The notes under the pieces are model-generated. The model did no database searches and was not told the origin of the DNA. It saw only the letters and a program-made list of their open reading frames with translations. Below, piece by piece: positions 1-43,729 of a stretch of 43,729 nucleotides of DNA. Origin of the DNA: Longimicrobium sp. (GTDB lineage Bacteria > Gemmatimonadota > Gemmatimonadetes > Longimicrobiales > Longimicrobiaceae). The position numbers and the translations under genes are program-made. The first letter of the stretch is position 1. Each line of letters starts with the position of its first letter. The stretch lies in contig DASVWD010000046.1 of assembly GCA_036389795.1 (NCBI GenBank), positions 1-43,729 of the forward strand, given 5' to 3'.

Positions 1-154
1 AGGGATGCGCGCCCGACAGGGCCGGGACGCCGCCGCCACAGGGGTATCGTGGCGGCGGTGGCCCGGCGCGGTTGGGCACAGTCGTATCGTGCCCTACCGC
101 GCGCGCAGCCCGGCCCGGAGCGCAGCGGAGGGACACGCCCGGAGCCGCAGTGCG
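1..154. repeat. Double-hairpin dispersed element, copy 1
   Basis: About 154 bp closely matching 8714-8865 in direct orientation. It holds two hairpins. Hairpin A has a perfect 10-bp stem, 30-39 with 49-58 (CCGCCGCCAC / GTGGCGGCGG). Hairpin B has a 6-bp stem, 74-79 with 89-94 (GGGCAC / GTGCCC), plus two outer pairs across one mismatch. Both loops contain GTATC before the 3' arm. The element may begin before the window. It runs directly into the heptamer array at 149. Confidence 0.85.
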
Positions 155-425
155 AAGTGCTAAGTGCGAAGTGCGAAGTGCGAAGTGCGCTCATGGAAAG
201 GATAACGGCGCGCAGGGGTGACCACGCGATGCTCGGTGCTTCGGGGCTGGCCACCAGCGGCGGTGAGTAGATCCCTCGGGCGCCGCCGGGCTTCCGTGCA
301 TAACGAGGTCACTCGCCGCGGCGCCGCTCGGGATGACATCGTCGCGGGAAGGAAGGCTCACCGTTCGACCACCACGCACTTCGCACTTCGCACCTCGCAC
401 TTCGCACTTTCCGGCTCTCGCACTT
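149..425. repeat. Heptamer-armed inverted element
   Basis: The left arm (149-190) is a tandem run of the 7-mer AGTGCGA. The right arm (377-425) is its reverse complement, CACTTCG, repeated with small variants. The arms could pair over a ~185-bp centre that itself contains a copy of another repeat family (262-338). The element lies immediately upstream of hisS. A second element of the same design is at 22982-23125. I see no ORF in it; 1-454 as a whole is repeat sequence plus the hisS leader. Confidence 0.8.
262..338 (+). repeat. GTAGAT/GGATGACA repeat family member
   Basis: A ~77-bp unit starting GGTGAGTAGATCCCTCGGG and ending CGCTCGGGATGACA. It matches, in reverse complement, 29871-29946. 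More diverged members lie at 24085-24155, 30162-30235 and 38573-38638, and a partial one at 28476-28515. All are intergenic. Confidence 0.7.
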
Positions 426-454
426 TCTCACTCCCGGCCTTAGAATCCCGCCCC

Positions 455-1894
455 ATGGCAAGCTTCCAGGCACTCCCCGGCTTCCGGGACTTCTACCCGG
501 AGGACCTCGCGGTCCGCGCGTACATCTTCGGCGTGTGGCGCGACGTGGCGCGGCGGTACGGCTTCCAGGAGTACGACGGGCCGCCGCTGGAGCCGCTCGA
601 GCTGTACACCGAGAAGTCGGGGCCCGAGATCGTCCAGCAGCTCTACAACTTCACCGACAAGGGAGGGCGCGAGGTGGCGCTGCGCCCCGAGATGACGCCC
701 ACGCTGGCCCGCATGGCCGGCGCGCGCGCCGGGGGCCTGCGCAAGCCGATCAAGTGGTTCTCGCTCCCCCAGCTCTTCCGCTACGAGCGGCAGCAGCGCG
801 GGCGGCTGCGCGAGCACTTCCAGCTCAACCTGGACATCATCGGCGAGGACGACGTCTCGGCCGACGCGGAGCTGCTGGCGGCGGCCATCGACATCCTGCG
901 CGGCTACGGGCTCTCCGAGAAGGACTTCGTGGCCCGCGTCTCCGACCGCCGCCTGCTGCGCGCGCTCCTGCTGCACGCGGGCGTCCCCGAGGACCGGCTC
1001 ACGGTCGTCTACAACATCGTCGACAAGCTGGAGCGCGAGACGCGCGAGGCGCTCTCCAGGCGGCTGACCGACGAGGCGGGGCTCGGCGCGGAGGTGGCCG
1101 GCGCGGTGCTCGACGTCTTCCGCCACAAGGACTTCGAGGCCCTGAAGGCGGCCTACTTCGGGTCGGCGGACAAAGACGGGTTCTGGATCGAGATCGGCGA
1201 CGACGGGGATGGCGGGGACGCCCTCGGCCTCTCGTTCCCCGCCGAGCTGGACTTCGAGGACGAAGGCGAGCTGGAGATCCCCGAACGCAGCGAGGCAGAC
1301 GTCCGGATCATGGGCGAGCTGGTCGAGGCGGTCAACCGGATGGAAGCCTACTTCGGCCACCTGCGCGCGATGGGGCTGGGAGACTTCGTGCGCTTCGACC
1401 TGTCGGTGGTGCGCGGGCTGGCGTACTACACGGGGATCGTCTTCGAGCTGTTCGACGTGGCGGGCGAGCTGCGCGCCATCTGCGGCGGCGGGCGCTACGA
1501 CAACCTGCTGAAGACCGTCTCCGGCGTGGACCTCCCCGCGCTCGGCTTCGGGATGGGCGACGTGGTGCTGAAGGAGCTGCTGGCCGACCGCGGCCTGCTC
1601 CCGGCCGCGAAGCACGCGCTCGACTACTACCTGGTGGCGGTGACGCCCGAGCAGCGCGACGCGCTCCTGGGCCTGGCGCACGCGCTGCGCGACGCGGGCA
1701 GGTCGGTGGAGTACGCGCTCAGGCACCAGGGCGTCGGCAAGCAGTTCAAGAACGCCTCCGCGCTCGGCGCCCGCCGCGTGGTGGTCCTGGGCCCCGACGA
1801 GGTGGCCGAGGGGGTGGCGCAGGTGAAGGACATGGAGACGGGCGAGGAGCGCCGCGTGCCGCTCCTGGAGCTGGTGGCGGCGCCGGGGGCGTAA
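455..1894 (+). CDS. hisS: Histidine--tRNA ligase
   Basis: Charges tRNA-His with histidine in the cytoplasm. The 479-aa protein has the class II synthetase core: motif 2 FRYERQQRGRLREHF, the histidine-site motif RGLAYYTG (Arg320 kept), and GGGRYDN. A C-terminal anticodon-binding domain ending VVVLGPDEVAEG makes the regulatory paralogue HisZ unlikely. The usual Asp of RGLDYY is Ala323 here, and the segment after motif 2 reads NLDIIGEDD; both suggest a divergent HisRS subgroup. ATG 455 is chosen because homology starts at MASFQALPGFRDF; the frame stays open upstream to 218 but that stretch is repeat sequence. No clear Shine-Dalgarno. It stands alone downstream of the heptamer element. Confidence 0.95.
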   Translation: MASFQALPGFRDFYPEDLAVRAYIFGVWRDVARRYGFQEYDGPPLEPLELYTEKSGPEIVQQLYNFTDKGGREVALRPEMTPTLARMAGARAGGLRKPIKWFSLPQLFRYERQQRGRLREHFQLNLDIIGEDDVSADAELLAAAIDILRGYGLSEKDFVARVSDRRLLRALLLHAGVPEDRLTVVYNIVDKLERETREALSRRLTDEAGLGAEVAGAVLDVFRHKDFEALKAAYFGSADKDGFWIEIGDDGDGGDALGLSFPAELDFEDEGELEIPERSEADVRIMGELVEAVNRMEAYFGHLRAMGLGDFVRFDLSVVRGLAYYTGIVFELFDVAGELRAICGGGRYDNLLKTVSGVDLPALGFGMGDVVLKELLADRGLLPAAKHALDYYLVAVTPEQRDALLGLAHALRDAGRSVEYALRHQGVGKQFKNASALGARRVVVLGPDEVAEGVAQVKDMETGEERRVPLLELVAAPGA

Positions 1895-1904
1895 ATCCGC
1901 GCGG

Positions 1905-1998
1905 ACGCCGCCCGGTGGTGCCCCCTCCCCCGCGCGGCCTCGGCTGCTCGTTCCTCGCAGCCAGAGGCGCGCTCCCCTCCCCCGCTTCGCGGTAGAGG
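1905..1998. repeat. Left arm of inverted repeat flanking the DUF559 gene
   Basis: About 90 bp whose reverse complement recurs at 2405-2505 with only a few mismatches and single-base indels. The shared core includes CGGTGGTGCCCCCTCCCC and, further in, CGGCTGCTCGTTCCTCGCAG. The core has its own small hairpin (GGCTGC / GCAGCC). Confidence 0.85.
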
Positions 1999-2032
1999 GG
2001 TGAACATATCGCACGCTCGATTACCGTGGACG

Positions 2033-2404
2033 ATGCGAGCAAGATCTCCGGAGCTGGCGGAGCGGGCGAGGCAGCTGCGGCGCGAGGCGACACCGGCGGA
2101 GGAGGTGCTCTGGCAGGCGCTGCGGCGCGGGCAGCTCAACGGGCTGCACTTCCGCCGGCAGCACGCGATCGACCGGTTCATCCTCGACTTCTACTGCCCG
2201 CGCTACCGGCTGTGTGTCGAAGTGGATGGCGCGGTGCACGAAGGTGACGACCAGCGGGCGCGTGACGCCGAGCGCACGGAGCTGCTCGCCGCGCGCGGGA
2301 TCACCGTGCTCCGCTTCACCAACAAGGACGTCCTTTCGGACCTCCCGCGAGTCCTGAGGGCGATCACCGCTGCCGCCACGCCGCAAATCTTCCCGGACGA
2401 GTAG
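2033..2404 (+). CDS. DUF559 family VSR/restriction-endonuclease-like protein
   Basis: A 123-aa protein with the DUF559 fold signature of the very-short-patch-repair/PD-(D/E)XK endonuclease group. It starts RSPELAERARQLRREATPAEE, then has the active-site stretch FILDFYC (Asp52) and CVEVDGAVH (Glu63, Asp65, His69). Family members are thought to cut or nick DNA; the target is unknown. ATG 2033 fits family starts; GTG 2000 in the same frame is the alternative and adds 11 residues partly encoded by the flanking repeat. The stop codon abuts the right arm of a ~90-bp inverted repeat, so the gene sits alone inside a ~600-bp repeat-bounded unit. The function is inferred from the family only. Confidence 0.85.
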   Translation: MRARSPELAERARQLRREATPAEEVLWQALRRGQLNGLHFRRQHAIDRFILDFYCPRYRLCVEVDGAVHEGDDQRARDAERTELLAARGITVLRFTNKDVLSDLPRVLRAITAAATPQIFPDE

Positions 2405-2505
2405 TTCCCCCTCTCCCGCGCAGCGGGGGAGGGGAGCGCGCCCTCTGGCTGCGAGGAACGAGCAGCCGAGGGTCGCGCGGGGGAGGGGGCACCACCGGCG
2501 GCGCC
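2405..2505. repeat. Right arm of inverted repeat flanking the DUF559 gene
   Basis: Reverse-complement partner of 1905-1998. It begins directly after the DUF559 stop codon. A fragment with the same C-rich/G-rich hairpin pattern also appears near 26766-26809. Confidence 0.85.
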
Positions 2506-2544
2506 CGCACTGAAGCCCGTGACACGCACCGAATCGGCGTCACC

Positions 2545-4005
2545 ATGCCCGCTGCATCCGAATCCACCACCCTCTGCTACCTGACCGCTACGGAGCTCGC
2601 CGCGCGCATCCGCGACGGCGAGCTCTCGTCCGAGGAGGTGGTGCGGGCGCACCTGGAGCGGATCGCGCGGCTGAATCCCCCGCTCAACGCGGTGGTCGAC
2701 CTGCACGCGGAAGCAGCGCTGGCGCGCTCGCGCGAGGCGGACGCGGCGCTCGCGCGCGGCGAGTGCCGGGGGCGGCTGCACGGGGTGCCCGTCACCATCA
2801 AGGACGTGTGGGACGTGGCGGGGATGCGCACCACCTTCGGCTACCCGCCGCTGCGCCGCCACGTGGGCCGGGAAGACGCGTTCGCGGTGTCCCGCCTGCG
2901 CGAGGCCGGCGCGGTGGTGCTGGGGATGACCAACGCGCCGCTCGGCTCGTACGACTGGCAGTGCTGGAACCCGCTGTACGGGCGCACGAACAACCCGTGG
3001 GACCCCGCGCGCACGCCGGGCGGGAGCAGCGGCGGGAGCGCGGCGGCGGTGGCGGCCGGCTTCTCGGCGCTGGAGCTGGGGAGCGACGCGGCGGGCTCCA
3101 TCCGCGTCCCCACCCACTTCTGCGGGGCGATCGGGATGAAGCCCACGGAGACGCGCGTCTCGGGGCGCGGCCACGGCAACTTCCCCGGCATCTCCTACTC
3201 GCTCCGCCACATCTGCTCGTACGGCCCCATCGCCCGCTCCGTGGCCGACCTGGAGCTGGCGATGACGCTGCTCACCGCCCCCGACCCGCGCTTCCCCGAC
3301 GCGCCCCCGGTGCCGTTCGCGCTCCAGCCGCCGCGCGAGCCCGCGAGCCTGCGGGTCGCCTGGACGGACTCCTTCGGCGGCTACCCGGTGTCGGCGGAGA
3401 CGGCAGAGGCGGTGCGCGGCGCGGCGGCGAAGCTGGAGGCGGCCGGGGCGCGCGTGGAGCGGGCGAATCCGGACATCGACGGCGCCGACGCGCTGGTGAC
3501 GTGGGGAGAGATCAACGGCTTCGAGACGGGGATGGCGCTGCCGGCGTACGCGCGCGTGCCGATGCGGCTGGGGACGGAGCTGCGCTTCGGGAGGGGGCCG
3601 TTCTCGCGCGGGCTGCGGCGGGGGCTGGCGCTGCTGCCCCACCGCTACTTCCGCGCGCTCGACCGCCGGGACCGCCACTCCGCGGCGATGGAGGCGCTGC
3701 TGGCGGACTACGACGCGTGGCTCTGCCCGGTGGCCGCCGTCCCGGCGATCACGCACCGGCGCACGGGCGCGCCGGTGGCGGTGGACGGGCGGGCGACGTC
3801 GTACTCGATGGCGCTGGGCGCCTGGGCGTCGCTGCTGGCGATGACCGGCAACCCCGTCGTCGTCCTTCCCGCCGCCCGCTCCGTCGACGGCCTCCCGATC
3901 GGCATCCAGGTGGTCGGCCGCCGCTGGGACGACGCCGGCGTCCTCGCCGTCGCCCGTGCTGTCGAGGCGCTCACCGGCGGCTTCTCTCCGCCAGGCGTGC
4001 GCTGA
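2545..4005 (+). CDS. Amidase signature family hydrolase
   Basis: A 486-aa enzyme of the amidase-signature family, which hydrolyses carboxamides with a Ser-cisSer-Lys triad. Lys86 (in VTIKDVWD), Ser161 (in GGSSGGSAAAVA) and the nucleophile Ser185 (in GSDAAGSIRVP) are present, and their spacing (75 and 24 residues) is the family's. The length fits free-standing amidases. It is not obviously GatA: no gatB or gatC lies nearby, and the substrate cannot be read from the sequence. ATG 2545 agrees with homology (LTATELAARIRDGELSS). It is a single gene between the DUF559 repeat unit and the low-GC accessory pair. Confidence 0.92.
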   Translation: MPAASESTTLCYLTATELAARIRDGELSSEEVVRAHLERIARLNPPLNAVVDLHAEAALARSREADAALARGECRGRLHGVPVTIKDVWDVAGMRTTFGYPPLRRHVGREDAFAVSRLREAGAVVLGMTNAPLGSYDWQCWNPLYGRTNNPWDPARTPGGSSGGSAAAVAAGFSALELGSDAAGSIRVPTHFCGAIGMKPTETRVSGRGHGNFPGISYSLRHICSYGPIARSVADLELAMTLLTAPDPRFPDAPPVPFALQPPREPASLRVAWTDSFGGYPVSAETAEAVRGAAAKLEAAGARVERANPDIDGADALVTWGEINGFETGMALPAYARVPMRLGTELRFGRGPFSRGLRRGLALLPHRYFRALDRRDRHSAAMEALLADYDAWLCPVAAVPAITHRRTGAPVAVDGRATSYSMALGAWASLLAMTGNPVVVLPAARSVDGLPIGIQVVGRRWDDAGVLAVARAVEALTGGFSPPGVR

Positions 4006-4181
4006 CCCCAACACATCGATTCTGGATCAGCGCGCCGGACCCTCTGCTGGGTCGCGGTCCGACCGTGTGACGGAAGAAGAGTGGAAACATGGCTGAATAG
4101 GTGGAGCCTGCGATCATCTCCTCGGTTATCGGTGAGTCAGTTCACGGTCGATACATGACCAGTACGACGAGGACTGGCAAA

Positions 4182-4445
4182 ATGGCGAAGTGCCTTGAAC
4201 ACGACTGCGAAAACGAGGCGGAACAGGGACTTTTCTGTCCGAAGCACGTGCCTCCTCCGACTTTCGGTCTGGGTTACCTCCGGCCCGGCGGTGGAGGCGC
4301 CGGCGGTGGAGCCACCCGCGGCGGTGGTGCAGGCGGAACGACCGGTGGCGGCCTGGGCGGTGGCGGAGGTGCTGGCGGTGGTGGCGGAGGTGCTGGCGGT
4401 GGTGGCGGATTGGGCGGTGGCGGAGGTGCTGGTGGCGGGGGGTGA
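4182..4445 (+). CDS. Small zinc-binding protein with poly-glycine tail
   Basis: A predicted 87-aa protein of unknown function. The N-terminus has a compact metal-binding pattern, C4-x4-C9-x9-C19-x2-H22 (with EQGLFCPKH), like short zinc fingers of the CxxxxC...GLCxxH kind. Residues ~36-87 are almost only Gly with some Ala, Leu and Thr, encoded by ~21-bp imperfect tandem units at about 4352-4441. ATG 4182 is preceded by CGAGGA at a good distance; in-frame starts at 4155 and 4101 lack one. The stop lies just before the membrane-protein gene, so the two look co-transcribed. Base composition from ~4040 to ~5090 is clearly lower in GC than both neighbours, suggesting acquisition. Expression is not certain. 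Confidence 0.6.
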   Translation: MAKCLEHDCENEAEQGLFCPKHVPPPTFGLGYLRPGGGGAGGGATRGGGAGGTTGGGLGGGGGAGGGGGGAGGGGGLGGGGGAGGGG

Positions 4446-4498
4446 TCGGATGGTGGAGAGGTGCCGGCGGGCACAGTCGATTCATGCAAAGGTGTCAC

Positions 4499-5080
4499 AT
4501 GCTGATTACGTCGCTGCCCGTGAGGAATGAGGAAGAGGATGTCACCATTGATGATGTTGCCCTCTTGAAGCTCGCCGTTGAAGCCCACTCCGAAACATAC
4601 CGTGATTTGACACAGAGTTGGCGCAGTCTTGAAACGAAAGCACAAGGCACTGCGGCAATCTCGGGAATTTTTTTGGCCGGGGCGTTTGCGTTCGCACGCG
4701 AAATCCCGGAAGGAGCACGTGCGGGTACGACAGAACTGCTGATCGTCACAGTCCTGTTATTAGTCCTATCGGCAGGCTTTTCATTGTGGGTTCAGCGGAT
4801 CCGGCTCATGCCCACCGCTCCCTCGTCACTTCTTGCCCCACAATGGATCGCTGCAATTCGAAGCCAGGTACCGCGGGCGGAGTGGCCCGAGCGCCTGGTG
4901 GGCTTCTACGAGGAATATGATCGGAACTGGGGTACCACGAATGCCGCTCTGGTGAATATACTGGGCAAGAAAGCCCGTTCACTGGTAGTCGCTCAGATCC
5001 TCTTGTTAGCTGCCGCTGGATGTGTAGTCGGAGTTACGATCCTGGCGGTCCTCTCTCAAACGCCGGTGGTGCCGCAATGA
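4499..5080 (+). CDS. Three-helix membrane protein, SLATT-like layout
   Basis: A 193-aa integral membrane protein I cannot assign to a named family. A helical soluble start (SETYRDLTQSWRSLETKAQG) leads into TM1 (~50-67) and TM2 (~79-98), then a ~60-residue soluble loop (AEWPERLVGFYEEYDRNWG) and TM3 (~161-186). The two closely spaced helices after a helical segment recall the SLATT-type pore domains of bacterial defence effectors, but that is resemblance in layout, not a family match. ATG 4499 has AAAGG six bases upstream; the frame is open back to GTG 4442. Codons such as TTA and GGA and the lower GC set it apart from its neighbours. It follows the poly-Gly gene and probably shares its transcript. 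Confidence 0.75.
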   Translation: MLITSLPVRNEEEDVTIDDVALLKLAVEAHSETYRDLTQSWRSLETKAQGTAAISGIFLAGAFAFAREIPEGARAGTTELLIVTVLLLVLSAGFSLWVQRIRLMPTAPSSLLAPQWIAAIRSQVPRAEWPERLVGFYEEYDRNWGTTNAALVNILGKKARSLVVAQILLLAAAGCVVGVTILAVLSQTPVVPQ

Positions 5081-5161
5081 TGACCTACCGGGTCACGAAG
5101 GCGTTTGCGAAGACATTTCTCCAGTGGAAAACCCGATGACGCTGCAGGTCCAAGCAGAGCC

Positions 5162-6208
5162 CTACCCCGTCGCCTCGCGCAGCTCGCCCAGCTTGGCCCA
5201 GCCGGCGCCGGCGTCGAGGGTGGCCTCGGCGGCGCGGATGCCGTCCACCAGCGAGCCGGCGCGGCCGGCGACGTAGATGGCGGCGCCGGCGTTCAGGACC
5301 ACGGCGGCGCGGGCGGCGCCGCCCATCTCCCCGCGCAGCACGTCTTCCACCTTGCGGGCGTTCTCGGCCCGCTCGCCGCCCTCCAGCCCGGCGGCGTCCA
5401 CGGGCTCCCACCCCAGCTCGGCCGCGGGATCGAAGGTATGCCGCGTCCACCGCCCGTCCGCCACCTCCAGCACCTCCGTCGTGCCGATCGGGCTCAGCTC
5501 GTCGAGCCCCGGCGCGCCGTGGACCACCAGGGCGCGCTCGTGCCCCAGCTCGGCCAGGGCGCCCGCGATCAGCTCCAGGAGCGCGGGGTCGGAGACGCCC
5601 ACCACCTGGCGGCGCGCGTGCGCGGGGTTGGTCACCGGGCCCAGCACGTTCATGATGGTGGGCATCCCCAGCTCGCGGCGGACGGGGCCCACGTGCTTCA
5701 TGGCCGGGTGGTGCAGCGGCGCGAACATGAACACGATGCCGCACCGCTCCAGCACGCGCGCCTCCTCCTCGGGCGAGAGCTCCAGCCGCACGCCGAGCGC
5801 CTCCAGCACGTCGGCGCTGCCGCAGCGCGAGGTGAAGGAGCGGTTGCCGTGCTTGGCCACCCGCACCCCCGCCCCGGCCGCCAGCAGCGCGGCGGCCGTG
5901 GAGATGTTGAAGGTCTGCACCGCGCCGCCGCCGGTGCCGCAGGTGTCCACCAGCCCCGCCGGGTCGGCCGGCACCGGGACCATCGCCTTGCGCAGGGCGC
6001 GCACGCCGCCGGCCACCTCCTGCGGCACCGCCCCGCGCACGCGGATCGCCACCAGGAGCGCGGCCATCTGCACCGGGGTGGCGCGCCCCTCCATCACCTC
6101 GGTGAACGCCGCCTCGGCCTCGGCGGCGGTGAGCGGGCGCAGCGCGGCCTGGCGGATCAGCTCCCCGAGGTCGGCCTCCACCGGGGCCGCGGCCTCCGCA
6201 GCGCTCAC
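5162..6208 (-). CDS. trpD: Anthranilate phosphoribosyltransferase
   Basis: Second step of tryptophan synthesis: transfers phosphoribose from PRPP to anthranilate. The 348-aa protein has the family landmarks: the PRPP loop DTCGTGGGAVQTFNIST (91-95 and 101-104), KHGNRSFTSRCGSADVLEALG (119-139), and a metal-site region near DELSPIGTTE. The helical N-terminal dimer domain spans ~10-75. The start is GTG at 6208, overlapping the TGA of the upstream GAF gene (GTGA), so translation is probably coupled. No other trp gene is in the window. The downstream convergent gene ends at 5080. Confidence 0.93.
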   Translation of the reverse strand: MSAAEAAAPVEADLGELIRQAALRPLTAAEAEAAFTEVMEGRATPVQMAALLVAIRVRGAVPQEVAGGVRALRKAMVPVPADPAGLVDTCGTGGGAVQTFNISTAAALLAAGAGVRVAKHGNRSFTSRCGSADVLEALGVRLELSPEEEARVLERCGIVFMFAPLHHPAMKHVGPVRRELGMPTIMNVLGPVTNPAHARRQVVGVSDPALLELIAGALAELGHERALVVHGAPGLDELSPIGTTEVLEVADGRWTRHTFDPAAELGWEPVDAAGLEGGERAENARKVEDVLRGEMGGAARAAVVLNAGAAIYVAGRAGSLVDGIRAAEATLDAGAGWAKLGELREATG

Positions 6209-7440
6209 GCCGCCTGCCCGTCGAAGAGGCGCCCCTGCAGGCCGGCGTGGTCCACCAGGAGCCCCACGCAGAGGGCGACCAGGCGCAGCTGCTCCACCTC
6301 GTAGTCGTCCACCGTCCCCGCGCGGAAGTTGCTCAGGTTGAGGACTCCCAGGAGCTGCCCGCGGCAGAGGAGCGGGAGCGAGACGAAGGCGGGGCCGGTG
6401 TACCAGGCGTCGCGCATGAGCGGGTGGGTGACGCTCTCCTCGCTGTCGCGCACCACCAGCGCGGTGCGGCTGCTGGCCACGGCGCCCGAGATCCCCCGCC
6501 CCAGCGGCACGCGCACGCTGTCGCGCGCGATCACCGGCGGCAGCCCCACGGCGGCGCAGAGGCGCAGCTCGGGGCCGCCGTGGTGCTCGTCGATCAGCAG
6601 CAGCGAGCAGCGGTTGCCGCCGAACGATTCGGAGACGGTCTTCACGATCTCCTCGGCCAGCGCCTGGGGCGCCATCCCCGCCGCGTTCTTCTCCATCAGC
6701 TTGCGCAGCAGGTAGAGGACGCGCGTCTGGCGCTGGTGGCGGGCGGCGCGGCGGTCGATCTCGACGTGCGCCTCCATCAGCATCTCGGTGGCGCTGGCGG
6801 CGGCGTGCTCCAGCGCCGCCATCCGCGAGCGCAGCGACGCCAGCTCCTCGCGGGCCACGGCGGCCGAGCGCTCGCTCTCCTGCACCCGCTCCATCGCCGT
6901 CCCCGCGGCCAGCGCCCGCAGCGCCTCCTGGCGCGCCTCTTCGTCGCGGGCGCGCTCGCGCAGCAGCAGCGCGCGCGAGAGGCAGAGCTCCAGCACGTCG
7001 CCGCCGGCGTCCACCGAGTCCTCGGCGCGGCGCCCGGGAAGCATCCAGCGGCGCGGCTCGGCCACCACCAGCACGCCCAGCCAGCGGCCGTCGTGCGCCA
7101 CGGCGCGGGCGCGCACCCAGAAGCGCTCGGGCTCGAGCCCCGGGAGGAGGTCGCGCAGGCACCACGAGGGGGCGCTGTCCACCGGGCGCAGCGGCCGGTC
7201 GCCGCCGGCGTCGTCGGCCAGGAGGGCGTGCAGCCGCTCGGGCTCCAGCTCGATGGCGGCCTCCTCGATGTCGTGCCCGGTCTCGCCGGTGCTCCAGCGG
7301 TGCGCGAGGGTGCCCGTCTCGGCGTCGTACGAGGCGTAGGCCACGCGGCGCTCGCCCTTCGCGCCGGCCAGCACGGGGAGGAGGCGCTGGAGGACGGTCT
7401 CGGGGTCGACGGCGTCGTGGAGCCGGACGAACAGGTTCAT
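6205..7440 (-). CDS. GAF domain protein with central coiled coil
   Basis: A 411-aa cytoplasmic protein. Residues ~15-155 form a degenerate GAF-like N-terminal region, ~160-250 a Glu/Arg/Ala-rich coiled coil, and ~255-400 a clear GAF domain (LAEEIVKTVSESFGGNRCSL, VPLGRGISGAVASSRTALVV, GQLLGVLNLSN). GAF domains bind small ligands or sense redox or light; there is no kinase, cyclase or output domain, so it may act through partners. No bilin or haem residue stands out. ATG 7440 begins MNLFVRLHDAVDPE. Its last codon overlaps the trpD start, an odd pairing of a sensory protein with a biosynthetic enzyme. Confidence 0.85.
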   Translation of the reverse strand: MNLFVRLHDAVDPETVLQRLLPVLAGAKGERRVAYASYDAETGTLAHRWSTGETGHDIEEAAIELEPERLHALLADDAGGDRPLRPVDSAPSWCLRDLLPGLEPERFWVRARAVAHDGRWLGVLVVAEPRRWMLPGRRAEDSVDAGGDVLELCLSRALLLRERARDEEARQEALRALAAGTAMERVQESERSAAVAREELASLRSRMAALEHAAASATEMLMEAHVEIDRRAARHQRQTRVLYLLRKLMEKNAAGMAPQALAEEIVKTVSESFGGNRCSLLLIDEHHGGPELRLCAAVGLPPVIARDSVRVPLGRGISGAVASSRTALVVRDSEESVTHPLMRDAWYTGPAFVSLPLLCRGQLLGVLNLSNFRAGTVDDYEVEQLRLVALCVGLLVDHAGLQGRLFDGQAA

Positions 7441-7449
7441 CTGGAACCG

Positions 7450-7547
7450 CGGGGGACAGGGGATAGGGGACAGGGTACAGCCTGCAACTGCGTCGGGGAT
7501 CAGGGGAGACGCGCCTGCTGTCCCCTGTCCCCTGTAACCTGTTCCCT
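7450..7547. repeat. Imperfect inverted repeat of GGGGACAGG units
   Basis: The left arm (7451-7480) has repeated GGGGACAG/GGGGATAG units and the right arm (7519-7546) is largely its reverse complement (TGTCCCCTGTCCCCTGTAAC). It lies in the divergent gap between the GAF gene and truA, where the promoters of both should be. Confidence 0.7.
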
Positions 7548-7670
7548 TTCCGTTCTCTCGGGTGTGGAGAGTACGCTACCGCCTCGGGGCCGCCGTGTCA
7601 ATCACGCGAACGCGTTGGGCCGCGCGGCGTTCGCTTGACAGCCCGCGGGACGGCGGGCAGGTTGTCGCGC

Positions 7671-8483
7671 GTGAGCGAGCCCGGCTTCCACCGCGTCCGC
7701 ATGACCGTCCACTACGACGGCCGCGACTTCCACGGCTGGCAGGTGCAGCCGGAGCAGCGCACCGTCCAGGGCGAGCTGGAGCGCGTCGTCAGCAAGGTGA
7801 CCAACCGCCCCACGGCGGTGGTCGGCTCGGGGCGCACCGACCGGGGGGTGCACGCCACCGGGCAGGTGGCCGCGGCCGACGTCCCCGAGCGCTGGTCGGC
7901 GCAGTCGCTGCGCCGGGCGCTGAACGCGCTGCTGCCGGGCGACGTGTGGGTGGCGGAGGCCGCCGAGGCGCCGCCCTACTTCCACCCCCGCTACGACGCC
8001 ACCAGCCGCTCGTACGTCTACCGCCTGGGGCTGGCGCCCGCGGCCGACTCGCCGTTCAACGCGCCCTGGTGCTGGCCGCTGGCCCGGCCGGTGGACCTGG
8101 GGCGGATGGAGGAGGCGACGGCGCTGCTGGTGGGCGACCACTCCTTCAAGGCGTTCGCCAAGGCGGGGCAGGAGGAGCGCGGCGACCGCTGCACGGTGAC
8201 GGAGGCGCGCTGGGCGGAGTGGCCGGGGATCGGGCTGGAGCTCCACGTGACCGCCAACCGCTTCCTCCACCACATGGTGCGCTACCTGGTGGGGACGCTG
8301 GTGGACGTGGGGCTGGGCGAGCGGCCGGTGGGCGACGTGGCCGACCTGCTGGAGGGCGCGCCCGGGCTGGAGACCAGTCCCCCCGCGCCGGCCGAGGGGC
8401 TGTTCCTGACCGCCGTCACCTACCCGCCCGACGCGGGGACGAAGCCGCCCAGGCGGCGGAGGCTGCAGCTGGTGGAGGGGTGA
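7671..8483 (+). CDS. truA: tRNA pseudouridine(38-40) synthase
   Basis: Isomerises uridines 38-40 in tRNA anticodon stem-loops. The protein (270 aa from GTG 7671) has the TruA signature: YDGRDFHGWQ near the start, catalytic Asp57 in GSGRTDRGVHATGQ, and SRSYVYRL and FLHHMVRYLVGTLVDVG near the end. The start is uncertain: TTG 7635, TTG 7662, GTG 7671 and ATG 7701 are all in frame. GTG 7671 gives the short N-terminus usual for the family. The gene stands alone and is followed by a repeat arm and a terminator-like hairpin. Confidence 0.93.
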   Translation: MSEPGFHRVRMTVHYDGRDFHGWQVQPEQRTVQGELERVVSKVTNRPTAVVGSGRTDRGVHATGQVAAADVPERWSAQSLRRALNALLPGDVWVAEAAEAPPYFHPRYDATSRSYVYRLGLAPAADSPFNAPWCWPLARPVDLGRMEEATALLVGDHSFKAFAKAGQEERGDRCTVTEARWAEWPGIGLELHVTANRFLHHMVRYLVGTLVDVGLGERPVGDVADLLEGAPGLETSPPAPAEGLFLTAVTYPPDAGTKPPRRRRLQLVEG

Positions 8484-8487
8484 GGGG

Positions 8488-8586
8488 GCGGGCTTCGGCG
8501 CGGCGGGGGGCCCTCTCCCTGGCGCCTGAGGCGCCTGTCCCTCCCCCAAAACACCCTGGGGGAGGGACTTCGGCGCTTCGCGCGAC
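8488..8586. repeat. Left arm of inverted repeat flanking purB
   Basis: About 99 bp nearly identical, in reverse complement, to 10413-10508. It contains GGCGCCTGAGGCGCC and a hairpin with a 9-bp stem (CCCTCCCCC / GGGGGAGGG). The pair encloses purB, the double-hairpin copy and a terminator. Confidence 0.88.
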
Positions 8587-8623
8587 GAAATCGAGCGCGG
8601 TACGAGACGGGGGTGCGCGGTTG

Positions 8624-8649
8624 AAGCCTCGCGGGGTTGGCGAGGCTTT
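8624..8649 (+). terminator. Rho-independent-like terminator after truA
   Basis: Perfect 9-bp stem AAGCCTCGC (8624-8632) with GCGAGGCTT (8640-8648), 7-base loop, followed by only a short T run. It lies 140 bp after the truA stop. Confidence 0.5.
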
Positions 8650-8713
8650 CCGTGGTTCCAGCGGGTGTCTTCAGGCACTCGCGATGCGCGGCGGCCAAAC
8701 GAAACCACGCGTG

Positions 8714-8865
8714 AGGGATGCGCGCCCGGAGGGCCGGGACGCCGCGGCCACGGGGGTTTGTGGCCGCGGTGGCCCGGCGCCGTTGGGCAGCGTGGTTTGC
8801 TGCCCTACGGCGCGCGCAGCCCGGCCCGGAGCGCAGCGGAGGGACACGCCCAAATCCTCAGTGCG
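8714..8865. repeat. Double-hairpin dispersed element, copy 2
   Basis: Direct copy of 1-154. Hairpin A pairs 8742-8751 with 8760-8769 (CCGCGGCCAC / GTGGCCGCGG). Hairpin B pairs 8785-8791 with 8799-8805 (GGGCAGC / GCTGCCC). Relative to copy 1, stem positions change in complementary pairs, and both loops end in GGTTT where both of copy 1 have GTATC. It ends just upstream of purB. Confidence 0.85.
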
Positions 8866-8886
8866 GAGCAACCTCACGATCGGACG

Positions 8887-10323
8887 ATGGCGATCGACCG
8901 CTATTCCAACCCGCTGACCGAGCGCTACGCTTCGCCGGAGATGAGCTACCTCTTCTCGGCGAAGTTCAAGTTCGGCACCTGGCGGCGGCTCTGGCTGGCG
9001 CTGGCCGAGGCGGAGCGCGAGCTGGGGCTGCCCGTCCCCGACGCGGCGGTCGCGGCGATCCGCGCCCACCTGGACGACTTCGACCTGAAGCGCGCCGCCG
9101 AGTTGGAGCGCCAGCTGCGCCACGACGTGATGGCCCACGTCCACCACCTGGGCGAGCAGGCCCCCGAGGCGCGCGCCATCATCCACCTGGGCGCCACCAG
9201 CGCCTACGTCGGCGACAACACCGACCTCATCCAGCACCGCGAGGCCCTCCGGCTGGTCGCCCGCCGCATCGCCGCCGCCGTGGCCGCGCTCGCCGGCTTC
9301 GCGCGCGAGCACCGCGACCTGGCGACGCTCGGCTTCACGCACTTCCAGCCCGCCCAGCCCACCACCGTGGGCAAGCGCGCCACGCTCTGGATCCAGGACC
9401 TGCTCCTCGACCTGGAGGAAGTGGAGTTCCGCCTCCAGACGCTGCGCTTCCGCGGGGTGCGGGGGACCACGGGGACGCAGGCCAGCTTCATGGACCTGTT
9501 CGAGGGCGACGGCGCGAAGGTGGAGCGGCTGAACCGCCTGGTCGCGCAAAAGATGGGGTTCGAGCAGGTCTACGGCGTCACCGGGCAGACGTACACGCGC
9601 AAGACCGACTACGCCTGCCTGGCCACCCTGGCGGGAATCGCGCAATCGGCGAGCAAATTCGCCAACGACGTGCGGCTACTTTCCCACCTCAAGGAGGTGG
9701 AGGAGCCGTTCGAGGAGCACCAGATCGGCTCCTCGGCCATGCCGTACAAGCGCAACCCCATGCGCTCGGAGCGGATCAACGCGCTGGCCCGCCACGCCAT
9801 CGCGCTGGTGATCGACCCGGCGTTCACTGCCGCGTCGCAGTGGTTCGAGCGCACGCTGGACGACTCGGCCAACAAGCGCATCGCCGTCCCCGAGGCGTAC
9901 CTGTCGGTGGACTCCATCCTGCTGCTGCTGCACAACGTGGCGGGCGGGATGGTGGTGTACCCGGAGATGATCCGCCGCCGGCTGATGGAGGAGCTCCCCT
10001 TCATGGCCACGGAGAACCTGATGATGCGCTCGGTGAAGCGCGGCGGCGACCGCCAGGACCTGCACGAGCGCGTGCGCGTGCACTCCATCGAGGCCGGCCG
10101 CCAGGTGAAGGAGCACGGCCTGCCGAACGACCTGCTGGACCGCATCGCCGCCGACCCGGCGTTCGGCGTCACCCGCCGGGAGCTGGAGGAGGACCTGCGC
10201 CCGGAGCTGTACGTGGGCCGCGCCCCCCAGCAGGTGGACGAGTTCCTGGCCGAGTGGGTGGAGCCGGTCCTCGCCCGCTACCCGGACGCGGCCGGGGACG
10301 CCGCGCCGGAGCTGAGGGTGTGA
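8887..10323 (+). CDS. purB: Adenylosuccinate lyase, eukaryote-like type
   Basis: Removes fumarate from SAICAR and from adenylosuccinate in purine synthesis. The 478-aa protein carries the fumarase/aspartase-superfamily signature GSSAMPYKRNPMRSE (281-295, catalytic Ser 282/283) and THFQPAQPTTVGKR with His152. Long stretches (RYASPEMSYLFS, LRHDVMAHVHHLG, GATSAYVGDNTDLI, RFRGVRGTTGTQASF, QWFERTLDDSAN, ELPFMATENL) read like animal ADSL rather than the shorter B. subtilis-type enzyme. ATG 8887 gives MAIDRYSNPLTERYAS. It is enclosed by the 8488/10413 inverted repeat and lies ~10 kb from the other pur genes. Confidence 0.95.
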   Translation: MAIDRYSNPLTERYASPEMSYLFSAKFKFGTWRRLWLALAEAERELGLPVPDAAVAAIRAHLDDFDLKRAAELERQLRHDVMAHVHHLGEQAPEARAIIHLGATSAYVGDNTDLIQHREALRLVARRIAAAVAALAGFAREHRDLATLGFTHFQPAQPTTVGKRATLWIQDLLLDLEEVEFRLQTLRFRGVRGTTGTQASFMDLFEGDGAKVERLNRLVAQKMGFEQVYGVTGQTYTRKTDYACLATLAGIAQSASKFANDVRLLSHLKEVEEPFEEHQIGSSAMPYKRNPMRSERINALARHAIALVIDPAFTAASQWFERTLDDSANKRIAVPEAYLSVDSILLLLHNVAGGMVVYPEMIRRRLMEELPFMATENLMMRSVKRGGDRQDLHERVRVHSIEAGRQVKEHGLPNDLLDRIAADPAFGVTRRELEEDLRPELYVGRAPQQVDEFLAEWVEPVLARYPDAAGDAAPELRV

Positions 10324-10327
10324 CGGG

Positions 10328-10386
10328 AAAGTGCGAAGTGCGAAATCCTGGGTGCGAAGTGACAGTGCGTGAGTGCGTGAGTGCGG
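10328..10386. repeat. Heptamer repeats after purB
   Basis: Begins five bases after the purB stop. It contains GTGCGAA heptamers, then GTGCGTGA variants. Same family as the arms at 149-190 and 22982-23018, but with no facing inverted arm here. Confidence 0.7.
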
Positions 10387-10412
10387 GCGGGAGAGCGCGG
10401 AACGTCCCCGCC

Positions 10413-10508
10413 CGTCGCGCGAAGCGCCGAGGTCCCTCCCCCGAGGGGTTTTTGGGGGAGGGACAGGCGCCTCAGGCGCCAGGGAGAGGGCACCGCGCGG
10501 CAGCCCGC
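10413..10508. repeat. Right arm of inverted repeat flanking purB
   Basis: Reverse-complement partner of 8488-8586. Its hairpin (CCCTCCCCC / GGGGGAGGG) could act as a terminator for purB. Confidence 0.88.
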
Positions 10509-10546
10509 ACCGAACCCCATCGACTGAACCCGCCGGAGACCACCGA

Positions 10547-12082
10547 ATGACCGACGAGACGCGCCCCGAGCATCCCGCCTACGCCGAGCTGACCCGCCTC
10601 ATGCGCGAGGCGGCGACGCTGTACTCCGCGGCTTCCGTGGTCGGGTGGGACCAGGAGACCTACATGCCGCACAGGGCGGCGGCGCTGCGGAGCGAGCAGC
10701 TCGCCGCGCTGTCGTCCATCATCCACGAGCGCCGCACCTCCCCGCGCATCGGCGAGCTGCTGGAGGAGTGCCAGGCCGACGCCTCGCTCACCGCCGACCC
10801 CGAAACGGCGGCCAACCTGCGCGAGCTGCGCCGCGACTACGGCCGGGTGACGAAGCTGCCGCCCGAGCTGGTGCGCGAGATGGCCGAGACCAGCTCGCGC
10901 GCGATGCACGCCTGGCGCGAGGCGCGCGAGCGGAGCGACTTCGCGGCGTTCGCGCCGTGGCTGGAGAAGGTGGTGCGGCTCAACCGCGAGAAGGCGCAGG
11001 CGTACGGCTGGGCCGAGGGCGGCGAGGCGTACGACGCGCTGCTCGACGAGTTCGAGCCGGGAATGACCACCGCCGAGATCCACCGCACCTTCGACGCGCT
11101 CCGCGCCGGGCTGGCGCCGCTGATCCACGCCGTCGCCGAGTCGGGGACCAAGCCGGACACGAGCTGGCACCGCATGCCGGTCCCCGTCGACCGGCAGGAG
11201 GCGTTCAGCAAGGACCTGGTGCGGCGGATGGGCTTCGACCTGGAGGCGGGAAGGCTGGACGTCTCCGCGCACCCGTTCTGCGACGGGATCGGCCCCGGCG
11301 ACACGCGGCTCACCACGCGCTACGCCGAGGACCAGTTCCCCAGCACGCTCGCCAGCGTGATGCACGAGACGGGGCACGGCCTCTACGAGCAGAACCTGGC
11401 CAAGGCCGAGCGCTTCGGGCAGCCGCTGGCCGAGGCGGCGAGCACCGGCATCCACGAGAGCCAGTCGCGGATGTGGGAGAACTTCGTCGGCCGCTCGCGC
11501 CCGTTCTGGGAGTGGGCGCTGCCGCGGATGCGCGAGGAGCTCGCCACGCCGGAGGTGGCGGCGCTGGACGTGGAGACGGCCTACCGCGGGATGAACGTGG
11601 TGGAGCCCAACCTGATCCGCATCGAGAGCGACGAGGCCACCTACAACCTGCACATCATGCTGCGCTTCGACCTGGAGCGCGCGATGCTCTCGGGCGACCT
11701 CCCCATCGCGGAGCTGCCGGGCGCCTGGAACGAGCGCGTCCGCGACGACCTGGGGCTGGAGGTGCCCGACCACAGGCGCGGCGTGCTGCAGGACATCCAC
11801 TGGTCGATGGGCTCGTTCGGCTACTTCCCCACCTACACGCTGGGGAACCTGTACGCGGCGCAGTTCTGGACCACCATCCGCGAGGCGCTGCCCGGGCTGG
11901 ACGACGACGTGCGGCGGGGCGAGTTCGGCGCGCTGCTGGCGTGGCTGCGCGAGCACGTCTTCACGCACGGGCGGCGCTACACCGCCCCCGAGCTCTGCGA
12001 GCGCATCACCGGCCGCCGCCTCTCGCACGAGCCGCTGCTGCGCTACCTGGAGGCGAAGATCCGCCCGATCTACGGGATCTGA
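10547..12082 (+). CDS. Metallocarboxypeptidase, M32 (carboxypeptidase Taq) family
   Basis: Removes C-terminal residues from peptides using one metal ion. The 511-aa length is standard for M32. It has the zinc motif HETGH (His273, Glu274, His277), the downstream HESQSRMWEN with Glu304 as likely third ligand, and a conserved IRIESDEATYNLHIMLRF stretch typical of the family. There is no signal peptide, so it is probably cytoplasmic. ATG 10547 has CGGAGA a few bases upstream. It is a single gene followed by a 185-bp low-GC gap in which I see only the minus-strand terminator. Confidence 0.95.
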   Translation: MTDETRPEHPAYAELTRLMREAATLYSAASVVGWDQETYMPHRAAALRSEQLAALSSIIHERRTSPRIGELLEECQADASLTADPETAANLRELRRDYGRVTKLPPELVREMAETSSRAMHAWREARERSDFAAFAPWLEKVVRLNREKAQAYGWAEGGEAYDALLDEFEPGMTTAEIHRTFDALRAGLAPLIHAVAESGTKPDTSWHRMPVPVDRQEAFSKDLVRRMGFDLEAGRLDVSAHPFCDGIGPGDTRLTTRYAEDQFPSTLASVMHETGHGLYEQNLAKAERFGQPLAEAASTGIHESQSRMWENFVGRSRPFWEWALPRMREELATPEVAALDVETAYRGMNVVEPNLIRIESDEATYNLHIMLRFDLERAMLSGDLPIAELPGAWNERVRDDLGLEVPDHRRGVLQDIHWSMGSFGYFPTYTLGNLYAAQFWTTIREALPGLDDDVRRGEFGALLAWLREHVFTHGRRYTAPELCERITGRRLSHEPLLRYLEAKIRPIYGI

Positions 12083-12200
12083 TCCTGAATTGCTGAGATT
12101 TGTTCGGGGATTCAGATCTGAACCGAATGTGAGATTATTCAGGTTTGGACCAGAGCAATGCCCTGAACGTGGTATGACCCGCGTCCGAAGTCCGAAGATG

Positions 12201-12238
12201 ACGAACCCCTCTCCCTGTCGCCCAAGAGAGGGGTTCAT
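12201..12238 (-). terminator. Terminator hairpin after the plug-like lipoprotein operon
   Basis: Perfect 11-bp stem GAACCCCTCTC (12203-12213) with GAGAGGGGTTC (12226-12236). It lies ~30 bp beyond the stop of the minus-strand gene ending at 12268. The T run on that strand is weak (GTCATCTTC). Confidence 0.5.
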
Positions 12239-12267
12239 GCTTCACCCAGGCCGCTCTTCCGCCGCGG

Positions 12268-12696
12268 CTACGGTCCTGCGCGAGCCGTGGAGCGCGAGGT
12301 CCGGACGAGGATGACGCCGTACCGACCGGCGGAGCCGTACCGTTCAGTGGCCGCGAAGCCCTTCAGGATCTGGACGTCGACGATTTCCTCCGGCTCGATC
12401 TCCGCCTGACTTCCCGGCTCGATCGGCACGCCGTCGATGACGATCAGCGGCTGCTCGTCGGGAGCCCCCGGGCGGATCGGGCAGGCGCAACACCACCGGA
12501 CTGCCTCGCCCGGCATCACTCTCACGCCTTCGGCCGTGCCCTGCGAGGTGGTCACCGTCACGCCTTCGGCCTTGCGGGCCAGTGTGGCGACCAGATCCGG
12601 CTCCACCCGGGGAAGGAGCGCCACCGGCGCGGTGACGGCGTCGGCGCACGCGGCGGCGAGCGCCGCCAGGCACAGCGGCAGCGCGAAGCGCGTCAC
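12268..12696 (-). CDS. Standalone TonB-plug-like lipoprotein B
   Basis: A 142-aa exported protein. A hydrophobic signal ends LAALAAAC, so Cys17 is a possible lipid anchor (imperfect lipobox). The C-terminal half resembles the N-terminal plug of TonB receptors of the SusC/RagA type: QPLIVIDGVPIEPG, EIVDVQILKGFAATERYG, YGVILVRT. There is no beta-barrel, so it cannot be a transporter by itself. A CCAC cluster (69-72) precedes the plug-like part and could bind metal. GTG 12696 overlaps the TGA of the preceding lipoprotein gene by four bases, so the two are coupled. The function is unknown; a periplasmic protein-protein adaptor is possible. Confidence 0.8.
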   Translation of the reverse strand: MTRFALPLCLAALAAACADAVTAPVALLPRVEPDLVATLARKAEGVTVTTSQGTAEGVRVMPGEAVRWCCACPIRPGAPDEQPLIVIDGVPIEPGSQAEIEPEEIVDVQILKGFAATERYGSAGRYGVILVRTSRSTARAGP

Positions 12697-13031
12697 TGCC
12701 CCGCCCCGTCCTTCGTCGTGATGACGATCGCGCCGCTGCGCGCCTTCGTTCCGTAGATGTGGACGGCGGCGGGGCCCTTGATGACCTCGATGGAATGGAT
12801 GCCGGCCGCGTTGAGCCCCTCCAGCCTGCCCCGTTCCGCCTCGATCTCCACGCCGTCGACGATGAACAGCGGCTGCTGGCCGATCCCGACCGGCGCCGGG
12901 CCGATCGTACGGGAGGTGACGCCGGTCTCGCCCCTGGCCTGCGGCGCCAGCACGTCCCGCGCGCACCCGCCGGACACCAGGATCACCCCGGCCGCCACCG
13001 CCAGCGCACAGCTCCTACGACGCATGCTCAT
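12693..13031 (-). CDS. Standalone TonB-plug-like lipoprotein A
   Basis: A 112-aa exported protein. The signal ends VILVSGGC, making Cys23 a probable lipid attachment site. The rest is a compact plug-like domain: QQPLFIVDGVEIE, LNAAGIHSIEVIKGPAAVHIYG, SGAIVITTK. These mirror the VVDGVP, IESIEVLK and ITTKRG signatures of TonB-receptor plugs, without the barrel. ATG 13031 is preceded by AAGGAG at seven bases; ATG 13025 is a weaker alternative. First gene of a two-gene operon with a second, diverged plug-like protein that overlaps its stop. Role not known. Confidence 0.82.
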   Translation of the reverse strand: MSMRRRSCALAVAAGVILVSGGCARDVLAPQARGETGVTSRTIGPAPVGIGQQPLFIVDGVEIEAERGRLEGLNAAGIHSIEVIKGPAAVHIYGTKARSGAIVITTKDGAGQ

Positions 13032-13130
13032 CGCCCGGCTCCTTTCGCGCGAGTGGACCTCGGACCAGCGTGGACTTCCGGAAAACGAGCGCGGCGGCCG
13101 GTCTGTGACGGCTCGGCCTCCGGCGGCCCG

Positions 13131-13170
13131 AAAAAGACGAGCCCCTCTCCCGTGCGGAAGAGGGGCTCGT
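13131..13170 (-). terminator. Rho-independent terminator of PASTA operon 1
   Basis: Perfect 12-bp stem ACGAGCCCCTCT (13137-13148) with AGAGGGGCTCGT (13159-13170). On the minus strand it is followed by CTTTTTC. It lies ~60 bp after the stop at 13229, ending transcription before the lipoprotein operon. Confidence 0.75.
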
Positions 13171-13228
13171 GCTTCGGCGGCCGTGTCGCGGCTGGAGGCG
13201 AACGAGCACGCGGCCCGTTCCGTGACGC

Positions 13229-13861
13229 CTACTCGTCCGGCCGCGCCGGGGTCACCCCCGCGATCACCACGTCGCGCAGCGGGATCGCCGGGACGATGGG
13301 GATGCCCGCGCCGAAGGAGTGCTCGCCGGGGAGGGTGAGCGTGGACTCGCGCGCGACGATCCGCTCGCCCTCGCAGGAGAGCGCCGCCTTGAGCCCCACC
13401 GTCCCGCCCAGCAGCTTCGCGATCTTCCCGCCCTGGATGGCGAGCTTCGCCCCCTGCACGTCGGCCGCGACGTCCACCTGGAAGTTCAGCCGCAGCGTCA
13501 CGGGAACGGGCACCACGCCGCTCACCTCGATGTCCACGTGCGGCCGGTGGCGCGAGCGGACGGTGTGCGTCGCCAGCGGCACCAGGCTCACCCTGTCGGG
13601 CGGGTAGCGCTCGGCGTCGCAGAACTTCAGCAGGTCCACGTACCGGCTCCACCCGGCGCCCAGGATGCTCGGGATGGGGACGTCGATCACCAGCCGCACC
13701 CGGGCGGCGACCTCGCTCCAGATGTCGGGCAGCAGCGACGCCAGCACGTCCCTGGTGATCCCGGCGAAGCCCTTCCCCCTCGCGCCCGCGTCGACCAGGT
13801 GCTCGGTCTCGGCGCGGTCCAGCGCGAGCGCGCTCCCCAGCGTGGCCACGGTCTCGCTCAT
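13229..13861 (-). CDS. Soluble partner of PASTA membrane protein, copy 1
   Basis: A 210-aa protein of no family I recognise. It has no signal peptide or membrane segment, so it should be cytoplasmic. Residues 1-60 look helical; ~105-185 alternate like beta strands. Blocks shared with the paralogue at 17072-17698 are WSRYVDLLKFCD (71-82), YPPDRVS (86-92), HTVRSRHRPHV (99-109), VPVTLRLNFQVD (119-130) and TLPGEHSFGAGIPI (176-189). The strictly kept HTVRSxHRPHV is the best candidate for a binding or active site. ATG 13861 overlaps the TGA of the PASTA gene (ATGA), so the two are translationally coupled and probably work together. Last gene before the 13131 terminator. Confidence 0.85.
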   Translation of the reverse strand: MSETVATLGSALALDRAETEHLVDAGARGKGFAGITRDVLASLLPDIWSEVAARVRLVIDVPIPSILGAGWSRYVDLLKFCDAERYPPDRVSLVPLATHTVRSRHRPHVDIEVSGVVPVPVTLRLNFQVDVAADVQGAKLAIQGGKIAKLLGGTVGLKAALSCEGERIVARESTLTLPGEHSFGAGIPIVPAIPLRDVVIAGVTPARPDE

Positions 13862-16002
13862 TCTGCCTCCTCGGCGGCGATCAAGGCTCCCTCCCTCATG
13901 GTCTCGACGGTCTGCTCTCCCGCGTCGGCCGCGGCACCCAGCGTCACCTCGAAGCCGCCCAGCAGCTTCCCGGCGACCTCCACCTCGGGCGCGCCGGGGT
14001 CCCACTCCCCGCGGGTGCGGACGACGGGCGGCACCTTCACGGTGGCCGGCGCGGCGGGCCCGGGCGGGGCGGCGGGCGGCCGCTTGCGCAGCAGCCGGAT
14101 CGCCAGCAGCGCGCCCGCCACCAGCGCCCCCAGGACGATCCACGGCCACGGCGCGCGCCGCTCCCCGCGCCCGGCGGCCGGCGGAGGCGGGGCCCGCAGC
14201 TCGAGCCGGACCGCCGTCCCCCGCGCCGCCGCCGTCCCCGCCGGCGGCGCCTGCGAGGCCACCAGCCACTTCGCGCTGTCGCCCAGCGCGGGATCGACGC
14301 CCGCCGAGAGCCCCAGCGGCGCCAGTGCGGCCCGCGCCTCCGCCAGCGTCCGGCCGACGAGGTTCGGGACGGTCGGACCGGGCCTCACGGTGTCGAGCCC
14401 ATCCGGCGGCAGCGTGTCCCCGCCCAGCGTGTCTACGACCGCCAGATCCGGTCCGCGGGAGACGCCGAGCGTGAACACCGTCCCCGCGCGCACCCGCGTC
14501 CCCGCCGCGGGCGACTGGCGCACGACCGTCTCGGCCGCGTCGGTGGACTCCACCGTGTCGACGCCGCCCGCACGCAGCCCGGCGGCTTCCAGGTCGCGCG
14601 CCGCCGCGGCGGCCGGGTCGCCGACCACGTCGGGCACCAGCACCAGGCGCGGCTGCGCCAGCGTGAGCGCCACCGCCGTCCCCGGCGCCACCTCCGCCCC
14701 CGCCGCGGGCGACTGGCCGACGACCGTCCCCTCCGCCCGGTCCGACCCGGCCGAGTCCACGGCGCCGCGCGCGAGCCGCGCCTGGCGCAGCAGCGCGCCC
14801 GCCTCGTCCAGCGGGCGCCCGGCCAGGTCGGGGACGCGCACCCGCCCCTGCGCCAATGTGAGCCGCACCGCCGTCCCGGGCGCCACCTCGGCCCCCGCGG
14901 CGGGCGACTGGCGCACCACCGTCCCCGCCGCCCGGTCCGAGCCCGCCGAGTCGACGGCGCCGCGCGCGAGCCGCGCCCGCCGCAGCAGCGCGCCCGCCTC
15001 GTCCAGCGGGCGCCCGGCCAGGTTGGGGACGCGCACCAGGCCCTGCGCCACCGAGAGCCGCACCGCCGTCCCCGGCCGCACCAGCTCGCCCGCCGCCACC
15101 GACTGGCGGACGACGGTGCCGGGCTCGCCGCGCGCCGTCACGGTGTCGGGCCCGGCCGCCCGCAGCCCGGCCTCGCGCAGCATGGCCCCGGCGCGGGCGA
15201 GGGGCTGCCCCGTGACCGCCGGCACCCGCACCAGCGCCGAGCGCGCGACGCTGACGCCCACGCGCGAGCCGGGCGCCACCTCGGTCCCGGCCGCGGGGCG
15301 CTGGCGCACCACCTGGCCCTCCGGCCTCCCCGAGTCGAGCGAGTCGATGGGGCCGAGGACCAGCTTCACCCGCGCCAGGAGCGCCTCCGCCTCGTCCACC
15401 GTGCGCCCGTCCAGGTCGGGGACGGCCACCGCCTGCTGCGCGGCGGCGCGGGCCAGCGTCAGCCGCACGGGCGTCCCCCGCGGAACGCGCGCGCCGGCCG
15501 CGGGCTCCTGCGTCACGATCCGGCCGGGCCGCGCCTGCGAGTCCACCGAGTCCACCTGGCCCCGGCGCAGCCCGAGAAGCGCGAGCGCCACGTCCGCCGT
15601 CCGCAGCGACTGGCCGACCAGCGGGGGCACCGTCACCAGGCGCGGCCGGGAGGCCGTGTCCTGCCCCTCCTGCTGCGGGTCCCGCTGCCCGCTCGACACG
15701 AACAGCGTCGCCGTGGTCCCGGCCGGCACCACGCTCCCCGCCCCGGGAGACTGCCGGACCACGGTGCCGCCCGGGGCGCTCGCGGTGACGGTCTCCGTCC
15801 CCGCCACCTTGATCCCCGCCCGGGCGAGCACGGCGGTGGCCTCGTCGAGCGTGCGCCCGACCACGTTCGGCACCTGGAGCCTGCGCGCCGCCGTGATGTC
15901 CTGCGCGCGCGCCGGGCCCGGCACCGTCAGCGCGGCGGCCGCGGCGAGCAGGGCGAAGGCGAGGAGCGCGGGAAGACGGCGAGCGGTACTTCGGATGTGC
16001 AA
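13858..16002 (-). CDS. Secreted PASTA-repeat membrane protein, copy 1 (eight PASTA domains)
   Basis: A 714-aa type I membrane protein. A signal peptide (1-33, ending GPARA) is followed by eight PASTA-like repeats at about 41-105, 121-185, 190-254, 256-321, 322-386, 387-450, 452-517 and 542-604, a Pro-rich linker, one TM helix (619-638) and a ~75-residue cytoplasmic tail ending in an acidic stretch. Basic LLRK after the TM supports that orientation. PASTA domains bind peptidoglycan fragments in PknB-type kinases, but here they precede the TM and there is no kinase or PBP domain. Repeats 5 and 6 are nearly identical, a recent tandem duplication. The start is TTG 16002 with GGAGGG six bases upstream; the frame is open to 16278. 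Coupled to the partner gene at 13861. Confidence 0.88.
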   Translation of the reverse strand: MHIRSTARRLPALLAFALLAAAAALTVPGPARAQDITAARRLQVPNVVGRTLDEATAVLARAGIKVAGTETVTASAPGGTVVRQSPGAGSVVPAGTTATLFVSSGQRDPQQEGQDTASRPRLVTVPPLVGQSLRTADVALALLGLRRGQVDSVDSQARPGRIVTQEPAAGARVPRGTPVRLTLARAAAQQAVAVPDLDGRTVDEAEALLARVKLVLGPIDSLDSGRPEGQVVRQRPAAGTEVAPGSRVGVSVARSALVRVPAVTGQPLARAGAMLREAGLRAAGPDTVTARGEPGTVVRQSVAAGELVRPGTAVRLSVAQGLVRVPNLAGRPLDEAGALLRRARLARGAVDSAGSDRAAGTVVRQSPAAGAEVAPGTAVRLTLAQGRVRVPDLAGRPLDEAGALLRQARLARGAVDSAGSDRAEGTVVGQSPAAGAEVAPGTAVALTLAQPRLVLVPDVVGDPAAAAARDLEAAGLRAGGVDTVESTDAAETVVRQSPAAGTRVRAGTVFTLGVSRGPDLAVVDTLGGDTLPPDGLDTVRPGPTVPNLVGRTLAEARAALAPLGLSAGVDPALGDSAKWLVASQAPPAGTAAARGTAVRLELRAPPPPAAGRGERRAPWPWIVLGALVAGALLAIRLLRKRPPAAPPGPAAPATVKVPPVVRTRGEWDPGAPEVEVAGKLLGGFEVTLGAAADAGEQTVETMREGALIAAEEAE
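14653..15039. repeat. Tandem duplication of one PASTA unit
   Basis: Two adjacent ~195-bp units encoding PASTA repeats 5 and 6 of the protein above. They differ at only a handful of residues (for example LLRRARLARGAVDS versus LLRQARLARGAVDS), far closer than any other two repeats. Confidence 0.75.
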
Positions 16003-16115
16003 GGCGGACCCTCCTTCGGTGAGGCGGGCGGACGGGGATTGCGGGAGCGGGATGGAGACGGGCGGAGCGCGCCGGCGAGGAGACGATGGAGCGTCCGATC
16101 CCCCGACTGGAGTTT

Positions 16116-16130
16116 CCACGATACATGCAA
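16116..16130 (-). promoter_or_regulatory. Possible shared upstream motif, PASTA operon 1
   Basis: On the minus strand this reads TTGCATGTATCGTGG, ~114-128 bases before the TTG start. A similar TTGCACGTAGTGG lies ~98-110 bases before the start of the second PASTA gene. It could be a promoter part or operator; only two instances support it. Confidence 0.25.
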
Positions 16131-16276
16131 AGCGCCTGTGCCACAATGGTTTCGCTCGCCAGGCGCCCGCGGCGGACGCGGTCATTTCGGGCAATTGCGT
16201 TGCGGAACTCCCGCCTGTATCCTTGCGCCTTCGTTCGGTTCGTCCATTTACCCGCGGCCCGCCTTCCACTATCTTC

Positions 16277-16672
16277 ATGATCGCGGCAGACGACCTGAAG
16301 CACCTCGCCCGCGGCCGCCTGCGCGACGCGAAGGCCCTCTTCCGCGCCGGCCGCTACGACGCGGCGGCCTACATCTGCGGCTACGCGGTGGAGGCCGCGC
16401 TCAAGGCACGCATCTGCCGTACGCTGCGGTGGACGGGCTTTCCCGACACGAACAAGGAATTCGAGCACTACCACAGTCTGAAGACACACCGGCTGGACGT
16501 GCTCTTGGAGCTTTCCGGGCAGTCGCCTCGGATCACCGGCAGGTATGGCTTGCATTGGGACGCCGTAGTGAAGTGGGATCCCGTGCAGCGATACAGGCCG
16601 ATCGGCAGTACCAGCCGAGCCTTCGCGGAGAAGATGCTCCGCTCCACACAGGTGCTCGTGAGGGTGTTATGA
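16277..16672 (+). CDS. HEPN domain protein
   Basis: A 131-aa helical protein with a HEPN-domain signature: DLKHLARGRLRDAKALFRAG, YDAAAYICGYAVEAALKARI (27-46), then HSLKTHRLDVLLELSG. HEPN proteins are often RNase toxins or nucleotide-related partners in toxin-antitoxin, CRISPR and abortive-infection systems. I see no clear R-x4-6-H RNase motif (the nearest is RITGRYGLH), so nuclease activity is doubtful. ATG 16277 has no evident Shine-Dalgarno. Its stop overlaps the next start (ATGA). It lies on the opposite strand between the two PASTA operons, divergent from copy 1, with a 274-bp shared upstream region. Confidence 0.85.
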   Translation: MIAADDLKHLARGRLRDAKALFRAGRYDAAAYICGYAVEAALKARICRTLRWTGFPDTNKEFEHYHSLKTHRLDVLLELSGQSPRITGRYGLHWDAVVKWDPVQRYRPIGSTSRAFAEKMLRSTQVLVRVL

Positions 16673-17064
16673 ATGTCATGAAGCAGATTGTGGAGAAGAT
16701 GCAGAAGATCGAGCTCCGGATGTCCGAGAAGCACGGTCCGTTCACCCTCTTCGCGCTGTTCCTTCGCGAGGATGCCGGGATTTCCTGGGATGTTGTGTTT
16801 TCGGCGCCCTGGGCCGACTCCGACGAATGGGAGGCAAGCAAGCAGCTCCTCGAGGAGATCGGGAAGGAGATCACCCCCGAGGAGCGCCGCTACATCTACC
16901 GCACCATGGTGATCCCCACCGACTTCGAGGACTTGGAGGAGCTGTACGAGGAGCACCCGGTGGAGCACGGGAAGGTGATCGTGCGCAACCGCGAGTTCGG
17001 ACTCCAGTTTATCGAGAAGGGCTACATCATCACCTGCCGCCCGCCCGTCGCGAAGGCGGCCTGA
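16669..17064 (+). CDS. HEPN-associated small protein, possible antitoxin
   Basis: A 131-aa acidic cytoplasmic protein, function unknown. Features: MQKIELRMSEKHGPFTLFAL, the block ISWDVVFSAPWADSDEWEA (38-56), then PEERRYIYRTMVIPTDFEDLE and a C-terminal strand region. It lacks the GSxxxG...D motif of MNT nucleotidyltransferases, the usual partner of HEPN toxins, so if this is a toxin-antitoxin pair it is of another type. ATG 16669 overlaps the HEPN stop by four bases, giving tight coupling. Its stop is only seven bases from the convergent stop of the second PASTA partner gene. Confidence 0.75.
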   Translation: MNVMKQIVEKMQKIELRMSEKHGPFTLFALFLREDAGISWDVVFSAPWADSDEWEASKQLLEEIGKEITPEERRYIYRTMVIPTDFEDLEELYEEHPVEHGKVIVRNREFGLQFIEKGYIITCRPPVAKAA

Positions 17065-17071
17065 CCGGCGC

Positions 17072-17698
17072 TCATCGATCCGCGACGGCACCCGCGGCGG
17101 GCTCCACGGGCTTTTCCACCCGGATCGTCGGGAGGATCGGGATTCCCTCGCCGAACGAGAATTCCCCCGGCAGCGTGAAAGTCCCGTTCGTCTCCCTGAG
17201 CTCCCGCCCCTGGAACGAGAGCTTCACCCCGTAGGCCAGAGTGCCGCGCAGGAGCCTGCGGAGCCTGGCCGCCTGGATGGTGAGCCTCGCCGCCTCGACC
17301 TCGGCCCAGAACCCCACCTCGAAGTCCATCCGCAGCCTGACCGGCACGGGCCCGCCGGTCACCTCCACGGCCACGTGCGGCCGGTGGACGGAGCGCACCG
17401 TGTGCTTCGCCAGCGTCACCACGCTCACCTCGTCGGGCGGGTGCGCTTTCGGGTCGCAGAACTTCCGCAGGTCCATGCAGCGGCTCCAGGCGCCCGCCAG
17501 CAGCGTCGGCAGGGGGACGTCGAGCACCAGGTGCACGCGGGAGAGCACCTGGTCCCGGACGCTGTCGAGCACCCCGCCCAGCATCCGGGCGGGGACTTCC
17601 CCCAGCTTCTCCTTCACCCCGGCCACCGCCAGCATCCGCTCGACCGTGGCCCGGTCCAGCGACAGCGCGCCGGCCAGCGTGGTCACCTCCCCGCTCAT
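17072..17698 (-). CDS. Soluble partner of PASTA membrane protein, copy 2
   Basis: A 208-aa paralogue of the protein at 13229-13861, alignable over nearly its whole length. Shared blocks: RVHLVLDVPLPTLLAGAWSR, LRKFCD (77-82), HPPDEVSVV, HTVRSVHRPHV (99-109), FTLPGEFSFGEGIPILPTI. No signal peptide or TM helix. The C-terminus adds a short Ala/Pro tail. It starts at ATG 17698 inside the stop of the upstream PASTA gene (ATGA), exactly as in copy 1, so the coupling is conserved between copies. Unknown function, presumed cytoplasmic partner of the PASTA protein's tail. Confidence 0.85.
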   Translation of the reverse strand: MSGEVTTLAGALSLDRATVERMLAVAGVKEKLGEVPARMLGGVLDSVRDQVLSRVHLVLDVPLPTLLAGAWSRCMDLRKFCDPKAHPPDEVSVVTLAKHTVRSVHRPHVAVEVTGGPVPVRLRMDFEVGFWAEVEAARLTIQAARLRRLLRGTLAYGVKLSFQGRELRETNGTFTLPGEFSFGEGIPILPTIRVEKPVEPAAGAVADR

Positions 17699-19872
17699 CC
17701 TTCCACCTCCGCGGCGACCAGCGGCCCACCGCTCTCCACGCTCTGGGTTCCCGGGTCGGCGTGGGCGCGCAGCCTCACCCCGGGCCCGGACACGAGCGCC
17801 CCGGCCGCCACCACCCGCGCCAGGCCCGGGTCCCACTCGGCCGTGGCGGTCACCACCGGAGCGGTGCCCACGCGGCCGCGGCGCTTCCGCAGCCTCTTCC
17901 ACAGCGCGGCCATACCACCCAGCACCCCCGCGGCGCCGGCGTGGGCGCGCGGCGCCACCTCCGGCCCGGCCACCAGCACCTTCGCCGGGCCCGGGGTCCG
18001 CCCGGCGGCGCCGGTCTCCACCGAAGCGGTGCTCGCGCCGCCGCGCCGCTTCTGCAGCTTCTTCCACAGCGCGGCCATGCCACCCAGCACGCCCGCGGCG
18101 ACACCGTGGGCGCGGGGCGTCGCCTCCGGTCCGGCCACCAGCTTCCCGACCGGCACCTTCGCCGAGCTCGGGGTCCGCCCGGCAACGCCGGTCTCCACCG
18201 GAGCGGCGCTCGCGCCGCCGCGCCGCTTCCGCAGCCTCTTCCACAGCACGCCCGCGCCGCCCAGCACGCCCGCGGCACCGCCGTGGGCGCGGGGCGTCGC
18301 CTCCGGCGCGGACACCAGCTTTCCGACCGGCACCTTCGCCGAGCCCGGCGTCCGCCCGGCGGCGCCGGTCACCACCAGAACGGCGCTCACGCCGCCGCGC
18401 CGCTCCCATCGCTTCCGCCAGAGCGCCGCCACGCCGCCCATCGCCAGCACGCCCGCCGCGACGAGCCAGGGGAGGCTGCCGACGCTCGGGGGAGGCGGGG
18501 AGGGAGGCTCCAGGGTCAGCAGCACGGGAGTCCCGGCCGGCGCGTCGCCGCCGGCGGCGGGGTGCTGCGACACCACCCTCCAGGCGCCGTCGGCCTGCCG
18601 CGGGTCGGTGCGCACCGTGAAGCCGGCCGCTTCGAGCCGGGCCCACGCCTCCGCGAGCGTGAGCTTCACCAGGTCGGGAACCGCGACGGGCTTCGACCCG
18701 GGAGACACCGCCGGGCGGGAGCCGGTCCCCGCGGACCCGCCTTCGCCCGCCCCGGGAGACAGGACGATCACGGGGAACGCGGGCGCCTCGCCGCCGACGC
18801 TCGGGACCGTGACGGGACGGGGCCCGGTCGGAGGTGTGCCCCCGGCGAGGTCCGGGACAGTGACAGGACGGGGCCCGGTCGGCGGTACGCCTCCGCCGAC
18901 GCTCGGGACCGTGGCGGGACGGGACCCGGCTGGCGGGGCACCCCCGGCGACGTCCGGGACCGCAGCGGGATGGGACCCGGCCGTCGGGACGCCGGAGGAC
19001 GGCGGCCGGCCGACGAAGCCGGGTACCGGGACCGGGAGCCGCCGGGCGGGTGGAACGCCCGGCCGCGTCCCCGGCGGCACCTGAACCGGCGCCGCGGGCT
19101 CCGGAACAGGCACCGTCCCCGGCGGGCGCGCCGGCCCGGCCGGATCGGTGCGCCCCCCGTAAACCGAATCCGCGCCGGCCCGCCGGGGCCCGGCTTCCCG
19201 CAGCGTGTCTCCCGCCGTGCCCGGCGCGCGGACGGGTGGCCGGCGGGCGAGCGTCAGGCGCACCGGGGTGCCCCGCCGCACGAGCGTCCCCGGGGCGGGG
19301 TGCTGCCCGACCACCGTCCCCGCCGGGCGCGTCGAGGCGGCCGAGTCGACGGCGCCGCGCACCAGGTCCACTCCGGTCAGCTCGCGCTCGGCCTCGCGCC
19401 GCGTGTCGCCGGACAGGTCGGGCACGCGCACGAAGTCGTGATGCACCAGCGCCGGGCCCACCGAGATGCCCGGCCGCACCGGAACTGCCGGGGGGGCGCA
19501 GGAACAGGGATCGGCGCCGGAGGAAAGCGCGGGGAAGAGGAGTTGGCGGACGGTGAGCCGCCGCGGACGCGAGACGGTGACGTCCACCCGAGAGCCCGGC
19601 CGCATCCGCGAGCCGGCCGGCGGGTCCTGCGCGACCACCGTCCCCGCCGGGAGCCGCGAGTCGGCCGAATCGACCCTCCCCAGCTCGAGCCGCGCGCCGC
19701 GCAGCTCCCGCCGGACCTCCCGCATCCCCCGCCGCGTCACGTCGGGGACCGCGACGCTGTCGTCCTGCGCGCGCAGCGGCGCGGGAGCCGCCAGGCACGC
19801 GAGGAAGGCGGCGAGCGCGAGGAGCTTGGGCGGCAACGCGGGGACCCGCCATGCACTGCACTGCGTCTGCAC
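17695..19872 (-). CDS. Secreted PASTA-repeat membrane protein, copy 2 (repeat-expanded tail)
   Basis: A 725-aa type I membrane protein paralogous to the one at 13858-16002. Signal peptide 1-35 (ending APLRA); PASTA-like repeats at ~38-102, 147-210 and 395-456; a Pro/Gly-rich periplasmic stretch (~212-390) with short VPxVxGGxPPTGPRP repeats; TM ~466-485; basic RKRWERR just inside. The tail holds three repeats of ~55-59 residues (488-658), each with GRTPGSAKVPVGKLV, APEATPRAHG and AAGVLGGMAALWKRLRKRRGG, then a terminal module (TAEWDPGLARVVAAG to the end) matching the tail of copy 1. Part of each repeat resembles the TM plus following basic stretch. GTG 19872 is preceded by AAGAGG; the frame is open to 19941. 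Confidence 0.85.
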   Translation of the reverse strand: MQTQCSAWRVPALPPKLLALAAFLACLAAPAPLRAQDDSVAVPDVTRRGMREVRRELRGARLELGRVDSADSRLPAGTVVAQDPPAGSRMRPGSRVDVTVSRPRRLTVRQLLFPALSSGADPCSCAPPAVPVRPGISVGPALVHHDFVRVPDLSGDTRREAERELTGVDLVRGAVDSAASTRPAGTVVGQHPAPGTLVRRGTPVRLTLARRPPVRAPGTAGDTLREAGPRRAGADSVYGGRTDPAGPARPPGTVPVPEPAAPVQVPPGTRPGVPPARRLPVPVPGFVGRPPSSGVPTAGSHPAAVPDVAGGAPPAGSRPATVPSVGGGVPPTGPRPVTVPDLAGGTPPTGPRPVTVPSVGGEAPAFPVIVLSPGAGEGGSAGTGSRPAVSPGSKPVAVPDLVKLTLAEAWARLEAAGFTVRTDPRQADGAWRVVSQHPAAGGDAPAGTPVLLTLEPPSPPPPSVGSLPWLVAAGVLAMGGVAALWRKRWERRGGVSAVLVVTGAAGRTPGSAKVPVGKLVSAPEATPRAHGGAAGVLGGAGVLWKRLRKRRGGASAAPVETGVAGRTPSSAKVPVGKLVAGPEATPRAHGVAAGVLGGMAALWKKLQKRRGGASTASVETGAAGRTPGPAKVLVAGPEVAPRAHAGAAGVLGGMAALWKRLRKRRGRVGTAPVVTATAEWDPGLARVVAAGALVSGPGVRLRAHADPGTQSVESGGPLVAAEVEG
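17899..18411. repeat. Tandem ~165-177 bp repeats in the PASTA-protein tail
   Basis: Three consecutive in-frame units encoding the intracellular repeats of the second PASTA protein. Unit lengths differ slightly by in-frame changes. The fourth position is the conserved C-terminal module. Confidence 0.8.
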
Positions 19873-20202
19873 GATGTGCCTCTTCCCGGAAACGCGGCGA
19901 AGGGTGGGCCGCGTACGGGGCAGGATGAAGGATGGGAGCATGAACCGCCGGTCGCACGGCGGGCAGAAGCCACTACGTGCAAGAAACGGGAATTCTGGGA
20001 TGCAAGTGTGTCGAAGATGGTAAGTCGTTCGTCGGCAACGGATAAGAGGAAACGCACCGGGCGGGGGCGGGCGTCCGTCCGAGGCGGCGGCGCATCGTTT
20101 CGAGACATGGGCGCAACGTTCCCGTGCGCGGGTTTGCCGCGCGCCCGCGCGCCGATTACTTTCTCCGCTTCACCGAAACCACTCGACCGACGGAGCCGCG
20201 CC
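19873..20202. other. Divergent promoter region, PASTA operon 2 / purine operon
   Basis: 330 bp between the divergent PASTA copy 2 and purC genes. It is less GC-rich around 19970-20060. On the minus strand TTGCACGTAGTGG (19970-19982) resembles a motif at a similar position upstream of PASTA copy 1. I see no gene or known riboswitch here. Confidence 0.4.
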
Positions 20203-21144
20203 CTGACCCCGACGCTCGTCACCACCGACCTCCCCTTCCCGCTCCGGGTGCGCGGGAAGGTGCGGGACGTGTACGACCTGGGCGATGCGCTGCTGATGGT
20301 GGCCACCGACCGGGTGAGCGCGTTCGACGTGGTCATGCCCGACCCGGTCCCCCGCAAGGGCGAGGTCCTCACCCTGATCTCCGCCTGGTGGTTCGCGCGC
20401 ACCGCCGACCTGGTGCCCAACCACCTCCTCTCGGTCGACCCCGACGAGATCGCCGCGCGCCACCCGGAGCTGGCGGAGACCCGCGAGCTGTGGGCGCGCC
20501 GCGCCATGCTGGTGCGCAGGCTCCGCCCCTTCCCCGTGGAGTGCGTGGTGCGCGGCTGGCTCTCCGGCTCGGCCTGGAAGGAGTACCGCGAGTCGGGCAC
20601 CCTGGCCGGCGAGCCGCTCCCCGCCGGGCTGGCGGAGTCGGACCGGCTGGACCCGCCGGTCTTCTCGCCCGCCACCAAGGCCGAGACGGGGCACGACGAG
20701 AACATCCCCTTCGCGCGGATGCGGGAGATCGTGGGCGCCGACGCCGCGGAGGCGCTCCGCCGCCACTCGCTGGCGCTGTACGGGCGCGGGCGCGACCTGG
20801 CCGAGCGCGCCGGCATCATCATCGCCGACACCAAGTTCGAGTTCGGCGCGGACGAGGACGGCACGATCCGGGTGATGGACGAGATGATGACCCCCGACTC
20901 GTCGCGCTTCTGGCCGGCCGAGAGCTACCGGCCGGGCCGCGGCCAGCCCTCGCTCGACAAGCAGCCGCTGCGCGACTGGCTGGAGGAGCTCGTGGCGCGC
21001 GGGGAGTGGAACAAGGCGTACCCCGCCCCCGGCCTGCCGCCCGAGGTGGTGGAGGCGACGTCGCGGAGGTACCGGGACGCGTTCCGCCGGCTCACCGGGA
21101 TGGAGCTGGACGACTTTCCCTCAAGCGGCGGGAGGGCGTCGTGA
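20203..21144 (+). CDS. purC: Phosphoribosylaminoimidazole-succinocarboxamide synthase
   Basis: Joins aspartate to CAIR using ATP to give SAICAR. The protein has the SAICAR synthetase landmarks: RVRGKVRDVYDLGD, LLMVATDRVSAFDVVMPDP, PVECVVRGWLSGSAWKEY, AETGHDENI, IIIADTKFEFG and DEMMTPDSSRFW. From CTG 20203 it is 313 aa. No ATG, GTG or TTG lies near the expected start; in-frame TTG 20134 and ATG 20107 would add an unlike, low-complexity extension, while CTG 20203 has GGAG seven bases upstream, so I favour it cautiously. The stop overlaps the pssA start. Confidence 0.93.
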   Translation: MTPTLVTTDLPFPLRVRGKVRDVYDLGDALLMVATDRVSAFDVVMPDPVPRKGEVLTLISAWWFARTADLVPNHLLSVDPDEIAARHPELAETRELWARRAMLVRRLRPFPVECVVRGWLSGSAWKEYRESGTLAGEPLPAGLAESDRLDPPVFSPATKAETGHDENIPFARMREIVGADAAEALRRHSLALYGRGRDLAERAGIIIADTKFEFGADEDGTIRVMDEMMTPDSSRFWPAESYRPGRGQPSLDKQPLRDWLEELVARGEWNKAYPAPGLPPEVVEATSRRYRDAFRRLTGMELDDFPSSGGRAS

Positions 21145-22025
21145 ACCGGCTGTGGGACCCGCCGCGGCGGCGCCGGCTGAAGCGGGGGATCATCATCCTC
21201 CCCAGCGCCTTCACCGTCGGCAACCTGTTCCTGGGCGTGTGGGCCGTGGTGCACGCCGCCCGCGGCGACTACGCCTCCGCCGGCTGGCTGATCGTGCTGG
21301 CGGCGGTGTTCGACATGCTGGACGGCCGCATCGCGCGCTTCACCGCCACGGGGAGCGCGTTCGGCGAGGAGCTGGACTCGCTGGTCGACGCCATCTCCTT
21401 CGGCGTGGCGCCGGCCCTGATCGTGTACTTCACCTTCCTGCAGCGCGGCGGGGAGTGGAGCTGGATCGTCGCCTTCCTCTACATCGTGGCCGCCGTCTTC
21501 CGCCTGGCGCGCTTCAACATCGAGCAGGCGGGCACGGCCAAGGTGGCCTTCCACGGGCTCCCCTCGCCCACCGCCGGCAGCTGCGTGGCCACCTTCTACG
21601 CGTTCACGCAGACGGAGCTGTGGGCGCGCTGGTTCTCGGGGGTGGAGGCGGGGCGCGCGGCGGGGTGGCTGATGATGTTCATCGCCCTCCTGATGGTGAG
21701 CAACGTGCTCTACCCGGTGGTGCCGCGCTTCTCCTTGAGGACGTGGAGCGGGCGCTTCGCCGTGCTGCTGGCCGTCGCCTCGCTGGTGGCGGCGTTCACG
21801 GTGCCCGAGTACTTCTTCTTCCCCTTCGCCATCCTCTACATCACCTACGGGCTGGTCCGGACGGTGCTGCACGGCTTCGAGGAGCGGCTCCCCGAGCAGG
21901 ACCCCCTGCTGGACGAGGAGCCCCACCCCGAGGAGGTGCGGACGGTGGAGTACGAGGCGATGCGGCCGGGGCCGCGGGCCGGGGCGGAGCCGCGCCCCGG
22001 CGACAACCACGAGGAGCCGACGTGA
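21141..22025 (+). CDS. pssA: CDP-diacylglycerol--serine O-phosphatidyltransferase
   Basis: Makes phosphatidylserine, the precursor of phosphatidylethanolamine, in the inner membrane. The 294-aa protein has the complete CDP-alcohol phosphotransferase motif DGxxAR-x8-GxxxDxxxD, seen as DGRIAR then GEELDSLVD, after [15 protein letters not shown]. Several TM helices follow, with an acidic cytoplasmic tail. The motif neighbourhood favours PssA over PgsA, but the substrate is family inference. GTG 21141 overlaps the purC stop, and its own stop overlaps the purS start, so a lipid gene is embedded in the purine operon. Confidence 0.88.
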
Positions 22026-22290
22026 GGGACTTTCGGGTGGAGGTGCGGGTGACGCCCCGCCGCGGGATCCTGGACCCCCAGGGGAAGGCGGTGGAGGGCG
22101 CGCTCGGCTCGCTGGGCTTCGCGGGCCTGAGCGAGGTGCACGTGGGCCGGCTGATCGTCTTCACCCTCTCCGCCGACTCCGAGGAGGACGCGGCGGGGCG
22201 GGCCGACGAGATGTGCCGGCGCCTGCTGGCCAACCCGGTGACCGAGGACTACGACGTGCGCGTGCATGGGCTCGCGGGGAGCGCGGGGCG

Positions 22291-22294
<4 letters not shown>
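22022..22294 (+). CDS. purS: FGAM synthase subunit PurS
   Basis: A 90-aa small subunit that bridges PurQ and PurL in the three-part formylglycinamidine ribonucleotide synthase. It has the PurS pattern: [23 protein letters not shown], then [16 protein letters not shown] and a C-terminal [15 protein letters not shown] 22022 overlaps the pssA stop and the stop overlaps purQ (ATGA). Its presence agrees with the short PurL in this window, which lacks the fused domains. Confidence 0.93.
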
Positions 22295-22981
<687 letters not shown>

Positions 22982-22998
<17 letters not shown>

Positions 22999-23125
22999 GT
23001 GCGAAGTGCGAAGTGCGGGACTCCGGAAGGATGAACGGTCTGCGCCCAGGGGCGGAATCATCAAAGCAGTTTGCAAGGAGACCGGGCACTTCGCACTTCG
23101 CACTTCGCACCTCGCACTTCGCACC
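22982..23125. repeat. Heptamer-armed inverted element, second copy
   Basis: The left arm (22982-23018) has GTGCGAA heptamers and begins inside the purQ coding end. The right arm (23087-23125) has the reverse complement CACTTCG. The centre is ~68 bp, much shorter than in the element at 149-425. The next gene's Shine-Dalgarno follows directly. Confidence 0.8.
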
Positions 23126-23150
23126 GGGGTTCCAACACCGGAGGTGGACG

Positions 23151-23942
23151 ATGAGGCTTAGGCTCATGGCCGCGGCAGCGCTGGTGCTGGCCGCCTCGCC
23201 GGCCCTGGCGCAGGGGGGCACGATCTCGCAGGGGATGACCGCGGAGCAGGTGCGGGGCGTCTTCGGGGCGCCGGCCGCCGTGCGCGCCTCGGGCGAGTGG
23301 ACGTACTGGTATTACCTGAACGGCTGCCCCGTCCGCTGCGGCTCGGACGACGTGGTGTTCTTCCGCGAGGACCGCGTGGTGGCCGCCGTGCTGCGCACCC
23401 CGCGCCGCCGCTTCGAGGGCCCGCGCGCGAACGACGCCCTGGAGCGCTACGACGACGTGAGCGCCGCCGCGGGCGCGGTGGCGCCGGCCGCCGAGCCGCC
23501 GGTGCAGATGCAGGTGCGCCGCCGCGGCGAGCAGGCCGAGCCCGCGCGCGTGGGCGGCGTCCGCGTGGAGCCGGGCGAGGGCGGCGAGCCCCGCCGCGGC
23601 GAGGAGGACGCCCGCATCCGCACCGGCGACTCGGGCGGCGCGCGGCCCCCCGCGCGCGCCGGGAGCGACGCCGCGGGCGAGGGGCGCTCCACCGTCATCC
23701 GCGCGGGCGAGACGCGGCCGGCCGAGGGCGGGCGCCCCGAGCCCACCGACTCCCGCCGCTTCGGCGCCGTGCGCGACAGCGCGCTCGGCCCCCCGGCGAC
23801 GGCGGTGGACGACGAGCGGCGCGAGCGCGAGGGCCGCGTGGAGCCCAACACGGTGCGCGCGAGCCCCGACACCATGAACGCCGACCGCCGCGCCCGCGAG
23901 CGCCGCGTGCAGCCCCGCGTCGTCCCCCGCGGCAATCCTTGA
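23151..23942 (+). CDS. Exported SmpA/OmlA(BamE)-like protein with charged tail
   Basis: A 263-aa secreted protein. Signal peptide 1-20 (AASPALA), then a short BamE/SmpA-like fold (~25-82): ISQGMTAEQVRGVFGAPAAV, EWTYWYYLNGCPVRCGSDDVVFF, RVVAAVLRTP. The remaining ~170 residues are low-complexity, rich in Arg, Glu, Ala, Gly and Pro, and probably disordered. There is no lipobox Cys. ATG 23151 has GGAGG upstream. It sits between purQ and purL without overlapping either, so it need not belong to purine synthesis. The role is unknown; envelope assembly is only suggested by the fold. Confidence 0.75.
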   Translation: MRLRLMAAAALVLAASPALAQGGTISQGMTAEQVRGVFGAPAAVRASGEWTYWYYLNGCPVRCGSDDVVFFREDRVVAAVLRTPRRRFEGPRANDALERYDDVSAAAGAVAPAAEPPVQMQVRRRGEQAEPARVGGVRVEPGEGGEPRRGEEDARIRTGDSGGARPPARAGSDAAGEGRSTVIRAGETRPAEGGRPEPTDSRRFGAVRDSALGPPATAVDDERREREGRVEPNTVRASPDTMNADRRARERRVQPRVVPRGNP

Positions 23943-23968
23943 GCGGGTCGGGTGGAGGTGGTAGACTA

Positions 23969-24000
23969 CCGCGGAACCGGGCCCCCGCCCGGTTCCGCGG
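23969..24000 (+). terminator. Strong hairpin after the BamE-like gene
   Basis: Perfect 13-bp stem CCGCGGAACCGGG (23969-23981) with CCCGGTTCCGCGG (23988-24000), 6-base loop, then ACTCGTTT. It lies 27 bp after the stop, which suggests purL has its own promoter in the remaining 268 bp. Confidence 0.6.
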
Positions 24001-24044
24001 ACTCGTTTCGAGGCCCGGTAAACTTCCGGGGGGTGGCGCGAGCC

Positions 24045-24157
24045 GGCATCCGTGCCGCTGCCGCGCCCGACCCACGCGGCGAGGCGGGTAGATTCTTCGG
24101 CCCTGCGGTCGTCGGAGCGGAGGCTGGTCCGGGGTGGCCGGGCCTCAGAATGACAGC
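24045..24157 (+). repeat. Dispersed ~113-bp repeat, copy a
   Basis: Matches 30124-30237 in direct orientation: both start GGCATCCGTGCCGCT and end with a cCTCAG[AG]ATGACAGC type terminus. The inner part belongs to the GTAGAT/GGATGACA family. It lies in the 326-bp gap upstream of purL. Confidence 0.75.
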
Positions 24158-24268
24158 AGGGGCTTTCGATCAGGATTGGTGTTCAATCTGTTGTAGCCGC
24201 GGCTTTAGCCGCCCTTTGGGCGCGGAAACGGCGCCCTCGACCGAACCGATTCAACCGCACGGAGCACC

Positions 24269-26581
<2,313 letters not shown>

Positions 26582-26908
26582 GGGCCCGCGAGGGGCCCTC
26601 ACCCGGCGCCGCTACCGCGTCGCCACCCTCTCCCGACTCCGGGAGAGGGTACTCGACGGGGTTCGCGACGGGGAGCAGGCATCTGCGCGGGGGCGGGGGC
26701 GGGCGAGGCGGGCCTCGCCCCTACGGGGATCCTGGCGATAAGCGTGGATCTCCGCCCCGCGAAGCTCCCTCTCCCGCGCAGCGGGGGAGGGCCGGGGAGG
26801 GGGCACCCCATCCGCGGCGGCGCGAACGTCGGTCGACAGCCGCACGGCTCCCGCAGACCGGTGTAGTACCCGCGCTCTGGAAACCTTCAACGCAGGACTT
26901 CCTCTCCC
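26582..26908. other. purL-purF gap with hairpins and repeat fragments
   Basis: 327 bp without a gene. Perfect 9-bp hairpin CCCTCTCCC (26626-26634) with GGGAGAGGG (26641-26649) could terminate purL. Around 26695-26725 is GGCGAGGCGGGCCTCGCCCC then TACGGG, half of the element at 32191-32296. Around 26766-26809 is a C-rich/G-rich fragment like the DUF559-flanking repeat. Confidence 0.6.
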
Positions 26909-28303
26909 GTGTGTGGAATCGTCGCGGTCTCGGGGAACGCGGACGCCGCCCGCCACATCTTCCTGGGGCTCTACTCCCTGCAGCACCGGGGGCAGGAGGC
27001 CGCCGGCATCGCCACGTACGACCGCGTGCGCCGCGAGAGCCACCGGCACCGCGAGGCGGGGCTGGTGTCGGACGTCTTCCGCGAGGAGGTGTTCGAGAAG
27101 CTCCACGGCGACGTGGGCGTGGGGCACATCCGCTACTCCACCGCCGGGGGCGCGGGGCTCAAGAACGCCCAGCCGATCCGCGAGACGTACCGCTCGGGCG
27201 AGCTGGCGCTGGTGCACAACGGCAACCTCACCAACTTCCACGTCCTGCGCGACCGGCTGCTGAACGAGGGGGCGCTCTTCCGCAGCACCATCGACAGCGA
27301 GGTGATCGTCCACCTGGTCGCCCGCTCGCGCGCCGAGACCGCCGACGAGCAGATCCTGGACGCGCTGGCGCAGCTGGAGGGCGCGTACTGCCTGCTCGTC
27401 ACCGTCGACGACGTCCTCTACGCCGCGCGCGACCCGTACGGCTACCGGCCGCTGGTGATGGGGAAGCTCCCCGACGGCGGGCTGGTGGTGGCGTCGGAGA
27501 CGTGCGCGCTCGACATCGTGGGCGCCCGGCACCACTGCGACGTGCTCCCCGGCGAGCTGATCCGCATCCGCGGCGGCGAGGTGGAGGAGGTGATGCGCAT
27601 CCCCCGCTTCGTGGCCGATCCGCAGCCGTGCATCTTCGAGCTGGTCTACTTCGCCCGCCCCGACACGCGGCTGTGGGGGTACACGGTCGACCGCGCCCGC
27701 CGCGCCTTCGGCCGCCGCCTGGCGGAGGAGCGCCCCGCGCCCGGCGCCGACATCGTGATCTCCGTCCCCGACTCGGCCAACTCGGCGGCCGTGGGCTACT
27801 CCGAGGCGTCGGGGCTGCCGTTCGAGCTGGGGCTCATCCGCAACCACTACGTGGGCCGCACCTTCATCACCCCCGGGCAGGCGGGGCGCGACTTCAAGGT
27901 GCGGATGAAGTTCAGCGCCGTGCGCGAGGTGCTGGACGGCAAGAGCGTGGTGGTGGTGGACGACTCGCTGGTGCGCGGCACCACCAGCCGCGCGCTGGTG
28001 GGCCTGCTGCGCGAGGCGGGCGCCCGCGAGGTGCACTTCCGCCTGGCCTCGCCGCCGGTGCGCTGGCCGTGCTTCTACGGCATCGACATGCCCACCCGCG
28101 AGGAGCTGATCGCCGCGAGCCTCTCCCTCGACGACCTGCGGGTCTACCTGGGCGTGGACTCGCTCGGCTACCTCTCACTGGAGGGGATGGTCGACTGCGT
28201 GAAGGAGAAGGAGGAGACCTACTGCGTGGCCTGCTTCACCGGCGACTACCGCGCCCCGCTGGTGGACGCCGAGCACGGCCTGGCGATGAGCTCGCACTGC
28301 TAG
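26909..28303 (+). CDS. purF: Amidophosphoribosyltransferase
   Basis: First committed step of purine synthesis: PRPP plus glutamine to phosphoribosylamine. The 464-aa protein starts Met-Cys, so Cys2 becomes the N-terminal glutaminase nucleophile; GHIRYSTAGG and HNGNLTN follow. The PRPP loop is VVVVDDSLVRGTTSR (Asp351/352). Cys241, Cys388, Cys439 and Cys442 (CVAC) match the iron-sulfur ligands of the B. subtilis-type enzyme, implying oxygen sensitivity and probably a processed propeptide, although the Met-only leader here is very short. GTG 26909 is fixed by the Cys2 requirement. Confidence 0.96.
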   Translation: MCGIVAVSGNADAARHIFLGLYSLQHRGQEAAGIATYDRVRRESHRHREAGLVSDVFREEVFEKLHGDVGVGHIRYSTAGGAGLKNAQPIRETYRSGELALVHNGNLTNFHVLRDRLLNEGALFRSTIDSEVIVHLVARSRAETADEQILDALAQLEGAYCLLVTVDDVLYAARDPYGYRPLVMGKLPDGGLVVASETCALDIVGARHHCDVLPGELIRIRGGEVEEVMRIPRFVADPQPCIFELVYFARPDTRLWGYTVDRARRAFGRRLAEERPAPGADIVISVPDSANSAAVGYSEASGLPFELGLIRNHYVGRTFITPGQAGRDFKVRMKFSAVREVLDGKSVVVVDDSLVRGTTSRALVGLLREAGAREVHFRLASPPVRWPCFYGIDMPTREELIAASLSLDDLRVYLGVDSLGYLSLEGMVDCVKEKEETYCVACFTGDYRAPLVDAEHGLAMSSHC

Positions 28304-28623
28304 GGGAGTGCGTGAGTGCGTGAGTGCGAAAGCGGCTCGCGCTCGGCGTAGGGGAATCTCCCTCTTGCCCGGGGCGGCGAATCAGCCGACCTTGGTCTTC
28401 TGACGCGCGCAGAGGGGATCGGGACGGACGCGGCGGCACGCCGAAGCGGCCGCGCCGCCTGGTTTGCGGACGAATGTCATTCCGAGGGGAGCGGTAGCGA
28501 CCCGAGGAATCCAGCTCGTCGCGGCTGGTGGGCCGCTCCCGGCGCGGGAGCCCGCCGGCGCGCCGTCCCCGATGCCGCTGGATCTCGTATCATGCCCGCA
28601 ACTCCCGCCCGACGGAGGGCACC
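28304..28623. other. purF-aldo/keto reductase gap with repeat fragments
   Basis: 320 bp without a gene. 28306-28333 holds GTGCGTGA/GTGCGAA heptamer-type repeats directly after purF. 28476-28515 is a partial GTCATTCCGAGG...GAGGAATCC member of the GTAGAT/GGATGACA family (minus orientation). The Shine-Dalgarno of the next gene is at ~28613. Confidence 0.6.
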
Positions 28624-29733
28624 ATGAAGTACCGCACCTATCCCGGAACCGACATCACCGCCTCGGAGGTGGGGTTCGGCGTGTGGACGCTGGCCGCCGG
28701 CTGGTGGGGCGAGTTCACCGACGACCAGGCGGTCTCGCTGCTGCACCGCGCCTACGACCTGGGGATCACCCTCTTCGACAGCGCCGACACCTACGGCAAC
28801 GGGCGGGCGGACGAGCTGCTGGGCCGCGCCTTCGCCGGCCGGCGCGACCGGGTGACCATCACCACCAAGGTGGGCTACGACTTCTACGCCCACCCCGACG
28901 CGCGCCGCGGCCAGCAGGAGATCCCGCACAACCCCGACCCGGCCTTCCTCCGCTCGGCGGTGGAGCGCTCGCTCCAGCGGATGGGGACCGACGTGGTGGA
29001 GATCGTCAGCTTCCACAACGCCAAGGAGGAGCACGTCGCCGACGACGCGGTCTGGGAGACGCTGGAGCGGCTGCGCGAGGAGGGGAAGATCCGGGCGTGG
29101 GGCGCGGCGCTGGGGCCGTCGAACGGCTACCTGTTCGAGGGGCTCGACCTGGTGCGCGAGCGGCGGGTGAAGAACCTGCAGGTCATCAACAACGTCCTGG
29201 AGCCGTTCCCCGGCCAGATCCTCACGGAGGCGGCCGAGCAGGCCGGCGCGGGGATCCAGGTGCGCGTGACGCACTCGTCGGGGATGCTGGAGGGGCACTA
29301 CACCGAGGACACGCAGTTCGCCAAGAACGACCACCGGCGCCACCGGCCGCGCTCCTGGCTGGTCAACGGGCTGAAGAAGATCGAGACGCTCGGCTTCCTG
29401 CACGAGGGGCGCGGGATGACGCTGGGGCAGGCGGCGCTCAAGTGGATCCTGGCCTCGCCCGCGGTGATGACGACGCTGCCCAACATCTACAACCTGGAGC
29501 AGCTGGAGGAGTTCGCCGCCGCGCCCGACAAGCCCGACCTCACGCCGGAGGACCTGGCGCGCGTGGCCGAGCTGCAGCGCACCAACTTCGGCGTACACGA
29601 AGACCACATGCGCTACAAGGGCACCATGCTGCGCGACGGCGAGCCGCTGGGCCCCGTGTACCGCTACCCCGGCGACGGCTTCCCCGGCGCGCCCGAGGGC
29701 GAGCCCGTCAAGGAGCCGGTGGCGGCGGACTGA
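28624..29733 (+). CDS. Aldo/keto reductase
   Basis: A 369-aa NAD(P)H-dependent oxidoreductase with the (beta/alpha)8 fold of the AKR superfamily. The catalytic tetrad is recognisable: Asp52, Tyr57 (FDSADTYGNGRADELLG), Lys82 (TTKVGYD) and His131 (SFHN). It is longer than the typical ~320 aa, with a C-terminal tail of ~35 residues after HMRYKG. The substrate is unknown. ATG 28624 has GGAGG seven bases before it. It is a single gene, followed by a terminator hairpin; the decarboxylase beyond is on the other strand. It could reduce the aldehyde that enzyme makes, but that is speculation. Confidence 0.92.
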   Translation: MKYRTYPGTDITASEVGFGVWTLAAGWWGEFTDDQAVSLLHRAYDLGITLFDSADTYGNGRADELLGRAFAGRRDRVTITTKVGYDFYAHPDARRGQQEIPHNPDPAFLRSAVERSLQRMGTDVVEIVSFHNAKEEHVADDAVWETLERLREEGKIRAWGAALGPSNGYLFEGLDLVRERRVKNLQVINNVLEPFPGQILTEAAEQAGAGIQVRVTHSSGMLEGHYTEDTQFAKNDHRRHRPRSWLVNGLKKIETLGFLHEGRGMTLGQAALKWILASPAVMTTLPNIYNLEQLEEFAAAPDKPDLTPEDLARVAELQRTNFGVHEDHMRYKGTMLRDGEPLGPVYRYPGDGFPGAPEGEPVKEPVAAD

Positions 29734-29765
29734 GTCGGCGGGTCATCGAGTCGTCACGAACGAGG

Positions 29766-29794
29766 AGGCCCCGGCGAGCGGATCGCCGGGGCCT
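29766..29794 (+). terminator. Terminator hairpin after aldo/keto reductase
   Basis: Perfect 12-bp stem AGGCCCCGGCGA (29766-29777) with TCGCCGGGGCCT (29783-29794). The stem core is shared with the hairpin at 35532-35564. T run weak. Confidence 0.6.
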
Positions 29795-29870
29795 TCGCGC
29801 GTCCAGCCGCGAGGTGCGGCTCATACCGGATTCAGGAATCAGTGTGCAACCCGGTCCTCTCGCGAACTAT

Positions 29871-30070
29871 GTCATTCCGAGCGGCGCCGCGGCACCAATC
29901 CGGAATCCACGCCTGAGCTGGGCGGCGCCCGAGGAATCTACTCACCCCGCCCGGATGCCGGCTCCGTACATCGATCCGGCCTCCTGCCGCCCGCGGATGG
30001 ATTCCTCGGGAGCCCGGCCGGCTTCGGTGGCGAACGCGAGCTCAGCGCATCGGGCTCCGCTCGGAATGAC
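29871..30070. repeat. 200-bp palindromic element with perfect 14-bp ends
   Basis: Ends GTCATTCCGAGCGG (29871-29884) and CCGCTCGGAATGAC (30057-30070) are exact inverted repeats. The left part (29871-29946) is a minus-orientation copy of the unit at 262-338, so the element looks like two units head to head. No ORF inside. It is MITE-like in shape, but no target-site duplication is evident. Confidence 0.75.
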
Positions 30071-30123
30071 AGCTCCCACTGCAAAGCGAATCCCGGAGGA
30101 TGGTACCACACCAGGTCCAAGCA

Positions 30124-30237
30124 GGCATCCGTGCCGCTACCGCGCCCCACCCACCTGCCAGGGTGAGTAGATCCTTCGGCCCTGCCGTCATCCGGGCGAA
30201 TACTGGTTCCGGTGTGACCGGGCCTCAGGATGACAGC
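30124..30237 (+). repeat. Dispersed ~113-bp repeat, copy b
   Basis: Direct copy of 24045-24157. It contains GGTGAGTAGATCCTTCGG (from 30162) and ends CCTCAGGATGACAGC. With the element at 29871-30070 it fills most of the 564-bp gap before the next gene. Confidence 0.75.
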
Positions 30238-30297
30238 CTCACCGCGCGCGAGCGCCGCGTCCGCCTCGACACGGCAACCGATCTCCCGGGTTCGGTA

Positions 30298-32130
30298 TCA
30301 GCCGCGCTTCGCCTTGGCCGGTCTCTTCGCCGTCACCTCCCTCCCCACCGCCGGCGCGGCGGCCTGAAGCGGGGGGATGTCCTTCGGCTGCACGCCGGCC
30401 TGGAGGAGCATCTGCCGGGTGATGGAGTCCTGCGGGATGCGCAGGTCGATCAGCGACAGGCCGCGCTGCGTCTTCGCCCGCGCCAGGGCGTCGTCCAGCT
30501 CGTCGAGCGTCTCCACCGCCACGCCCCACCCGCCGCGGAAGACCTCGGTGAGCTTCGCGTAGTCCCACGCGTGCAGCAGGTCGAACGCCTCGGGCGGGTG
30601 CCGCTTCCCGGTGGAATCGGGGACGAAGTAGTACGGGTCCACGAACGCCTGCTCGATCCCGTACAGGGCGTTGTTGAAGACGAACACCACCGTGTCGTGC
30701 CCCGCGCGCACGATGTCGGAGACGGCCTGCGCGATCTCCTGGAAGCCGCCGTCGCCGCAGAACACCACCGCGCGCCGCCCAGGGTCGGCGAAGCCCACCC
30801 CCAGCGCCGCGCCCGGGGTGAAGCCGATGGAGTTCCACGCCGCCTGCGCGATGAAGCCGCCCTTCCGCTCCACCGGCAGCTCGGCCGCCGAGTACAGCAC
30901 GATGCTGGTGTCGGCCAGCAGCACCATCGAGTCGTCCACCCAGCCGCGGATGCGCTCGAAGAAGCGGTTGTACGTCACCCGCCGCTCCCCTCCCGGCACC
31001 GACGCCGACGGCGTGGTGTCGACCGACGCCAGCAGGGCGCGCGCCTTCTCGCCCGGGGTGGGAACCGCCTCCAGCGCGGGCGCGGCCTCCTTGGGGGCGC
31101 TCCAGCCCTCCTCCCGCAGCCGCTCCAGCAGGCGCTCCATGAACGCGGCCAGCGGCACGTCGCGGAACGTCTTCCGCCCCACGCGCACCGCGTTGCCGTA
31201 CGCCAGCACCATGTAGTCGTAGCGCTCCTGCGCCCACACGGCGAAGTCGTCGGTGACGATGGGCCCCAGCCCCAGCACGCAGGTGGAGGCGTCGAAGAGG
31301 TCCATCACCTTCTCCACCGACGAGGCGCCGTCGAAGACGCCCAGGAACCCGGCCGTGCTCTCCGGGAGCAGCCCCTTCCCGCACAGGTCGCTCGCCCAGG
31401 GGAGCCGCGTGGCGCGGATGAGGCCGAGGAGCGGATCCTGGAGCCCGAAGCGGGCGACCTCCACCCCCGCCCAGACGACGGGGGCCGGCGCGCCGCGCAG
31501 CTTCTCCAGCGTCGCCTCCACCGCGCGCTCCAGGCGGCGCCTGGACGTCGGCAGCTTCCCGGGCGCGAGCGGGCCCAGCGGGCGGCGGCACTCCGCGGTC
31601 CAGGCGTTGGAGTAGAACTCGAGGTACACGGGACGCTTCCACGCCAGCATCGCGCGCAGCGCGCGGTCGATCTGGCGGGGGGCGCGCCACCCCTCGCTCA
31701 CCACCTCGCGCGCGACGGTCACGTTTTGCACCGACTCCGCGTCGGCGCAGAGGGTGCCGGTGGAGTGGTGGAAGAGGATGCCCTCGTGCCGCTCCACGTG
31801 CCGCTGCTTGAACGAGGGCGAGCCGATGATCAGGACCACCGGCACCTCTTCCACGTACGAGCCGGCCAGCGCGTTCAGCACGCCGAAGGTGCCCACGCCG
31901 TAGGTGAGGCACATGGCGCCCGCGCCCTTCATGCGCGCATAGGCGTCGGCCGCGTAGCCCGCCACCCACTCGTTGGTGGTGCCCACGCGGACGAGCCGCT
32001 TCTCCGGGTCGGCGTCGATGGTGCTCAGGAAGGCGCCGGCGTAGTCGCCGGGGACGGCGAAGACGTGCTCGGCGCCGATCTCCTTCAGGCGGTCGATCAG
32101 GTAGTCCGAGACGGTGTAGGTCGCAGCCAT
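30298..32130 (-). CDS. Thiamine-diphosphate 2-keto-acid decarboxylase (pyruvate/indolepyruvate decarboxylase type)
   Basis: A 610-aa ThDP enzyme that should convert a 2-keto acid to an aldehyde and CO2. Residues matching the pyruvate decarboxylase catalytic set are all present: Asp29 (PGDY), Glu54 (TTNEWVAGYAADAYAR), His121-His122 (EGILFHHSTG) and Glu493 (YGIEQ). The ThDP/Mg site is FCGDGG (458-462) to FNN (485-487). It is longer than usual, with a basic Ala/Lys-rich C-terminus. Pyruvate versus indolepyruvate or phenylpyruvate cannot be told from the sequence. ATG 32130 has GGAG five bases upstream. It lies downstream of an amine oxidase on the same strand, which could supply keto acids. Confidence 0.88.
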   Translation of the reverse strand: MAATYTVSDYLIDRLKEIGAEHVFAVPGDYAGAFLSTIDADPEKRLVRVGTTNEWVAGYAADAYARMKGAGAMCLTYGVGTFGVLNALAGSYVEEVPVVLIIGSPSFKQRHVERHEGILFHHSTGTLCADAESVQNVTVAREVVSEGWRAPRQIDRALRAMLAWKRPVYLEFYSNAWTAECRRPLGPLAPGKLPTSRRRLERAVEATLEKLRGAPAPVVWAGVEVARFGLQDPLLGLIRATRLPWASDLCGKGLLPESTAGFLGVFDGASSVEKVMDLFDASTCVLGLGPIVTDDFAVWAQERYDYMVLAYGNAVRVGRKTFRDVPLAAFMERLLERLREEGWSAPKEAAPALEAVPTPGEKARALLASVDTTPSASVPGGERRVTYNRFFERIRGWVDDSMVLLADTSIVLYSAAELPVERKGGFIAQAAWNSIGFTPGAALGVGFADPGRRAVVFCGDGGFQEIAQAVSDIVRAGHDTVVFVFNNALYGIEQAFVDPYYFVPDSTGKRHPPEAFDLLHAWDYAKLTEVFRGGWGVAVETLDELDDALARAKTQRGLSLIDLRIPQDSITRQMLLQAGVQPKDIPPLQAAAPAVGREVTAKRPAKAKRG

Positions 32131-32190
32131 GCGAGCTCCGGGTGCAGGGGTCGGTGGACGGACCGCCGGACGGACGGCGCCGGGGCAAAT

Positions 32191-32296
32191 CCGTAGGGGC
32201 GAGGCATGCCTCGACCGGCGGACGCCGGCTCGTGCGCGGGAGGCGGGCTCCCGCGCCGGGCCGCCTGTGCTCGGACTCGCATGCTCGCCCCTACGG
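32191..32296. repeat. 106-bp palindromic element with CCGTAGGGGCGAG ends
   Basis: Left end CCGTAGGGGCGAGGCATGC (32191-32209) and right end GCATGCTCGCCCCTACGG (32279-32296) are inverted with one base indel. The centre has its own G/C hairpin. It lies between the amine oxidase and decarboxylase genes; a half copy is near 26700. Confidence 0.78.
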
Positions 32297-32349
32297 AACC
32301 CGTCGCGTTCGGACGGTGGGCGGGATTACCGGCAGATCGGCAGGGAGCC

Positions 32350-34017
32350 TCAGTAGCCCAGGCTGTACTTGTCCGGGGGCGGGAGCCACTTCGGGCGGTC
32401 GAGGCCGAAGTGCTCCTCCAGCATCAGCTCGGCGGTCTGCAGCGCGCCCTCCACCCACCCCTGGTTGATGGAGTACGCCTCGCCGCAGACGAACACCTCC
32501 TCGCCGGGGACGGGCTGGCGGATCTTCGGCATGATCTCCCAGAACTTGAAGCCCGCCTTCCAGGCGTGCCACCCGCCGCCGTACGGGTCGTCGGACCAGT
32601 CGTGGTAGGCGGCGGCGTACGGCCTGGGGACGAACTCCAGCCCGTGCACCTCGCGCACCTGCGCCTGCGCGGCCTCCACCATCTGGCAGGTGACGGGGAA
32701 GCCGTTGACGGGCTTCGCCTCGCGCCCCGGGTTCCAGCGGTTGCGCTCGCCCAGGAAGGGGTCGCCCTCCTCCAGCGCCTTCCAGTACGGCACGCTCCCC
32801 AGGTCGTTGTAGCTCACCATCATCAGCGAGTTGTAGTTCTTAGGGTCGCTGTGGGGCTGCTCGCCCTCGGTCTGGAAGTAGAAGGTCTGCCGGAGCGGCA
32901 TGTCGGTGATGGAGCGCCCGGCCTGCAGCCCCAGCACGCGCCACCACGGGTACGGGTACGCCAGGAAGATCTTGAACGCCGCCTGGATGATCACCGCCTC
33001 CACCATCTCGCGCACCTCGCGGTCGCGCGCGAACGGCTCCCAGTTGATCAGCTCCAGCGAGCGCCGCGGCATGGCCAGCACCACCCGCTTGGCCACCACG
33101 CGGTGCGTGCGGGTGGCGCCCTGCTCGCGGCGGTCGCGCGACTTGCCCAGCTCGTTCGGCTCGGTCTCGGCGAAGAGGAGGGCGTACGACCCCTGCTCGT
33201 TGCGCCCCATCGAGTCCAGGCGCCGGTTCATGCGCACCTCGCCGCCGGCGGCCTGGAACTCGGCCGCCAGCGCGCGCGGGAGCGCCTCGTAGCCGTCCAC
33301 CAGCGTCTCGTACTTGACGCTGGGGCCGAACTCGAACACCGGGAGCGAGAGCACGGCGTTGGAGTTGGCCACGTTGGTGTAGTAGCCGCCGGCGTCGTCC
33401 ATGTACTGGTACGCCTCGCTGCTCAGCACCTCGTACAGCAGGTTCCAGAAGCCCAGCTTGTACAGCTTCTCGCCGTTCAGCACCTCCACCTCGTTCCACT
33501 CGTCCTGCGTGAGCTCGCCGGCGTTGGGCACCAGCGAGTCCATCACGTACTTCTGCAGCTGGTCGGGGGTCATCCCCTGCTCGGTGGGGTTCATCAGGTA
33601 CGGCACCAGCGCGGGGTCGGTGAGCTGCGAGGCGCGCAGGAGCCGGCGGCGCAGGTACATCAGGTTGTTGGAGCCGCCGGGGTCCTTCTCCGGACCCATG
33701 GGGAAGGGGCGGGTCTCCAGGCCCAGCTGCTCGATCAGCTCGCGCACGAAGGCCTGCGTCTTGGGGATGAAGCGCATCCCGCCCAGCTCGGCGTTCACGT
33801 GCGGCATCCCGGGGAGCTGGTCCGTGTACAGCCGCCCGCCGATGCGGTCGCTGTACTCGAAGAGCACCACGTTCAGCTCGGGCTTCTCCTGCTTGAGGCG
33901 CCACGCGGTGTAGGCGCCGCCCATCCCGCCGCCCACCACGGCCACGTCGACCGCTTCGGCGTCGGCCTGCTCGCGGGTGAAGGGAGAGAACATCTCGTGG
34001 ACCAGCGGACGGGTCAT
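32350..34017 (-). CDS. Flavin amine oxidase (amino acid/monoamine oxidase family)
   Basis: A 555-aa FAD enzyme. The N-terminal dinucleotide fold is VVGGGMGGAYTAWRL (27-41), followed by DRIGGRLYT (57-65) and ELGGMRFIP, all typical of the amine/L-amino acid oxidase family. The C-terminal FAD contact is VFVCGEAYSINQGWVEGALQTAE. It should oxidise an amine or amino acid to the imine, then keto acid or aldehyde, plus peroxide. No signal peptide. ATG 34017 has GGAGG six bases upstream. With the decarboxylase 219 bp downstream it could form a two-step amino acid to aldehyde route; tryptophan via indolepyruvate is one possibility. Confidence 0.88.
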   Translation of the reverse strand: MTRPLVHEMFSPFTREQADAEAVDVAVVGGGMGGAYTAWRLKQEKPELNVVLFEYSDRIGGRLYTDQLPGMPHVNAELGGMRFIPKTQAFVRELIEQLGLETRPFPMGPEKDPGGSNNLMYLRRRLLRASQLTDPALVPYLMNPTEQGMTPDQLQKYVMDSLVPNAGELTQDEWNEVEVLNGEKLYKLGFWNLLYEVLSSEAYQYMDDAGGYYTNVANSNAVLSLPVFEFGPSVKYETLVDGYEALPRALAAEFQAAGGEVRMNRRLDSMGRNEQGSYALLFAETEPNELGKSRDRREQGATRTHRVVAKRVVLAMPRRSLELINWEPFARDREVREMVEAVIIQAAFKIFLAYPYPWWRVLGLQAGRSITDMPLRQTFYFQTEGEQPHSDPKNYNSLMMVSYNDLGSVPYWKALEEGDPFLGERNRWNPGREAKPVNGFPVTCQMVEAAQAQVREVHGLEFVPRPYAAAYHDWSDDPYGGGWHAWKAGFKFWEIMPKIRQPVPGEEVFVCGEAYSINQGWVEGALQTAELMLEEHFGLDRPKWLPPPDKYSLGY

Positions 34018-34435
34018 GGGTGCCCTCCGGGCGGGGGATGGAGGTCGGCCCGCGCGAACGAGGTTGTTCGCGCGGTGTCTCCCGAAGTGCGGCTGGCGGG
34101 GGCGGAACTGCTACTCCCGACGGAGGCAGTTACGGGGAAAGACGACGGAGGGGCATCGTACTTCTCACGTCTTCCACTGTCAATGATCGTCGCGGAACGA
34201 AGTGGCTCCGAAAGGTGCCGCCGAGGCCGCCTCTGCCTGCGATGCAGTGCGGGCGCACCGGACTCCAGGGGCGCGAGGGCGAGCTTCGTCCCGCCCTGTA
34301 AGACAGAGTCGATTTCCACAAATGTTTGCTTGCCCGCGCGAACCCGGCTCCACATCATGAAGGTCCGCAGTTTGGCGGGAGGCGTGCGGTAACTTCAGCG
34401 CGCGATTGTTTTGATCGACGAAGGGGAGGGCGATC
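34018..34435. other. Divergent region between amine oxidase and TIR-like gene
   Basis: 418 bp with no credible gene; base composition is less GC-rich than the coding flanks, especially 34130-34420. It must hold the promoters of both divergent genes. A perfect 9-bp palindrome, CGCGCGAAC (34051-34059) with GTTCGCGCG (34066-34074), lies ~35 bases before the amine oxidase start and could be an operator or leader hairpin. Confidence 0.45.
34051..34074 (-). promoter_or_regulatory. Palindrome in the amine oxidase leader
   Basis: Perfect 9-bp inverted repeat CGCGCGAAC / GTTCGCGCG with a 6-base spacer, 34-57 bases upstream of the ATG. Candidate operator or 5'-leader hairpin; no regulator gene is adjacent. 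Confidence 0.35.
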
Positions 34436-35482
34436 ATGCTAACGCAGGAGACAGGGTTACAGGTTCCATCGGTTTTTCCGCCACCCAGGCGGCCGATCGA
34501 GGACTCGATCCTGGTCATTTTCTCAGTCGCGCAGACCGCGCCGGAGTACCTGCAGGCCGCCGAGAACGCCGTAAACACCTATGAGCGCCCGGACATCCGC
34601 GACGACCGTCCCCACGATCCCCGGCGGCTGGTACGCACACACGCGGAGGTGTTCGGGATTCCGGAGGGCGTGTCTCCCGGGCGCACCCTCAACACCGAGC
34701 TGGTGAAGGCGCTGAAACGGTGCGTGGGCGCCATCGCCTTCGTCGACGACCTGCGGCCCAACATTGCCTACGAGCTCGGCTTTTTCCACGGGAAAGGCGC
34801 CCCGGTCCTCCTGCTCACCTCCTGCTCGCCGGGCCGGTCCTGGCGCCAGATCTCGGACCTGGCCGGCGCCGCGACGGCGAAGTTCACGAGCAGCAACCTC
34901 CAGACGCTGATCCACAAGTACCTGGACCGCCTGTTCGCCGAGCTCGAAGACATCGCTCCGTGGCCCACGTATACGTTCCCCAAGCCGGGCCAGAACCTGC
35001 TCGCGAGTGACGAGATCGAGGTCAGGTGCGATGGATGCGAGATCGTCGAGGACGGCCCGTTCGGCCGGATGGTCCGGCTGTCGCGGTGGGAGAGCCCGCT
35101 GAACCTGTCGATCAACGGAAGCCTGTCTCCCCACGCACGGTTCAAGATCGCGGTGCGCAGCCCCAGCGAGGCGCACTACGCGGTCTACTTCGAGCTCGGG
35201 TTCCAGGACGCCCGCAAGAAGGAGCGCCAGGTGTGGCTGGGGCTGAGCTCCTGGCTCAAGCGTGGCGACTACCGCAACGACGAGCGCAACCTGCCCGTCG
35301 ACCCCGCGAACCGGCAGTGGCGGTACGTGACCGGCACCTTCGCCGACCTCCTGCGGCAGGCACGGCTTTCCCACGTGAAGAACGAAACGCTGAAGCGCGT
35401 CAGGCTCCGCCCCGGAGAGCCCCACAGCGCCGACGACTCGCCGGTGGAGTTCGGCTACCTCGAGATCGTCGGAGTGCTCTGA
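34436..35482 (+). CDS. TIR/nucleoside-deoxyribosyltransferase-like domain fused to a beta-rich domain
   Basis: A 348-aa cytoplasmic protein. Residues ~22-170 resemble the TIR-like and nucleoside 2-deoxyribosyltransferase group: ILVIFSVAQTAPEYL, a helix, then CVGAIAFVDDLRPNIAYELGFFHGKGAPVLLLT (96-128). The N-x-x-YELG pattern puts Glu113 where these families have the catalytic glutamate that attacks N-glycosidic bonds. Residues ~180-348 look like a beta sandwich (MVRLSRWESPLNLSINGS, HYAVYFELGFQD, GDYRNDERNLPVDPANRQWRYV), possibly for binding or oligomerisation. ATG 34436 has GGGGAGGG upstream. No neighbour of a known defence system. Activity on NAD or nucleotides is inference. Confidence 0.7.
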   Translation: MLTQETGLQVPSVFPPPRRPIEDSILVIFSVAQTAPEYLQAAENAVNTYERPDIRDDRPHDPRRLVRTHAEVFGIPEGVSPGRTLNTELVKALKRCVGAIAFVDDLRPNIAYELGFFHGKGAPVLLLTSCSPGRSWRQISDLAGAATAKFTSSNLQTLIHKYLDRLFAELEDIAPWPTYTFPKPGQNLLASDEIEVRCDGCEIVEDGPFGRMVRLSRWESPLNLSINGSLSPHARFKIAVRSPSEAHYAVYFELGFQDARKKERQVWLGLSSWLKRGDYRNDERNLPVDPANRQWRYVTGTFADLLRQARLSHVKNETLKRVRLRPGEPHSADDSPVEFGYLEIVGVL

Positions 35483-35531
35483 CGCGGCACCTCGGCGCGT
35501 ACGAAGGGAACCATCGCCACGCCCACTGCCT

Positions 35532-35564
35532 GGAGGCCCCGGCGCTCGCACCGCCGGGGCCTCC
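35532..35564 (+). terminator. Terminator hairpin after the TIR-like gene
   Basis: Perfect 13-bp stem GGAGGCCCCGGCG (35532-35544) with CGCCGGGGCCTCC (35552-35564), 7-base loop, 50 bp after the stop. No T run. It shares its core with 29766-29794. The rest of the 349-bp gap (35483-35831) shows no gene or repeat to me. Confidence 0.6.
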
Positions 35565-35831
35565 GGCGCATGGGGCGTGCAGCCCTGCCTCTGGCCGCCA
35601 GTCCACCGCGACACATCACGGCTTCCACGCGGACGCTCCCACCGCGCCCGCCGTCCGCACGCGGGCCACCGGACGTCACGCACCTCGGGTGGCGAAAGGA
35701 AGCGCGCACCCGCTACATTGACGGTGTGGTCGAACGATGAGGGAGTTTCGATCCTTCTACGAGCGAACCGCGCCCCCGCAGTACGCCCCCTGAGACGAGT
35801 CTCCCGCCCCACCAGCCCGCCGGCAGACCCA

Positions 35832-38432
35832 ATGGAAGCCAGCGACAGCAAGACGACGCGGCCTCCGGACGCACCTGCAAAGCCAGCTGCGTCCGATTCG
35901 AGGTCCAGGAAGTCGAAAGAAGCTGCCCCCAGACCTGCCGGCGGGCGCGGCCGCAGGGCCGTCCGCGCGCTCGGGCGCGGGGTGCGGCGGACAGCGCGCG
36001 TGGTCCTATGGCTCGTGCTGGCGGTGGCGCTGCTCACCGTGGTCACCACGGCGTGGGGGATCGCGCACACGCCGGTGATCGGGCCGGTGTCGGGGCCCAT
36101 CGTCAACGACGTCACGAAGCTGAACCCGGTGGAGGTGGCGCGGGTGATCGCCCCCACCAGCGAGGCCGAGATCGTGGCGGCGCTGCGCGGCACCACCGGC
36201 CCCGTCTCCATCGGCGGCGGGCGGTACAGCATGGGGGGGCAGACGGCCACCGAGGGCGCGCTGCAGATCGACATGCGCCGCTACAACCGCGTCGTCCGGC
36301 TCGACACCGCCGCCAAGACCCTCACCGTGCAGGCCGGCGCCACCTGGCGGCAGATCCAGGAGGCCATCGACCGGTACGGCCTCTCGGTGAAGGTGATGCA
36401 GTCGTACGGCAACTTCACCGTGGGCGGCTCGCTCTCGGTGAACGTGCACGGGCGCTACGCCGGGCTCGGCCCCATCATCTCCACCGTGCGGAGCTTCCGC
36501 ATCCTCCTGGCCGACGGCACGGCGCTCACCGCGTCGCCCACCGAGAACGCAGAGGTCTTCTACGGCGCCATCGGCGGGTACGGCGGGCTGGGGGTGATCA
36601 CCGAGGCCACGCTGGACCTGGCCGACAACGTGCGCGTGCGCCGCACCCGCACCACCATGCCCGTCGGCCGGTACGCCGCGTACTTCAGCCGCTCCGTGCG
36701 CGGCCGCCCGGACGTCGTCTTCCACAACGCCGACATCTACCCCAACGAGTACGACCGCGTGAGCGTGGTGACGTTCACGCGCACTAACGACCCCGTCACC
36801 GTCCCCGACCGCCTGATGCCGCGGCGCGAGAGCTACCCGACCAGCCGCTTCGGCACGCGCGTGGTCACCGGCTGGCCGGGGGGGAAGGAGATCCGCGAGC
36901 ACGTGCTGGACCCGCTGGCGTACCGCGGCGAGCACGTGGTGTGGCGCAACTACGAGGCGAGCTACGACGTGGCCGAGCTGGAGCCGGCCTCGCGGAAGAA
37001 GTACACCTACGTGCTGCAGGAGTACTTCATCCCCGTGGGCCGCTTCGACGAGTTCGTGCCGCGGATGAGGCGCATCTTCCGGCGCCACCGCGTGAACGTG
37101 GTGAACGTCTCCATCCGGCACGCCACGCCGGACCCGGGCTCGCTGCTGGCCTGGGCGGGGGAGGAGAAGTTCGCCTTCGTGGTCTACTACAAGCAGCGCA
37201 CCAGCCCCGAGGCCCGGCGCGAGGTGGCGGCGTGGACGCGCGAGATGTCCGACGCCGCCCTGGCCAGCGGCGGCAGCTGGTACCTGCCGTACCAGCCGCA
37301 CGCCACCCCCGAGCAGTTCCGGCGCGCCTACCCGCGCGCGGGCGAGTTCTTCGCGCTCAAGCGCCGGCTGGACCCCGGCAACCGCTTCCGCAACAAGCTG
37401 TGGGACCGCTACGACCCCGCGGGCCCGGCGCGGCTGGACGTGGGGACGCCGGAGCGGGCGGCGCTGGCGCGCGTGGAGGGGTACGCGCGGCCCGAGTCGC
37501 AGAGCTTCCTGGCCCACCCGGAGTGGTTCATCGTCTACAGCGCCGACGAGTACGCCGCGTGGACGAAGGACCGCCTCCCGCACGCCTTCCCCTACGCGCG
37601 CTCGATCGGGCAGTTCTGGCGCAACTGGGCGCAGGTGTCGCGCGCGTCGCGCCGCGAGAACCCCGGCAACGCGGGGTACGCGCTGATGCTGGGGGTGATC
37701 GGGACCAGCTTCTCGGTGGAGTACAGCATCAAGAACGCGTACGAGAACACCCTCGGCCGGCTGAGCGCCTGGACGGCCGGCGGGCGCATGACCGACGAGG
37801 ACCGCTTCGCGCACCAGGTGGCGGCGGACTACGGCCGCTTCATCCACACCATCCCCTGGTACCGCTACCCGTTCGGCGCGCAGCTCGGGCGCCTGTGGAG
37901 CGACGTGCCGCTCTGGGGGCCGCACCCGCTGCGCAAGTGGGAGCGGCGCCTGTCGCTCACGCTGGAGTACGCCGTCAAGGGCGCCTACGCGTGGATGCTG
38001 GGCGGCGCCACCGGGGCCGCGTACGCGCCCGAGGACCTCAGGATGGGCCTGGTGGTGTTCGGCGACACCGCGTCGCTGGCGCCGGGAGACAAGCGCGTGC
38101 TCGCGCGGCGCCCGCTGGGGCCCCGGCACGCGCTGCTCACCACGGAGCGCTACGACGCGTTCGGCGGCCTGCTGCGGGAGAGCGCCCGCCGCGGGGAGAC
38201 GACGCCGCTGGTGGAGATCGCGGGGAACGACGACATCGTGGTCACGGGGGTGGCGCCGCGGGAGTGGCGCTACGTGGGCCCCGACGCGGAGTTCCTGTAC
38301 GCGCTCCCGCTGGCCAGCGACGCGCGCCGCATCCGCCCCGTGCTGAAGGTGCGCACGCGCGACCTCCTCCCCTTCCTGCGGCGCATGGAGGCCGAGGGGC
38401 GGCTGGCGGTGGACCACGTCTACGACTACTGA
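35832..38432 (+). CDS. Membrane-anchored FAD-binding oxidoreductase with extra C-terminal domain
   Basis: An 866-aa protein. A basic, Ala/Pro-rich N-terminus precedes one TM helix (56-77), which probably anchors it with the enzyme outside the cytoplasm. Residues ~100-265 are an FAD-binding domain of the PCMH/vanillyl-alcohol-oxidase type: SIGGGRYSMGGQ (126-137), SYGNFTVGGSLSVNVHGRY (191-209), GAIGGYGGLGVITEATL. The substrate part continues to LDPGNRFRNKLWDRY (~516-530), as in sugar-lactone oxidases. The last ~330 residues (PEWFIVYSADEYAAWTKD onward) are not part of that family and I do not recognise them. ATG 35832 lacks a strong Shine-Dalgarno; the frame is open to 35577. Confidence 0.85.
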   Translation: MEASDSKTTRPPDAPAKPAASDSRSRKSKEAAPRPAGGRGRRAVRALGRGVRRTARVVLWLVLAVALLTVVTTAWGIAHTPVIGPVSGPIVNDVTKLNPVEVARVIAPTSEAEIVAALRGTTGPVSIGGGRYSMGGQTATEGALQIDMRRYNRVVRLDTAAKTLTVQAGATWRQIQEAIDRYGLSVKVMQSYGNFTVGGSLSVNVHGRYAGLGPIISTVRSFRILLADGTALTASPTENAEVFYGAIGGYGGLGVITEATLDLADNVRVRRTRTTMPVGRYAAYFSRSVRGRPDVVFHNADIYPNEYDRVSVVTFTRTNDPVTVPDRLMPRRESYPTSRFGTRVVTGWPGGKEIREHVLDPLAYRGEHVVWRNYEASYDVAELEPASRKKYTYVLQEYFIPVGRFDEFVPRMRRIFRRHRVNVVNVSIRHATPDPGSLLAWAGEEKFAFVVYYKQRTSPEARREVAAWTREMSDAALASGGSWYLPYQPHATPEQFRRAYPRAGEFFALKRRLDPGNRFRNKLWDRYDPAGPARLDVGTPERAALARVEGYARPESQSFLAHPEWFIVYSADEYAAWTKDRLPHAFPYARSIGQFWRNWAQVSRASRRENPGNAGYALMLGVIGTSFSVEYSIKNAYENTLGRLSAWTAGGRMTDEDRFAHQVAADYGRFIHTIPWYRYPFGAQLGRLWSDVPLWGPHPLRKWERRLSLTLEYAVKGAYAWMLGGATGAAYAPEDLRMGLVVFGDTASLAPGDKRVLARRPLGPRHALLTTERYDAFGGLLRESARRGETTPLVEIAGNDDIVVTGVAPREWRYVGPDAEFLYALPLASDARRIRPVLKVRTRDLLPFLRRMEAEGRLAVDHVYDY

Positions 38433-38466
38433 GGGCCGGCTCCGGAATCAGCTGTGCACCACGGAA

Positions 38467-38640
38467 AGAGGTTATCCTGAGGCCGGCCAGACCGCAGCCG
38501 CGTCCACGCGAATCGTCGCAGGCCGAAGGATCCGTGGCCTGCATTGCGAAGGATCTTCGCCGATACGGGCCATAGATCCTTCGGGCGCGCAGGCTCTCGC
38601 GCGGAAACGAGTCGAGCGCACGCGCCCTCAGGATGACAGC
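38467..38640. repeat. Intergenic element with CCTGAGG/CCTCAGG ends
   Basis: Begins with GGTTATCCTGAGG and ends CCCTCAGGATGACA, so the termini are inverted (ATCCTGAGG / CCTCAGGAT). The right part (38573-38638) is a member of the GTAGAT/GGATGACA family. An inner repeat of GAAGGATC also occurs. Confidence 0.6.
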
Positions 38641-38694
38641 ATTGAGGGTCGTGCTCAAATCAACGTCTCTCCATCACACACACCGGGAGGGGTG

Positions 38695-39102
38695 ATGCTC
38701 AGTCTCAGGAAGGTGGCGTTCGGGGTGGGGCTGTTCGGCACGATCGTGGTGATCCTGGGATGGATCCCGGGGATCTCGCCGCACGCGGGGCACGAGCGCA
38801 TGATGTTCGGCGCGTTCGCCATCAGCGCCGTCGACGACATCACCCACGGGCTCACCGCGCTGGCGGCGTTCGCGGCCGCGCTGCACTCCGAGCGCGCCAG
38901 CCGGCTGTTCCTGGTGACGTTCGGGTCGTACTACGCGCTCGACGCCACCTTCTGGCTCCTCAACGGCTTCGTCAACGACCAGCCCTGGACGGCCGACATC
39001 ATGCTCAACCTGCCGCACGTGGTGGTGTCGTCCATCATGCTGGCCGCCGCGTACGGGCTCAAGCCGGCCGACGACCGCGCGAGGGCGCCGGCCCCGGCCT
39101 GA
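38695..39102 (+). CDS. Four-helix membrane protein, DUF4383-like
   Basis: A 135-aa integral membrane protein with four predicted TM helices at ~8-25, 50-64, 70-92 and 102-122, and short charged ends. Sequence such as DDITHGLTALAAFAAAL and YYALDATFWLLNGFV recalls small four-TM proteins of the DUF4383 kind, but I cannot confirm the family. Function unknown. ATG 38695 has GGGAGG four bases upstream; GTG 38692 directly before it is too close to that site. It is a single gene between two repeat elements. Confidence 0.75.
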   Translation: MLSLRKVAFGVGLFGTIVVILGWIPGISPHAGHERMMFGAFAISAVDDITHGLTALAAFAAALHSERASRLFLVTFGSYYALDATFWLLNGFVNDQPWTADIMLNLPHVVVSSIMLAAAYGLKPADDRARAPAPA

Positions 39103-39120
39103 AGACGAAACCCCAAAGCC

Positions 39121-39191
39121 TCACACGGAGGAAACGGAGTCGACGGAGAACTGCATCGGGGTTCTCCGTTGACTCCGTTGACTCCGTGTGA
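39121..39191. repeat. 31-bp near-perfect inverted repeat (CACACGGAG type)
   Basis: Left arm 39121-39151 and right arm 39161-39191 pair with three mismatches over 31 bp and a 9-base loop. Both arms contain ACGGAGT units and the arms meet at GGAGAAC / GTTCTCC. A second copy begins at 43683. Confidence 0.85.
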
Positions 39192-39223
39192 GACATGCGG
39201 TTTACCGATCTCGATTCCGAGCG

Positions 39224-40357
39224 ATGGCAGATCGATACGACGTGATCGTCGCCGGGCTGGGGGCGATGGGGAGCGCCTCGGCGTACCACCTGGCGGCGCG
39301 CGGGGCGAAGGTGCTGGGGCTGGAGCGCTTCGGGCCGCGCCACGCTCTGGGCTCCTCGCACGGCGACAGCCGCATCATCCGCGAGATGTACTTCGAGCAC
39401 CCGCTCTACGTCCCCCTCGTCCAGCGCGCGTACGAGCTGTGGGAAGCCCTGGAGCGGGACGCGGGCGCGCCCCTGATGCACGTCGCCGGCGGTCTGATGC
39501 TCGGCCCCGCGGACGGCATGCTCGTCACCGGGACGCTGCGCAGCGCGGCGGAGCACGGCCTACCGCACGAGGTGCTCTCGGCGCGGCAGGTGCACGCCCG
39601 CTGGCCCGCGTTCGACCCGGTCGAGGAGTTCGTCGCCGTGGTGGACCCGCGGGCGGGCTTCCTGCGCCCGGAGGACTGCACCGGGGCGCACCTGGCGCTG
39701 GCCGCCGGCCGCGGGGCGGAGCTGCGCTTCGAGGAGCCGGCGACGGCCTGGGAGGCGGACGGCGAGGGCGTGCGGGTGCGCACCCCCGCGGGCACCTACC
39801 GCGCCGGGCGCCTCCTCGTCGCCGCCGGCGCGTGGACGCGGGAGCTGCTGCCGGGGCTCGACCTGCCGCTCGCCGTCGAGCGCCAGGTGCCGTTCTGGCT
39901 CGGCGCGGCGGGAGAGGAGTACGAGCCGGAGCGCTGCCCTATCTACGCGTGGGAGCACACGCCGGGGTTCATCGGCTACGGCTTCCCGCGCCTGGAGCGG
40001 GGGGTGAAGGCGGCGCTGATGCACCAGGGCGAGGTCTGCGCGGGTCCGGACCAGGTGCGGCGCGAGGTGGACCCGGCCGAGGTGGAGCCGCTGCGGGCGG
40101 CGCTGCGGCAGATCCTGCCAGGCTTGGCCGGCGCGCCGGTGCGCGGGGGCCAGGTGTGCCTGTTCACCAACACGCCGGACGGCGACTTCCTGGTCGACTT
40201 CCATCCCGAGCACCCGCAGGTGCTCCTCTCCAGCCCGTGCTCCGGCCACGGCTTCAAGTTCGCCTCCGCCATCGGCGAGCTCCACGCCGACCTCCTGCTG
40301 GAGGGCCGCACCCGCTTCGACCTCGCGCCGTTCCGGCTGGAACGGTTCGCGGGATGA
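39224..40357 (+). CDS. Monomeric sarcosine oxidase / N-methyl-amino-acid oxidase family flavoenzyme
   Basis: A 377-aa FAD enzyme that should demethylate a secondary N-methyl amino acid, releasing formaldehyde and peroxide. The dinucleotide motif is VIVAGLGAMGSASAYHLA (8-25). SSHGDSRIIREMYFEHPLYVPL matches the MSOX/SolA start. Cys312 in GGQVCLFTNTPDGDFLVDFH corresponds to the residue that binds FAD covalently, and Lys262 and His267 fall at the MSOX active-site positions. CSGHGFKFASAIGE closes the FAD site. Sarcosine, N-methyltryptophan or pipecolate are all possible substrates. ATG 39224 fits homology; ATG 39195 lies upstream in another reading and ATG/GTG 39188 adds 12 residues from the repeat. 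Confidence 0.92.
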   Translation: MADRYDVIVAGLGAMGSASAYHLAARGAKVLGLERFGPRHALGSSHGDSRIIREMYFEHPLYVPLVQRAYELWEALERDAGAPLMHVAGGLMLGPADGMLVTGTLRSAAEHGLPHEVLSARQVHARWPAFDPVEEFVAVVDPRAGFLRPEDCTGAHLALAAGRGAELRFEEPATAWEADGEGVRVRTPAGTYRAGRLLVAAGAWTRELLPGLDLPLAVERQVPFWLGAAGEEYEPERCPIYAWEHTPGFIGYGFPRLERGVKAALMHQGEVCAGPDQVRREVDPAEVEPLRAALRQILPGLAGAPVRGGQVCLFTNTPDGDFLVDFHPEHPQVLLSSPCSGHGFKFASAIGELHADLLLEGRTRFDLAPFRLERFAG

Positions 40358-40846
40358 GCGCCTCCCGCGGGCGGGCACGACTCCGCCCCGCGTACACGCC
40401 GTCCCGGTCGGGCCATCCGGACGTCCGGGGGGGTTGCGCGGTCGCCGCTCACAGCGCATGTTTGTCGTCCGTAACGCGTTGGGTCGAAAGGGGCTACCGT
40501 TCATCGAGGTACCATTCGGCTGTCCCGCCGCACCGATCGGCGGTGAGGGCCGGGCGTGGCACCCCTCGAAGTCGTCCGGGCCGACGTTCCGCCACGCCTC
40601 CGGACGCCTCCGCCCCCCTCGAAGCTTCCCATCATCCATCCAGTCGAAGGCACGCGGCCCGGGCAGATCCCCGGGCCGGGAAAGCCGTCGACCTCCTGAA
40701 CGATCTCCGTTGGCGGGATCCGCTTCGCCGGGCTCGCGCTCCACGCTGATCACGTGAAGCGCCGGCGACCGGCCGGCCCGGTTCCGCCGCTGTCGGTGCC
40801 GGTCGGTATCTCCAGGTCTCTCTCCAATCTCTTTCCCCACCGTCCG
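40358..40846. other. 489-bp gap with one hairpin
   Basis: No credible gene. A perfect 9-bp hairpin CGGCCCGGG (40655-40663) with CCCGGGCCG (40670-40678) may be a terminator. In-frame codons continue upstream of the next gene to 40754, but the signal peptide begins at ATG 40847. I see no repeat-family member here. Confidence 0.5.
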
Positions 40847-42625
40847 ATGAGCTCTCCGTTCCCCAGTTCCCGCCACCGGCGCCGCCTCGCCGGGCTCTGC
40901 GGCGCCGCCGCCCTGTTCCTGGCGGCCCCCGCGCCGGCCCAGCACGCCGACCGCTTCACGCAGGCGCTCGAGCGGGAAGCCGCCGGCGACTTCGCGGGCG
41001 CGCGCGCCCTCCTGCGCCACCCCGCCGTGCTGCGCGACACCGCCCAGGCGGAGCACGCGCGCAGGCTCGACCTGCTGCTGCGCACGCTGGACGCCGCCCA
41101 CTCGTACCTGCACGCGGGCTACCCCGACAGCGCGATGTCGGTGGTAACCGGGCTGCGCCTGGACCCCGTGGGCGACGTCTACCTCAACATGCGCCGGCTG
41201 CGGATGGTCGACTCGCTCCACGAGCTCGCCCGCCAGCGCGCGGATGCGGCGGGCCGTGAAAAGCTGAGGCTCGCGCAGGCGGACTTCCGGGCCGGCCGGC
41301 TCGACATGGCGATCGAGAAGCTGACGGCCCTGCAGTCCGCCAAGGGCACCTCCCGCGCGTTCCGAGACCTCGTGGACGCCGAGCTGCGCCGGGCCCAGGA
41401 GGAGAAGCGCACGATGAGCCGGGAGTTCGCCGCCAGCGCGCTCAGCGAGTTCGGAACTTCCAGCAAGACCCTCCTGCGGCTCCTGGGCTGGCTGGCGGTC
41501 GGCGTCGTGATGGCGGGGCTGCTCACGATGCTCGTCGGCGGGATCCGCAAGCTGCTCCCGGTGAGGAAGGGCACCGGGCTGGCCGTGGTGGACCTCACCG
41601 CCCCGGAGGCGGACCGGGAGCGGCAGAGCCGCATCCTCATGCGCGAAATCCACCGGACCATGAAGGAGATCGAGGAGCGCGGCGACATCGTGCCGGCGGG
41701 ACGGGTGAAGGACCTCGACGGCTTCCCCTACCTCCCCACCAACTTCTCGATCATGGCCGAGATGCGGTCGATGCTCGCCGACGAGCCGGTGACCATCGGG
41801 CTCTTCATGCTGCGCCCGACGCAGGTGCTCGCGTTCTTCGAGAGCCTCTTCAACCTCTCGCACGAGTGGCTGCTGAGCGGGTACCTCAGCGCGGCCCCGG
41901 ACGGCACCGTCACCCTGTTCGTGGAGCGGGTCCCCGGCAGGCGGGAGCTGCAGGTCTGGGGGCCGCTGCGGCGCCTGCACGCCGGGCTGCTGCGCCTGAC
42001 CGGCCGGGCGCGGCCCGGCGCCGCCGCGGCGATGCCGCGCCTGGCCGCCGCCGGCGGGCCGCCGCACGCGGGCAGGGGGCACGCCGGGCGCTGGAAGGAG
42101 AGGGGCACCGGAGACGACGCCCGCGAGCAGGCGATCCGCGAGTTCGCCCTGCACTACATGTACGACCTGGCCGAGTCCAAGCCGGCCTCGAATTGGTCGG
42201 CCTTCCTCCACTACCAGCGCGGCCTGGAGCTGCTCGCCGACGCCGACGACGCGGACGTGCGGGAGCAGCTGCTCGACGACGCGCGCGAGCAGTTCCAGGA
42301 CGCGGCGAGGCAGGATCCCGGGAACTGGATGGCGAAGTTCAAGCTGGCCGAGACGCTGCGCAGGCTCAACCGCCCCGGCGAGGCGATCCAGTACTTCAAC
42401 TCGCTCGACCGGCTGGTCAACGGCGACCACCGGGGGCACTCGGAGCGGCTCAGGGACTTCCTCGCCCGCTCGCCCGATTTCCCGCTGGTGCTCGACTACC
42501 ACCGCGGCATGACGCTCTCCATGTTCCTCACCGTCGAGGAGCAGGACCGGGCCATCCGGATCTTCGACCAGCTGCTGGAGGAGCTCGCTCCGCTTCCCGT
42601 CGTCTCCTCTCCATCCGCCAACTAG
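40847..42625 (+). CDS. Secreted/membrane TPR-like protein
   Basis: A 592-aa protein. Signal peptide 1-31 (ending AAPAPA), then a helical, TPR-like periplasmic part (~32-205: ALEREAAGDFAGARALL, QADFRAGRLDMAIEKL), a TM helix (211-233) and a cytoplasmic part. The latter has a central segment of unknown type (PTNFSIMAEMRSMLADEPVTI, WLLSGYLSAAPDGTVTLFV) and TPR-like helices near the end (REQFQDAARQDPGNWMAKFKLAETLRRL). Unrecognised overall; a scaffold spanning the membrane is plausible. It is followed after 16 bases by a second TPR gene, probably the same operon. Confidence 0.75.
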   Translation: MSSPFPSSRHRRRLAGLCGAAALFLAAPAPAQHADRFTQALEREAAGDFAGARALLRHPAVLRDTAQAEHARRLDLLLRTLDAAHSYLHAGYPDSAMSVVTGLRLDPVGDVYLNMRRLRMVDSLHELARQRADAAGREKLRLAQADFRAGRLDMAIEKLTALQSAKGTSRAFRDLVDAELRRAQEEKRTMSREFAASALSEFGTSSKTLLRLLGWLAVGVVMAGLLTMLVGGIRKLLPVRKGTGLAVVDLTAPEADRERQSRILMREIHRTMKEIEERGDIVPAGRVKDLDGFPYLPTNFSIMAEMRSMLADEPVTIGLFMLRPTQVLAFFESLFNLSHEWLLSGYLSAAPDGTVTLFVERVPGRRELQVWGPLRRLHAGLLRLTGRARPGAAAAMPRLAAAGGPPHAGRGHAGRWKERGTGDDAREQAIREFALHYMYDLAESKPASNWSAFLHYQRGLELLADADDADVREQLLDDAREQFQDAARQDPGNWMAKFKLAETLRRLNRPGEAIQYFNSLDRLVNGDHRGHSERLRDFLARSPDFPLVLDYHRGMTLSMFLTVEEQDRAIRIFDQLLEELAPLPVVSSPSAN

Positions 42626-42641
42626 AGGGGAGGCCGAGACG

Positions 42642-43565
42642 ATGACGAACGCACAGGGCCTGCTCCCGCGCGAGGGCCGCCGGCGCTCGCCGCAGATCCC
42701 GGACGAGCAGCGCAGGCGGCTCGTCTTCCTGGTCCGCAGCGCGCGGGCGTCGGCGCTCTCCTCCAAGCAGGAGGCCCTGCTGGAGCGGGACGGCAACGCC
42801 GTGCGCGAGAGCGAGGAGTTCCGCTGCATCGCGGCCCAGATCGCCACCATCGTGCGGGAGCTCGACGAGATCCCCACGCCCGAGGGCGGCGAAGACCGCG
42901 AGAGCTACGAGCTGGCGCTGGCCGCCGCCGAGAACGCCCACGGGCGCTCGCTCCACCTGATGGGCGACTACCAGCAGGCGCTGACCGTCTTCCAGCAGGC
43001 GCGCGCGCGGGTCCCGGACATGGTCGACCCGTACATCGGGATCGCGGCGGCGTACCTGAAGCTGAAGCAGGAGGGCGACCGCCGCTGGGCGGAGCACACC
43101 GAGGACGCCCTCGAGAAGGCCCTCGAGCTCTCCCCGCTGAACGAGAAGGCGCACTACTACTTCGGGCGGCTGGAGGCGGAGCGCGGCAACTACGAGGCGG
43201 CCAAGCAGCACTTCGAGGCCGGGGGCCGGAGCCACCACTGGAACCTGTACCAGCTCGCGCGGATCGCGCACCTGGAGGGCGACGACGACCTGGCCGTCAG
43301 GCACCTGCGCGGCTCGATCAAGCTCCTCCAGCGCCCGGACGTGCGCTACGAGCTGTTCATCCGCTGCGTGCTGCGCAAGGCGCAGCGGCAGCCGCCCGTC
43401 GAGCTGTCGGTGCTGCGGGAGGCCGAGCGCTACGGGAAGGCCCTGCAGAAGGCGGGAGAAGACCGCGCGGCCAAGACGCGCGCGGGCAAGCTGCTCGCCC
43501 GGGTGGTCGCCCTGCTCTCGGGCGAAGAGACGGACCCGGACCCCGACGACCCCGGGCCGATGTAG
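42642..43565 (+). CDS. Cytoplasmic TPR-repeat protein
   Basis: A 307-aa protein without signal or TM helix. The centre has several TPR units: HGRSLHLMGDYQQALTVFQQ (~96-115), DPYIGIAAAYLKLKQEGDRR, EKALELSPLNEKAHYYFGRL, NYEAAKQHFEAGG and LEGDDDLAVRHLRGSIKLL. TPRs mediate protein contacts; no catalytic domain is seen. The C-terminus is acidic (EETDPDPDDPG). ATG 42642 has GGGGAGG about nine bases upstream. Likely co-transcribed with the membrane TPR protein before it and may bind that protein's cytoplasmic half. Confidence 0.82.
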   Translation: MTNAQGLLPREGRRRSPQIPDEQRRRLVFLVRSARASALSSKQEALLERDGNAVRESEEFRCIAAQIATIVRELDEIPTPEGGEDRESYELALAAAENAHGRSLHLMGDYQQALTVFQQARARVPDMVDPYIGIAAAYLKLKQEGDRRWAEHTEDALEKALELSPLNEKAHYYFGRLEAERGNYEAAKQHFEAGGRSHHWNLYQLARIAHLEGDDDLAVRHLRGSIKLLQRPDVRYELFIRCVLRKAQRQPPVELSVLREAERYGKALQKAGEDRAAKTRAGKLLARVVALLSGEETDPDPDDPGPM

Positions 43566-43682
43566 CGGTGGCGCGGCCGTGATCCTGGCCGCCCGTGCCA
43601 CCCCGGACGGCTCGGGGGGCGTGCCGGAACGGGCGATCCATCTCGCGGAGGATCGTTCGGGATCGCGATCGTCACCGGGCGT

Positions 43683-43729
43683 CTCACACGGAGACGGAGT
43701 CGTCGGAGAACCGCGTGGGTTCTCCGTCG
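43683..43729. repeat. Second CACACGGAG inverted repeat, cut by window end
   Basis: Left arm TCACACGGAGACGGAGTCGT and following GGAGAAC, a short loop, then GTTCTCCGTCG before the window ends. Same family as 39121-39191. Confidence 0.8.

Follow-up and report, generated by a model that had tools for sequence, protein, structure and literature searches.

The analysed stretch of DNA, called the window below, spans 43,729 nucleotides of a Longimicrobium sp. contig. On its forward strand, positions 34436..35482 encode a 348-residue protein predicted to carry a TIR/DrHyd domain at its N-terminus and a jelly roll at its C-terminus. An ATG is the only possible start among the first 60 codons of this open reading frame, and a strong ribosome-binding site, AAGGGGAGGG (34421..34430, +), was read from the sequence about 6 nucleotides 5′ of it. 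The GC content at the three codon positions (0.66/0.45/0.89) follows a typical coding pattern. The good ribosome-binding site, the third-position GC content (GC3, 0.89) and the existence of a full-length relative in another phylum (38% identity) together establish that the open reading frame is a real gene. The gene occurs in a single copy in the genome.

The gene is flanked by an amine oxidase gene (32350-34017, −) and an FAD-linked oxidase gene (35577-38432, +). At a greater distance, the window encodes a TPP enzyme and an aldo-keto reductase and contains purine-synthesis genes. Rfam, tRNA and repeat scans gave nothing relevant at the locus. When the ten nearest open reading frames were compared with PADLOC, only spurious weak matches were obtained and none was credible as a defence gene; no CBASS, Pycsar or Thoeris partner (cyclase, ThsA or other) was recognised among them. 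The claim that the gene has no usual defence partner nearby therefore holds for these scanned neighbours. A match to the PADLOC ShosT model was discarded, since it falls on the phosphoribosyltransferase part of a neighbouring glutamine amidotransferase gene (PurF-like).

The N-terminal domain

Searches of the 348-residue protein against Pfam, NCBIfam and PADLOC gave no match above cut-off. Below the Pfam gathering cut-offs, residues 21-175 matched PF05014 (nucleoside deoxyribosyltransferase; E = 0.0069, 16.9 bits for a cut-off of 28.8) and PF10137 (CAP12/Pycsar TIR; E = 0.011, 16.2 bits for a cut-off of 24.7), the latter across the Glu motif. DUF4062 was absent from the Pfam matches up to an E-value of 1, and the PADLOC model PDLC00733 'Effector, TIR' did not match the protein even at an E-value of 10.

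A clearer assignment came from family profiles. A search of the phylum genomes with an alignment of four N-domain sequences revealed, in 31 genomes, a widespread domain with the pattern FVxMPF...RxD...NPNVxYELGxAHA...PFD, present in many fusions. Using hhalign, the N-domain pair made of our protein and its homologue matched this family with 97.2% probability (E = 3.5e-11), the alignment covering 47 columns in the region of the motif. PDLC00733 recognises family members with E-values of 3.4e-6 to 1e-10, and the best PDB match of the family profile is DNPH1/Rcl. The corresponding segment of our protein, PNIAYELGFFHGKGAPVLLL (residues 108-127; 34757..34816, +), forms an invariant core in the homologue. 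It had been described beforehand as the catalytic-Glu region of TIR-like enzymes; the hhalign match and the invariance of the motif across phyla bear this out. The glutamate, correctly numbered as residue 113 (34772..34774, +), lies within a PNxxYELG motif and is aligned with the Glu of the DNPH1 YELG motif. It is therefore predicted to be the catalytic acid. Across 25 aligned sequences, R51, P108, N109, Y112, E113 and D141 are invariant, with the reservation that R51 can be assigned to the RxD motif only doubtfully, since the predicted model has a strand at residues 67-75.

Some features depart from the canonical family. About 25-30 residues are inserted before the second main helix and the catalytic motif, and W..ISDLAG replaces the canonical PFD segment. 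DNPH1/Rcl, a 2′-deoxynucleoside 5′-phosphate N-hydrolase of the DrHyd superfamily (PF05014-like), has the YELG motif with its catalytic Glu in common with our protein, but lacks both this insertion and the 160-residue jelly-roll domain. Its second catalytic acid, Asp80, has no certain counterpart: in a gapless alignment Glu88 stands one position off, and this placement is uncertain.

A first AlphaFold2 model, computed from the two-sequence alignment, was discarded (pLDDT 41). Adding 23 N-domain relatives from viral contigs to this alignment gave a model with a mean pLDDT of 74, mostly 80-90 over the N-domain and weaker in its loops. The N-domain model matches DNPH1 (Z 13.8; rmsd 2.9 over 124 aligned residues, 12% identity), MilB (Z 12.6), the RPS4 TIR (Z 11.4) and the SfSTING TIR (7un8, Z 10.8). 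The presence of DNPH1, MilB, a plant TIR and the SfSTING TIR among the matches agrees with the TIR/NDT-related fold expected in the preliminary description. Generic Rossmannoid folds of the CheY type nevertheless reach a Z of about 12, just 1-2 units below the best matches, so that the fold alone is not decisive and the sequence profile decides the class. The predicted model also displays the arrangement expected of the DrHyd superfamily, a Rossmannoid fold with the Glu of a YExG motif after strand 3. The top Foldseek matches of the whole model, EF-Tu and SelB, have an rmsd of about 20 when both domains are superposed; they seem to be artefacts that arise because a Rossmannoid domain precedes a beta domain. 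Overall, hhalign, the AlphaFold2 model and the structural matches assign residues 21-175 (34496..34960, +) to the Rossmannoid TIR/nucleoside deoxyribosyltransferase ("DrHyd") class.

The predicted C-terminal jelly roll

Residues 187-348 (34994..35479, +) are predicted to form a beta-sandwich, with model strands between residues 195 and 347. Apart from a weak loop (275-291), most pLDDT values of this region are 70-86. Foldseek matched it to the carbohydrate-binding modules CBM30 (1wmx, E = 2.5e-4), CBM22 (4xup, E = 3e-4), CBM16 (2zey) and CBM11 (6r31), the last two both with an E-value of 1.5e-3. With VIA-align, a stretch of D-glucuronyl C5-epimerase (6hzz) matched residues 186-346 (Z 10.6). 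The likeness to the CBM jelly rolls is one of predicted fold, with about 10% identity. No sequence family was found for the domain, with no Pfam CBM match at E-values up to 1 and no significant PDB profile match, the sequence basis being two homologous sequences. Used alone as a query, the domain retrieved nothing further from the 395 genomes of the phylum.

Therefore, of the "unrecognised beta-rich domain" proposed earlier, the beta-rich character and the lack of a sequence family stand; the domain is not unrecognisable, since its model matches CBM-type jelly rolls. We predict a carbohydrate-binding-module-like jelly roll with medium confidence, because the domain was modelled only as part of the whole protein. 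Such a fold does not by itself imply carbohydrate binding.

Other matches of this domain were set aside. Those to neurotoxin chains (PDB, E = 0.24 and above) and to insecticidal Cry proteins (Foldseek) are probably explained by the beta-sandwich shape that these proteins share; nothing suggests kinship. A match on a Streptomyces plasmid (E = 0.1) was ascribed to chance, as the translated frame holds no intact protein.

Distribution and origin of the gene

The sole full-length relative found (L004:7989-8969) belongs to an Elusimicrobiota MAG, Candidatus Praeruminimicrobium purgamenti, and its 38% identity extends across both domains. As judged from these two sequences, the same two-domain architecture is maintained in both phyla. 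Within its own phylum the gene is present at full length in one genome out of 395; a second listed genome has a weak partial match, and the other sampled genomes of the genus, family and phylum have no full-length copy. Similarly, one of the 341 Elusimicrobiota genomes contains the full-length homologue, the second match there being a domain-only protein. Nothing was found in viral contigs with the 348-residue protein, its homologue or the C-domain as queries. A plasmid search gave only a Rhizobium SLOG-plus-DrHyd protein having the motif in common, and a phage search gave nothing beyond one match at E = 2.

The gene sits between two blocks of genes. Two congeners have conserved the left block and two others the right one, but no sampled congener was found with the blocks side by side. 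The GC content of the gene is 66.7%, as compared to 72.5% for the window, although a similarly low value (65.3%) was obtained for the intergenic stretch upstream. This position and lower GC content suggest that the locus gained it as a single gene. The homologue lies near a tRNA-Ser gene, among neighbours unrelated to those of the Longimicrobium gene. Read by eye, these neighbours have no connection with nucleotide metabolism and include no defence partner. No association with a defence island was found for either gene. Taken together, the position, the GC content and the different surroundings of the homologue suggest a mobile single-gene trait.

Proposed function and related proteins

The protein is a divergent, rare architecture inside the known TIR/DrHyd class, and its predicted nucleotide-cleaving domain is of a type employed in anti-phage cell suicide. 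Cleavage of N-glycosidic bonds is the defining activity of the TIR-DrHyd-SLOG class (PMC9503650). Two characterised systems provide analogies. DUF4062 (Swarozyc) proteins are TIR-like NADases with auxiliary sensor domains, for which a phage portal protein is the trigger (PMC13174449, preprint), and retron-Eco1, which has an NDT-like effector, acts via NAD+ hydrolysis (PMC12405507). By analogy with both, we tentatively favour, at somewhat less than even chances, a stand-alone conflict effector encoded by one gene, in which an NAD(P)+ or nucleotide N-glycosidase would be gated by the jelly-roll domain. The one-gene abortive-infection effector of the preliminary description is, on the same analogy, a reasonable and plausible proposal.

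According to this scheme, the two-domain protein would be cytosolic (no signal peptide was seen by eye) and would act without a partner. With Glu113, the N-domain would cleave NAD(P)+ or another nucleotide at its glycosidic bond. The jelly roll would serve as a sensor or oligomerisation module, and a ligand, possibly a phage-derived protein or glycan, would bring the catalytic domains together. Once assembled, these domains would deplete the nucleotide and stop the growth of the infected cell. That the protein is catalytic, acts on NAD+, is gated through its C-domain and responds to phage is inferred from the systems named above. Several observations count against the scheme: the closest solved relatives, DNPH1 and MilB, are nucleotide N-hydrolases and not NADases, no family cut-off is reached, metabolic genes surround the gene, generic Rossmannoid folds score nearly as well as the best matches, and the C-domain is known from two sequences and has low-confidence loops. 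A bolder version is doubtful; it would make the protein a member of a new, very rare single-gene defence family, transferred between distant phyla by itself, in which the jelly roll recognises a phage-derived ligand (capsid or tail protein, or glycan) and directly activates the divergent nucleotide-cleaving domain.

Comparison with known systems shows where the protein would stand. Like the DUF4062/Swarozyc proteins, it would be a stand-alone member of a TIR-like NADase class with a conserved Glu, a distant NDT resemblance and an auxiliary sensing domain. However, in the DUF4062 protein studied the auxiliary domain is carried on helical stalks, whereas a jelly roll is predicted here. The likeness to CAP12/Pycsar TIR effectors (PF10137; SfSTING TIR) consists of the sub-threshold Pfam match and the structural match to 7un8; however, our protein has no STING domain and no cyclase partner, and its C-domain is a predicted jelly roll. 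As for PDLC00733, it matches the relatives of the N-domain but not the protein itself, and no partner gene lies nearby.

Three other explanations were weighed against the gated effector. The protein may be a metabolic or house-cleaning enzyme, a DNPH1/MilB-like nucleotide N-hydrolase or deoxyribosyltransferase acting on modified (d)NMPs, with a jelly roll that is structural or used for oligomerisation. DNPH1 is indeed both the top structural match and the top profile match of the family, purine-biosynthesis genes lie within the same window, and the alignments would place Glu88 next to the position of Asp80. Such a role is nonetheless rather unlikely in view of the very sporadic distribution, of the homologue's neighbours, which show no link to nucleotide metabolism, and of the variable fusions (Mrr-type nuclease, guanylate-kinase-like) and matches to a defence-effector model seen in other members of the wider family.

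We consider it unlikely, too, that the protein makes a second messenger or is a catalytically dead nucleotide sensor, in either case passing a signal to an effector encoded at another place in the genome. The TIR-DrHyd-SLOG class does include inactive sensors as well as members that make messengers (PMC9503650), and both the altered PFD segment and the insertion before the catalytic motif would suit such a role. The invariance of the motif Glu and of its flanking PN..YE argues against it, as does the lack of a linked effector in the scanned neighbourhood or, by eye, beside the homologue. Finally, the CBM-like C-domain could target a polysaccharide in a glycan-related or cell-surface enzyme whose Rossmannoid N-domain has another activity. 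This is very improbable, since no signal peptide is evident, the sequence profile assigns the N-domain to the DrHyd/TIR class and no carbohydrate-enzyme neighbours were recognised at the locus.

TIR/DrHyd domains are plug-in killers whose trigger is set by the sensor; if the gated effector is the correct reading, a jelly-roll sensor would be a new input module. A one-gene system without a partner could be transferred directly to a laboratory strain for testing. The protein also shows that divergent members do not reach the thresholds of Pfam and PADLOC and are therefore overlooked by defence-system annotation.

Several related proteins were seen alongside. The same genome encodes two other DrHyd/TIR-like proteins. 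One is canonical (L117, 3473-4687, −, on G000:C285) and belongs to a cluster (1207-6957) that also comprises, by eye, ORFs resembling an integrase (1207-2520), a small helix-turn-helix protein (2517-2906) and a relaxase (4876-6957); the cluster looks like an integrative mobilisable element. The other (L118, 6787-7848, on G000:C48; ISPIG...NPNVMYELAVRHA) resembles a protein of a congener (L034 of G379). The Rhizobium plasmid protein (L005, 5476-6333, CP050566.1) combines a SLOG domain (LDcluster4) and a DrHyd/TIR domain that contains DGLRPNVLYEMGLAHGYGKP, and its gene lies near an annotated IS66 TnpB, a transposase and a restriction endonuclease. Among the fusions, one protein (L033, 1012-1821, G059) carries an Mrr-type restriction endonuclease domain with the DrHyd/TIR domain and matches the PADLOC TIR-effector and PDC-S02 models, and another (L028, 580-1824, G031) joins the domain to a guanylate-kinase-like domain. 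Four further proteins, three of prophage type on viral contigs (L063, L064, L065) and one in a genome (L027, G346), combine the same class of N-domain with beta-rich-looking C-domains of about 150-170 residues. These C-domains are unrelated by sequence to that of our protein (hhalign 0.1%); a TIR-like domain followed by a beta-sandwich may be a recurrent architecture.
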